Source: an uncultured Lachnospiraceae bacterium (GTDB lineage: Bacteria; Bacillota; Clostridia; Lachnospirales; Lachnospiraceae). From it: a stretch of DNA of 49,698 nt. The position numbers were made by a program, and so were the translations under genes. Every line of letters begins with the position of its first letter. Positions within the stretch are counted from its first letter, which is position 1. The stretch is taken from positions 1 through 49,698 of the forward strand of contig CAOKPU010000016.1 in assembly GCA_948470755.1 (NCBI GenBank), written 5' to 3'. The notes beneath the pieces were generated by a model that made no database searches, was not told where the DNA came from, and saw nothing but the letters and a program-made list of their open reading frames with translations. This document shows positions 1 through 49,698 of the stretch, in pieces.

Positions 1-72
1 GCACAAATCTTTTGTGCCATCTGCCAGACGGGGCCGCCGGATGGGCCTTTTGACATCCGAATCCTATGATAC
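1..72 (-). repeat. alpha repeat fragment, copy A (cut by window edge)
   Basis: Half of the dispersed alpha element. It begins with the hairpin GCACAAA-TCT-TTTGTGC, continues through a GC-rich block around 20-45 and ends with an inverted end that reads GGATTCGGATGTCAAAAG on the minus strand, followed by CCTATGATAC. The same blocks recur near 2.14, 34.06, 38.34 and 38.5 kb. The left half would lie outside the window. No coding potential is visible. Confidence 0.8.
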
Positions 73-159
73 GAACAAAGACTACGCTTCCAAGAATCCC
101 AAATGCCAGTCGCATAAGATGCGGTTTTATTTCTTATGGATTATAAATATACTATATTT

Positions 160-174
160 TTGCATAATATTCAA
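160..174. promoter_or_regulatory. possible ARG-box-like palindrome upstream of argG
   Basis: The sequence TTGCATAATATTCAA is an imperfect palindrome resembling the AT-rich ArgR/AhrC operator. It lies about 75 bp upstream of the best argG promoter in a very AT-rich stretch. The identification rests only on resemblance and on the arginine-biosynthesis gene downstream; AT-rich DNA gives such matches by chance. Confidence 0.3.
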
Positions 175-235
175 CTTATTTTTCTTTATATGCATTTGTT
201 CTAATTTTTTTAATTTTTTATGCACAAATTCTTCC

Positions 236-264
236 TTGCATTTCTTTTCGGAATGTTGTATATT
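236..264 (+). promoter_or_regulatory. probable sigma-A promoter of argG
   Basis: The -35 TTGCAT (236-241) and -10 TATATT (259-264) are separated by 17 bp. The transcript would have a leader of about 130 nt with a small hairpin, GCAATTTG pairing with CAAATTGC, at roughly 288-316. No T-box or known riboswitch signature was recognised in the leader. The rest of the 1-391 gap holds repeat copy A and AT-rich DNA. Confidence 0.55.
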
Positions 265-403
265 GTTTGCAGTACAAAAACAAACAGCAATTTGCGCTGA
301 AGCATCACAAATTGCCTGAAAAGCCGATGCAAATCTGACATTTGCGCCGCAAGATAAGCTTGTTTGTTTTGCCAATATTAGAAAGAAAGGTATGGTTATT
401 AAT

Positions 404-1615
404 ATGAAAGAAAAAGTTGTTTTGGCTTATTCCGGCGGTCTTGACACTACCGCTATCATCCCCTGGTTAAAGGAGAATTTTGATTATGAAGTTATCTGCG
501 TATGTGTAAACTGCGGACAAGGCGAAGAATTGGACGGTTTGGAAGAAAGGGCCAGATTCTGCGGGGCTGCAAAATTATACATAGAAGACGTCACCGATGA
601 ATTCTGCGATGAATACATTATGCCCTGCGTCCAGGCACACGCCGTATATGAAAACAAATATCTGCTGGGTACTTCTATGGCCAGGCCGGTCATCGCCAAA
701 AAACTGGTGGAAATCGCACGCAAGGAAGGCGCCAGCGCCATCTGCCACGGAGCAACGGGAAAAGGCAACGACCAGATCCGTTTTGAGCTGGGCATCAAAG
801 CCCTTGCCCCGGATTTAAAAATCATTGCCGCATGGAGAAATGATAAATGGAATATGGACTCCAGGGAATCGGAAATCGAATACTGCAAAGCACATGGCAT
901 CGACCTTCCTTTCTCCGCCGATTCTTCCTACAGCCGCGACCGCAATCTGTGGCATATCAGCCATGAAGGCCTTGAACTGGAAGATCCTGCAAACGAACCT
1001 GACTTTGGACATCTCCTCGTCCTTGGCACCACCCCGGAAAAAGCCCCTGACGAAGGCGAATATGTTACCATGGCTTTTGAAAAAGGCGTTCCGGTTTCTG
1101 TAAACGGCGAACAGATGAAAGTATCCGATATTATCCGCAAGCTGAACGCCTTGGGCGGAAAACATGGCATCGGCATCGTAGACATCGTGGAAAACCGCGT
1201 GGTAGGCATGAAATCGCGCGGCGTATATGAAACCCCCGGCGGCACTATCCTTTACGAAGCCCACCAGCAGTTGGAAGAACTCATTCTCGACAGGGACACT
1301 TATGCTTTAAAAGCGGATATGGGCAATAAATTGGCGCAGATCGTTTATGAGGGGAAATGGTTTACCCCGTTGCGCGAAGCCGTACAGGCTTTTATAGAAT
1401 CCACCCAGCAATATGTGACCGGCGAAGTAAAATTCAAACTTTATAAAGGCAATATTATAAAAGCCGGGACTTCCTCCCCTTATTCGCTTTACAACGAAAG
1501 CATTGCGTCCTTCACCACCGGCGATTTATACGACCACCACGATGCGGAAGGCTTTATCAACCTATTCGGCCTTTCCTGTAAAGTCCGCGCTATGAAAATG
1601 AAAGAAATGGAATAA
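404..1615 (+). CDS. argG: Argininosuccinate synthase
   Basis: Joins citrulline and aspartate, using ATP, to give argininosuccinate in the penultimate step of arginine synthesis; cytoplasmic and normally a homotetramer. The 403-residue product has the usual family length and opens with the N-type ATP pyrophosphatase loop AYSGGLDT. The later motifs for citrulline and aspartate binding (around SMARP and [12 protein letters not shown]) are present. Two in-frame ATGs exist, at 392 and 404. The purine-rich AGAAAGG is 1 nt from the first and 13 nt from the second; 404 is preferred because it gives the canonical N terminus [12 protein letters not shown]. No argH is adjacent, so the gene seems to be transcribed alone. 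An almost identical initiation region precedes the DUF1294 gene downstream. Confidence 0.97.
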
Positions 1616-1705
1616 AGTACGATAAAAGAGCGCGAAATGACAAAAACCCCGCTGCAGTCAACAAGCATCAAGCCTGCGGGACGAGAGAAAGGCATGGTTA
1701 TTAAT

Positions 1706-1999
1706 ATGGATGTCATTACCTTACTGCTTGTTTATTTCCTTTCCGTAAACCTTATCGGCCTATTCCTTATGGGGCTGGATAAATATAGGGCGAAAAAGCA
1801 TTTATGGCGGGTTCCTGAATCCACCTTATTTATTATCGCGATTATTGGAGGGAGCATTGGCAGCATTATCGGAATGCATATCTTCCGCCATAAGACAAGG
1901 CATTGGTATTTTGTCTATGGGCTGCCGGTCATCCTGGCCTTACAGATAGCCCTTTTCCTTGCCATCCTCAATTCCCCGGTGCAAATACAAATCATGTAA
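1706..1999 (+). CDS. DUF1294 family small membrane protein
   Basis: A 97-residue protein with three hydrophobic segments (about 3-22, 32-55 and 70-90) and the DUF1294 features: MGLDKYRAKKHLWRVPE after the first helix, GGSIGSIIGM in the second, and HKTRHWYF before the third. The function of the family is unknown; it is an inner-membrane protein. Possible starts are 1694 and 1706. The second leaves the usual spacing-poor arrangement also seen at argG, and gives a start directly before the first helix. The gene lies 90 bp after argG in the same direction with no terminator between, so read-through from argG is likely. A beta repeat begins 3 bp after its stop codon. Confidence 0.85.
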   Translation: MDVITLLLVYFLSVNLIGLFLMGLDKYRAKKHLWRVPESTLFIIAIIGGSIGSIIGMHIFRHKTRHWYFVYGLPVILALQIALFLAILNSPVQIQIM

Positions 2000-2002
2000 T
2001 TT

Positions 2003-2200
2003 AAAAAAGTGTGCGTTAAAACGCACACTCGCGCCGGAGCGCAGATGCAACAGCAGCCATTTCCCTCTTGCGCGCAGTGCGCATCCTCCCGGAAGGTTTT
2101 TGTATCATAGGAAATTGCAGGGCAATTTCCTATGATGATTCGGGTGTCAAAAGCCTCATCCGGCGGCCCCGTCTGGCAGATGGCACAAAAGGATTTGTGC
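2003..2200 (+). repeat. beta repeat plus alpha fragment, copy B
   Basis: The beta part (2003-2134) starts with the hairpin GTGTGCGTTAAAACGCACAC, followed by GCGCCGGAGCGC, a GC-rich stretch, CTCCCGGAAGG, a T run, and the palindrome ATCATAGGAAATTGC-AGG-GCAATTTCCTATGAT. An alpha half (2138-2200) follows: GATTCGGGTGTCAAAAG, the GC-rich block, then the GCACAAAA/ATTTGTGC hairpin. The T run after CTCCCGGAAGG could act as a terminator for argG-DUF1294. Confidence 0.85.
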
Positions 2201-2312
2201 GGAGAATGCCGTATTTTAGGCATTCTCCCGTGTGAGAAAAGTCAGCTTGGCTGACTTAGTGCTTCTCCACAAAGCAGCCTCTGCTGCGAGTGGTTAGAAG
2301 CACTTCTCACAC
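2201..2312. other. structured RNA-like segment next to repeat copy B
   Basis: It contains a 10-bp perfect hairpin (GGAGAATGCC 2201-2210 with GGCATTCTCC 2219-2228), then an outer stem GTGTGAGAA (2230-2238) with TTCTCACAC (2304-2312). The outer stem encloses a GTCAGC-TTG-GCTGAC hairpin and a longer arm in which AGTGCTTCT pairs with AGAAGCACT. This folds as a three-way junction on either strand. No known family was recognised. It abuts the 3' end of the DegV gene but has no obvious U tract. Confidence 0.5.
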
Positions 2313-2315
2313 TAA

Positions 2316-3152
2316 TCATAAAGTGACGATCACGCCTCCGTCATTTGCGTACATACTGCTGATGCCTGCCGTATCCATAATAATCACATCTTTTACTTTA
2401 ATCTCCTTCAATACGGCATTTTTCAAAAGCTCCGCCCTATCCGGGCAGTTACAGTGGGTAATCATCAGTTTTTTCCTTTCCGTATCGACGGCCTCCTTCA
2501 CTAAAGTGTCCGCCATCTTAGCCAGCCCCTTTTTAATGCCGATCGCCTGGCCTCTCTGGACAATCTCCCCTTCCTGCCCTTCCATCAACGGCTTTATGCT
2601 CAACGTACTGGCTACCAATGCCTTTACTTTGGAAAGCCTCCCATTTTTTCTCAAGGTCTCCAGATTATCCAATACAAAAAATGTTTTCATGCCATCCCTG
2701 AATTGATCCAGTTCCTTCGTAATCTCATCAAAGGGACGCCCCTCCTCTTCCAGTTCCATCGCTTTAAAGGCAATCTGGGTTTCCCCACAGCTTGCGGAAT
2801 GGGAATCGCAGATAAAGATATCCTTTTCCCCATACTTTTCATGATATAAATTCCTGCCCAATACGGCACTGTTATAACTGCCGCTCAATTTGGAAGACAA
2901 TGTCACCACATATACATGATCGGCTTCACAATGATAAGCCTCCATATATCTTTCAGGGGAAGGGCATGAAGATTTGGGGCATGTAGGGCATGCCGCCACC
3001 TTTGCCAAAAACTCCTTCTGGTTAAAATTCTCATCATCCATAATCTGATAATCGCCGACCTCCAGCCCCAGGGGAACGGTTGCAAACCTTGCATCCGCTT
3101 TGTATTCTGCCGGCAGCTCGCCGCAACTGTCCAATATGATTTTATAACTCAT
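2316..3152 (-). CDS. DegV family protein (fatty-acid binding)
   Basis: A 278-residue protein with the two-domain DegV (EDD) fold. The N-terminal half has the LDSCGEL strand-turn and the TLSSKLSGSYNSA motif that contacts the carboxylate of a bound fatty acid in characterised members. The C-terminal half carries RKNGRLSK and SIKPLM, also typical of the family. In some Firmicutes related proteins (FakB) present fatty acids to the kinase FakA; no kinase is nearby, so that role is inference. The start at 3152 (MSYKIILDS) gives the standard N terminus; an ATG at 3164 lies 1 nt after GGGAAAGG, the same crowded arrangement as at argG. It is transcribed away from the DUF5721-like gene. Confidence 0.92.
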   Translation of the reverse strand: MSYKIILDSCGELPAEYKADARFATVPLGLEVGDYQIMDDENFNQKEFLAKVAACPTCPKSSCPSPERYMEAYHCEADHVYVVTLSSKLSGSYNSAVLGRNLYHEKYGEKDIFICDSHSASCGETQIAFKAMELEEEGRPFDEITKELDQFRDGMKTFFVLDNLETLRKNGRLSKVKALVASTLSIKPLMEGQEGEIVQRGQAIGIKKGLAKMADTLVKEAVDTERKKLMITHCNCPDRAELLKNAVLKEIKVKDVIIMDTAGISSMYANDGGVIVTL

Positions 3153-3361
3153 TCCAACAACCATGCCTTTCCCTATAGTATATCAAATACATAAGCAATC
3201 ATAACTTTTTAATATAGTTTTTATTACTACATATGATAACACGGCTAACTGCATATTGTAAAGAATATTTTCCAATTTTTTGTATGTCTGCAACAGCGAA
3301 GCCGAAGGCTGGACTGTTACGTATGTTCCGCCAAGCGCGGCCGCCGGGTTAAAAAAAGAAA

Positions 3362-3390
3362 TAGCGTCTTCTTCTTCTTTGCGCTATAAT
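3362..3390 (+). promoter_or_regulatory. possible promoter of the DUF5721-like gene
   Basis: A consensus -10 TATAAT (3385-3390) lies 32 bp before the start codon. The sequence 17 bp upstream (TAGCGT) is a poor -35. ATAGCG and CGCTAT flank the pyrimidine-rich spacer as a short inverted repeat, which may be an operator or chance. Confidence 0.35.
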
Positions 3391-3422
3391 GTGTAAGAAG
3401 AAAGAGAAGAAAAGAGGAACTT

Positions 3423-3926
3423 ATGAAAGTTTACAAAATTTCCGGTTTAAAAGATTTTATGAATAAACTGCTCCTTTCCGATACCTTCGACTATTTCCTC
3501 CTGGAAGAAGGCACGGTAGTTACCGCCAATGCTTTCCGGATCGATGGGCATATACGGAAAGAGTTTTACACAAAAGAAGAGCAGGAGGATGAAAACCTCT
3601 GCCCTTATGATTTTTCCTTATGGAAAGACATCCGCCCCTTATGTTTCCAACTGATAAAGGGGAAACGCACCCCTCTCAGCTTTAAATTCGTCCTTCACCT
3701 GCTGCCCTCTCACACGGGAAAGATACTGGAGCAAAACGGTTTTGCGGATAACGGCAGCCTGGTCAAAGCCTTTACCCTGACCATAAAATACGACGGATCG
3801 AACGTAATTTTGATGACCGGGCTTTCCACCAATACCTTTTTCATGGACAAAACCCCTGAACAACTCTGGGATGACGCCTTTCTCAGGTTTTTAACCAACC
3901 GTCACATTTCCTGGGAAGATGCATAG
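3423..3926 (+). CDS. DUF5721-like protein of unknown function
   Basis: A 167-residue soluble protein with no signal peptide or membrane segment. It resembles the uncharacterised DUF5721 proteins found in Lachnospiraceae, judged from memory of the pattern KVYKISGLKDFMNKLLLSDT near the N terminus and a hydrophobic core around residues 80-130. No catalytic motif is evident. The start has a good ribosome site (AGAGGAAC, 5 nt before the ATG). It is a single gene convergent with spoVAE; 46 bp separate the two stop codons. Confidence 0.6.
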   Translation: MKVYKISGLKDFMNKLLLSDTFDYFLLEEGTVVTANAFRIDGHIRKEFYTKEEQEDENLCPYDFSLWKDIRPLCFQLIKGKRTPLSFKFVLHLLPSHTGKILEQNGFADNGSLVKAFTLTIKYDGSNVILMTGLSTNTFFMDKTPEQLWDDAFLRFLTNRHISWEDA

Positions 3927-3972
3927 GATGCCTCGAAGAAATAAAAACAAGTATTTTAATCCCGCGCCGTTC

Positions 3973-4329
3973 TTATTTTTTCATTTTAGGGTTAAAAACC
4001 AGGCTCGCCAGATAACCAAATACCAATGCGGCGCTGGTCCCTACCGCCCCCGCTTTAAAACCACCTTGGAAGATCCCGATAAAACCGGACTTATCCACCG
4101 CTTCCTTTACCCCTTTCATCAATACATTCCCAAAACCAAGCAGCGGCACCGACGAACCGGCCCCCGCAAATTCCTGAAATGGCTCATAAATCCCAAAAAC
4201 GCTTATCACAGCCCCAAGGCAGACAAGCAGAACCATAATCCGCCCCGGCATCATCTTCGTCTTTTCCATCAATATCTGTACAAGGGCGCAGATTAACCCT
4301 CCTACCCAAAACGCATTTAAATAATCCAT
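3973..4329 (-). CDS. spoVAE: Stage V sporulation protein AE (SpoVAE/AEb)
   Basis: Component of the forespore inner-membrane SpoVA complex that takes up dipicolinic acid during sporulation and releases it in germination. The 118-residue product has the family length, hydrophobic helices, and the conserved GAGSSVPLLGFGNVLMKGV motif near residues 70-88, which is also recognisable in SpoVAC (GAGALVPITGFANS). The start at 4329 has GGAGG 5 nt upstream. It is the last spoVA gene in the series and is separated from spoVAD by five unrelated genes. It has its own sigma-G-like promoter at 4372-4400. Confidence 0.93.
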   Translation of the reverse strand: MDYLNAFWVGGLICALVQILMEKTKMMPGRIMVLLVCLGAVISVFGIYEPFQEFAGAGSSVPLLGFGNVLMKGVKEAVDKSGFIGIFQGGFKAGAVGTSAALVFGYLASLVFNPKMKK

Positions 4330-4371
4330 GCCAACCTCCTGCCATGCATTTATACTTATCAAAACCATTCT

Positions 4372-4400
4372 TATTATGCGTTTTTTTCCGTAAATTATTC
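4372..4400 (-). promoter_or_regulatory. sigma-G-like promoter of spoVAE
   Basis: On the minus strand -35 GAATA (4400-4396) and -10 CATAATA (4378-4372) are separated by 17 bp. They match the sigma-G pattern of a GNATA-type -35 and CATWMTA -10. The identical pair with identical spacing precedes spoVAA, and a close version precedes spoVAC. Confidence 0.6.
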
Positions 4401-4440
4401 CCTCCCGTTTTCCGTTTTTCCAAATTTTTTTGCCTTTTAT

Positions 4441-5292
4441 TTATGATGCCTTTAACGCCGCCCTCGTCTTTGCCCCGCAGACCCCGTCCGGTATTTCTCC
4501 GGAATAGGTTCCCGGATGCTCCGCCTGGAACGCACGCAAAGCCATATCTGTGACAGGCCCGAATCTTCCGTCCACAATCATATCATACCCCGCTTCCCTC
4601 AGCTCCCACTGAAGCCATTTTACATCCTGACGGATCATCCCTGTCAGTATGGGTATATATTTCAACGGTTTTTCCGGCTCCCTATAAGGATTCCCCTCTT
4701 CCAACGTTGCTTCACTATACCATATATCCATATCCACATCCCCCAAGATGCCGGGGACCTTCCCCCTTTGGGAATACTGCCATCCAATCTCCCCAAGCTT
4801 TGGCCTTAATTCCGGCTTTAAGATACCCGTATCATCTGCCGGATAACGGGCGATCCAATATTTTGCATCCATCCCGCCGCAAATATTTTCATACCAGTCC
4901 TGATTGCAATAAATGTTACATTCATAGCCGGCGCTGCGGATAGCCCTCATCCATATATCGGCAATATCCCTTACCCGTCTCCTGCCGAGTTCCCTTTGCC
5001 TGCCCCATTCCAGATCCAGCCAGACCCCCATCTCCAGCTTCCGGCCGGCCATAAAAGTCAAGACCCCTTTGGCCTCCGCTCTTGCCTGCGCCTTGGAAAG
5101 GGCATAACTATACCGGTAAACCCCTCTTGCGATGCCCGCCTCCCTGCAACCCGAATAATTATGCTCAAAAGAAACGTCCTCCCCCTTGCTGTCCATGATC
5201 CGCAATATCGCAAATTCAACGCCGCCTTTTTTTGCTTCGCTCCAATCCGGCTTCTTCTGATAGCTGGATACATCCACTCCGCGCATATTCAT
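4441..5292 (-). CDS. GH25 lysozyme with C-terminal peptidoglycan-binding domain
   Basis: N-acetylmuramidase of the GH25 (Chalaropsis) family. The N-terminal domain (about 1-200) shows DVSSYQ, the acidic pair in WLDLEW (about 90-95), YWIARYP and GWQYSQ, all landmarks of the family barrel. Residues 215-283 form a PG_binding_1 domain (DVKWLQWELREAG, VDGRFGP, ALRAFQ). There is no signal peptide or membrane anchor, so export through the general pathway is not expected. Possible roles are in the forespore, upon lysis, or as a relic of a phage endolysin; no phage genes are near. The start at 5292 is favoured by AGAGGATTT just upstream. It lies between spoVAE and an EamA gene. Confidence 0.9.
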   Translation of the reverse strand: MNMRGVDVSSYQKKPDWSEAKKGGVEFAILRIMDSKGEDVSFEHNYSGCREAGIARGVYRYSYALSKAQARAEAKGVLTFMAGRKLEMGVWLDLEWGRQRELGRRRVRDIADIWMRAIRSAGYECNIYCNQDWYENICGGMDAKYWIARYPADDTGILKPELRPKLGEIGWQYSQRGKVPGILGDVDMDIWYSEATLEEGNPYREPEKPLKYIPILTGMIRQDVKWLQWELREAGYDMIVDGRFGPVTDMALRAFQAEHPGTYSGEIPDGVCGAKTRAALKAS

Positions 5293-5389
5293 AAATCCTC
5301 TCTTTTCCCGGCAGGCTCCCGATGTATGCCACCGGAAAAAACTCTGCCTTTCTCTAATTTATCAATACGCGCAAGCCTGCATATCGTGC

Positions 5390-6289
5390 CTAATGGATAT
5401 CCTGCTTGCTTCCCTTTCTTTCCGGCATCTGCACCAGGATAACCGCCGCAAACACCAGGGCGCAGCCAAACAATTCCCTTTCCGACAGCTCCTGTCCTAA
5501 GATCACCCAGCCTGCCAGGACGGAAACAACGGATTCCATACTCAAGATCAGGGAAGCTACGGCCGGTTCCAGATTCTTCTGTCCTATAATCTGCAAAGTA
5601 TAAGCGATCCCGCAGGACATCACGCCCGCATATAAGATGGGCGCCATGCCCGCCAGGATCTGATCCATGGCCGGTTTTTCCATAATAAGCGAAGCCGTCA
5701 TGCAGATCAGGCCCGCAGTATAAAACTGGATGCATGAAAGCGCCACCCCGTCGGTCTTTGGGGAAAAATAATCGATCACCAGGATATGTACTGAAAAAAG
5801 GATTGCACAGATAAATACAAATACATCCCCTCTTCCGATCGAGAAGCTTTCATTTATACAAAGCAGATACATCCCTACCGCCGCGGCTAAAGCCCCTATC
5901 CATACTTTCCCCGCCGCCTTTTTATGCAAAAACAGACCTAAGACCGGCACGATCACGATATATAAAGCCGTGATAAACCCCGCCTTTCCCACTGTCGTAT
6001 CCATAATCCCGATCTGCTGGAATGTGGACGCGGCGCATATGGCCAGGCCGCAGCATACGCCCCCTTTCCATGTCACCGCCGGCTCAATCCGCCGCAGCGT
6101 ATTTTTTTTCTTTTGCACCCTGCTAAAGACAACCGGAAGAAGCACTGTGCCGCCGATTAAAAAACGGGCGCCGTTAAAGGTCAACGGGCCCATGTAATCC
6201 ATCCCTACGCTCTGCGCCACAAAAGCAACTCCCCATATGCAGGCAGCCAAAAATAAAAGCAGGCTGCTGCCGATTCTTGATTTCTTCAT
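5390..6289 (-). CDS. EamA/DMT family transporter
   Basis: A 299-residue protein with ten predicted membrane helices arranged as two EamA repeats (about 1-145 and 150-290), the drug/metabolite transporter architecture. GAARFLIGG in the first repeat and LSMESVVSVLAGWVILGQELS in the second are hallmark stretches. Substrate cannot be inferred. An upstream in-frame ATG at 6367 overlaps the aroK stop codon and would add 26 non-hydrophobic residues; 6289 is preferred because MKKSRIGSSLLLF is a typical N terminus and AGGAGG lies 13 nt upstream. Translational coupling from aroK remains possible. Confidence 0.9.
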   Translation of the reverse strand: MKKSRIGSSLLLFLAACIWGVAFVAQSVGMDYMGPLTFNGARFLIGGTVLLPVVFSRVQKKKNTLRRIEPAVTWKGGVCCGLAICAASTFQQIGIMDTTVGKAGFITALYIVIVPVLGLFLHKKAAGKVWIGALAAAVGMYLLCINESFSIGRGDVFVFICAILFSVHILVIDYFSPKTDGVALSCIQFYTAGLICMTASLIMEKPAMDQILAGMAPILYAGVMSCGIAYTLQIIGQKNLEPAVASLILSMESVVSVLAGWVILGQELSERELFGCALVFAAVILVQMPERKGSKQDIH

Positions 6290-6363
6290 TGTAATAAACA
6301 CGCCTCCTTCTATGGCCCGCATACTTTGGGCCTCAGGCACAAAGTTGCCTGTGAAAAATTTTT

Positions 6364-6885
6364 TCATAGTACGGGCTTCCTGCGTTTTCCCTTATGCAGG
6401 ATCTCCATGATCTCTGCAACAATATCCCTTATCATCTTGTTTTCACAATCTAAGACGATCCCCGCGTACTTTTCATAATAAGGAATCCTCTCTTCGTACA
6501 AATCCTTGAGAGTCTGCCCTTCCTTCACCGTCACGCCCCGCTCGTTGAGATCGCCAAGACGTTTTTCAATCGCCTCGTATGAAAGCTTTAAATATACGAT
6601 AATTCCCGTTTCCTTCAAATGCGCCATGGCCTCTTTTCCATAGATCACGCTTCCTCCGGTTGCGATCACGCTCCTCTTTGCGTCCAAAGAGGCGTTGATT
6701 TCATTTTCCACCGCGAGAAAACCTTCAACGCCCATTTCCGTAATGATTTCATGCAGAAGCATACCCTTCTTTTCCTGGATCACCAGATCCGAATCGATAA
6801 ACCGGTAACCAAGGCGTTTAGCCAGCACCACTCCCACCGTGCTTTTCCCGGCCCCCGGCATACCGATCAAAACGACGTTATTCAT
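6364..6885 (-). CDS. aroK: Shikimate kinase
   Basis: Phosphorylates shikimate at the 3-hydroxyl with ATP in the chorismate pathway. The 173-residue product has the family size and order of motifs: Walker A GMPGAGKST (about 8-16), DSD for Mg/shikimate binding (about 32-34), the GG of ATGGS (about 76-80), and a lid region around residues 108-122. The start codon overlaps the ridA stop codon (8 nt), which suggests translational coupling. Other aro genes are absent, so this is an isolated member of the pathway placed inside the spoVA interval. Confidence 0.93.
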   Translation of the reverse strand: MNNVVLIGMPGAGKSTVGVVLAKRLGYRFIDSDLVIQEKKGMLLHEIITEMGVEGFLAVENEINASLDAKRSVIATGGSVIYGKEAMAHLKETGIIVYLKLSYEAIEKRLGDLNERGVTVKEGQTLKDLYEERIPYYEKYAGIVLDCENKMIRDIVAEIMEILHKGKRRKPVL

Positions 6886-7258
6886 GATATGCGATCACTT
6901 CCACTTCACAAAGCACATTCTTTGGGAGCTGCTTTACAGCCACGCAGCTTCTTGCCGGCTTTTGCGTGAAATATTTCTCATAGACTCCGTTAAAAGCCGA
7001 AAAGTCTCCCATATCCGCCAAAAAACAGGTCGTCTTTACCACATCCTCATAACTGCAACCGGCCTCTGCCAGAATCGCCCCTACATTTTTCATTACCTGC
7101 TCCGCCTGACCGATTATATCCTCCCCTTTTATCTCCCCGGTCGCCGGGTCAATGGGTATCTGTCCGGAAGCATACAACGTATTGCCCACCAAAATCCCCT
7201 GGGAATACGGCCCGATAGCCGCCGGCGCTTTGTCTGTTGCGATTTTCCTCTTCATCAT
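6878..7258 (-). CDS. ridA: RidA family enamine/imine deaminase
   Basis: Hydrolyses reactive 2-aminoacrylate-type enamines made by PLP enzymes. The 126-residue product is full length for the YjgF/RidA family. APAAIGPYSQG, the ASGQIPIDP loop, and the C-terminal segment with the substrate-binding Arg (PARSCVAVKQLP) are present. The start at 7258 has AAGGAGAG 7 nt upstream; a longer reading frame to 7318 overlaps the previous gene and is not used. It is coupled to aroK. Confidence 0.94.
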   Translation of the reverse strand: MMKRKIATDKAPAAIGPYSQGILVGNTLYASGQIPIDPATGEIKGEDIIGQAEQVMKNVGAILAEAGCSYEDVVKTTCFLADMGDFSAFNGVYEKYFTQKPARSCVAVKQLPKNVLCEVEVIAYHE

Positions 7259-7314
7259 TGCATATCTCTCCTTTTTCTTCCTTTGTCTAAAGATGCGGCT
7301 CCCGCCGCATGGCG

Positions 7315-7545
7315 TCATTCCTCAAACTCCGCCATGACGTAAAAGCCTCTCTCATTTTCTATGATCTTTTTTACAATGCCTTCCCTTGCCAGCATCCGCT
7401 CGCAGAACGGATAGTTCCCCGACATGGCAAGAGCGGGGTCTATCGTATAGTAATAATTGCTGGGAAGCATGCCTTCCGTTACCGTTATGCGCTGCCCCTC
7501 TTTTAGCAGCCCCTGCCTCTCCATCTTAAACTCCATCTCCCTCAT
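7315..7545 (-). CDS. Conserved-looking small protein of unknown function
   Basis: A 76-residue soluble protein without a signal peptide or recognised domain. It is mixed alpha/beta in composition, with an aromatic cluster SNYYYTIDP in the middle and a Glu-rich C terminus. Evidence that it is real: a strong ribosome site (GGGAGGAAC, about 5-8 nt before the ATG), a tight 56-bp gap to ridA on the same strand, and no overlap with other genes. It may form an operon with ridA, aroK and the EamA gene. Its function was not recognised. Confidence 0.65.
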   Translation of the reverse strand: MREMEFKMERQGLLKEGQRITVTEGMLPSNYYYTIDPALAMSGNYPFCERMLAREGIVKKIIENERGFYVMAEFEE

Positions 7546-7726
7546 GCCCGTTCCTCCCCTCCGCTTTGCCGCAATCCCTTCTCCGCCCCTTACCGCACTA
7601 TTTTACTAGCGCTTTCCATTTTTTTCAATCATTTTCTACCGCTTGGCGCTGATCCGACTCGCAAAATCGCATACCGGGCAATTTTACTCGCAAAATAGAA
7701 CAAAGCTGAACCGTTGCTTCCCATCC

Positions 7727-8764
7727 TCAAACCGCTTCAATCACCACCCCGTGGGCAATCCCCGGCACCGTCTGCCCTTCGTTGAAGCTGGTCTTGCTCA
7801 GTAAAGCGCCCGTAGGAACGAAAAGCACGCGCTTCCATACCCCTTCTTCAATCTTCTTTAGGATATACGCAGAGAGCGTTACCGCGCTGCACCCGCAGCC
7901 GCTCCCTCCTGCATGGGTGTCCTGCTCCTTTGCGTCATAAATCTCAATCCCACAGTCCATATGCCGTCCCGAAATATCCACATCCTTCTCATTCAGCAAA
8001 TCGATCAATGCATGCTGGCCCACACTCCCCAGATCGCCGGTAATGATCTTGTCATAATCCGAAGGCGTCCTTCCGAAATCCTTCAGATGCTGATAAATCA
8101 GATCGCTGGCGGCAGGCGCCATACACGCCCCCATATTCATGGAATCTTTCAGCCCATAATCCATAATCTTACCGGTAGTCAGGCCTGTGATCTTCCCCCG
8201 GGACTTCTTCCCCTGCGTGCCGCTTAAGACAAAAGCCCCGCTTCCCGTCACTGTCCAGGAAGCCGACAGCGGCCTTTGGTTCCCATATCCTAAAGGGAAA
8301 CGGAACTCTTTTTCCGCACTGGCAAAATGGCTGGAAGTCACGCACACGACATGTTCCCCATAGCCCGCATTGACCGCCATCGCCCCCATACTCAACGATA
8401 GCCCGCAAGTAGAACAGGCCCCGTAAAGCCCTATGAGGGGAATCTCATAACCGGCCAGCCCAAAACTGCTGGCAATGGACTGCCCCAGCAGATCCCCGGC
8501 AAAAAGATACCGGACATCTTCTTTTTTCAGCCCGGCCTTTCCCAAAGCCAGATATACCGCATCTTTTTGCAGACTGCTTTCCGCCTCTTCCCAGGAAGCG
8601 CAGCCGAACATATCATCCTGCCCTATCATATCAAAAAGCTCCGCCAAAGGGCCCTGCCCCTCCTTTGTTCCCACCACGCTTGCGCTTTCCCTGATAAAAA
8701 CAGGGTTTTTTAATTCTATGCTCTGCTTTCCCAGCATACATGTTTCCCTTTTTTCCTGACTCAT
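7727..8764 (-). CDS. spoVAD: Stage V sporulation protein AD (SpoVAD)
   Basis: The dipicolinic-acid-binding subunit of the SpoVA uptake system, with a thiolase-like fold. The 345-residue protein has the family length. GACSTCGLSLSMGAMAVNAG carries the thiolase-type cysteine, and FGNQRPLSASWTVTGSGAF, THAGGSGCGCSAVT and the C-terminal PTGALLS are characteristic of SpoVAD. The start at 8764 has AAGGAG 11 nt upstream. Neighbours on both sides are unrelated to sporulation: SGNH/MBOAT genes upstream and a small gene downstream. In the usual arrangement spoVAC and spoVAE would be adjacent. Confidence 0.96.
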   Translation of the reverse strand: MSQEKRETCMLGKQSIELKNPVFIRESASVVGTKEGQGPLAELFDMIGQDDMFGCASWEEAESSLQKDAVYLALGKAGLKKEDVRYLFAGDLLGQSIASSFGLAGYEIPLIGLYGACSTCGLSLSMGAMAVNAGYGEHVVCVTSSHFASAEKEFRFPLGYGNQRPLSASWTVTGSGAFVLSGTQGKKSRGKITGLTTGKIMDYGLKDSMNMGACMAPAASDLIYQHLKDFGRTPSDYDKIITGDLGSVGQHALIDLLNEKDVDISGRHMDCGIEIYDAKEQDTHAGGSGCGCSAVTLSAYILKKIEEGVWKRVLFVPTGALLSKTSFNEGQTVPGIAHGVVIEAV

Positions 8765-8828
8765 ACTATACTAAGCTCCTTCCGCAATCCATAAATTTCC
8801 AATCCGGCGCTTCTTCCAAAATACCCGG

Positions 8829-8856
8829 TATTTTCAGGCGCCGTTTTTCCGCATTC
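8829..8856 (-). promoter_or_regulatory. weak candidate forespore promoter of spoVAD
   Basis: Minus-strand GAATG (8856-8852) and GAAAATA (8835-8829) with a 16-bp spacer resemble the sigma-G pattern seen before the other spoVA genes, but two -10 positions differ. The spoVAD gene should have its own promoter because its upstream neighbour is unrelated. This is only the best match in the gap. Confidence 0.25.
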
Positions 8857-8881
8857 CGCTTTGTATAGTATTGCCGCTTCT

Positions 8882-10069
8882 TTAACGCTCAATTCCATGC
8901 GCTAATAAAAACTGCTTCCATATTTCATAATATTTTGCTTTTAAATGCACCTCGTCGATCGTATATTCCGCGTTCAGGTTCCCCGCCTCATCGCATACGG
9001 CTTCGTTCACGTCAATATAAAAGACCGTCCGGTTATCGGCCAGCCTGGCGATGGCCGCATTCTTTTCTTCAATGTTGGTATTATTAAAAATAGGGTCTTC
9101 CCTGTCCTTATCGCCCGTCACTTTCATGATCCCTTCCACAAAGATAACGGCATCGGGCTGCAATTGGCGGATCCTGTCCACCACGGCCCGGTATTCTTCC
9201 ATAAAAGTCTCCGTCGTTCCCGTCCCCAGTTCATTGATGCCGAGCATCAGATATATCTTGCCGTACTGCTTTTGGGAAAGCGCTTCCTCCAGCGTTATTT
9301 TCCGCCCCGTCCCTTCTTCCTTCGCCAACTGTTCCGTGAACACATTATAAATAGTGAGGGAGATCTTTGCATAAAAATCCGCCCGTTCCTCTATCCCTCC
9401 GTATTCAAACAGGCCCACCGTACGGGAATCCCCGATAAACGCGGCGTCGTTAAAGTAATCCTCAGTCACCGCCTTGAATTCATACGAAAGCCCGTCATCG
9501 GCCGTCTCCGGCTGGTCAGGTGTACCATGCCCGTCCGCTTCTTCCCGGTTCTTCATCCCCTCCCGGCCGCTTGCTTCCTCCCATCCCTCCTCTTTACCGG
9601 AAGCTGCATCGCTGCCCGACAAATCCTCCGATCCCTGCAGCCCGCTTTCTTCCGCCCGGACGCCGGACGTCTGGGCTTTTCCGCTTCCATCCGCCGCCGC
9701 ATCATCTGCCGTTGCGCCAGGAGCCTTTTCCATGCCGGAACTTGATTTTGCCCCGCCAAGGGCTTCCAAAGCTTCTTCTCCATCCGCATAGCCAATGCTC
9801 TGGCCTTCTTTCCCATCTTTTTTTAACAAGGCAATGACCCATCCCGGAAACTCATCGTCCCCAAGGCCAACCGCCCCGGCCGCCTTCCAGGGCATGGCCC
9901 CTTTGGCCGCCCCCTCCATCACAAGGGAAAGATACGGCCTTTTTACTATATCAAATTCATAATCTTTATAAACAGAAAACCGCCCGGCAAACCCTATGAA
10001 TGTCAAAACAAGACCACTGGCTGCCAGTAAAAAGAACGCCGGACATTTTTTTATCCAATTCATAATCAT
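8882..10069 (-). CDS. Membrane-anchored SGNH/GDSL hydrolase, likely O-acetyltransferase partner
   Basis: A 395-residue protein with an N-terminal membrane helix (about 5-28), a long low-complexity Gly/Ala/Ser/Glu/Asp linker (about 100-195), and a C-terminal SGNH domain. The nucleophile block is IGDSRT (about 212-217), the third block is GINELG instead of GxND (about 278-283), and the catalytic Asp/His are in IDEVHL near residue 375. In such pairs the MBOAT protein passes acetyl groups across the membrane and the SGNH protein attaches them to a cell-surface glycan; here that is inference from the adjacent MBOAT gene. The start could be 10069 or 10063; the ribosome site is weak and translation may be coupled to the MBOAT gene. 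Confidence 0.85.
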   Translation of the reverse strand: MIMNWIKKCPAFFLLAASGLVLTFIGFAGRFSVYKDYEFDIVKRPYLSLVMEGAAKGAMPWKAAGAVGLGDDEFPGWVIALLKKDGKEGQSIGYADGEEALEALGGAKSSSGMEKAPGATADDAAADGSGKAQTSGVRAEESGLQGSEDLSGSDAASGKEEGWEEASGREGMKNREEADGHGTPDQPETADDGLSYEFKAVTEDYFNDAAFIGDSRTVGLFEYGGIEERADFYAKISLTIYNVFTEQLAKEEGTGRKITLEEALSQKQYGKIYLMLGINELGTGTTETFMEEYRAVVDRIRQLQPDAVIFVEGIMKVTGDKDREDPIFNNTNIEEKNAAIARLADNRTVFYIDVNEAVCDEAGNLNAEYTIDEVHLKAKYYEIWKQFLLAHGIER

Positions 10070-10094
10070 ACCCACTTAACCAATGAATGCACCG

Positions 10095-11459
10095 TTAAAA
10101 TTTCAGATAAGCAAACGGATTGCTTTCCATGCTGACAATGCAGTAAATGGAGAGCCAGAACGCCAGGACCGTCATTACCACTACCGCCGGATGTTTCCTA
10201 TGCTTTTGCAAAAAGCGGGAAACGGCCGGGATGCACCAGATCGCCCCCAACAAAAGATAATGCCAGTACATGCCCAGGTATTTCCATATGTCACTTGAGT
10301 TTAAAGTTTCCCCAACCCCCATAAAGGGAAAAAGGCGTCCCAGATATAGATAAAGCTGCCCCAAATCCGTTACTGCAAAAAAAACCCAGGTGACCGGGAT
10401 AAAAAGCAAGGTAAAAAATCGTCCGGCCAACGGAACCTTCTCAAACGCCCGGCCAAGCGCCAGCTTTTCCGCCGCAATCAGTAAAAACAGCACAAGCCCC
10501 CACAAAAGAAAGTTCAGGCCCCCTCCATGCCACAGACCGGTCAGGAGCCACACGATCAAAAGGTTCCTCACCGTATTGGCCAATCCTTCCCTGCTCCCCC
10601 CTAAGGGTATATAAACATAATCCCTGAAAAAACTTCCCAAAGTCATATGCCAGCGCCGCCAGAATTCACTGATGCTTTTAGAGGCATACGGGTGGTCAAA
10701 ATTCTTAATAAAAGGAAATCCTAACATGACGCAGATCCCCGACGCCATAAGGGAATAGCCCCAAAAATCAAAATACAGCTCCATGGAATAAGCCGCCGCC
10801 CCAAGCCAGGCTAACGGCGTCGATATGCTTTCATAGCCTATCACATGGATATCTTTCCATAAGATAGCCAGCCGATCCGCCAACAGCGCTTTCGTCCCAA
10901 GCCCTGCCACGAAATACTGCATCCCTTCTTCCAGTTTCTCCAACGAACATTCCCGCTTCCCCACCGAAAAACTGCCCTCATGGAAACGCATGATCGGCCC
11001 GGACACAATCTGGGGAAACATCGTAAAATAAACCGCCGTCCTTTTAAACGTAGGCAGTTCCGTCATTTCCTTACGGAATATATCCACCTGGAAAGAAATC
11101 ATTTTAAACAGGTAAAAACTTAATCCCAGCGGAAGGATGCTGCCATCCAGGAATACCCCTACCGCTTTAAAGGCCGCAAGCAGCCCCACATCCAGCACAA
11201 GTACGGCAACAAGCCTGTCCTTCCTGCATTTGATCCCCCTGCGGGTATTCCTGCAGGAATATATTTTCCTGGCAAAAAAATAATTCAGCCATACCGCCGC
11301 AAGCAAAAGCGGCACATAATACGGCTCTCCCATTGCATAAAAGGCAATACTCCCCAGCAGCAGCGCCGTATTCCTGTATCTGGCCGGCGTTATATAATAA
11401 ACGGCGAGAAACGCCGGAAAAAACCGGAATAAAAATTCCAGACTGGTAAACGATACCAT
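10095..11459 (-). CDS. MBOAT family O-acyltransferase (AlgI/DltB-like)
   Basis: A 454-residue polytopic membrane protein. The N terminus MVSFTSLEFLFRFFPAFLA is typical of AlgI-like MBOATs. It also shows GPIMRFHE, the block SEFWRRWHMTLGSFFRDYVY, and the catalytic histidine in TGLWHGGGLNF. The family moves acyl groups from cytoplasmic donors to extracytoplasmic acceptors. The open frame extends to 11576 with 39 extra charged residues; 11459 is preferred as the family-like start. The downstream SGNH gene begins 25 bp after its stop, so they form an operon that probably O-acetylates a surface or spore polysaccharide. The pair sits inside the spoVAC-spoVAD interval. Confidence 0.92.
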   Translation of the reverse strand: MVSFTSLEFLFRFFPAFLAVYYITPARYRNTALLLGSIAFYAMGEPYYVPLLLAAVWLNYFFARKIYSCRNTRRGIKCRKDRLVAVLVLDVGLLAAFKAVGVFLDGSILPLGLSFYLFKMISFQVDIFRKEMTELPTFKRTAVYFTMFPQIVSGPIMRFHEGSFSVGKRECSLEKLEEGMQYFVAGLGTKALLADRLAILWKDIHVIGYESISTPLAWLGAAAYSMELYFDFWGYSLMASGICVMLGFPFIKNFDHPYASKSISEFWRRWHMTLGSFFRDYVYIPLGGSREGLANTVRNLLIVWLLTGLWHGGGLNFLLWGLVLFLLIAAEKLALGRAFEKVPLAGRFFTLLFIPVTWVFFAVTDLGQLYLYLGRLFPFMGVGETLNSSDIWKYLGMYWHYLLLGAIWCIPAVSRFLQKHRKHPAVVVMTVLAFWLSIYCIVSMESNPFAYLKF

Positions 11460-11629
11460 ATATATCAATCCTATCCGTAATTTATCCTTTGTAGTCAACA
11501 TTGTTATTGTATCATTCCATCCCTCTAATCTCAATAGCCATTTTTCACGAAACCACTTCTTCCCGTCCCTCTCCATCCCTTCCGGTTTTGTATATTTTTA
11601 CAATCTTTTGTTTTTAATTTATAAATATG

Positions 11630-11680
11630 CACATAAATTTGTCGTTATTCCGGGCGGGAACGTCGATCCTATGCTATGAT
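11630..11680 (+). promoter_or_regulatory. promoter/operator region of first HTH gene
   Basis: A -10-like TATGAT lies at 11675-11680. Upstream at 11630-11651 is a 22-bp segment beginning CACATAAA and ending ATTCC that matches 12144-12165, in front of the second HTH gene, at 17 of 22 positions. GGAACG and CGTTCC additionally flank the -10 as an inverted repeat. The shared segment is a candidate autoregulatory operator. Confidence 0.4.
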
Positions 11681-11724
11681 TTGGCCGTTCCATCCACAAC
11701 GGAAAGAAGTAAGGGGGAGTTTCT

Positions 11725-12081
11725 TTGACAAGCATTCATGTTAAGATCAAAAACTTAAGGGAAGAAAAACAGTTCAAACAACGCCAGGTCGCCGAATACC
11801 TGGGCATCTCCCAGCAGGCGTATTCCTATTATGAACTGGATAAACGGGAGATCCCCTCCAGGCATGTGGTAAACCTGGCAAAACTGTACCATGTCAGCGC
11901 CGATTACCTTCTTGGCATAGAACCGGAACGGGCCGGCTCTTTTGACCTGAACGCAACATTTGTGCAAGGCGTCACGTTAAAAGACGTAATGATCAGCTTA
12001 AAAAGGCTTAATAAAAGCAATAAAAAGGAAATCTTGAAGTTTTTGTCCTACTTAAGCAGCACACAGCCAGCCGCAAAATAA
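11725..12081 (+). CDS. XRE-family HTH regulator, twin 1
   Basis: A 118-residue protein with an N-terminal Cro/C1-type helix-turn-helix (about 5-62: IKNLREEKQFKQRQVAEYLG, then the recognition helix ISQQAYSYYELDKR) and a C-terminal basic helical tail (about 80-112). It begins with TTG at 11725 preceded by AGGGGGAG; no ATG exists in the frame before the HTH. The following gene encodes a very similar protein of the same length with the same TTG start, so the two arose by tandem duplication. They are divergent from the MBOAT/SGNH operon and convergent with the HD-HSP90 gene, either of which they might regulate. Confidence 0.9.
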   Translation: MTSIHVKIKNLREEKQFKQRQVAEYLGISQQAYSYYELDKREIPSRHVVNLAKLYHVSADYLLGIEPERAGSFDLNATFVQGVTLKDVMISLKRLNKSNKKEILKFLSYLSSTQPAAK

Positions 12082-12143
12082 ACCCGGTCCGCAGCCATTT
12101 CAAGACGTCTTTTACTCCCTTTCATTGTCACAAGAATTATTCT

Positions 12144-12177
12144 CACATAAAAATGATGTAATTCCATACACTATGAT
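12144..12177 (+). promoter_or_regulatory. promoter/operator region of second HTH gene
   Basis: The copy of the shared 22-bp segment (12144-12165, CACATAAA...ATTCC) lies just 6 bp before a -10-like TATGAT (12172-12177), so a bound regulator would cover the -35 region. In the first gene the same segment is 23 bp from TATGAT, so the geometry differs. Confidence 0.4.
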
Positions 12178-12239
12178 AGCCCGTATGATATCATCGCTTC
12201 ATCCAAAATCACAACGCATTGAAGTAGGGAGGGATCCGA

Positions 12240-12605
12240 TTGACAAAAGTCCATGTTAAAATAAAGAATTTAAGAGATGAAAACCACTTAAAACAGCGGC
12301 AGGTCGCAGACTATCTCGGCATCTCCCAACAGGCGTATTCCTACTATGAGCTGGATAAACGGGAACTCCCGTCCAGACATGTGGTGAGGCTGGCTAAGCT
12401 TTATAATGTGAGTACCGACTATATCCTGGGCGTAGAACCCGACCGGGCAGGCTCCTATGACCTCAACGCCACTTTCCTACAGGGAGTCAAGCTCAAAGAC
12501 GTCCTTATCAGTCTAAGAAAGCTCAACAAAAACAATAAAAAAGAAATGATGAAATATTTATCTTATTTGAACAGCACCCAATCCAATCATCCTGAAAAAA
12601 GCTAA
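12240..12605 (+). CDS. XRE-family HTH regulator, twin 2
   Basis: A 121-residue paralogue of the preceding regulator. The HTH (about 5-62) is nearly identical through ISQQAYSYYELDKRE and PSRHVV, and the tail ends KEMMKYLSYLNSTQ compared with KEILKFLSYLSSTQ in twin 1. It also starts with TTG, after TAGGGAGGGA. The stop codon lies inside the stem of the bidirectional terminator at 12601-12659. Both copies appear intact, so differential function or heterodimerisation is possible; the target is not known from sequence. Confidence 0.9.
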   Translation: MTKVHVKIKNLRDENHLKQRQVADYLGISQQAYSYYELDKRELPSRHVVRLAKLYNVSTDYILGVEPDRAGSYDLNATFLQGVKLKDVLISLRKLNKNNKKEMMKYLSYLNSTQSNHPEKS

Positions 12606-12659
12606 GGCATCGGCATGGAAAAGCCGAATGGCATGGAAAAGCCGCCGCCTTAGCTTTTT
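12601..12659. terminator. bidirectional intrinsic terminator
   Basis: GCTAAGGC (12601-12608) pairs with GCCTTAGC (12647-12654), flanked by A6 on the left and T5 on the right, so it can terminate both the HTH gene (plus) and the HD-HSP90 gene (minus). The loop contains two copies of GGCATGGAAAAGCCG, which can form small internal hairpins. Confidence 0.8.
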
Positions 12660-12665
12660 GATTTC

Positions 12666-15600
12666 TTATTCTTCTTTTTCCCTATAGACCCAGAAGTCTT
12701 CCATGGTAAGCCGGGGGAAAGCGGCCACATCTATGCCGTGACGCTCCGGCAAAGCGGTCAATTGATCCCGGATCTTGTTGCATTCCTCCGCTATGCTTTC
12801 ACCCGTATAGGCGCAAAGGCAATCCACCATCCACTGAAACTGCCTTTGATAATATTTCTGCAACAGGACGGCATTCTCCAGAAGCCAGAGGGCAAACGGA
12901 TGATCCGCCGTAATCCCTCTCCGCAAGGAAGGACTCTTGCTGCAAAGATAACGGCGGCTCTCTTTGCCGGCCGCTTTGCAAAACATCATAGGCGGAAAAA
13001 GATCCAAGGCATCTTCTCTCTCCCCGTCTTCTTTTTCATAAAAAAGGATTTTCTGCCCTTCCTCATAATTGATCGTCATCCGAAAACAATCCTGAAAGTA
13101 AGCCATCCAATATCTATATATCATACCTTCTTTATCATAATAACCCGGTTGTATGCAGAATCTATCCGCAAGATCCGTTTGCAGAGGCTGCCGCAGCCCC
13201 TCCCTGTATTCCGCCGGAAAATGCTCCTGGTTCTTCCGCATCCATTCCCCTATCCCGGAACTCCGCACCCTCCTCCATTCTTTCAATGTTCTTTCTTCCC
13301 ATCCGTCAAAACGCACCACATAGCTCCGCAACCATTTTGACATCTGATATTTATAAAAAACGCTATTCATTGTTACCAGAACCTCCAATGGCAGTCCGGA
13401 GATCTTAGAACGGCTCATTTTCACCATCGGTTTCCAACGGCCTCCCAAAAAAAATATCGCACCCGAACCCGTATCGTCTTCCATAAAATGAATCCCTTCT
13501 TCGCCATCAGCCACAACGCCCTGATATGCACATATAAATTCCCGATACAAATCATTTCCGGATAACGCCGCAATGTCAGGGCATCCGCATTCCCTGACGG
13601 AAAAGCTCATTTCTCTCCCCACTCCTTGCCGCATATCGCAGTAAGCTGTCCAAGCCTCATACAGATTCATCCCCCCATAAAATAGCTGTCGCACCTCCTT
13701 TGCCAATTCTGCCGATTCAGGGCAAACCGGGTATTTATCGAATTCCTCTTCCAGGGCTGCTATTTTTTCCGTATCATAATGTTCTTTCATCCATTTCCAT
13801 CGCATCCTATCAGGAGAATCCCCCCCTTTGTTCCGAATTCGGAATGCAAGCAGAAGATCCTTTTCCCCCATTCTAACCCTTCCCTCTAATTCATAAACCT
13901 GATCTTTTACTTCCCACTGCGGCTCCTTATCAAAATGCACATGATATTTCACCAATACGCCGGACAAATCCGGCACGATCCGGTCTTCCTCCGTATCCAG
14001 CGGAACCACAGTTACCGCGATCTCCGGATACTGCCCGCAGACCGCCGGGAAATTGCGGTCGAACTGCCCCTTCATCTCCCGGGTCAGTTCATACCGCTTT
14101 TCTCCCGCCTCTTCATGCGCAGCCCGCATCACTTCCTTCTCCGTCCGTCCGATCCGTACCTTATTATAATATACCGGCACTCTGGCGCCGCACAAATATT
14201 TTTCCGCCGTTTCCCTCAGATTCAGTGCACCCAGCTTCCCCGGATCCAGCCGGACTGCAATAGAGGTTCCCGGCCCGGTGCGGTAGCCGTTCCTGTCAAA
14301 GTCAGACAGCCCGCTCCCATCCGGAAAACCCGGCGCCGGCCACGGCTCCTCCGACGCGTGGCGCTTCGACTGGTTCCTTAAAATATAATAACCGCTTAAC
14401 CCGGTAATCTGCAAACGCAAACCATAACGCGTCGTCCGGCAGGAATTCAGGCCCCCTTCTTCCCTCCGGTTCTTTTCCGGATCAAAGTAACGGGTGGAAA
14501 CCTCCGCATAATCCCCGCAAAGGAACACCGATAAAAAACCGATCCCGAAGCGGCTGATCCCATAATACTTTCCCTCCTGCCCATGATCCCGCAGATCCCT
14601 GTCCAGTTCTTTAGAATTATAGTAGGAATTGCCTACCTTTAAGAAGTAACGCTGCATCATCCCCAGAGTCATGCCTGTCCCCTGATCGTCGATCCGGAAC
14701 CAGACATTCCCTTCTTTATCGTTCCATTCCCATAAATCAACGCGGGCGTTTTCCGGATCGAAATCCGGCACCATTTCTCCCCTCAACAAAGTCGCATCAA
14801 TGGCGTTTTGCAACAATTCCCTTATAAAAACATCCCGGTTGTCGTATAAGTTTTCTCCCGTCAAAAGGCTCAAAATCTGCGTCTGATCCATAGTCAGGCA
14901 AAAATCGCCGCTCATATAGCCATCCGACTCGATTTCCTCCCTAAGGACCGCCCTTGGGAAGGCAAAGCGCCGCTGCCAGTCCGCATGGCAATGTTCCTGC
15001 AGCTTCCTGCAGTTGCCAAACTCCTCGTCCACCCAGTCCAGAAAATCCCTGACGGCATGTTCCACGCCCGGATCCGTACAGCGCGCCTTATAAGGCAGAT
15101 CGTCCGCAGAAGGGGAATCCGGATAACGGAACCCTGCCGAAGCCTGATGCTTGTCCCACTCCTTGCGGCTCTTCTCATTACAGGCCGTATAACCGTACAG
15201 CACCTTAGGCGCACGGGCGTCATCAAAATCCAGCAAATCTCCCAAACGGAGCAAAAGCGCGCAAAACAAAGGATCCGCATCATTGGCGGGCAAATATCCC
15301 AGTTCCCTGCTGTGCGCCAGTTCCGTCGGGCTTTCCCCATGCGCCTGGCAGACAGCCAGCACGCAACCCATTGGCACGGCTTCCAGAGGACGTCTGCGGA
15401 TCAACTCCTTCCATCCCTCATTTTGCAACGCCTCTGCAATACGGAAAGGATGCAACGTGCGCAAATACCATTGGCGGGTATCCTCCGTCCAGCTTTCCGC
15501 CGGACAGCCCATCAGTTCCGGGCAATATTCCCTCGTAAAATCCCTGCAGGCCTCCCTGTCATTCTGCCACTGCCGCCTTTCCTCTTCCGTATATACCATC

Positions 15601-15884
15601 CCCAAATCATGCAGACAGGCTGACAGGATCAAAAGTTCCAGCTCCCCGGCTGTCAGCCGTCCGATCTGATCCCCCAGCAGCCCGCCCATAGCGTCCAGCA
15701 CACGCAATATATGCGTTTCATCATGCAGCGTATAATTCCGGAACGTCAGCCGGACATCCTTCAGATAATGGGCCGCCGCCTGATAAACTTCCTCCACCCA
15801 ACCGCTCCGCCTGTCGTCGGATCCCTCTTTTTCCTTATAAGCCTGCCAAATCTTTGTCTCTTCCAATTTTTTGAAATGTATCAT
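12666..15884 (-). CDS. HD domain - HSP90-like (GHKL) ATPase fusion, candidate conflict/defence protein
   Basis: A 1072-residue cytoplasmic protein. The N-terminal 300 residues form an HD-type domain: H54 in LHDETH, H92-D93 in CLHDLGM and D215 in RLGDLLDFDD are the likely metal/phosphate ligands. Residues about 325-640 form an HSP90-type GHKL ATP-binding domain: N box RELLQNAIDA (355-364), G1 box DDQGTGM (399-405), G2 box SRFGIGFLS (444-452), followed by the transducer-like region. The remaining 430 residues have no recognised domain. HD and HSP90-like modules are known together in large prokaryotic conflict proteins, but this exact fusion and partner were not recognised as a named system. It follows the MPE-STAND gene by 93 bp on the same strand, with GCAGGGGG before the ATG, so the two likely form an operon. 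Confidence 0.8.
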   Translation of the reverse strand: MIHFKKLEETKIWQAYKEKEGSDDRRSGWVEEVYQAAAHYLKDVRLTFRNYTLHDETHILRVLDAMGGLLGDQIGRLTAGELELLILSACLHDLGMVYTEEERRQWQNDREACRDFTREYCPELMGCPAESWTEDTRQWYLRTLHPFRIAEALQNEGWKELIRRRPLEAVPMGCVLAVCQAHGESPTELAHSRELGYLPANDADPLFCALLLRLGDLLDFDDARAPKVLYGYTACNEKSRKEWDKHQASAGFRYPDSPSADDLPYKARCTDPGVEHAVRDFLDWVDEEFGNCRKLQEHCHADWQRRFAFPRAVLREEIESDGYMSGDFCLTMDQTQILSLLTGENLYDNRDVFIRELLQNAIDATLLRGEMVPDFDPENARVDLWEWNDKEGNVWFRIDDQGTGMTLGMMQRYFLKVGNSYYNSKELDRDLRDHGQEGKYYGISRFGIGFLSVFLCGDYAEVSTRYFDPEKNRREEGGLNSCRTTRYGLRLQITGLSGYYILRNQSKRHASEEPWPAPGFPDGSGLSDFDRNGYRTGPGTSIAVRLDPGKLGALNLRETAEKYLCGARVPVYYNKVRIGRTEKEVMRAAHEEAGEKRYELTREMKGQFDRNFPAVCGQYPEIAVTVVPLDTEEDRIVPDLSGVLVKYHVHFDKEPQWEVKDQVYELEGRVRMGEKDLLLAFRIRNKGGDSPDRMRWKWMKEHYDTEKIAALEEEFDKYPVCPESAELAKEVRQLFYGGMNLYEAWTAYCDMRQGVGREMSFSVRECGCPDIAALSGNDLYREFICAYQGVVADGEEGIHFMEDDTGSGAIFFLGGRWKPMVKMSRSKISGLPLEVLVTMNSVFYKYQMSKWLRSYVVRFDGWEERTLKEWRRVRSSGIGEWMRKNQEHFPAEYREGLRQPLQTDLADRFCIQPGYYDKEGMIYRYWMAYFQDCFRMTINYEEGQKILFYEKEDGEREDALDLFPPMMFCKAAGKESRRYLCSKSPSLRRGITADHPFALWLLENAVLLQKYYQRQFQWMVDCLCAYTGESIAEECNKIRDQLTALPERHGIDVAAFPRLTMEDFWVYREKEE

Positions 15885-15977
15885 AAAAATCCCCCTGCCT
15901 TCCCTTTTTCCTCCTCGAATGTCATGCCCATGCGCAAACGGATCGTTTCCATCCGCTTTTTACGGCGGCAAAAACTT

Positions 15978-18794
15978 TTATTCCATGATTCCGCTTAACA
16001 TAAACAATCTTTTGAATTCCAGAGCCGGTATTTTGGGTATCCCTTCCCAAAATTCCAATTCACGATACGTCCATGCGGTCATAATTCCTTTTTTCAGATC
16101 CTGTTCCGGATTCCGTTCTTCTTCCTTCCACCTTTTCAGCTTTAACTTTTCCTGTTCGGACATATCGGGCTGCTTATGTTTTGCTTCATTCCAGTCAATT
16201 CTTTCCGTTAGGCAAAAGGCCGATGCCATTGCCGCAAAATAGATTTCATTCCCATATAAACGGTATAATTCCAAAAATGTAAATGTAGTGGAATACAAAT
16301 TGATATGTGCATTCTTTATATCAATCGGCTTTTTTTCCACTTCATCCGACAAAGCAATCGCCGACAGACAGATGCTTGCCGCCTTATTCCCTATATTGGC
16401 CTCTATTAAGGCCCATTCGCAGAAAAAGGAACGGTTTTCCACCACATAACGGACATCCCGGAACAGTTGCCGCGCTTGTTCCGGCTGTTTAACTTTTCGA
16501 TACAGCTTTGATAAGTGAACGATAATATGTTCATCAAATGGATCCAGCTTCAGGATTTGCCTGTCTATCCGGACTGCCAGCCTATTATTCTCATTTACGA
16601 AATTATCCGACATAAACCGCCATCTTTTGAGGGCTTCGATATATTCTCCCTTTTGATTCGCCTCTATCGCCGCCTGTGTCATTTCGATATAGACTTCATC
16701 AAAATCATAATGAAATTCCTCATCCAATATTTTTCTGGCGGATTTGGCGATCGATCCATGCCGGGTATAGATCATATCCCCGCTTACCGTACTGGCGGCT
16801 TCATCCCCCAAAGGACCCAGGATATTTTTCTTAACATCCTTTTCCTCGCATTGGTAAATCTGAGCCATAACCGGCTTGGATAAGAAATAGAGCTTTTTTG
16901 AATGCATCGCCACAATATACGCAAAAGCATTCAATAAAGTTTCACGATAAAGCGGTATTTCTTCCAGCCGCCGAAGCATCTCCCGTACATGATTGTGTAA
17001 GTCGTCCCCATAACGGGTTGCCAGCATAGCGCCCAGCAACGCCCCTTCATCCGGCTCATTCACCTCTTCATTCCGGGAAGACTGAATCAGACGTTTTTTT
17101 GCTTCCTCCGCCGTCAGGCCCTTCAGCTTTCCAAGCCCCTCTTCCCCTAATTCTTTCCATGCATCTATAAACTTTCCTGCATCGTCTTCATCAATGCCTT
17201 TCAGGCGCGGCCTGCTGAAGCTGGATATACTGCGCCACTGCAGTTTATCCGCATCGCTGTTGATCCAATCGGTATCTCTGGCGCATAACAAAAAATGTAC
17301 GTGCTGATATTTCCTCTTTTTTAACCTCTTTATTAACCCAAACAGTTTATGCGCCACAGGAAAGCAGTTGTCCACTCCAATAATCCAATTTCCCTCTTTT
17401 GTATAGTTCAACAACTGCTCCTCATAAAGCTGCGTTTCTTTTTCAGGCTGCCGCAAAACCAATGCCCGCCACCCGTTTTCCCTGCAAAGCTCCCGGATCG
17501 TCTGCAGCAGGATTGTCGTCTTCCCTTCCCCTCCCGCCGCAGATAACAGAATACACTTCGTCTGCTCTTCCTCATTGCATTTGATGAACTCGTCCTGCAA
17601 ATCGGATACTATCTTCCTAAGCGGGATATAAGATGAAAAAATATCATTATAAGAAGGTTCCTTTCCATCAAAATATTTTAAAATGTCCTTCTTTTCCGGC
17701 TCTTTCCTGCTTCTGATAAATTTATCATCTATCAGATGCCAGCCGGCAGGGACTTTCGCTTCCTCTTTCCCTTTTTCTTTATGTTTCATCCCTATAGGCG
17801 CCACCGTACAGGGAAATACCCATATATCCCTGCCTTCCTCCCGGAAATCTTCCGGAAGGTTTCCGGAGGCATCCAACACAAATCTGTCATTATCGGACGA
17901 CCAACGCCTTGGCGCCAGACTGACGGTATCTTTGGCAAAGTCCAAAAACCCCCAATACAAAGAGTTATAATGGATCTCATCATCCTCCCTTTCCTGAAAG
18001 CCCGCACCGCATTGAAGGGATAAAAAGCCCGCATCGGTAGCCGCCATATAGCCCCCGCTGTTTTTGTGCATATGCCCATGTAAATAAATCGCTTTATGCC
18101 TTGCCAGCAATACCGCTGCCTTTTTCCTTTCTTCCTCCTGAAACCAGTCCGGCGGATGATGGCCAAGGATCAGTTTATAGTCGCATCCCTCCAGCCTTTC
18201 CAGTGCTTCCTGTAAAATCCATTTTCCGGGCGAAAGCTGCTCCTTATCTTTATCGGATTTTGACAGCCATGCCGTATTCACCCCTGCAATACCTATCTTG
18301 TACTTTCCCTTTTCATATATGGTATCAAAACAACCTTCTTTCCGGAAAATCCCTTCTACGGGAAAACAAAGCTCATCCATCGTAAAACCATACCGGAACC
18401 CGGCAAACCGTTCAAAAACCCCCTGCCGCATTTCCCTCCCTTTTTCATCCACATCAAAAAAACCGGCCTTTTTCCGGAGGATATCGTATAAGGAAAGCTC
18501 TATCACCTCGCATTTTTCCCGGTTTACGTCATGATTGCCGGGAACGATATATATTTTAGGCAGGACATCATAAATATCAATGACAGGAAGCAGGAATTCA
18601 TTTACAAATGTCTCATATTCTTCCTTTTTGCCTTTGTTGGCTATATCTCCGGTAATAAAAATAAGATCCGGCACAACCCCCTTCTCTTTTTGCTCTTTCA
18701 TATGTACATGTATATTTTTAAATAATTTTATCTGCCCATAATGATCCTTTCCCGTATGAAAATCCGATAAATGCAGCCATTTTATACCTTCCAT
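15978..18794 (-). CDS. Metallophosphoesterase - STAND P-loop NTPase - TPR protein, candidate defence protein
   Basis: A 938-residue multidomain protein. Residues 1-300 are a calcineurin-type phosphoesterase with the complete metal-ligand set: D11-H13 (LSDFH), D50 (ITGD), N87-H88 (PGNHD), H212 (LGHHPP) and H239/H241-type GHMH. Residues about 385-560 form a STAND/AAA-like NTPase with Walker A GGEGKTT (421-427), an acidic Walker B strand IIGVDNCF (471-478) and a LLCARDTDW sensor. A winged-helix-like stretch and TPR-like repeats (about 700-850, e.g. GEYIEALKRWR and PEQARQLFRDV) follow. This effector-NTPase-sensor order is typical of Avs/NLR-like immune proteins, in which ligand binding by the repeats activates the effector. 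The start at 18794 has AAGGAG upstream. It is the first gene of a pair with the HD-HSP90 gene. Confidence 0.82.
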   Translation of the reverse strand: MEGIKWLHLSDFHTGKDHYGQIKLFKNIHVHMKEQKEKGVVPDLIFITGDIANKGKKEEYETFVNEFLLPVIDIYDVLPKIYIVPGNHDVNREKCEVIELSLYDILRKKAGFFDVDEKGREMRQGVFERFAGFRYGFTMDELCFPVEGIFRKEGCFDTIYEKGKYKIGIAGVNTAWLSKSDKDKEQLSPGKWILQEALERLEGCDYKLILGHHPPDWFQEEERKKAAVLLARHKAIYLHGHMHKNSGGYMAATDAGFLSLQCGAGFQEREDDEIHYNSLYWGFLDFAKDTVSLAPRRWSSDNDRFVLDASGNLPEDFREEGRDIWVFPCTVAPIGMKHKEKGKEEAKVPAGWHLIDDKFIRSRKEPEKKDILKYFDGKEPSYNDIFSSYIPLRKIVSDLQDEFIKCNEEEQTKCILLSAAGGEGKTTILLQTIRELCRENGWRALVLRQPEKETQLYEEQLLNYTKEGNWIIGVDNCFPVAHKLFGLIKRLKKRKYQHVHFLLCARDTDWINSDADKLQWRSISSFSRPRLKGIDEDDAGKFIDAWKELGEEGLGKLKGLTAEEAKKRLIQSSRNEEVNEPDEGALLGAMLATRYGDDLHNHVREMLRRLEEIPLYRETLLNAFAYIVAMHSKKLYFLSKPVMAQIYQCEEKDVKKNILGPLGDEAASTVSGDMIYTRHGSIAKSARKILDEEFHYDFDEVYIEMTQAAIEANQKGEYIEALKRWRFMSDNFVNENNRLAVRIDRQILKLDPFDEHIIVHLSKLYRKVKQPEQARQLFRDVRYVVENRSFFCEWALIEANIGNKAASICLSAIALSDEVEKKPIDIKNAHINLYSTTFTFLELYRLYGNEIYFAAMASAFCLTERIDWNEAKHKQPDMSEQEKLKLKRWKEEERNPEQDLKKGIMTAWTYRELEFWEGIPKIPALEFKRLFMLSGIME

Positions 18795-18977
18795 ATCCTA
18801 TGCTTCTCCTTTTGTATATTTCTCCCTATGCTTTAGCGCCACGTCAGCTCCTGCAAAGCCAACAACCCCGGTGCAGGGCATACGGGGTTGCCGGCCTTCG
18901 CGGCAGTCGCCAAATGCCTGCAAGCAGTCACTGGCTCATTGCCCGCGGGCATCAAATACCGTTCCCCGGCCGTATCT

Positions 18978-19745
18978 TTATTTCCGGCAAACGTTCAGGC
19001 CTCCGTCTATATTGATCGAGCTTCCTGTTATATACGAAGAAAGCGGTGAAAGTAATAATAAAACCATAGGAACGACTTCTTTGGCCTGCCCAAACCTTCC
19101 AAAAGGTATTCCCCTTCTTTTCGCTTCCTGCCCCTTCCATGCCTCAAAACTTAAGGATGATCCTGCTTTTTGATATTTATCGGACTGCCGCTCCGTGTCA
19201 ACGGCCCCCAAATTAACCGTATTGACACATATTTTAGGCGCGAGGCTGTTCGCCAGCATATAAGCAATTTGCTTTACCGCCGCCATTTCCATATCAGGAA
19301 TATTAGCCGTTATCCCATTCATAATCACAATCCTGGGATGATCGGATTTCAAAAGCTCATCGATTGCCGGCCTGACCGTATTCAAAATCCCGCAGACTTT
19401 GATTTCAAATTGATTGCGCCACTCCTCATTTTTTGTTTCCAAAACAGTACCCAGCGAGCCGCTTCCTGCACTTGCCACCACTCCGTCCAGTTTACCAAAA
19501 CGTGCAACTGTTTTCATAACTACTTGCTCCATTTGTCCGCTGTTTAAAATATCAGCCGTTACTGTCAACAGATTTTCCCGGGATTTGCCGGGTATGCCGT
19601 CATAAAGTTCCCGGAGATTCTTATCATTCCTCGCGCAAGCCGTCACTGCCGCCCCTTCTGTTAGCAGTTCCAGCACAATCTCCCTCCCAATCCCCTTACT
19701 GCCTCCGGTTACCAAAAAAACACTATTTTTTAGTCTAAGATCCAC
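18978..19745 (-). CDS. SDR-family protein lacking the canonical catalytic Tyr
   Basis: A 255-residue Rossmann-fold protein of the short-chain dehydrogenase/reductase superfamily. The nucleotide-binding TGGSKGIG (about 13-20) and the C-terminal ITGSSINIDGG are present. NNAG is replaced by SAGSG, and the active-site segment reads IMNGITANIPDMEMAAVKQ, where the YxxxK tyrosine is Met and the upstream Ser is absent. Oxidoreductase activity is therefore doubtful. The start is a GTG at 19745 with GGAGG 6 nt upstream; an upstream TTG (19775) is less likely. It has its own promoter (19807-19835) after the spoVAC terminator. A hairpin-containing gap of 183 bp separates it from the STAND gene, with CAACCCCG and CGGGGTTG arms near 18864-18891. 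Confidence 0.85.
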   Translation of the reverse strand: MDLRLKNSVFLVTGGSKGIGREIVLELLTEGAAVTACARNDKNLRELYDGIPGKSRENLLTVTADILNSGQMEQVVMKTVARFGKLDGVVASAGSGSLGTVLETKNEEWRNQFEIKVCGILNTVRPAIDELLKSDHPRIVIMNGITANIPDMEMAAVKQIAYMLANSLAPKICVNTVNLGAVDTERQSDKYQKAGSSLSFEAWKGQEAKRRGIPFGRFGQAKEVVPMVLLLLSPLSSYITGSSINIDGGLNVCRK

Positions 19746-19806
19746 GTTAACCCTCCATTCCTGCCCAACACACAAAAATTCCCAAAATACCTTCCCTTAC
19801 GGATAC

Positions 19807-19835
19807 AATATACCATTCTTTTCCCCCATGCACAA
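19807..19835 (-). promoter_or_regulatory. probable promoter of the SDR gene
   Basis: Minus-strand TTGTGC (19835-19830), a 17-bp spacer and TATATT (19812-19807) lie directly downstream of the spoVAC terminator. This separates the SDR transcription unit, and possibly the genes after it, from spoVAC. Confidence 0.5.
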
Positions 19836-19845
19836 GTTGCCATAC

Positions 19846-19881
19846 AAAAAGGCAGAGCCAACATCCGTCGCTCTGCCTTCC
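19846..19881 (-). terminator. intrinsic terminator after spoVAC
   Basis: On the minus strand GGCAGAGC pairs with GCTCTGCC and is followed by TTTTTGTATGG. It lies 22 bp past the spoVAC stop codon. Confidence 0.85.
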
Positions 19882-19902
19882 CTACCCGATCAACTGATTT
19901 TC

Positions 19903-20361
19903 CTACCAAACCCCAAAACACTTCCCGGCCCAGTAAATGAATCCCAACGCCCAGCTTGTAAATATCCCATAAAGTATGACCGGCCCGGCAATGGTGAAAA
20001 TCTTGCACCCAATCCCGAAGACCTGCCCCTCCTTTTTAAATTCAATCGCCGGCGCCGCCACCGAATTGGCAAAACCCGTGATCGGCACCAAAGCTCCCGC
20101 GCCGCCAAATTTTACGATTGACGGATATATATTAAAGCCGGTCAGCAAGATGCTCGCCAGAATAAGAATCAGCGAGCACCAGCTTCCCGCCGTCTCTTTG
20201 TCCAGCCCTGCCGCATCCGTGCAATAATTCAAGATAAGCTGGCCAATAACGCATATTACGCCCCCTACAAGGAAAGCCTTAACCATCTGCAGCCATAAAT
20301 TATGCGTCGGGGTCACTTCCTTCACATATTCCTGATATTCCTGCTTGATCTGTTCATCCAT
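19903..20361 (-). CDS. spoVAC: Stage V sporulation protein AC (SpoVAC)
   Basis: Membrane subunit of the SpoVA dipicolinate channel; in Bacillus SpoVAC behaves as a mechanosensitive channel. The 152-residue product has the family length, hydrophobic helices and the conserved core GGAGALVPITGFANSVAAPAIEFKKEG (around residues 85-111; quoted here as overlapping parts VPITGFANS and AIEFKKEG). The open frame runs up to 20457 and would add 32 residues resembling a signal sequence. The ATG at 20361 (MDEQIKQEYQEYV) gives the usual SpoVAC N terminus and has GGGG 5 nt upstream. A sigma-G-like promoter (20490-20518) lies upstream, and a palindrome ATTGAAAAT-GTTA-ATTTTCAAT (20437-20458) lies in the leader. 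A terminator follows. Confidence 0.95.
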   Translation of the reverse strand: MDEQIKQEYQEYVKEVTPTHNLWLQMVKAFLVGGVICVIGQLILNYCTDAAGLDKETAGSWCSLILILASILLTGFNIYPSIVKFGGAGALVPITGFANSVAAPAIEFKKEGQVFGIGCKIFTIAGPVILYGIFTSWALGFIYWAGKCFGVW

Positions 20362-20489
20362 ATTTTTCCCCATTTCTGCGCTGCTTGTTGCGCATAACGG
20401 GTTTGTGACAAGCAACGCGCAGACACAAATCCCGCGATTGAAAATGTTAATTTTCAATCTTTTCCCTCGCTTTATCCTTTACTTTCTTA

Positions 20490-20518
20490 TAGTATCTCGA
20501 AACCAGTAAAAATTATGC
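20490..20518 (-). promoter_or_regulatory. sigma-G-like promoter of spoVAC
   Basis: Minus-strand GCATA (20518-20514), a 17-bp spacer and GATACTA (20496-20490) match the GNATA/CATWMTA sigma-G pattern except for the first -10 base. Spacing equals that at spoVAA and spoVAE. It suggests that spoVAC can be transcribed independently of spoVAA-AB. Confidence 0.5.
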
Positions 20519-20577
20519 AAGGTTTGGTCAGACATCCATGTGATAACAATATAAAAAACACCGCGCATTCACATCCT

Positions 20578-21078
20578 TTACATCCCTCCATGAAGATAGA
20601 CTGCCTTGGCGAAATAAAGAATGCTCCCCGCCGCCTTCCCCAAAGCCATAGCCAAAACGGCAATGCCCAGCCCATGACGGAAACCGATCCTTCTTGAAAA
20701 AATAGGGATCGTATCCAGCATTTCCGCAATGGCCAAAGCCAGGCATCCTACGAAGATCCCGGCAAATAAGCCGAAAACGACAATCAGCGCCGTTCCTATG
20801 ATATACCAGATTTCTTCCGTCCTCCCCTTTCCGAATATCTGGTTTTTTATAATAAAATCCCCAAAGCGTCCATGCCGTTCAAACACGCTTAGGAAATCTC
20901 CCGCCAACGTACCAAGCACTACCGCTTCCTCAAACAGAAAAACCTTTTTGCTCACGTGCATTTTCCCGGCAAACCGAGGGATCAGGCCTACGGATATCAG
21001 CACCGTAAACACGCCGCCCGCTGCAAACACCCCAAAGCTCGTCCCCACAATCCCTAAAAATAACTGTTTAAGAAACAT
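20578..21078 (-). CDS. spoVAB: Stage V sporulation protein AB (SpoVAB)
   Basis: A 166-residue protein with about four or five membrane helices, recognised as SpoVAB by GVFAAGGVFTVLISVGLIPR near the N terminus (quoted to 20 residues), YIIGTALIVVFGLFAGIFVGCLA in the middle (helix around residues 90-112) and a late SRRIGFRHG. It is required for dipicolinate uptake in Bacillus, though its exact role is unclear, and is somewhat longer than the Bacillus protein. The start at 21078 overlaps the spoVAA 3' end by 11 bp and has GGGAGGGG 10 nt upstream. The following 216-bp gap carries the spoVAC promoter. Confidence 0.92.
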   Translation of the reverse strand: MFLKQLFLGIVGTSFGVFAAGGVFTVLISVGLIPRFAGKMHVSKKVFLFEEAVVLGTLAGDFLSVFERHGRFGDFIIKNQIFGKGRTEEIWYIIGTALIVVFGLFAGIFVGCLALAIAEMLDTIPIFSRRIGFRHGLGIAVLAMALGKAAGSILYFAKAVYLHGGM

Positions 21079-21697
21079 CAATCGTCTTCCCCTCCCTATC
21101 CGCCGTTTCAATGAGCGCATCATTTACATCTTTCTCATAAACACGCATCTCCACCTCTATAGGGGTCGGGTCTTTCGTAATACGTCTCCCTCCTATATGA
21201 TTAAAAAACACGATAATCCCTACCGCCAGGCCAATCGAATAAGTAAACTCCAATATGGAATATCCGGGGGAAGGCTGCCCCATCACCAGTTCATATACTT
21301 TGCCGAATACTTTACTGATCCCTACGTCATTATGGAACGCCATAATCGTAAAAGCCGTGCCAAAAAAGCTGATGCACGCCACAAAAACAATCTTACATAG
21401 CTGGACGGCCCCCTTATGCCGGTTCACATCCACACGCTCCACAAGCACATCCGTCTCCCCCAGATTTTCCACCGTCACGTTCGGACATGCCTGCTGGATC
21501 ATTTCAATCAGCCTTAAAACGCCAAACACTTGCCGTTTTTGCTCTTCCGATGAGAAACGATGTACCTTGATCGCTTTCGCCTTGGCCGCAATATGGCTGT
21601 CGGCGCAATACACTTTCGCCATATCCTTCAAAAATACATCGTCCTGCATCACTTCCACATTCCGCTCCGCCTTCAAATAAACAACTTCCCCTGCCAT
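21068..21697 (-). CDS. spoVAA: Stage V sporulation protein AA (SpoVAA)
   Basis: A 209-residue protein with a soluble N-terminal domain (about 1-95, starting VYLKAERNVEV and passing through VENLGETDVLVER) and two membrane helices (about 105-125 and 150-172). The C-terminal tail carries the SpoVAA signature DPTPIEVEMRVYE. It is the first gene of the spoVA series. The start at 21697 has AAGGAG 10 nt upstream; an ATG 10 codons earlier has no ribosome site. A clear sigma-G-like promoter lies at 21738-21766. In Bacillus spoVAA directly follows sigF; here a bgl operon separates the two. Confidence 0.93.
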   Translation of the reverse strand: MAGEVVYLKAERNVEVMQDDVFLKDMAKVYCADSHIAAKAKAIKVHRFSSEEQKRQVFGVLRLIEMIQQACPNVTVENLGETDVLVERVDVNRHKGAVQLCKIVFVACISFFGTAFTIMAFHNDVGISKVFGKVYELVMGQPSPGYSILEFTYSIGLAVGIIVFFNHIGGRRITKDPTPIEVEMRVYEKDVNDALIETADREGKTIDVS

Positions 21698-21737
21698 TTT
21701 AACGCTTCTCCTTCCGGGTCTTTTCATCCATCTATTT

Positions 21738-21766
21738 TATTATGACGCCGGAAGGATATTTTATTC
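21738..21766 (-). promoter_or_regulatory. sigma-G-like promoter of spoVAA-spoVAB
   Basis: Minus-strand GAATA (21766-21762), a 17-bp spacer and CATAATA (21744-21738). The -10 fits CATWMTA exactly, and the pair is identical in both boxes and spacing to the one before spoVAE, 17 kb away. Confidence 0.6.
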
Positions 21767-21805
21767 GTAAAGACATAAAGAAATGTCCGCCATTACTTCT
21801 TTTTA

Positions 21806-21976
21806 CTATATCACCGTATATTCCATATATTCATAATGAAGCTTAGTCCCTTCCGCAATGTTTTCCGGCAGCAGCGCGCGGGCCACCAGCTTCAATTCAT
21901 CGCTTTCCTCATCCAGCCGCCTTAAATTCGCATAATCCCCCTCTATACTGACCACTACATAATCAAAAGCTTTCAT
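21806..21976 (-). CDS. DUF3006-like small protein
   Basis: A 56-residue protein, MKAFDYVVVSIEGDYA at the N terminus and VARALLPENIAEGTKL in the middle. This matches the compact beta-barrel pattern of DUF3006-type proteins (IEGDYA ... LP ... EG). No enzymatic function can be inferred. A start at 21976 is chosen because GAGAGG lies 7 nt upstream; another in-frame ATG at 21982 is 1 nt from that ribosome site, the same double-ATG layout as argG. It stands alone between the bgl operon terminator and the spoVAA promoter. Confidence 0.65.
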   Translation of the reverse strand: MKAFDYVVVSIEGDYANLRRLDEESDELKLVARALLPENIAEGTKLHYEYMEYTVI

Positions 21977-22103
21977 CTGCATACCTCTCTTTCCCACCAC
22001 TTCTTTACATGTGATATATGACCAGCATAGCATAAAATATTCCCGCCTTTCAACTCCCTTAGACGGTTTCCCTATTTTTCTCACGCAGTCTGCTTATTTC
22101 ATG

Positions 22104-22152
22104 CAAAAGCGCTTCCCGGGTCCATGCCAAAAAGCATTTTCCCAGGAAGCGC
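22104..22152 (-). terminator. intrinsic terminator of the bgl operon
   Basis: Minus-strand GCGCTTCCTGGG pairs with CCCGGGAAGCGC and is followed by TTTT. It lies 27 bp beyond the bglA stop codon. Confidence 0.75.
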
Positions 22153-22178
22153 CAAATCCCGCATAAGCAACATATCAG

Positions 22179-23627
<1,449 letters not shown>

Positions 23628-23642
23628 TCATCCTAAATAACC

Positions 23643-25493
<1,851 letters not shown>

Positions 25494-25611
25494 CTAATCT
25501 CCTTCCTTGCCCCGCCCCTTTTCCCGGCCTGGGCTTTTTATGCTTATTCTTACAACATCTTTTTTCCGCCCCGGATCCTGCTTATAGAGCTTTTGTTTCC
25601 GCCTTTTTGCG

Positions 25612-25662
25612 TTACCGTTTTTCCTTAGGCATTGCTTTGCGCCCTTCCGGATCTTTACTCAT
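25612..25662 (-). CDS. possible 16-codon leader ORF before bglF
   Basis: Encodes MSKDPEGRKAMPKEKR, a very basic peptide, with an excellent ribosome site (GGAAGGAGGG, about 5-8 nt before the ATG). It lies in the 229-bp gap between bglG and bglF. It might be a leader peptide or simply a chance frame after a good purine-rich stretch. Nothing else in the gap was recognised. Confidence 0.25.
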   Translation of the reverse strand: MSKDPEGRKAMPKEKR

Positions 25663-25713
25663 GCACCGCCCTCCTTCCCAGCCCATCCGTCGAACCAGCG
25701 ATCCTTGCAGATA

Positions 25714-26556
25714 TCAAGAAGTCGTCTTATAAATCACACGCTCAATATGTATTGTCAGATACAGCTTTTCTTCATCGGACAGGCAATATTGGTATTTTTT
25801 ACTTAAGAAGTCCCCAATGCGTTCTACGCAGCTATATGCATTCTGGTATTGGTTTTTTACCATCGCCAGCAACTGATTATCCGCTTCATCCTGATAAGTC
25901 TTACCGCCAATCAGCCGTTTTGCAAAAAATTTTAAATGGGTAATAAACCTGTAATAATAAACGCTGTCTTCATCGAACTCCACATTAAATTTGTATTTTA
26001 CAATATTTACCAATTCCTGCATTACTTTGGTAATTTGGTAAATATCCTGCATATTTTCTTCATCCATAGCTGCGTTTGCCAGATGCAGCGCAATAAACCC
26101 CGCCTCGTCTTCCGGCAGCCTGATCTCAAAACGTTTTTCGATCATGTCCAGCGCCTTCATCCCAATAGCGAACTGATCCGGATAGAACCGCCTCGTTTCC
26201 CACAATAATGCATTTTTCACCGTAATCCCCTCAAAGTAGCGTACAATCGCCGTATGCACGTGATCCACCAGGCTGATATATATCATATCGTTTAATTTTT
26301 TCCCCGTTTTTGTTTTTGCATAAGAAATAATCTCCTCTCCGATTTCAATATGAGGGATCGGTATATCGACAATCAATTCCTGGAATTTATGCGCTGCTTT
26401 CTGATTCGATAGCGTAAAAATCTTATCGATCAGCTTTTCGTCCAGCTCCTCCCCCGGCTTTTTCCTGAAGGCCAGCCCTCGTCCCATTATGATTTTCTCC
26501 ACTCCGTTTTCTTTTACAATTACTACGTTATTATTCAAAATTTTCCCAATGATCAT
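25714..26556 (-). CDS. licT: BglG/LicT-type transcriptional antiterminator
   Basis: A 280-residue RNA-binding antiterminator. The N-terminal CAT domain (about 1-55) starts MIIGKILNNNVVIV and contains the typical GRGLAF. PRD1 (about 65-170) and PRD2 (about 175-280) carry conserved histidines for PTS phosphorylation (VDHVHTA, ALHLAN, FITHLKFF, LTIHIERV). It should bind the RAT at 26659-26690 in its own leader and prevent termination when beta-glucosides are present. First gene of the bgl operon; the start has AAGGAAAAG upstream. The operon is placed between sigF and spoVAA. Confidence 0.93.
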   Translation of the reverse strand: MIIGKILNNNVVIVKENGVEKIIMGRGLAFRKKPGEELDEKLIDKIFTLSNQKAAHKFQELIVDIPIPHIEIGEEIISYAKTKTGKKLNDMIYISLVDHVHTAIVRYFEGITVKNALLWETRRFYPDQFAIGMKALDMIEKRFEIRLPEDEAGFIALHLANAAMDEENMQDIYQITKVMQELVNIVKYKFNVEFDEDSVYYYRFITHLKFFAKRLIGGKTYQDEADNQLLAMVKNQYQNAYSCVERIGDFLSKKYQYCLSDEEKLYLTIHIERVIYKTTS

Positions 26557-26606
26557 CGTCTTTTCCTTACCAAAGCCCTACAGCAACAAAGTCTTTCCTA
26601 TGATAC

Positions 26607-26690
26607 AAAAAAACCTACATACTACCAGCAGGAATTCAATTCCTGCCAACAGCATGTAGGTTTAGCTTGCTATACGCAATCACTATCGCT
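26607..26690 (-). promoter_or_regulatory. RAT antiterminator and overlapping leader terminator of the bgl operon
   Basis: The minus-strand terminator has arms AAACCTACAT and ATGTAGGTTT with an inner GCAGGAATT/AATTCCTGC stem, then a T7 run. Its 5' arm overlaps an RAT-like segment (26690-26659) that ends AGCAAGCTAAACC, as in bgl/lic systems. The T run continues GTATCATAGGAAA, the same string that follows the valS T-box terminator and the beta-repeat hairpin. Confidence 0.75.
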
Positions 26691-26776
26691 ACTATATTTT
26701 ATAAAACCTTTTTATCATATATACGAAAAAAAGTCAAGTGTTTTTTTATCCATTGCAGTTTTCTCTTTCCATACTT

Positions 26777-27493
26777 CTACAACAGCTTTTCCCTCATCCG
26801 AATCAATATCCTCTTTTCCATCCTGCTCACCTGCACTTGGCTGATCCCTAAGTTTTTCGCCACTTCAACCTGTGTTTTATCCTGGAAATAACGCAGCCGT
26901 ATCAAAGTCTTTTCTTCTTCCCCCAGCTCATCGATCAACTGTTCCAACAGCATATGGTTCAAAAGCCTTTCGTTGTCGTCTTTCTTCTCCGGCAGCTTGT
27001 CCACTAAGTAAATCTCATTGCCATCGGACTGATAAACGGATTTATATATGGACTCCACCTCCACATTTGCTTCCATCGCCATTACGATATCCTCCTTGGC
27101 GATTCCCGTAACTTGTGAAATCTCTTCCAAGGTAGCTTCCCTCCCCTGTTCATGGGCAATCTTTTCGGAGGCCTGTTTGATCTTCCATCCGTTTTCCTTA
27201 AGCGTCCTGCTCACCTTGACCATTCCGTCATCCCTTAGAAAGCGTTTGATTTCCCCGCTGATCATCGGTACCGCATAAGTGGAGAACTTTACATCATATG
27301 ATAAATCAAATTTATCAATCGCCTTCATCAACCCTATGCTTCCGATCTGGAATAAATCTTCCGCGTCATATCCTCTTGCGAGAAAACGCTTTACAATATG
27401 ATGCACCAGCCCAAGGTTTTTCTCTATCAGTACTTCCCTCGCCGCCTTATCCCCTGCCTGTGAACGAGCAATCAGTACCGCCATTTCCTCCAT
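26777..27493 (-). CDS. sigF: RNA polymerase sigma-F factor
   Basis: The first forespore-specific sigma factor. The 238-residue protein shows region 2 (LVHHIVKRFLARGYDAEDLF, then IGSIGLMKAIDKFD), region 3 (KQASEKIAHEQGREATLEE) and region 4 HTH (VEVAKNLGISQVQVSRMEKRI). Full family length. Its start lies 3 bp after the spoIIAB stop codon with GAGGAA upstream. It is held inactive by SpoIIAB until SpoIIAA is dephosphorylated. The usual next genes, spoVAA onward, begin 5 kb downstream past the bgl operon. Confidence 0.96.
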   Translation of the reverse strand: MEEMAVLIARSQAGDKAAREVLIEKNLGLVHHIVKRFLARGYDAEDLFQIGSIGLMKAIDKFDLSYDVKFSTYAVPMISGEIKRFLRDDGMVKVSRTLKENGWKIKQASEKIAHEQGREATLEEISQVTGIAKEDIVMAMEANVEVESIYKSVYQSDGNEIYLVDKLPEKKDDNERLLNHMLLEQLIDELGEEEKTLIRLRYFQDKTQVEVAKNLGISQVQVSRMEKRILIRMREKLL

Positions 27494-27496
27494 AAT

Positions 27497-27943
27497 CTAT
27501 TCCTCATCCCCTATCCATGGAATGCACCCTATTTTTTTCTTCATAATCACCGTAGTCCCTTCCCCGGGTACGGACAATACCTCTAAATCATCCATAAAAG
27601 CTTCCATAAACGGAAAACCCATCCCGGAACGGTTCAGTTCCGGTTTCGTGGTAAAAAGCGGTTCCATCGCCTTTTCAATATCATCTATCCCTTTTCCCTT
27701 GTCCATAACCTCCACATGCAGTACATCCTGGTCGATGGAACAACGGATATTGACCTTTCCGCCTTCCAGCCCGTCATACCCGTGGATGACCGCATTCGTC
27801 ACCGCCTCCGACACCGCTGTTTTTATGTCGGAGATTTCTTCCAAAGTAGGATCCAGTTCGGAGACAAAAGCCGCTACCGCTACTCTGGCAAATGCTTCAT
27901 TCGCCGATATCGCATCGAACTCCATCTTCATTTCGTTTTTCAT
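27497..27943 (-). CDS. spoIIAB: Anti-sigma F factor / serine kinase SpoIIAB
   Basis: Binds and inhibits sigma-F and phosphorylates SpoIIAA. The 148-residue GHKL kinase has the N box EAVTNAVIHGY (about 45-55), G1 DKGKGID (about 81-87), and G2 RSGMGFPFMEAF (about 105-116). Length and order match the family. It sits between spoIIAA (10-bp gap) and sigF (3-bp gap), the standard operon. Confidence 0.96.
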   Translation of the reverse strand: MKNEMKMEFDAISANEAFARVAVAAFVSELDPTLEEISDIKTAVSEAVTNAVIHGYDGLEGGKVNIRCSIDQDVLHVEVMDKGKGIDDIEKAMEPLFTTKPELNRSGMGFPFMEAFMDDLEVLSVPGEGTTVIMKKKIGCIPWIGDEE

Positions 27944-27953
27944 CCCATTCCTC

Positions 27954-28262
27954 CTAATCCATAATTTCCACGATTTTATGTAAACCCGATATCATGAAAA
28001 GGTGCCTGATCCTGTTATCCGTATGAATTGCAAACACCTTTCCCCCAAAACACGCGATTTTTTTATATCTTCCTAAGATAATCCCGATCCCGGAACTGTC
28101 CATAAATTTCGTATCTTCAAAATCAAAAACTACATTGCTTATCTGCTCCCGCACAATGAACTTGTCCGCATTTTCGCTTATGTAGGATGATTTATGGTGG
28201 TCGATTTCTTCCGGCATTCTCACCATCAAATAATTATCAATTACTTTAAAATTTTCACTCAT
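27954..28262 (-). CDS. spoIIAA: Anti-anti-sigma F factor SpoIIAA
   Basis: A 102-residue STAS-domain protein that releases sigma-F from SpoIIAB when unphosphorylated. The phospho-acceptor serine lies in FMDSSGIGIILGRYK (about residue 58), the exact family motif. The start at 28262 has AAAGGAGA upstream. First gene of the spoIIA operon, downstream of the terminator at 28361-28391. The sigma-H promoter expected for this operon was not convincingly located. Confidence 0.95.
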   Translation of the reverse strand: MSENFKVIDNYLMVRMPEEIDHHKSSYISENADKFIVREQISNVVFDFEDTKFMDSSGIGIILGRYKKIACFGGKVFAIHTDNRIRHLFMISGLHKIVEIMD

Positions 28263-28360
28263 GCACGTCTCCTTTCCCTTTCTTCGTCAAATCCGGCCGG
28301 CCTTCCCAAGCGTTACCCGCAAAAGTCAATATAGTATGCCCCTTTTTTTTATTTCTATAC

Positions 28361-28391
28361 AAAAAGAGGACATAACCCTTATGTCCTCTTT
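28361..28391 (-). terminator. intrinsic terminator between the TPR gene and spoIIAA
   Basis: A 13-bp perfect stem (AAAGAGGACATAA with TTATGTCCTCTTT, loop of 3) is followed on the minus strand by further T residues and GTATAG. It isolates the spoIIA operon from the valS-folC-TPR unit. Confidence 0.9.
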
Positions 28392-28419
28392 CGTATCATC
28401 CTATGCCCGGATTCCCCCG

Positions 28420-29838
28420 TCAGTTCCCGCTATTATTCAACTCCGCCAGATAAGTCTCGGAATTCACTGCCTTCAGCGTCCCGGGGAATAACTCAATCAC
28501 TTGTGTATAAGTCTCTTTTGCCTTTTCCAGATTATTTGTTTCCTTATAGCAATTAGCCAGATAAAAAAGCGCATCCCCGTTCGTTTCATCATATTGATAA
28601 GCCTTCGCCAAGTTCGGAAGCGCCGCCGCATAATCCCCTTGCCGGTAAGCCTGATATCCTTCGTCATAAGCGGTTTTTGCCAATTCAGGCCCTATCAGGT
28701 TGGCCAGCGTATCGTACAATGTGATAAAAGCCTCCGAAGCAGTGTCCCCCAATTCTTCCAGATCTATCTCGTCCAGATGTTCCGACACCCTGAGCGGATC
28801 CCCTTCGCTGGCAAGATATTCGTTGGCTGCCACAATCAGTTTATCCGAAGCCTGTATCGTGCCATCCGTCCCTACATAGCCTTCCAACTGCGTTTTCAGC
28901 CCGCTGTTTTCATCCGTCAATGTTTTCACCTGTTGTTCCAGTTCATTGATGGTAAGCGTCTTTTCATCCGACTGATTGCCGATAACGCGCAGTTCTTCGT
29001 CCATAGCTACCTGCGCCATCTGTATCCGCGCCGGAAGGATCAAGAACCAGGCCGCTGCCAGCCCGACGGCTATGCCAATCCCCATATTCACAAAAACGGA
29101 TAAACCTTTTCTCTCCTTTGTGTTTACCGGCTGGATGATCGTCTCATTGCCGCTCTGGTATTTAATGACGTCAGGGGAAATCCCCTTCCTCCTTCCGCCT
29201 CCTTTAACAGCCCCTTCTTCCGGGGCTATCATCCGTTCCACTTCTTTTAAATAACGTCTGGTCGTTGTATTGTTGGAATCTATCCTGCCGCATTTATATA
29301 GTTCTTTCCTCGCCTTTTCCCATTCCCCGGCTTCGATATAAAGCAATGCCAAGAGCTGATGGGCCCGCACAAACTTCGGGTTCAACGACAATACTTTTTT
29401 TAGTTGTATCACCGCCAGATCCTGGCTTCCCTGACGGCAATAGACAAGAGCCTGGTTATATTTTTTAATCGTCTGGTTGATCGAATCCAGCCTCGACTGG
29501 TTTGTCTGTATCATATTGATATACATATCCGAGATATTCTTCTTGGGACGGAGGTTCTTGCTAATCACCCACTCGCTGAGCGCCGCCACCACTTCACCCA
29601 TTTCAAAATATACCAGCCCTAACAAATTCCTTGCTTTTATATTATTTTTATTTAATTTCAAACTCTGCCGTAAACTATTTACCGCACCGGTCAAATCCCT
29701 GATCTGGGCTTTTTCCAACCCATCGTTGTAAAAACGGTTGGAAAGGTACATGATTTTTTTGTATATACTTACATCCGCCCCGCAGGCCGTGCAGAAATCA
29801 TGCTCCGATAAACTGCGGCCACAATTATAACATAACAT
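28420..29838 (-). CDS. Zinc-ribbon, TPR and coiled-coil membrane protein
   Basis: A 472-residue protein of unknown function. It starts with a four-Cys zinc ribbon (CYNCG at 3-7 and CTACG at 16-20), followed by cytoplasmic TPR repeats (about 35-205, e.g. KARNLLGLVYFEMGE and RAHQLLALLYIEAGEWEKA). One membrane helix lies at about 246-268, then a coiled coil (about 290-320) and extracytoplasmic C-terminal TPRs (about 395-465, DEGYQAYRQGDYAAALPNL). The start at 29838 (MLCYNCG) puts the zinc ribbon at the N terminus; 18 residues further upstream are probably not translated. It follows a 69-residue gene by 10 bp and may act as a scaffold in the envelope, which is inference only. Confidence 0.85.
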   Translation of the reverse strand: MLCYNCGRSLSEHDFCTACGADVSIYKKIMYLSNRFYNDGLEKAQIRDLTGAVNSLRQSLKLNKNNIKARNLLGLVYFEMGEVVAALSEWVISKNLRPKKNISDMYINMIQTNQSRLDSINQTIKKYNQALVYCRQGSQDLAVIQLKKVLSLNPKFVRAHQLLALLYIEAGEWEKARKELYKCGRIDSNNTTTRRYLKEVERMIAPEEGAVKGGGRRKGISPDVIKYQSGNETIIQPVNTKERKGLSVFVNMGIGIAVGLAAAWFLILPARIQMAQVAMDEELRVIGNQSDEKTLTINELEQQVKTLTDENSGLKTQLEGYVGTDGTIQASDKLIVAANEYLASEGDPLRVSEHLDEIDLEELGDTASEAFITLYDTLANLIGPELAKTAYDEGYQAYRQGDYAAALPNLAKAYQYDETNGDALFYLANCYKETNNLEKAKETYTQVIELFPGTLKAVNSETYLAELNNSGN

Positions 29839-29848
29839 GCCGCCACCC

Positions 29849-30058
29849 CTATTCTTCAAAGGAACTGTTTTCCTCGCGGGCCGCAATCTCATCCTGTCTT
29901 ACCGGCCGCTCGGTAAATGTAGTGTTCCCCATATCTTTGATCATCCCTACCAATATATCCGCCATATCCGTCAGATCCTGATTATAAATCGCTTCCTCCG
30001 CATCTTCCACTTCCAGACTGGGATGGAACTTCTTCAATTCCTCTTCAAAATTAATCAT
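29849..30058 (-). CDS. Small acidic protein of unknown function
   Basis: A 69-residue very acidic soluble protein (MINFEEELKKFHPSLEVEDA at the start, ENSSFEE at the end). Its ATG overlaps the folC stop region by 8 nt, with AAGGAGG 7 nt upstream, and the TPR gene follows after 10 bp, so it is almost certainly translated within the operon. No family was recognised. It might work with the TPR membrane protein. Confidence 0.75.
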   Translation of the reverse strand: MINFEEELKKFHPSLEVEDAEEAIYNQDLTDMADILVGMIKDMGNTTFTERPVRQDEIAAREENSSFEE

Positions 30059-31361
30059 CCGATTTCCTCCTTGCCAATGCCTTCACCTCTCCTGCAAAAT
30101 AAAGCGAACCGGCAATATATATAAAATCCTCTTCCTTTTTCTTTGCCAGCAGATCGTCCAGCGCCTGCTGCGCATCCGTTGCAAAAGCGCACTTCATCCC
30201 GTTAAAATGCCGCCTTAGCGTCTCCGGTCCCACTCCCCTTATATTATGAATCCCTGCAACGGCGGCCTCCCGGAACAAGCCGCTGTCTTTGAGAATACTT
30301 ATCATTTCCCCATAATTTTTATCGCTGACAGCGGAAAAAAGCAGATACCTGCTACCCGTACAGCCATCAGCTTCCACTGACCGGGTAAATGCGCGGACGC
30401 CGTCTTCATTATGGGCGCCGTCCACATATACCCCGGGAAGGATCTCTTCCATCCTCCCCTCCCAAAAGGCCTCTTCAAGCCCTTCCTTTATCTGGCCTCC
30501 CGTCATGCGCCGCCCATCCGGTATCTGTTCCATACACCGGATCGCTATCGCGGCATTTTCCGCCTGATAAAGGGCCCCTGTTGCCAATTTCAGCCTAATA
30601 TAACCATAATACCGAGAATGCATGAAAAAATCAATGCTTTTATTTGTTAATTTACTATAAAAGAAATCCTCTTCACCCACTCCAACCGCCCTATTTCCAA
30701 GCATTTGCGCCCTTTTTTTTATCACTTTAGCCACGTTTTTTCTTTTACCGCAGAAAACGACGGGGACGCCCGGTTTTAAAATCCCCGCTTTTTCCCCTGC
30801 GATCTCTTCTACCGTACGCCCCAGATACTCCGTATGGTCAAGGCTAACCGACGTGATTGCCGTCAGGATTGGGGACTGTACCGCATTCGTAGCGTCCAGC
30901 CTGCCGCCCATCCCGGTTTCCAGTATCACATATTCCGCCTTTTCTTCGCGGAATATTACCATTCCCATCAGGAATAATAACTCGAAAAAAGTAGGATGAT
31001 AGCCCGGCTTTCCGGACAAATCCCTCATTTTTCCCAGCCGTTCCATCACATACCGGAATCCCCATAGGAACCTTTCCTCCGTAACCAGCTCATCGCCCAT
31101 CCGGAACCGCTCCCGCATCCTGACCAGATGAGGGGAAGTAAACATCCCTACACGGTAACCGCCCTTTTTCAGAATGGAACACAAGTAGGCACAAACGGAT
31201 CCCTTTCCGTTTGTGCCTGCCACATGGATGATTTTCTTCCCTTCTTCCGGGGAACCCAGCGTCTTTAAAAAGAGCCGGGTATCCTCCAAACTGTTTTTTG
31301 CCGTGATTTTCGGCAATTCCAAAATATATTGTTCCGCTTCTTTATAAGAATCCGCCCGCAT
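30051..31361 (-). CDS. folC: Folylpolyglutamate synthase / dihydrofolate synthase
   Basis: Adds glutamate to dihydropteroate and folates using ATP. The 436-residue protein has the family P loop HVAGTNGKGSV (about 46-56), GRLDATNAV, the SLDHTEYLG block, and the C-terminal DGAHNEDG (VYVDGAHN) ligase motif. It starts 5 bp after the valS stop codon with AAGAGGG upstream; the valS-folC order is common in Firmicutes. Whether it is bifunctional cannot be told from the sequence alone. Confidence 0.95.
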   Translation of the reverse strand: MRADSYKEAEQYILELPKITAKNSLEDTRLFLKTLGSPEEGKKIIHVAGTNGKGSVCAYLCSILKKGGYRVGMFTSPHLVRMRERFRMGDELVTEERFLWGFRYVMERLGKMRDLSGKPGYHPTFFELLFLMGMVIFREEKAEYVILETGMGGRLDATNAVQSPILTAITSVSLDHTEYLGRTVEEIAGEKAGILKPGVPVVFCGKRKNVAKVIKKRAQMLGNRAVGVGEEDFFYSKLTNKSIDFFMHSRYYGYIRLKLATGALYQAENAAIAIRCMEQIPDGRRMTGGQIKEGLEEAFWEGRMEEILPGVYVDGAHNEDGVRAFTRSVEADGCTGSRYLLFSAVSDKNYGEMISILKDSGLFREAAVAGIHNIRGVGPETLRRHFNGMKCAFATDAQQALDDLLAKKKEEDFIYIAGSLYFAGEVKALARRKSDD

Positions 31362-31366
31362 AGCGA

Positions 31367-34030
31367 TTACCCTCTTAACTGTTTTAAGCGAAGCTGTACC
31401 TGTTCCATCATCTGGGTATATTTCTCCAGCTTTTCCTTCTCCTGGGCAATCTTCGCTTCCGGCGCCTTGGAAATAAATTTCTCATTGTTCAACATCCCGT
31501 TTACTCTTGCAAGTTCCCCCTGCAGACGCCCTTCCTCTTTTTCCAGACGATCGATCTCCTTGGCGATATCCACCAGCTCCGCAAACGGGATATACAAAGT
31601 AGCCCCGGGAATTACGACGGAAACCGCGTCATCTCCGACGCCCTGTTTATCCTTTTGAAGGATTACTTCGGACGCATAGGCCAACGAAGCAAAGAACAGC
31701 CTGCCTTCTTCAAAAGAGGCCAGGATTTCTTCATTCCCGCTTACTACAAATACCTTTGCCTTCCGGCTTGGCGCAACATTCATCTGCGTCCGCACATTGC
31801 GGATTCCCCTTACCGCTTCTTTTATCGTCTCAATGTCTTTTTCTTCCTTTTCAAAATCCCATTCCTCCCGGTATGTCGGCCACGGGGAAATCATAATGGA
31901 TTCCTCTGCCGGCTGCAGCGAGCAGTAGATTTCTTCCGTTATAAACGGCATGTAAGGGTGCAGCAGCTTCAAAGCCTGGCTTAATACAGTTTTCAATGTC
32001 CAAAGAGCCGCATCCTGGCTGCTTTTGTCGTCGGAATTATAAAGCCTTGGCTTTACCATCTCAATGTACCAGTCGCAGAACTCATCCCAGATAAAATCGT
32101 ACACTTTCTGTACGGCAACGCCCAGTTCATAATGTTCCATATTATCGGTAACTTCTTTGATCAGCCGGTTTAATTTGGATAAAATCCACCGGTCCGCAGG
32201 CTCTAACCCGTCTTTTGCCGTTTCGCCCGTTTCTTTCCCTTCCATATTCATCATAATGAAGCGGGAAGCATTCCATACCTTATTGGCAAAATTCCTGCTC
32301 GCCTCTACTTTTTCATAAGAAAAACGCATATCATTGCCAGGCGCATTTCCCGTCATCAAAGTCAGCCTCAGTGCATCCGCCCCATATTGATCGATCACCT
32401 CCAGAGGATCAATGCCGTTGCCAAGGGATTTGCTCATCTTCCTGCCCTGGGCGTCCCTCACAAGCCCATGGAACAATACCGTATGGAAAGGCTTCTCCCC
32501 CATCTGCTCATAACCCGAGAAAATCATACGGATGACCCAGAAGAAAATGATGTCATATCCCGTTACCAGCACATCCGTAGGATAGAAATAATCCAACTCT
32601 TCCGTTTTTTCCGGCCAGCCCAGCGTGGAAAAAGGCCAGAGGGCGGAAGAAAACCAAGTATCCAAAGTATCCGGATCCTGGGTAAAATGCCCCCCGCCGC
32701 ATTTGCCGCATGTTTCGGGCGCCTCTTTCGCCACTATGGTTTCACCGCATTTATCGCAATAATACGCCGGGATCCTGTGTCCCCACCAAAGCTGGCGGCT
32801 GATGCACCAGTCGCGGATATTGTCCGTCCAGTTGAAATACGTCTTCTCCATGCGTTCCGGAACCAATCGGATCTCCCCGTCTTTTACCGCTTTTACCGCA
32901 GGGCGGATCAATTCATCCATTTTAACAAACCACTGTTTTTTGATTAAGGGTTCGATCGTCGTCTTGCAGCGGTCATGCGTTCCTACATTATGGGAATAGT
33001 CCTCCACTTTTACAAGCAGCCCCATTTCTTCCAGCTCTTTTACAATAGCCGCCCGCGCTTCATAACGGTCCATCCCCCGGAATTTCCCGCCGTTTGCGTT
33101 AATCGTGGCATCATCGTTCATAATATTGATTTCCGGCAGATCATGCCGTTTCCCCACCTCAAAGTCATTCGGGTCGTGGGCCGGGGTGATCTTCACTACA
33201 CCGGTACCAAACTCCATATCCACATAAGGATCCGCTACAATCGGGATCTGCCTGTCTACAAAGGGAAGAAGCACCTTCCTGCCGACCAGATGCCTGTATC
33301 TTTCATCTTCGGGATTGACGGCAACGGCCGTATCCCCCAGCATTGTCTCCGGGCGGGTTGTTGCAAACTCCAAAAACTCCGTACTGCTTGGCTGCCCGTC
33401 TTCATCCAGCAGCGGGTATTTTATATGCCAAAAGTGGCCGGCCTGCTCCTCATATTCCACCTCGGCATCGGAAATGGAGGTATTGCATACCGGACACCAG
33501 TTGATGATCCTGCTGCCTTTATAAATCCATCCCTTTTCATGCATTTTGCAGAATACTTCCGTAACCGCCTTGTTGCATCCCTCATCCATTGTAAAGCGTT
33601 CCCTGTCCCAATCACAGGAAGAACCCATTTTTTTCAGCTGCCCGATAATCCTTCCGCCGTATTCCTTCTTCCATTCCCATGCCCTTTTTAGAAAGCCGTC
33701 CCTTCCCAATTCTTCTTTGCTTGTGCCTTCCTCTTTCAGTTTTTCAATGATCTTGACTTCGGTAGCTATGGAAGCATGATCCGTCCCCGGCTGCCAAAGG
33801 GCGTTATATCCCTGCATCCGCTTAAAACGGATCAAAATATCCTGCATGGTATTATCCAGGGCATGTCCCATATGAAGCTGCCCGGTAATATTCGGAGGCG
33901 GAATTACAATTGTAAACGGTTTCCTGCTCCCATCCACCTCCGCATGGAAATATTTCTTTTCCATCCATTTACTGTATAATCTTTCTTCCATCCCTTTCGG
34001 ATCGTAAGTCTTCGCCAATTCTTTCGCCAT
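31367..34030 (-). CDS. valS: Valyl-tRNA synthetase
   Basis: Charges tRNA-Val. The 887-residue class I enzyme has the HIGH-type motif QLHMGHALD (about 51-59), the KMSKS loop [11 protein letters not shown] (about 526-536), the editing domain between them, and a C-terminal coiled-coil arm (about 825-887, [16 protein letters not shown]). Two zinc-like CxxC pairs (CDKCGE, CGKCGG) lie around residues 415-440. The start at 34030 has AAGGAGAG upstream. A T-box leader (34313-34620) is upstream, but a 265-bp alpha/beta repeat copy lies between that leader and the ORF. Confidence 0.97.
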
Positions 34031-34055
34031 AATGTCTCTCCTTCTTTCTTATGAT

Positions 34056-34320
34056 GATTCGGGTGCCAAGAGGCCCATCGGAATGTCCCGTGCAACAGAG
34101 TGCGCACAAATCTTTTGCGCTATCTGCCAGAAGTGAGCCGTCGGATGGGCCTTTTGACACCCGAATCCTATAAAACAAAAAAGTGTGCGTCCCAACGCAC
34201 ACTCGCGCCGGAGCGCGGCTGCGACAGCAGCCATTTTCCTCTTGCGCGCAGTGCGCATCCTCCCGGAGGTTTTTTGTATCATAGGAAATTGCAGAGCAAT
34301 TTCCTATGATACAAAAAACC
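34056..34320 (-). repeat. complete alpha element plus beta element, copy C
   Basis: Alpha (34056-34167) is complete, about 112 bp, with inverted ends reading GATTCGGGTGYCAARAGGCC on both strands and an inner GCACAAATCTTTTGYGC hairpin. Beta (34178-34320) runs from the GTGTGCGT-CCCA-ACGCACAC hairpin to a 25-bp perfect stem with a 3-nt loop (34268-34292 pairing with 34296-34320). Read in the valS direction, the beta end has the hairpin followed by TTTTTTG, a possible additional terminator. No ORF in it looks coding. Confidence 0.88.
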
Positions 34321-34620
34321 CTTTGCCGAATTATTATCGGCAAAGGGCGTATTTACGCGGTACCACCTTTATTTTCACTCACCAGTCCTATCAGGCCTCA
34401 TCCTATAACGGGGATCAATCGTGGAAACTTACTTGCATGGCATAAATCATTCCCTCTCCGTTTCAGCCTCCCGGTTCCAAAGCTACCTTCCGCATTCCTT
34501 TCTTCAAACAGCCTTTCAGCCGATGGGCCATCCTCTCTTTTAAGGGGTTATGCGTACTCCTCTTTTTCATTACCTTTTTGAATATGCTTCTCTTGCTGTC
34601 ACTCTTATAATATCTGTTCA
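34313..34620 (-). promoter_or_regulatory. T-box riboswitch leader of valS
   Basis: The conserved T-box sequence GGTGGTACCGCG lies at 34367-34356 on the minus strand. It is followed by the terminator CCCTTTGCCGA/TCGGCAAAGGG with a T6 run (34347-34313). Upstream are a long stem I region with AGTA-type elements and a GAGTGAAAATAAA stretch. It senses uncharged tRNA, presumably tRNA-Val given the downstream gene; the specifier codon was not assigned with confidence. Confidence 0.9.
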
Positions 34621-34636
34621 GCAATTGTTGTTTTTT

Positions 34637-34665
34637 AATATAATCCAGAAATCATACTTTGTCAA
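34637..34665 (-). promoter_or_regulatory. sigma-A promoter of the valS T-box transcript
   Basis: Minus-strand TTGACA (34665-34660), a 17-bp spacer and TATATT (34642-34637): a near-consensus promoter ideally placed for the T-box leader. Confidence 0.85.
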
Positions 34666-34743
34666 GAGATTTTCCCATACATTTCCCACCCCCGCCCATA
34701 TTCTTTGCAACAGTCCATACACCCCCTGAACTGCCGCTATTCT

Positions 34744-36597
34744 TTATGCCAACCTGATCCTGTAATGCTTCAGCCAGTAATTTATTTGCAAAAGATATGC
34801 CAAAAGCTGGGGGCCGGCCATGAGCTGCCCGTAAAACGGCCTCGCGTAATCCGAAGGCTGGCTCATAAACTTTTTCACTTTTTCCCCGTCTATCAATATA
34901 TTCAGCGGGGCATTCGGATCCTCGGCCACTTCCAGCATATGCCTGCGGACAAGCTGTTCATAAGCCGGGTCATAAGTTTTCGGATAAGGGCTTTTCTTAC
35001 GGTAAAGCACCTCATCAGGCAAATGCTCCCGCCCGGCGGCCCGCAGCAGCGCTTTTACAATCCCGCCGCGATACTTCATTTCCCAAGGGACATTCCATGC
35101 ATACTCAATAATCCGGTGGTCGGCAAAAGGAACCCTTGCCTCCAATCCTACATGCATACTGGTACGATCCATCCGATCCAGCAACGTCTGCATAAACCAT
35201 TTAAGATTCAGATAAGAAATTTCCCTACGTCTCCTTTCCTCCTGACATTCCCCGGCAAGGAACGGAGTCCGGGCCACCGTCCTAAGATAAGCTTCCTTTG
35301 CATATTCCCGTATCGGCAGTTCCTTCCTCACCACATCTTTTAACAGCATCGTCCTGGGTTCAAAGTCCATAGACCATGGAAAAATATCCGCCTCAAAACA
35401 TTCCTTTTTATGGAACCATGGATATCCCCCAAAAATCTCATCCGCACATTCCCCGGTCAGGGTTACTTTATGATGGGCTGCCACCTTTTTACAAAAATAA
35501 AGCATCGAAGACTCCACATCCGCCATACAAGGAAGATCCCTTGCCCTTACCGCTTCAAATAAATAGTCATAAAGCTCTTCATTCCGGCATTCTAAATAGT
35601 GATGCCTTGTTTTTGCATACTCCTTTACTTTATCCACCCAAGGCCGGTCCTGAGAAGGCTGAAAAGCATTAGCCTTAAAATTTATATCGTTATCCTTAAA
35701 ATCAAACGAATACGTATCCAGCCGTTTTCCCTTCCTGCCAAGCTCCTTGCTGCAGATTGCCGTTACAAGGCTGCTGTCCACCCCGCCGGAAAGGAAAGTA
35801 CAGACAGGCACATCCGACAGCATCTGCATCTTCACCGCATCCTCTATTAAATATTGCATCTTCTCTACCGTTTCATCCCAGCCTTCCTCATGAGGCCTGC
35901 TTTCCAGCCTCCAGTAGCAATATTCCCGGCATGTTTCCCCGCATTCCAGGAAATGCCCCGGCAATACTTCCAAAACATCCTTAAATACGCCTTTTCCATA
36001 AGTTTTTGCAGGCCCAAGCCCAAGGATTTCACACAGCCCTTCTTTATCCACCGCCGGTTCCACTCCCGGAAAGCAGAAAATCCCTTTTATTTCCGAGGAA
36101 AAAATAATAGTATCCCCTGATTTCATATAAAAGCACGGCTTCACCCCTGCCCTGTCCCGGAACAGGAAAAGCTTCTGCACCCTCCCGTCCCATATCCCAA
36201 AAGCAAAGATCCCGTTCAGGCGCCTTACAAAATCAACCCCATGGCGTATATAGCCTGCCAGGATAACTTCCGTATCGCTGTCCGTAATAAACCGCTCCCC
36301 CTCCTCCTGCAGCTCCTTCTTCAGCGTTCCCATATTATATATTTCCCCGTTATATACAATGGCCCATTCATTACCTCCTTCCCTGCGTACCATCGGCTGC
36401 TTCCCGGACGGCAAGTCAATAATGGAAAGCCGTACATGCGCAAGCCCACAGTGTCCCGCCAGGAACACCCCGTCCTCATCCGGCCCTCTATGCTTTTGTT
36501 CCCGGTTCATCTGCCGCAGCACATCTCCCCATCTCTTTTCCCCTTCCCCTGCCTTATAGTCTTCCTTCCGGTTAAAAAAACCTGCAATCCCGCACAT
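34744..36597 (-). CDS. asnB: Asparagine synthase (glutamine-hydrolysing)
   Basis: Makes asparagine from aspartate, glutamine and ATP. The 617-residue protein begins MCGIAGFF, so Cys2 becomes the N-terminal nucleophile of the glutaminase domain (about 1-200). The synthetase domain carries the PP loop FLSGGVDSSLV (about 265-275), GECADEIFGGYPWF and a later GLEARVPFADH. The start at 36597 is fixed by the required Cys2 and by GGAGG 5 nt upstream. It lies between dpaB and the valS leader, all on the minus strand, as a single gene. Confidence 0.96.
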   Translation of the reverse strand: MCGIAGFFNRKEDYKAGEGEKRWGDVLRQMNREQKHRGPDEDGVFLAGHCGLAHVRLSIIDLPSGKQPMVRREGGNEWAIVYNGEIYNMGTLKKELQEEGERFITDSDTEVILAGYIRHGVDFVRRLNGIFAFGIWDGRVQKLFLFRDRAGVKPCFYMKSGDTIIFSSEIKGIFCFPGVEPAVDKEGLCEILGLGPAKTYGKGVFKDVLEVLPGHFLECGETCREYCYWRLESRPHEEGWDETVEKMQYLIEDAVKMQMLSDVPVCTFLSGGVDSSLVTAICSKELGRKGKRLDTYSFDFKDNDINFKANAFQPSQDRPWVDKVKEYAKTRHHYLECRNEELYDYLFEAVRARDLPCMADVESSMLYFCKKVAAHHKVTLTGECADEIFGGYPWFHKKECFEADIFPWSMDFEPRTMLLKDVVRKELPIREYAKEAYLRTVARTPFLAGECQEERRRREISYLNLKWFMQTLLDRMDRTSMHVGLEARVPFADHRIIEYAWNVPWEMKYRGGIVKALLRAAGREHLPDEVLYRKKSPYPKTYDPAYEQLVRRHMLEVAEDPNAPLNILIDGEKVKKFMSQPSDYARPFYGQLMAGPQLLAYLLQINYWLKHYRIRLA

Positions 36598-36670
36598 AGG
36601 CTCCTCCACATCAAATTATTTTCCGTTTAAACCCCTTTTAAAACACCTTTTCCCGTCCGTCTTTTCCTTC

Positions 36671-37249
36671 TCAGACCAGCAAGGGCTGTATCTGCCGCCC
36701 CTCCAAAGCCATTTCCAACGTAGGGATTATTTTATCACAATGCGCCACAAGGGAATTCGGTTTATGCTCCGCATCATCCTGCCCAAAAGGCACGAAATAA
36801 ATATTCTTTGCATTCATCAGCATTCCAATATTCTTCATATTCGCCCCAAGCCCGTCATTTGTGGAAATAAAAATGACAAGCGGCTTCCCGTTTCTAAGAT
36901 GCGCCTTCGCAGCCATCAGCACCGCCGTATCCGTGATCCCGTTGGCCAGTTTTGCCGCCGTGTTTCCCGTACAGGGAATGATCGCCAAAAGATCCAGATA
37001 CCCTTTTGGGCCGATCGGCTCCGCCTCTTCTATAACGCGGATGGGTTCCCTTCCCGCTATTTCCTCTGCGCGCTTTAAAAAATCTTCCGGTTTGCCGAAC
37101 CGGCTTTCTATGCTTTGCGCCGCGCCGGAAAAAACAGGGTATATTTCCGCCCCCGCTTCCTTCAAATGTTCCAGTTCTCGAAAAACTTTATCAAAAGTAC
37201 AAAAGGAACCGCTGAATGCAATTCCTATTTTTTTCCCTTTCAATTCCAT
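36671..37249 (-). CDS. dpaB: Dipicolinate synthase subunit B
   Basis: The flavoprotein-like subunit of dipicolinic acid synthase (SpoVFB), which works in the mother cell. The 192-residue protein has the family start MELKGKKIGIAFSGSFCTF (phosphate-binding turn), then PCTGNTAAKLANGITDTAV and FVPFGQDD near the end. Start choice 37249 is the family-like N terminus; an out-of-frame ATG lies just after the AAAGG ribosome site. It is 82 bp downstream of dpaA. Its product dipicolinate is the cargo of the SpoVA proteins encoded elsewhere in the window. Confidence 0.95.
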   Translation of the reverse strand: MELKGKKIGIAFSGSFCTFDKVFRELEHLKEAGAEIYPVFSGAAQSIESRFGKPEDFLKRAEEIAGREPIRVIEEAEPIGPKGYLDLLAIIPCTGNTAAKLANGITDTAVLMAAKAHLRNGKPLVIFISTNDGLGANMKNIGMLMNAKNIYFVPFGQDDAEHKPNSLVAHCDKIIPTLEMALEGRQIQPLLV

Positions 37250-37331
37250 AGCATACCATACCTTTCTTTCCAACGCAGCAGAAGCCCGCAAAACCATCCG
37301 GCCAACCCCGCCGCTCCGTCATTTACAGCTA

Positions 37332-38165
37332 TTACAGTTTGCTGAGTATATATTCAGACAAACGCTTTGCCGATATTTCCCCGGCATATTTCCCCGGCAG
37401 GCCGAGACAATGCAGCGCTTTCACCTGTCTTTCCTCCGCCTCTTTATAGTCCAGGCCGCCCCTTCCAGAGGCGATGTCGATAATCAGGGCGTCCTTTTCC
37501 ACTTTCCCCAATATTCCCTCATCCAGTACGAGCGCCGGTACCGTATTATATATATATTCAAATACCCCGATCCTCTCCCCTAAACGTTTAAGAGGCAATG
37601 TTTCCATGCCAAATGCTTCCGCTAAGGCCAGCTCTATGCTGTTATCTACACAGACAGTCACACGGGCGGACAACCCCTTTAGCTTCTCGCACAATACTTT
37701 GCCGCATCTTCCGTAACCCAATACCAATGTTTTGCTATGGTGTATATTTGTCTGCTTATGGAGCAGCGCTTCCAATATCGCCCCTTCCGCAGTTGCCACC
37801 GCATTAAAAACCGCAATGCTTTCATCCTTCATAAAATCAAAACAGGAAATCCCTCTTTCACTACATTCCTGACGGAACGCCTCAGGTATCACCCCTCCGA
37901 AGATCTTATGACATTTCCTGATATGCCTGGACAATTCCCTTAAATTGACAATCCCCTTTTTTTCAAAAGGGATCCCTCCTACGATAATTTCCGCAGATTC
38001 CACCGCCTGTTTTAAAGAATCCGCATATCCATCCATTTCTATCTCCATATCGCCTCTACGGTATATCTTATAACCAATTACGCGATATCCCCTTTCCTTA
38101 AAAAAGGGTATCATGTAAGCCGTACGCTTATCCCCGCCTATTACTGCTATATCATATGCCGCCAT
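37332..38165 (-). CDS. dpaA: Dipicolinate synthase subunit A
   Basis: The dehydrogenase-type subunit of dipicolinic acid synthase (SpoVFA), acting on a dihydrodipicolinate pathway intermediate. The 277-residue protein has a DpaA N-terminal domain (DIAVIGGDKRTAYMIPFF at about 4-21) and an NAD(P)-binding domain with VLGYGRCGKVL (about 148-158). The start at 38165 has GGAGG 6 nt upstream. It forms an operon with dpaB. A mother-cell sigma-K promoter is expected but was not clearly seen; a GTGACA-CCC-TGTCAC palindrome lies 34 bp upstream. Confidence 0.95.
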   Translation of the reverse strand: MAAYDIAVIGGDKRTAYMIPFFKERGYRVIGYKIYRRGDMEIEMDGYADSLKQAVESAEIIVGGIPFEKKGIVNLRELSRHIRKCHKIFGGVIPEAFRQECSERGISCFDFMKDESIAVFNAVATAEGAILEALLHKQTNIHHSKTLVLGYGRCGKVLCEKLKGLSARVTVCVDNSIELALAEAFGMETLPLKRLGERIGVFEYIYNTVPALVLDEGILGKVEKDALIIDIASGRGGLDYKEAEERQVKALHCLGLPGKYAGEISAKRLSEYILSKL

Positions 38166-38199
38166 ATGCCGCCTCCATTTTCCATCCTATTTATAAACC

Positions 38200-38214
38200 G
38201 TGACACCCTGTCAC
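38200..38214. promoter_or_regulatory. palindromic operator-like site upstream of dpaA
   Basis: GTGACACCCTGTCAC is a perfect 6-bp inverted repeat with a 3-bp centre. It lies next to TTATAAATA on the minus strand, which could be a -10 region. The binding protein is unknown. Confidence 0.4.
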
Positions 38215-38249
38215 ATTATAAATATGCCTCCAAAGCCCCCTTGTGCATG

Positions 38250-38560
38250 TCAGCGGCCATTTCCCTCCTGCATGCAGTGCGCATCCTCCCGGAGGGTTTT
38301 TGTATCATAGGAAATTGCAGAGTAATTTCTTATGACGATTCGGGTGTCAAAAGGCCCATCCGGCGGCCCCGTCTGGCAGATGGCACACTAGATTTGTGCA
38401 AACGGCTTTTGCACGATGGAGAGGAGACTCTAAAATCGTGGAAGCCTCTGCTGAACACGATTTTTGCTTTCCGAGGCTCATCGGAATGTCCCGTGCAACA
38501 GAGTGCGTACAAATCTTTTGTGCCATCTGCCAGACGGCCCCGCCGGATAAACTTTTCGGA
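38250..38560 (+). repeat. beta fragment and two opposed alpha fragments, copy D
   Basis: A beta remnant (38250-38336) with CTCCCGGAGGG, T5 and the imperfect GTATCATAGGAAATTGC palindrome. A forward alpha half (38337-38398) follows, and a reverse alpha part (about 38480-38552) contains CATCGGAATGTCCCGTGC and the ACAAATCTTTTGTGCC hairpin. Between the two, AATCGTG and CACGATT arms with a T run (about 38432-38466) form a terminator-like hairpin upstream of the PTS gene. No gene was recognised in the whole 38166-38612 gap. Confidence 0.8.
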
Positions 38561-38612
38561 GCCTGGATCCCTTAGAGGGTAAAAAATAAAATTATGAAAG
38601 GAGCATAAAGCT

Positions 38613-40511
38613 ATGGATTATGCGAAAGTAGCGCAACAAATCTATGAAAAAGTGGGTAAACGGGAGAACATTGTTTCCGCCGCCCATTGTGCAACCCGCC
38701 TTCGGCTGGTGCTGTCAGACAATGCCAAATGCGATGCAAAGGCGGTAGAGGAAATTGATGGGGTAAAGGGAGTGTTCAGCGCTTCCGGCCAGCTTCAGAT
38801 TATTTTAGGTACGGGCGTGGTCAACAAGGTATATGATGAATTTATTGCCATAGCGGGGATTACCGCCGCAACGAAGGAAGAGGCTAAGGCGGCAGCGGCA
38901 GCCCGGCAGAATGTTTTTAAACGCGCCATTAAGACATTGGGGGATATCTTTGTTCCTATTATTCCTGCAATCGTGGCAAGCGGATTTTTGATGGGTATTA
39001 TGGAAGCGTTGAATTTTATGGTAAACAATGACTTTCTTAATATTGATACCTCCGGCTCCATATATGTATTTGCCAATTTATTTGCCAATACGGCTTATGT
39101 ATTCCTGCCGATACTGATCGCTTACAGCGCGGCAAAAGCATTTGGAGGGAATCCATATTTGGGCGCGGTTATTGGAATGTTGATGATTCATCCTGATCTG
39201 CAGAATGCATGGACGGTGGCTACGCAAGGAGTCCTGAAAACCCAGAAGGTATGGTTTGGCCTTTATGAAGTGGATATGGTGGGTTACCAAGGGCATGTCA
39301 TTCCGGTGATCATAGCGGTCTGGGTGTTATGCTTTATAGAAAAACGTCTGCATAAAATCGTTCCCGCCATGCTTGATCTGTTTGTTACGCCGTTGGCCAG
39401 CGTATTTGTCACAGGGTATCTTACATACTCCATAATAGGGCCTGTCTTTGTCGCGGTGGAAAATGGGATCATCAGCGGCATTCAGACTTTGCTGACTCTG
39501 CCTTTTGGCATTGGGAGCATGATAATGGGAGGATTATACTCGCTTACGGTAGTAGCGGGCGTCCACCATATGTACACGGTAATTGACGTCGGGCAGTTGG
39601 CGCAGTTCGGCTTTACCTATTGGCTTCCCCTTGCTTCTGCGGCTAACCTTGCGCAGGGGGCGGCAACGCTTGCAGTAGGGCTGAAAAGTAAAAACGGAAA
39701 GACCAAAGCGGTAGCATTGCCTTCTTCGTTGTCCTGTTTTATGGGCATTACAGAGCCGGCTATTTTTGGCGTCAATCTGAGGTTTGTCAAACCATTTATT
39801 TGTGGCGCGATTGGCGGCGCTTGTGGCGCAATGTATGCTTCATTGGTGGGGCTGGGCGCCAGCGGTACCGGAGTTACCGGTTTGTTTGGCTTAATGCTTT
39901 GTCTCCATGATCCGATCAATTATATTATCATGTCTGCGATTGCCGTAGGGGTATCTTTTGTCCTGACATGGGTTTGGGGGTACAGGGAAGAAGCGGCTAA
40001 AGGGGCGTCTGCTTCCGAACGGCCTGATTCTGCGTCTTCTGCGCCGGGCTTTTCCGTTGTATGCCAGCCGGGAACGGTTTATGCGCCTGTTTCAGGGAGG
40101 GTTATCCCGTCGGCAGAAATCCCGGATGAAACATTTGCTACAGGTATTCTGGGAAAAGGCGTAGGCATAGAGCCAAGCGAAGAGGTTGTAGCGGCTCCGT
40201 TTGACGGCGTGATCGCTTCGGTCGCGGACACGAAGCATGCAGTAGGGATTTCATCTCCGGATGGGATTGAGTTGTTGATTCACATCGGAGTGGATACGGT
40301 TGCCATGAATGGGGACGGCTTTATATGTTATGTCCAGGAAGGGCAGACGGTAAAGGCCGGGGAAAAACTGATTGCTTTTGATCGTGATAAGATCCAAAAA
40401 GCAGGACATCCTGATTGCGTAGTAGTTCTGGTAACGAATTCGGACGACTATGAAAACCTGGCAATTGAAACAGGGGAATGCCATACTTTGGATAAAATAA
40501 TACAAGTTTAA
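38613..40511 (+). CDS. Sucrose/beta-glucoside-type PTS transporter subunit IIBCA
   Basis: A 632-residue membrane permease. IIB (about 1-85) has phospho-Cys26 in AAHCATRLRL; IIC (about 105-455) has VHHMYTVIDVGQLAQFG and GITEPAIFGVNLRFVKPF; IIA (about 480-632) has phospho-His557 in ELLIHIGVDTV. The GVNLRF stretch and the GH32 gene downstream point to sucrose or another beta-fructoside as substrate, rather than a beta-glucoside. Ribosome site AAAGGAG. It is followed after 15 bp by a metallo-hydrolase gene and then GH32, in one operon. No dedicated regulator was found next to it. Confidence 0.93.
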   Translation: MDYAKVAQQIYEKVGKRENIVSAAHCATRLRLVLSDNAKCDAKAVEEIDGVKGVFSASGQLQIILGTGVVNKVYDEFIAIAGITAATKEEAKAAAAARQNVFKRAIKTLGDIFVPIIPAIVASGFLMGIMEALNFMVNNDFLNIDTSGSIYVFANLFANTAYVFLPILIAYSAAKAFGGNPYLGAVIGMLMIHPDLQNAWTVATQGVLKTQKVWFGLYEVDMVGYQGHVIPVIIAVWVLCFIEKRLHKIVPAMLDLFVTPLASVFVTGYLTYSIIGPVFVAVENGIISGIQTLLTLPFGIGSMIMGGLYSLTVVAGVHHMYTVIDVGQLAQFGFTYWLPLASAANLAQGAATLAVGLKSKNGKTKAVALPSSLSCFMGITEPAIFGVNLRFVKPFICGAIGGACGAMYASLVGLGASGTGVTGLFGLMLCLHDPINYIIMSAIAVGVSFVLTWVWGYREEAAKGASASERPDSASSAPGFSVVCQPGTVYAPVSGRVIPSAEIPDETFATGILGKGVGIEPSEEVVAAPFDGVIASVADTKHAVGISSPDGIELLIHIGVDTVAMNGDGFICYVQEGQTVKAGEKLIAFDRDKIQKAGHPDCVVVLVTNSDDYENLAIETGECHTLDKIIQV

Positions 40512-40526
40512 TGTGGAGGTATGTAC

Positions 40527-41360
40527 ATGAAGATGCTATATATGGGAACTGCTGCCGCAGAAGGCTGGCCGGCCCTTTTTTGCTCCTGCCCCGTCTGCGA
40601 ACATGCAAGGAGGGCGGGAGGAAGGGATCTGCGAACCCGGACACAGGCATTATTGGATGGCAGCCTGCTGATAGACTTCCCCCCGGACAGTTACTGTCAT
40701 GCTCTTCAATATGGGCTGAACCTGGGAAATATCCATACGCTGCTGGTTACGCACAGCCATATGGATCATTGGTTCCCCACGGACCTGATCCACAGACACG
40801 AACATTTCGGGCATGGGGCTACGGGAGTCTTGGATGTTTATGGGAATGAAGCGGTGGAAAAAATATTTTATGACCATATATTAATCGATCGTTTCAAGCC
40901 TCATCCGATTGATGATGTTGTCCGGTTCCATGTGGTTTGCGGAGGGGATCGGATAAAGTCCGGAGGCTGGGATATCACTGCCGTTTCCGCAGATCATGAC
41001 AAACGCGAAGAAAGCCTGGTTTATATTTGTAAAAAAGATGGTAAAACGGTATTCTATGGGCATGATACAGGGTGTGGGCTGAGTGACGGGGCATGGTCTT
41101 TGATTGCCGCAGAAAAATATGACCTGGTCAGCCTGGATGCCACGATGGGACAAAAGACGGTCGAAAGATACCATATGGGGCTGCCGGATGCGGAGAGGAT
41201 GTTTCAGATGCTTGCCGACAGGGGATGCGTGGATGCGGATACGATTAAAGTTGTCAATCATTTCAGCCACAATGGGGAAATGTCTCATGAGCAATTGACT
41301 GAATGGGGTGCAAAACGGGATATCAGGGCGGCTTATGACGGCATGGAAGTAGAATTTTAA
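40527..41360 (+). CDS. PhnP-like metallo-beta-lactamase-fold hydrolase
   Basis: A 277-residue protein with the MBL-fold metal motif THSHMDHW (about 72-79), later ligands in SADHD, GHDTG and the C-terminal NHFSHNGE. The N-terminal CSCPVCEHAR near residues 17-26 resembles the zinc site of PhnP, the cyclic phosphodiesterase of C-P lyase pathways. In this operon, between a PTS gene and a GH32 gene, it might open a cyclic sugar phosphate or remove a phosphorylated by-product; that is inference. Start 40527 is preferred over 40521, since GGAGGT is directly adjacent to the first ATG and 6 nt before the second. Confidence 0.85.
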   Translation: MKMLYMGTAAAEGWPALFCSCPVCEHARRAGGRDLRTRTQALLDGSLLIDFPPDSYCHALQYGLNLGNIHTLLVTHSHMDHWFPTDLIHRHEHFGHGATGVLDVYGNEAVEKIFYDHILIDRFKPHPIDDVVRFHVVCGGDRIKSGGWDITAVSADHDKREESLVYICKKDGKTVFYGHDTGCGLSDGAWSLIAAEKYDLVSLDATMGQKTVERYHMGLPDAERMFQMLADRGCVDADTIKVVNHFSHNGEMSHEQLTEWGAKRDIRAAYDGMEVEF

Positions 41361-41378
41361 AGAAAGAGATGATAAGTT

Positions 41379-42812
41379 ATGTCTGATACAAATGCATTAT
41401 ATCGTGATTTGGAGCGTCTGGTGCCGTATGTTGAACGGATGCAAGGCAGCGAGGCCGCTGCAGACCCATACCGTTTGCAGTTTCATTTGATGCCGCCTGT
41501 TGGATGGATGAACGATCCCAATGGATTATGCCGCTGCGGAGAGTGGCGTCATATATTTTATCAGTACAGCCCTTTTAATGCGGAGGGAGGGGTTAAGGTT
41601 TGGGGGCATTACCGGAGCCGTGATTTGCTCCATTGGGAAAAACTTCCCGTAATGCTATATCCTGACCAGCCGTGGGATGTCCATGGCGCATACTCAGGCT
41701 CGGCGCTGGTGGAGGATGGCATACTGTATCTTTACTATACAGGAAGCGTCAAGTATACGGGAGAATATGATTATATTAATGACGGCCGCGCAAACAATAC
41801 GGCGTTGGCGGTCTCGCATGACGGAATAACGGTCTGTTCCAACGAATTATTGATGGAGAATGCGGATTATCCAAAAGGGCTTACACGCCATGTACGCGAT
41901 CCAAAGGTATGGATGCAGGATGGCAGATATTATATGGCTTTGGGCGCACGGACGGTGGACGATCAGGGTGTGGTCCTTGTGTTTGAATCAGAGGATAAAA
42001 ATCATTGGAAATATATTAATACAATCATGACTCCGGAGCCGTTTGGCTATATGTGGGAGTGTCCTGACCTGTTTGAATTGGATGGGCAATGGTTTTTGCT
42101 ATGCTCTCCTCAAGGTGTGGGAAAGCAGGGAAACAGATTCCAAAATATTTATACAAGCGGTTATTTTCCTTTGTATGGAGACTTTAGGGGTTGCTATACA
42201 TTGGGAGAATATGAAGAGCTGGATTGCGGCTTTGATTTTTACGCCCCTCAGACATTTTTGGATGAAGGCCGCCGCCTGGTGTTGGGATGGATGGGAATGC
42301 CGGATGCGGAATATGGGAACCCTACGGTTCAAAACGGTTGGCAGCATTGTACGGCTTCCTTATGCGAATTAAAGCTGGATGGAGGAAAGCTATTGCGCGT
42401 TCCAGTGCCGGAATTGGATGCGCTTCACCGCCGCAAGATCGATCCTGAACAAGCGAAAGTATTCGATTTGTCCTGTATGTCAGCCGGGGCGGGCAAAATT
42501 GTCATCCGGGAATGCGCTGTGCTGGAATGGGAAAATGGAAAGATATCGTTGTCGCTGTCGGGGAATGGAGGGGCAGGGCGGACTGTCCGTTGTTCGGAAA
42601 CGGATGCAATAAAGGATTTACGTATTTTGGCGGACACATCATCGCTTGAAATCTTTGTGAATGGGGGCAGCCGGGTGCTTTCCACGCGCTATTACCCAAA
42701 ACACGAAACGTGTGGAATTACGCTTGCTGGAATTGAGGAGATATCCCTTTGGGAAATGGGGGCATTTGAAATAAGCGATATGCAGCATTGCTGTTTCGCT
42801 AAGAAGTCCTAA
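41379..42812 (+). CDS. GH32 family beta-fructosidase / sucrose-6-phosphate hydrolase
   Basis: Cleaves sucrose 6-phosphate or related beta-fructosides. The 477-residue protein has the GH32 nucleophile motif GWMNDPNG (about 42-49), RDPKVW (transition-state stabiliser, about 167-172) and ECPDLF (acid/base, about 226-231), then a C-terminal beta-sandwich with SSLEIFVNGG. It lacks a signal peptide, which fits an intracellular enzyme acting on a PTS product. It lies 18 bp after the MBL gene, with AAAGAGATG before the start. Whether the substrate is sucrose-6-phosphate or another phosphorylated fructoside is open. Confidence 0.95.
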   Translation: MSDTNALYRDLERLVPYVERMQGSEAAADPYRLQFHLMPPVGWMNDPNGLCRCGEWRHIFYQYSPFNAEGGVKVWGHYRSRDLLHWEKLPVMLYPDQPWDVHGAYSGSALVEDGILYLYYTGSVKYTGEYDYINDGRANNTALAVSHDGITVCSNELLMENADYPKGLTRHVRDPKVWMQDGRYYMALGARTVDDQGVVLVFESEDKNHWKYINTIMTPEPFGYMWECPDLFELDGQWFLLCSPQGVGKQGNRFQNIYTSGYFPLYGDFRGCYTLGEYEELDCGFDFYAPQTFLDEGRRLVLGWMGMPDAEYGNPTVQNGWQHCTASLCELKLDGGKLLRVPVPELDALHRRKIDPEQAKVFDLSCMSAGAGKIVIRECAVLEWENGKISLSLSGNGGAGRTVRCSETDAIKDLRILADTSSLEIFVNGGSRVLSTRYYPKHETCGITLAGIEEISLWEMGAFEISDMQHCCFAKKS

Positions 42813-43179
42813 GGCTCAACAGGACTGTTTCGCTAAGAACATCGCCTTCGCATCGAAGAATGCCTGAAATATGGTATTCTTCATCCGGATCTGTGCGCTG
42901 GGAGACAGCATGGGGGTTGGGATGGGAATATTAAAATGAAAAGGCTGGTATGCACATTGGGCGAATGCCGCGAGGATTCATATCCCGTTGCTTAGCAGCG
43001 TTGTAAGCTTGACGCCCCGCTGATGGCAGCGGGGTTGTTGACTGTGTCGACATTCGCCGGAGGATATGTCAGGGCTTGGATGTCAGGATGTATTTTAGAT
43101 GGATTTCTGTGAATCCGGGGGTTTGAAGCGCATAAAATATATTGAATTGCGTTAAAGAATAGGCAAAGAGGGAAGCAAT
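42813..43179. other. 367-bp intergenic region with nested inverted repeats
   Basis: No gene was recognised. GGCGAATG (42960-42967) pairs with CATTCGCC (43051-43058), enclosing a strong hairpin CCCCGCTG-ATGG-CAGCGGGG (43015-43034) and CGTTGC-TTA-GCAGCG (about 42985-42999). The 15-bp string CTGTTTCGCTAAGAA occurs twice (about 42790 and 42826) around the GH32 stop codon. The strong hairpin is followed by TTGTTG, so termination of the PTS operon is possible but not clear. Confidence 0.45.
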
Positions 43180-44946
43180 ATGAATTCACAGAAATTAGAG
43201 AACTTATTAAATCTTGCTTTGGATGCATCAGTGGAAGAGAGGGAAAAATCGCTGAATCTGGATACGGGCTATGACGAAGAAAGTGAAAGGTGGGAACTGA
43301 TTGTAAAATATAATGGTGATTTAAAAAGGTTGGACGGCACCGTAATCGATATAGAGGAATTAATTGCCGGATATGCAATTGTTACAGTCCCCAGGAGCCT
43401 GATAAAGTCTTTTGTGGAGTTGGAAGAAGTAGAGTATGTAGAAATGCCGAAACGGCTTTATTTTTCTTTGCAGCAGGGAAAAGCGGCCTCATGCATATTG
43501 GATGTAACTGCAAGGGAACCGTATTTGAGCGGCAAGGGGACTCTTGTGGCGGTTATTGATTCGGGTATTGATTATGCGAGGATGGATTTCAGGAATGCGG
43601 ATGGAAGCAGCAGAATCCGGTATCTGTGGGATCAGAGCCTGGCTGAGGATGAAGATAGAGGATGGCTGCCTCCGGAAGGGTACCGGATTGGGGTGGAATT
43701 CAATCAAGCGCAGATAAATGAAGCTTTGCAGACGGCTGGGAGAGCGGGCGCCGATAGCATTCCAAGTCTGGATGTAACGGGGCATGGAACAGCGGTAGCG
43801 GCGATTGCTGCCGGGAATGGGCTTTCTTCCGAAGGAAGATATGTGGGTGTGGCGCCCGAGGCGGATTTGATCGTGGTGAAGCTTGGAAATCCGAAAAAGG
43901 AGTCTTTCCCAAGGACAACGGAATTGATGCGGGCTTTGGATTATGTAGTAAAAAAAGCTGTGGAGATGGAAGAACCGGTAGCTGTGAATTTAAGTTTTGG
44001 GAATACTTATGGCTCCCATGACGGTACGTCGCTGCTGGAGAGATTTATAGATAATATTTCAGAAATCGGCCGTAATGTAATTTGTGTGGGAAGCGGCAAT
44101 GAGGGGGCTGCCGGGGGCCATACGTCAGGGGCGGTTAGGGAAGAGGTAAGAGTGGAACTGGCAGTGGCGCCTTATGAGCGTTCTTTAAATGTGCAGCTTT
44201 GGAAAGAATATGCGGATATCTTCCGTATTACCTTAATAGCGCCCGGAGGAGAAAGGCAGGTCGTAGAAACAGGGCAGGCCGGGACGGTGAGGCTGTCCAT
44301 GGGGCAGACGCAGCTTCTTATTTATGTAGGAGAACCGGCGCCTTATTCCATTAATCAGGAAATTTATTTTGATTTTATCCCAAAACAGAATTATATCGAT
44401 TCCGGCGTATGGACGTTTTTGCTGGAGCCGGTAAGAATAGTAACGGGAAATTATTTTTTTTATCTTCCAAGCAGTACCGTTTTAAATCGGGGGACCCGTT
44501 TTTTCGCCCCAACCCCAGAGGTGACATTTACAATCCCTTCGACTTCGAGAAAGGTAATAACGGTGGGGGCATACGATGCATTGTATGATTCTTATGCGGA
44601 TTTTTCAGGACGGGGGTATTTGATGGAGAACCGGAGGGAGGGCCTGATCGCCGGCGAGAGTGCAAAACCGGATCTGGTAGCCCCGGGTGTGAATATAGCC
44701 ATAAGCGATGGGCAGGGAGGGAGGCAGATGGTAACCGGGACTTCCTTTGCGGTGCCTTTTGTAACCGGGTCGGCGGCGCTGATGATGGAGTGGGGGATTG
44801 TACGGGGGAATGATCTGTTTTTGTATGGGGAGAAGGTGAAAGCATATTTGAGGAGAGGGGCGAGGCCGCTGCGGGGAGAGACGGAATATCCCAATGCGAG
44901 GGTGGGGTATGGGGCGCTTTGTGTCGAAAATAGTCTGCCGATTTGA
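43180..44946 (+). CDS. S8 (subtilisin-like, Csp-type) peptidase
   Basis: A 588-residue serine protease with the full catalytic triad: D127 in AVIDSGID, H202 in GHGTAVA and S522 in GTSFAVP, with a large insert between His and Ser. There is no signal peptide; residues 1-105 look like a propeptide-type domain. The arrangement resembles the Csp germination proteases of Clostridia, which suggests, but does not prove, a spore role. Ribosome site AGAGGGAAG. Its last 38 bp are duplicated at 47436-47473, at the far end of the AAA/RloB cassette. The present C terminus ends SLPI, whereas the displaced copy would read SLPR then TAG, so the insertion restored the frame. Confidence 0.9.
   Translation: MNSQKLENLLNLALDASVEEREKSLNLDTGYDEESERWELIVKYNGDLKRLDGTVIDIEELIAGYAIVTVPRSLIKSFVELEEVEYVEMPKRLYFSLQQGKAASCILDVTAREPYLSGKGTLVAVIDSGIDYARMDFRNADGSSRIRYLWDQSLAEDEDRGWLPPEGYRIGVEFNQAQINEALQTAGRAGADSIPSLDVTGHGTAVAAIAAGNGLSSEGRYVGVAPEADLIVVKLGNPKKESFPRTTELMRALDYVVKKAVEMEEPVAVNLSFGNTYGSHDGTSLLERFIDNISEIGRNVICVGSGNEGAAGGHTSGAVREEVRVELAVAPYERSLNVQLWKEYADIFRITLIAPGGERQVVETGQAGTVRLSMGQTQLLIYVGEPAPYSINQEIYFDFIPKQNYIDSGVWTFLLEPVRIVTGNYFFYLPSSTVLNRGTRFFAPTPEVTFTIPSTSRKVITVGAYDALYDSYADFSGRGYLMENRREGLIAGESAKPDLVAPGVNIAISDGQGGRQMVTGTSFAVPFVTGSAALMMEWGIVRGNDLFLYGEKVKAYLRRGARPLRGETEYPNARVGYGALCVENSLPI
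44904..44941 (+). repeat. 38-bp direct repeat, left (attachment-site-like)
   Basis: From GGGGTATGGGGCGC to TAGTCTGCCGA, inside the last codons of the S8 gene. It is repeated exactly at 47436-47473. It marks the left boundary of an inserted cassette. Confidence 0.9.
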
Positions 44947-45027
44947 ATTTTTAAATATCATTGAGGACTCTGTCCTTTTTAGTAAGAGAACAAAAAATAT
45001 TGTTCCGTAAAAAAATTACGGATGATG

Positions 45028-45056
45028 TTGTTGCTTGGGAATAAAAATGGTATACT
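45028..45056 (+). promoter_or_regulatory. promoter of the AAA/RloB operon
   Basis: TTGTTG (45028-45033), 17-bp spacer, TATACT (45051-45056) with a preceding TGG. It lies 34 bp before the AAA start codon and just after a TCCGTAA/TTACGGA hairpin (45004-45022). Confidence 0.6.
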
Positions 45057-45090
45057 AAGTAAAAAGAAAGATTTAAGGAGAGAGTCTATT

Positions 45091-46245
45091 ATGCTGAAAC
45101 AATTTGAGGTAAGTAATTATAGGAATTTCAAAGATAAAGTAAAAGTTGATTTTAGTAAAGTGGGAGGATATCAATTTAATTCAGAGTGCATTACAAATAG
45201 TAAGATAAGTAAAATGCTTGTCTATGGAAGGAATGCGACCGGAAAAACAAATCTAGGGAAAGCATTACTTGATATTTCAAATAATATGGCAAGGATTCGT
45301 TTTTTTTCAAGTCAGGCAGTTGCATATTTAAATGCAGACTCAAATGAAAAGATGGCGTTATTCAAGTATGTATTTCAGTTTGATGATAATGAAATTGTAT
45401 ATATGTATCATAAAATATCAGAATATCAGTTATTTGACGAAGAATTGTTAGTCGATGGCAATAGGGTATTTTATTTCAATTTTGAAACAAAGGAGAATGA
45501 TTTTGAGGGGCTTGAAGAGCTGGAAGCTGAAACGGTTATCACAGATCGCTTTTTGCAGGCAATGAATTCAAATAAAGGGGACGATGATGAAGCTCCAACA
45601 TTACCATTTCTTCGATGGGTAATAAATAATACAGCTTTAAAAGAAAATTCAATACTTTTAAAATTAGATGATTTTATAAATCGAATGGCAATGGTCACTG
45701 TAGGAAGTGGAAGTGGAATATACAGATCTCGAAAATTTTATGATACATTTTTTGATGTACTGGATGAAAAGGATAATTTAAAAGATTTTGAAGATTTCTT
45801 AAACATAATGGGAATAGAATGTAGTCTGGTAATGAAACATTTGCCTGATGGACAAAAAGAATTATATTTTCAACATGAAAAGCTGGTTCCTTTTATGGAA
45901 ACAGCATCAAGCGGAACTCTTTCCTTGTTGAATTTATATCGGTGTCTTTTTATGGGAAAAAACTCTTCGTTACTTTACATGGATGAATTTGATGCGTTTT
46001 ATCATTATGAGATGTCAGAAAATGTAATTCGTTTTTTGAAAGCCAAATATCCTGAATGTCAGATTATTATGACTACGCATAATACAAATTTAATGACTAA
46101 TAGATTGATGAGGCCGGACTCTTTGTTTATTTTATCAAGAAGAGGTACACTTACTGCATTATGTGATGCAACAGAGAGGGAATTGCGTGAGGGACATAAT
46201 TTAGAAAAGATGTATATAAGTGGGGAATTTGATAAATATGAATAA
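45091..46245 (+). CDS. AAA (ABC/OLD-type) ATPase, first gene of a RloB-type pair
   Basis: A 384-residue ATPase of the AAA_15/AAA_21 type, without membrane segments. Walker A is VYGRNATGKTN (about 44-54), the signature-like ASSGTLSLLN lies near 267-276, Walker B is LLYMDEFD (294-301) and the switch histidine is in TTHNTN (about 327-332). In such proteins the large insertion between Walker A and the signature (about 80-260) is thought to sense the trigger. It overlaps the next gene by 8 bp. The start at 45091 (MLKQFEVSNYRNFKD) is canonical and has AAGGAGAGA upstream. Similar ATPase-RloB pairs are found in restriction loci and abortive-infection (AbiL-like) systems. Confidence 0.88.
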   Translation: MLKQFEVSNYRNFKDKVKVDFSKVGGYQFNSECITNSKISKMLVYGRNATGKTNLGKALLDISNNMARIRFFSSQAVAYLNADSNEKMALFKYVFQFDDNEIVYMYHKISEYQLFDEELLVDGNRVFYFNFETKENDFEGLEELEAETVITDRFLQAMNSNKGDDDEAPTLPFLRWVINNTALKENSILLKLDDFINRMAMVTVGSGSGIYRSRKFYDTFFDVLDEKDNLKDFEDFLNIMGIECSLVMKHLPDGQKELYFQHEKLVPFMETASSGTLSLLNLYRCLFMGKNSSLLYMDEFDAFYHYEMSENVIRFLKAKYPECQIIMTTHNTNLMTNRLMRPDSLFILSRRGTLTALCDATERELREGHNLEKMYISGEFDKYE

Positions 46246-47269
46246 TTATGATTGGTTAAAGTCAAGAAGGCGACGACGAAATCTGTTTATTGTAGAGGGA
46301 AACCATGAAAAAAATGAACTTATGGGCTTACTCTTGAAAATCTATCCAGAGGTAGACATAAAGTTAGAAGATATTATCACATATACCACAAATATATATC
46401 AGCTTTATAAATTGATAGCGGATAAGTATGGTGATGAGTGGTTTGATATAGATGTTGATTTACCATTCATCGTTGGTGAGAAGTTAAGGGTGGAAGAGGC
46501 TTTGCATAAAGTTGATTTTATGAATATTCTTCTTATTTTTGATTATGAAAGACACGATCCTCTTTTTTCAGAAGAAAAAATTAATCATCTCCAGCAATAT
46601 TTTTGTGATTCAACCGATGTTGGAAAGCTTTATATTAATTATCCGATGGTTGAATCATATCAACACTTATTTTCAATTCCAGATTTAGGCTATGCAGAAA
46701 GAAGTATTTTGGTGTCGTTGCAGCCAGGTGATAAATATAAAAATTTGGTAAAAGATACGTTCATTGCACATTTGATTGATTTGCCAAGGAAGATGGAAGA
46801 AATACTTTCAAAAAGATTTATGATACAAGATAAGGAAAAATGTGCAGAATATGTTGAGAAGATTTTATTCATCCACTCTGATGAAAATGATCTTGCAATA
46901 CAGGTAAGAGAAATACTCTGTGGTGCTCTTGATGAACGGGCTTTATTAACAGCACAGTTTCAGATGAAGAATTTAATAGAGAAAAATCGGTATGCCAGTT
47001 TAGGAAAAACATATTTTGAACATATGAGAGATATTTTCAACGAAATTATTGTTCATAATATACGGAAGGGTAAGATGATTCAAAGCGGTGAATATAATTT
47101 CCACCAATATGATTTGGAAAAATGTTATAAGAGCCTTTCTTTGTTAGATATCTTGGATAGACAAAATATTAGAAGCAGAGATCTTGAGGAGGGGATGATT
47201 TGGGTGATAAATACAAGTGTGCTTTTTATTCCAGATTATAATTTCAATCTGATTGAAAGTGGAGAATAA
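46238..47269 (+). CDS. RloB-like TOPRIM-type protein, candidate nuclease effector
   Basis: A 343-residue protein. The motifs fit RloB/TOPRIM-like effectors: FIVEGNHEK (VEG at 19-21 and E24), LLIFDYERHDP with an acidic D101/E103 pair, and INYPMVESYQH (N133, P135, M136, E138, S139), which resembles the NPMxES motif of RloB. The basic stretch KSRRRRRN near the N terminus may contact nucleic acid. The start ATG overlaps the upstream stop codon (ATGAATAA), so translation is coupled with the ATPase. The predicted role is a nuclease unleashed by the ATPase on infection; this is inference. The family name is given from the motifs, not a search. Confidence 0.78.
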   Translation: MNNYDWLKSRRRRRNLFIVEGNHEKNELMGLLLKIYPEVDIKLEDIITYTTNIYQLYKLIADKYGDEWFDIDVDLPFIVGEKLRVEEALHKVDFMNILLIFDYERHDPLFSEEKINHLQQYFCDSTDVGKLYINYPMVESYQHLFSIPDLGYAERSILVSLQPGDKYKNLVKDTFIAHLIDLPRKMEEILSKRFMIQDKEKCAEYVEKILFIHSDENDLAIQVREILCGALDERALLTAQFQMKNLIEKNRYASLGKTYFEHMRDIFNEIIVHNIRKGKMIQSGEYNFHQYDLEKCYKSLSLLDILDRQNIRSRDLEEGMIWVINTSVLFIPDYNFNLIESGE

Positions 47270-47304
47270 GAAGATGAGAAAGTTTATTCAAGTTAAAAAA
47301 ACTT

Positions 47305-47433
47305 AGCAATAACTTCCCATCAATTTTCATGGCACTTAGCAATTATTTATCATCAGACCAACGGAGTTATGCGGGGTTGCGGATTTTTGGTTAGAAAAAA
47401 AGTGAAAAAGTTCGTGACAATAACTTGACATCA
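47305..47433 (+). repeat. three 18-nt direct repeats at the right end of the cassette
   Basis: Copies at 47305-47322, 47338-47355 and 47416-47433 fit CAATWAYTTNNCATCA preceded by two purines. The first two are also preceded by ACTT. The third ends 3 bp before the right 38-bp direct repeat. Spaced repeats beside a crossover site resemble recombinase arm-binding sites. Confidence 0.6.
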
Positions 47434-47435
47434 AC

Positions 47436-47473
47436 GGGGTATGGGGCGCTTTGTGTCGAAAATAGTCTGCCGA
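47436..47473 (+). repeat. 38-bp direct repeat, right (attachment-site-like)
   Basis: An exact second copy of 44904-44941, the 3' end of the S8 gene. Read in the S8 frame it continues AGG TAG, giving a natural end ...SLPR. This is probably the original 3' end displaced by the cassette. Confidence 0.9.
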
Positions 47474-47499
47474 GGTAGAATAGAGTAAATTTTTGGAGT

Positions 47500-47574
47500 A
47501 ATAAGCACTTTATTTTTCGCATTTGGCGTCGAATAAAGTGCTTATTATGTACTAAGGGTCGATTATGCACTAAA
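47500..47574. repeat. 15-bp inverted repeat and paired direct repeats
   Basis: AATAAGCACTTTATT (47500-47514) and AATAAAGTGCTTATT (47532-47546) are perfect inverted copies around 17 bp. TTATGTACTAA (about 47544-47554) and TTATGCACTAA (about 47564-47574) follow as direct repeats. It may be an operator, a recombination site or an element end; no gene was recognised in 47474-47728. Confidence 0.5.
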
Positions 47575-47642
47575 CGAACGGATTAGACTTAGTTTACAAG
47601 AGAGACAAAATTTTTTGCAATGTTGCCTGAAATTTTTCCTGA

Positions 47643-47671
47643 TTGACTTTGCTACGGCAGACCGTTATACT
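47643..47671 (+). promoter_or_regulatory. sigma-A promoter of the HTH gene at 47729
   Basis: TTGACT (47643-47648), a 17-bp spacer and TATACT (47666-47671), 57 bp upstream of the start codon. Confidence 0.75.
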
Positions 47672-47728
47672 GAGAAATAGCAAGACTTTTTCTGGAGATA
47701 TCATTATGTATAGAAAGAAGGCGACTGC

Positions 47729-48298
47729 ATGAATGTAAATGAACTAATGGAGCAGAAAGCAATCACAAAATATCGACTTTCCCAAAACAGCGGCGTTCCG
47801 TATACTACGGTCTGTGATATATGTAATGGGAAGACAAAGCTTGAAAACTGTTCCGTAAAGACAGTCTATAAGATTGCGGAAGCGCTTGGGGTGTTCATGG
47901 AATCCCTGTTGGATTTTGCATCCGAAGAGAGGGGTAACTTTGAACTTTATAAAAGCAGTGTATGTCACCGTGTAAAAGAAATGGGTGACATTGATTTTAT
48001 CATAGACACGTTGGAGCAGGATGAGATCAGGGTGTACTATCAGCGGGGATGGTATCGAGAAAGTCTGTATTTGCTGGCAATGCTTGACTATCTCAGTCGT
48101 ATGAACAGTGTCCCGTTCTGCACAAGATATGACGATCTGCGCTGTTGCAGATTAAAAGAGCCTCTTTATCCCACCGGCATATTGACGGCGGCGCTTGTCT
48201 CTGACAGCGATGCACCGAAAACGAAAGCACTGCAGGAGGCAATTCCGGAGTTCTTAAGATTTAACATTGTGGAGAGCGAGGTGCGAGATGTCGTCTGA
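47729..48298 (+). CDS. HTH regulator fused to an uncharacterised domain, paired with a nucleotidyltransferase gene
   Basis: A 189-residue protein. The N-terminal HTH (about 4-65) shows KYRLSQNSGVPYTTVCDICN and VKTVYKIAEALGV. A C-terminal region of about 110 residues with no recognised family follows, containing YYQRGWYRESLYLLAMLDYL. Such genes are often followed by a short nucleotidyltransferase-like gene; here that gene overlaps by 11 nt but is cut off by a repeat. The pair resembles a toxin-antitoxin or regulator module, which is inference. Ribosome site AAGAAGGCG before the ATG. Confidence 0.8.
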   Translation: MNVNELMEQKAITKYRLSQNSGVPYTTVCDICNGKTKLENCSVKTVYKIAEALGVFMESLLDFASEERGNFELYKSSVCHRVKEMGDIDFIIDTLEQDEIRVYYQRGWYRESLYLLAMLDYLSRMNSVPFCTRYDDLRCCRLKEPLYPTGILTAALVSDSDAPKTKALQEAIPEFLRFNIVESEVRDVV

Positions 48299-48434
48299 GA
48301 GAGCAGGTGTATTCACAAAAGAGAACCTTGATACCGTTTTGAAAGAATTGGCAAAGGAATTCAAGAAGCGGAATGGCAAGGCAGTTCCAGCAGAAATCAT
48401 CCTGATTGGTGGGGCTGCTGTTCTTGTATCATAG
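48288..48434 (+). pseudogene. truncated nucleotidyltransferase-like gene (DUF6036 type)
   Basis: Only 48 residues remain. They end at IILIGGAAVL, which corresponds to the opening GG(A/S) motif of DUF6036/AbiEii-like nucleotidyltransferases. The frame then runs into the beta repeat and stops at TAG 48432-48434 within GTATCATAGG. The catalytic DxD region and the remainder of the gene are not found after the repeat. The start overlaps the HTH gene, so the original arrangement was a translationally coupled pair. Confidence 0.75.
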
Positions 48435-48582
48435 GAAATTGCTCTGCAATTACCTATGATACAAAAACCCTCCGGGAGGATGCGCATTGCGCGCAAGAGA
48501 AAAATGGCTGCTGTCGCAGCCGCGCTCCGGCGCGAGTGTGCGTTAGGACGCACACTTTTTTATATCATAGGAAATTCCTCCT
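48426..48582 (-). repeat. beta element, copy E (inserted in the nucleotidyltransferase gene)
   Basis: The beta element in reverse orientation: GTATCATAGGAAATTGC-TCT-GCAATTACCTATGATAC, then A5, CTCCGGGAGG, the GC-rich part, GCGCTCCGGCGCG, and the hairpin GTGTGCGTTAGGACGCACAC with T6. Another ATCATAGGAAATT follows at about 48569-48581, so the unit is bounded by a short direct repeat. Both ends carry outward-facing hairpins with T runs. Confidence 0.85.
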
Positions 48583-48607
48583 GACGGAGGAATCTTGAAT
48601 TAAAATA

Positions 48608-48624
48608 GCCCGCCAAAGGCGGGC
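48608..48624. terminator. GC-rich hairpin next to the IS91-type element
   Basis: GCCCGCC-AAA-GGCGGGC, a 7-bp perfect stem. It has no long T run in either direction. It may be the terminal hairpin of the IS91-like element or a terminator for the small gene at 48646. Confidence 0.4.
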
Positions 48625-48645
48625 GTGCTAACAAGACGAATGGTT

Positions 48646-48825
48646 TTAGAAGATATAAAAACCTTCTTCAAATTCGTCATCATCAAGGTCATCATCCTCA
48701 GTGAGGAAGTAATGCATGTCGAGCAGGTCAGAGTCAGTCATATTTTTAACCAGCTTTGCAGTCATGCCTTCCGGAGGATTTTTGATATATTTTAGCCTGA
48801 GTTCTTCTATGGAAATTGGATCCAT
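48646..48825 (-). CDS. small acidic IS91-associated protein
   Basis: A 59-residue protein starting MDPISIEELRLKYIKNPPEG, with an Asp/Glu-rich C terminus (DDDLDDDEFEEGFYIF). The start at 48825 has CAGGAGG 6-7 nt upstream; a longer frame to 48888 would overlap the transposase remnant. It lies directly after the transposase 3' end in the same orientation. It resembles, from memory, a small gene travelling with IS91-family transposases in Lachnospiraceae. Function unknown. Confidence 0.65.
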   Translation of the reverse strand: MDPISIEELRLKYIKNPPEGMTAKLVKNMTDSDLLDMHYFLTEDDDLDDDEFEEGFYIF

Positions 48826-48878
48826 TGCAAGCCTCCTGTCTGCTGATATTTTCAGTATGGAACAGACAGAAGATAAAA

Positions 48879-49698
48879 TCAAGCACATTTACCACTGGAG
48901 CGGCAGTGATGTTTTGCCATTGCCCTTTCGTAGAGTTCATGAAGAGAAACAGGCTTGTGTTTATGGAAGAGTTCCAGGAACTCCATTTTGTGGTTACATT
49001 TTGGGCATTGGAGGGGGGGTCGTAACCAAAGGAAAAGAGAAAGAACTTCCGCCAGGTGTTAAAGTCAAGCAGGATCCTGTGCCTGGATTTTGGGACGGCT
49101 TTGCGGAGTTTTTCGTCAGACTTGCGGTGTCTTGCATAGAGCCCGTAACAGCGGGTCATCTTGAAGTACTTTTCGGGTATGTGCTGGATGAGCAGGGAAA
49201 TAAAGTCCATGACAGGGAGTTTTTTTCCACATAGAAGTCATCTTCGTGCCTGTTGTAGTGGAAGGTGACGTTATCCCCATCATGGGAATCAATGCGGGAG
49301 GTGGCAATAACAGGCCTGCCGAGGTAACGGCTGATGTATTTTATAATAGTGCCAGTGTCGCAGAGATTTGGTTTTGCATAGACATAAAAACCGTTTTTAT
49401 CTTTTCTGTAAATGGCGGCTTTCGTCTTTTTGAAGGGAGTCCCGATGCGCTTTTCCAGTTCATTTAAAAGCGCAGTCTGGAAGGCTTTGCGCAGATAAGT
49501 GTAGTTAAAGTGCTTAACCATTCTCCAGAAACCGTCATCAGAGAAGCCGCCCTCGGTAAGGAGACAGTGAATGTGGGGGTTCCATTCCAGGGGCCTGCCG
49601 AAGGCATGGAGGACACAGACGAAGCCGGGGACAAAGCTTCTGCTTTTATTATGGCTTTAGCCAGTTGAGTACATCGGAGTTTTTCGTGTTCCGAAAAA
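48879..49698 (-). pseudogene. IS91-family (HUH, Y2-type) transposase, decayed and partial
   Basis: Reading the minus strand in shifting frames gives FVPGFVCVLHAFGRPLEWNP, then HIHCLLTEGG (the HUH motif), then KYISRYLGRPVIATSRI (the catalytic Tyr region) and a C-terminal zinc-like CPKCNHKMEFLELF, all typical of IS91/IS801 transposases. The gene is broken: a frame change at an A7 run (about 49211-49217), another at a C7 run (about 49012-49018), and an in-frame TAA at 49657-49659. The 5' part lies beyond the window. Its last codon ends at 48879. Confidence 0.85.

Follow-up and report, generated by a model that had tools for sequence, protein, structure and literature searches.

The closest described relatives of the proteins considered here are single-protein defence systems. 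DS-8 (NF053861; PADLOC PDC-S60) is one antiphage protein made of a metallophosphatase and a NACHT domain, and the available part of the paper describing it (DefensePredictor, PMC13092281) reports that both the metallophosphatase and the NTPase residues are needed to block phage. VcSduA, according to the excerpt available of PMC12137116, is a Shedu protein with an N-terminal GHKL ATPase; ATPase and nuclease are both needed, and control of the nuclease is attributed there to the GHKL ATPase and a middle domain resembling a clamp.

The DNA analysed (the window) is a stretch of 49,698 nucleotides from an uncultured Lachnospiraceae bacterium. An initial annotation had described in it two very large co-directional genes 93 bp apart, read as one undescribed defence module; the coordinates and the spacing were confirmed, both genes lying on the minus strand. 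The locus is probably made up of two independent, horizontally moving single-gene proteins of defence type which are neighbours in one cargo slot, and the more interesting part of it is the HD-CE-HSP90 family. The features of the region are:

7727-8764: spoVAD
12594..12668, minus strand: strong stem followed by a U run 3' of the HD-CE-HSP90 gene, likely a terminator
12606..19902, no strand: cargo segment of the variable slot (HD-CE-HSP90, STAND and SDR genes), from the genus-mate comparison
12666..15884, minus strand: HD-CE-HSP90 gene, 1072 amino acids (ORF list; Pfam and NCBIfam)
15978..18794, minus strand: metallophosphatase-nSTAND5 (STAND) gene, 938 amino acids (ORF list; Pfam)
18978..19775, minus strand: SDR (short-chain dehydrogenase) gene, in the same slot as both large genes
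19903-20457: spoVAC

A variable slot in the spoVA region

Both large genes are placed between spoVAC and a run of MBOAT, SGNH and spoVAD genes, so that their location inside a sporulation cluster had been recognised rightly. The stem at 12594..12668 (-32.1 kcal/mol, z -5.0, with 0 of 200 shuffles equally good) is likely a terminator common to the HD-CE-HSP90 gene and a convergent HTH gene. The 93 bp separating the two large genes showed no terminator, and their co-transcription in the source strain is therefore possible.

The spoVA stretches of 15 genus-mates were compared, in 10 of which both MBOAT and spoVAC were visible (the others being L081, L083, L087, L088 and L091). Between these flanks a MATE-like transporter ORF was found in four (L090, L093, L094, L095), HTH, GNAT-like and Fic-like genes in two (L082, L086) and other ORFs in three (L084, L085, L089), while L092 held no ORF of at least 70 amino acids; the MATE, GNAT and Fic labels, unlike HTH, are readings of the protein starts. 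Both large genes were missing from the slot in all 10 two-flank genus-mates, and none of the 15 stretches gave a DNA-level match overlapping positions 12,606-19,902 of the window. Since the contents vary among the 10 and the cargo DNA is absent from all 15, the MBOAT-spoVAC interval is a small cargo slot, a result which bears out the proposed insertion as cargo.

Two tandem, similar HTH genes adjoin the cargo (11725-12081 and 12240-12605, plus strand), with RstR-like matches below cut-off. The second has a DNA counterpart in L081, L082 and L086; as L082 and L086 carry a single HTH copy in the same slot (86% protein identity), this gene probably belongs to the slot and not to the cargo. Elsewhere in the window, an AT-rich (GC 0.31-0.32) two-gene unit at 45022-47269 (plus strand) matches the PADLOC candidate system PDC-M12, with genes for an AAA ATPase (PDC-M12A, E 1e-95) and a 349-amino-acid partner (PDC-M12B, E 4e-34) that share 26 bases. 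The gene immediately before it codes for a CspB-protease prodomain and a subtilase domain. It is a further unit of defence type, the second in the window to stand next to a spore gene.

Domains and motifs of the two proteins

The domains of both proteins lie as follows:

15018..15743, minus strand: HD-CE phosphohydrolase domain, residues 48-289 (PF24391, E 5.5e-49)
13335..14894, minus strand: HSP90-type N-domain and middle (transducer) domain, residues about 331-850
18063..18776, minus strand: calcineurin-like phosphoesterase effector domain of DS-8/PDC-S60 type, residues 7-244 (PF00149, E 3.6e-16)
17247..17678, minus strand: nSTAND_NTPase5 core with P-loop, residues 373-516 (PF25199, E 5e-32)
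16452..16562, minus strand: weak TPR-like helical repeat, residues 745-781 (E 0.11)

In the HD-CE-HSP90 protein the GHKL/HSP90 ATPase, at about residues 331-471, was matched by Pfam HATPase_c (E 8e-4) and by two NCBIfam HtpG/HSP90 models (E 7e-13 over residues 331-471, and E 6e-16), all three under their curated cut-offs. It was confirmed by a PDB profile search, which gave HSP90 N-domain matches, and by a structure model (mean pLDDT 82), in which the protein has the predicted fold of an HSP90 N-domain plus middle domain. The HD residues H54, H92-D93, H145, H182 and D216 and the GHKL residues E356, N360, D400, G402, G404, G447 and G449 are invariant in 18/18 aligned proteins, window protein included. 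The HD and HSP90-type GHKL domains with intact motifs, as seen by the initial annotation, were thereby confirmed, its residue D215 being corrected to D216. We take the ligand and catalytic roles of the HD, GHKL, phosphoesterase and P-loop motif residues to be those of their families. Residues 850-1072 gave no Pfam match.

Over most of this protein no named defence system was found in PADLOC 2.0.0 or NCBIfam 20.0, the partial matches being to its GHKL part (PADLOC REase_II, E 2e-5; NCBIfam BbrUII, E 6e-5; HtpG models). At E 1e-4 its relatives L043, L058 and L109 had no PADLOC family, and neither the HD-CE-HSP90 nor the STAND protein had a PHROGs family. PF25199 and PF24391 were matched over nearly their whole models; these Pfam names denote domains, not systems. 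In the PMC literature searched, no HD-CE-HSP90 system was named among the matches listed, and of the papers matching HD-CE or nSTAND5 alone none was, by title, on bacterial defence. The description of the pair as undescribed thus stands for the HD-CE-HSP90 protein and not for the STAND protein, whose effector is of the DS-8 type.

HD-CE domains were seen in open frames of 294 to 1257 amino acids. At one locus (L039, 7370-10714) a reverse transcriptase is fused to HD-CE (Pfam RVT_1, HD-CE) and adjoins an HD-CE-HSP90 gene; at two more (L188, 9358-12813; L189, 9358-12603) HD-CE lies near the end of similar-sized proteins, which are probably also reverse transcriptase fusions. In our reading, a different HD-CE group repeatedly follows two ORFs, one small and receiver-like and one larger (L174, L175, L177, L185), possibly as a conserved three-gene operon.

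The STAND protein has an N-terminal effector and a P-loop STAND NTPase, as in effector-sensor proteins. Residues D11, H13, D50, N87, H88, H212, H241 and H243 of the phosphoesterase and K425 of the P-loop are invariant in 3/3 STAND proteins, and the same residues are kept in the copy on viral contig L195; the metal ligands and P-loop are thus intact, as had been noted. The C-terminal repeats are weak: TPR_19 matched the window protein at E 0.11 and TPR_7 its 52% identical homologue (L161) at E 0.0015, and no TPR was detected in the 32% identical homologue (L163), while the structure model, built from a two-sequence alignment, was too poor to judge repeats (mean pLDDT 45.5). The assignment of phosphoesterase, P-loop NTPase and TPR repeats therefore holds for the first two (PF00149, PF25199), the TPR being hinted at.

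Co-occurrence and mobility

A pattern scan of a collection of 84,980 species, which reaches mainly close relatives, gave 19 HD-CE-HSP90 loci. In five of these (L042, L048, L050, L056, L059) the sequence stops within 360 bases past the gene, and in one (L052) it starts about 300 bases before the gene; L056 holds the HD part only and L060 two split frames. L051, L058 and L049 are apparently the loci in G242, G022 and G252, and the figure of 19 counts the pattern scan alone. A STAND homologue was present in none of the fetched flanks at E 1e-3 (0/19, six of the 19 ending within 360 bases on one side), and a full-length one in none of the 19 genomes, three of which (G971, G976, G985) gave phosphoesterase-part matches of at most 271 residues. 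In the reverse direction, G947 (52% identical), G871 (32%) and viral contig L195 (32%) each yielded a full-length STAND homologue. Neither genome had an HD-CE-HSP90 gene, near the STAND homologue or elsewhere (0/2), the matches there being to the ATPase part and in HtpG-sized frames. With three full-length homologues, two of them in searchable genomes, the STAND side of this test rests on few cases.

At the level of the order, HD-CE in any layout was detected in 26 and nSTAND5 in 10 of 344 genomes, the source genome being counted in each and both searches taken as one and the same sample. Both were present in two genomes, the source and G833 (on different contigs), where about 0.8 would be expected by chance, and neither occurred in the 14 control genomes. 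No STAND-like ORF was seen in the flanks of 20 further HD-CE loci of the order, and no HD-CE-HSP90-like ORF at nine nSTAND5 loci. Although 238 of 250 genomes matched the HD-CE-HSP90 protein, most of the matches listed were to the ATPase part alone, in frames of roughly 600-820 amino acids, and were set aside because common GHKL proteins, HtpG or MutL for instance, have frames of this length. Within the genus (16 genomes, source included) the distribution of both genes is that of accessory genes: HD-CE-HSP90 is found in 5/16 and full-length STAND in 1/16, the source itself, with a phosphoesterase-part match of 301 residues in genus-mate G253. As the relatives found so far occur separately, the locus looks more like two mobile defence genes side by side than like one system.

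The HD-CE-HSP90 copies of the genus-mates are 53% (G259), 59% (G263, residues 1-888), 65% and 43% (G252, residues 6-676 and 786-1066) and 34% (G254, residues 7-580) identical to the window protein, and SpoVAD in G259, G263, G252 and G254 is 93, 90, 92 and 92% identical; next to spoVAC or MBOAT the gene was found in none of these four. The nearest neighbours of the window protein in the tree are copies from MAGs of other genera, a placement that is modestly supported (81/94). One HD-CE-HSP90-like gene (L109, 47%) follows baseplate, tail-fibre and endolysin genes and has a GC content of 0.33 against 0.52 in its flanks, and the STAND-like gene of L195 lies 3.6 kb from phage tail genes (P2-like in our reading), with GC 0.43 against 0.53. 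Together with the STAND-like gene of L163 (0.38 against 0.56 around it), these are the three of 11 relatives which differ from their flanks by more than 0.08; since the other eight lie within 0.08, foreign GC is not general. Both the HD-CE-HSP90 and the STAND genes probably move horizontally. Some inheritance is vertical, as judged by a context shared by four MAGs (L043, L044, L045, L055) and another common to L049 and L111 of genus-mates; ORFs near L111 were read by us as serine-recombinase-like.

The viral-contig scan gave no match with the single STAND protein, and with a three-sequence STAND alignment it returned L195 and a short phosphoesterase match (L196). In GenBank phage records short GHKL matches to one window protein were present in two records, with none for the other, and plasmid records gave part-length matches only (22 for the STAND protein, five for HD-CE-HSP90 and two for the L036 protein considered below). 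Split frames in the HD-CE-HSP90-like copies L113, L114, L116 and L060 are either broken genes or sequence errors. In a single case, a distant HD-CE-HSP90 gene (L035) has as neighbours a restriction enzyme of EcoO109I type and an ORF resembling C5-methyltransferases. Two loci (L048, 7854-9593; L054, 7265-9019) share an ORF of about 580 amino acids (82% identical between them), after which the HD-CE-HSP90 relative follows directly or two small ORFs later; the start of this ORF is Csp-protease-like in our reading, and spore-germination protease loci may be insertion spots.

Proposed action and comparison with known systems

That the two genes form one system, with the HSP90-type protein serving the STAND sensor as its own chaperone or as an additional effector, is improbable, although they are adjacent, on one strand and separated by 93 bp with no terminator found. 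Chaperones do serve NLR-type sensing: the available part of PMC12169576 describes DnaJ for bNACHT25, and HSP90 for NLRP3 and plant R proteins. A fusion of metallophosphatase and HSP90 ATPase exists in one genome (L036), and its layout was not refound in 334 genomes of the order (E 1e-20) or in the viral-contig scan. Against a common system stand the missing STAND partner at 0/19 HD-CE-HSP90 loci and in 0/19 genomes, the missing HD-CE-HSP90 gene in both STAND genomes, the absence of a partner at the 20 further HD-CE and nine nSTAND5 loci of the order, and the GC contents of 0.52 (HD-CE-HSP90) and 0.44 (STAND). With no recurrent adjacency or co-occurrence in either direction in the genomes searched, the two-gene module put forward by the initial annotation was rejected, this absence being one of the outcomes that the annotation had itself named as refuting its reading. 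A housekeeping or sporulation role in the spoVA cluster, in keeping with the position of both genes between spoVAC and spoVAD, is hardly credible: it was rejected because the slot holds neither gene in any of the 10 genus-mates (of 15) whose flanks are both seen, and because of the patchy genus distribution, the other four HD-CE-HSP90 copies being elsewhere.

HD and calcineurin-type enzymes also act in signalling, and the phage and mobile contexts (L109, L195, near L111) would suit genes that mobile elements carry for whatever reason. It nevertheless seems unlikely that the two proteins serve such elements in a role other than against phages, for example in the control of nucleotide signals, stress response or element maintenance: both the combination of effector and NTPase and the relatedness of the phosphoesterase to DS-8/PDC-S60 speak for defence. 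The initial view is supported in that two large effector-NTPase proteins of defence type stand as cargo in the variable slot.

We favour two independent single-gene proteins, which would act in phage defence. On the model of DS-8, the C-terminal helical part of the STAND protein would bind a cue, presumably from phage, upon which the nSTAND5 NTPase would switch and assemble, activating the N-terminal metallophosphatase to cut a nucleotide or nucleic acid, so that phage growth stops. In the HD-CE-HSP90 protein, on the model of VcSduA, the C-terminal part would meet the cue, the HSP90-type N and middle domains would close on ATP, and closure of this clamp would bring together and activate the N-terminal HD phosphohydrolases. 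The trigger, the order of events and the substrates are drawn by analogy for both proteins. From the negative co-occurrence result it follows that an experiment treating both genes solely as one system would be ill-chosen.

The STAND protein resembles DS-8 in being a single protein with an N-terminal metallophosphatase, a central NTPase and a long C-terminus. NF053861 matched residues 8-301 (model positions 1-284 of 994, E 3e-31) with 108 bits, below the NCBI whole-protein cut-off of 790, and PDC-S60 matched residues 4-276 (E 7e-34). In the STAND protein and its three homologues the match to the DS-8 model is confined to the phosphoesterase (within positions 1-290), unlike L119 and L120 of the same bacterial family, which are matched over positions 1-980 and 1-977 (199 and 190 bits, also below 790); PDC-S60 gives the same split between the STAND protein, L161 and L163 on one side and L119 on the other. 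Unlike that of DS-8, the NTPase is nSTAND_NTPase5 (Pfam, 111 bits), with no NACHT match up to E 0.1; in L119 and L121 NACHT was detected below cut-off, and L120 gave no NACHT match. Full DS-8 membership was rejected on the effector-only match. Because the match ends after the effector, unlike in L119 and L120, the STAND protein is regarded as a DS-8-type effector on another STAND core. It suggests that different NTPase cores can acquire the metallophosphatase effector of DS-8, and may help to find the substrate of this effector.

The HD-CE-HSP90 protein shares with HSP90 chaperones a GHKL N-domain with conserved Glu, Asn, Asp and glycine boxes and a middle domain (14-20% identity to the HSP90 rows of the fold comparison, the VIA list of which barely tests residues 1-330 and 850-1072). 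It differs from HSP90, HtpG and TRAP1 in its preceding HD domain, unmatched C-terminus and patchy distribution. The effector ahead of the clamp is HD-CE in most of the family and a DS-9/DS-8-like metallophosphatase in one case, L036 (7864-11388, 1174 amino acids), whose HSP90 ATPase is 41% identical to that of the window protein. This fusion is a singleton here, the order genomes giving HSP90-part matches only (4/334); it suggests, from a single case, that the HSP90 clamp can have one effector replaced by another at its N-terminal side. Tentatively, and with more doubt than conviction, the HSP90 N and middle domains might be seen as an NTP-driven switch of single-gene immune proteins, taking the place of STAND or NACHT, with interchangeable phosphohydrolase effectors in front; if so, HSP90-type clamps would be immune switches themselves and not only helpers of NLRs.

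By analogy of architecture, VcSduA, as far as the excerpt of PMC12137116 describes it, is the nearest validated analogue of the HD-CE-HSP90 protein. Both are products of a single gene and combine a GHKL ATPase, a clamp-like middle domain and an effector enzyme; in VcSduA the ATPase comes first and a PD-(D/E)xK nuclease last, whereas in HD-CE-HSP90 the HD phosphohydrolase precedes an HSP90-like ATPase. Should the defence reading hold, HD-CE-HSP90 would be an unnamed single-gene immune family in which an HSP90-like clamp drives a phosphohydrolase, and the GHKL-effector principle of VcSduA would extend to a chaperone-type ATPase.
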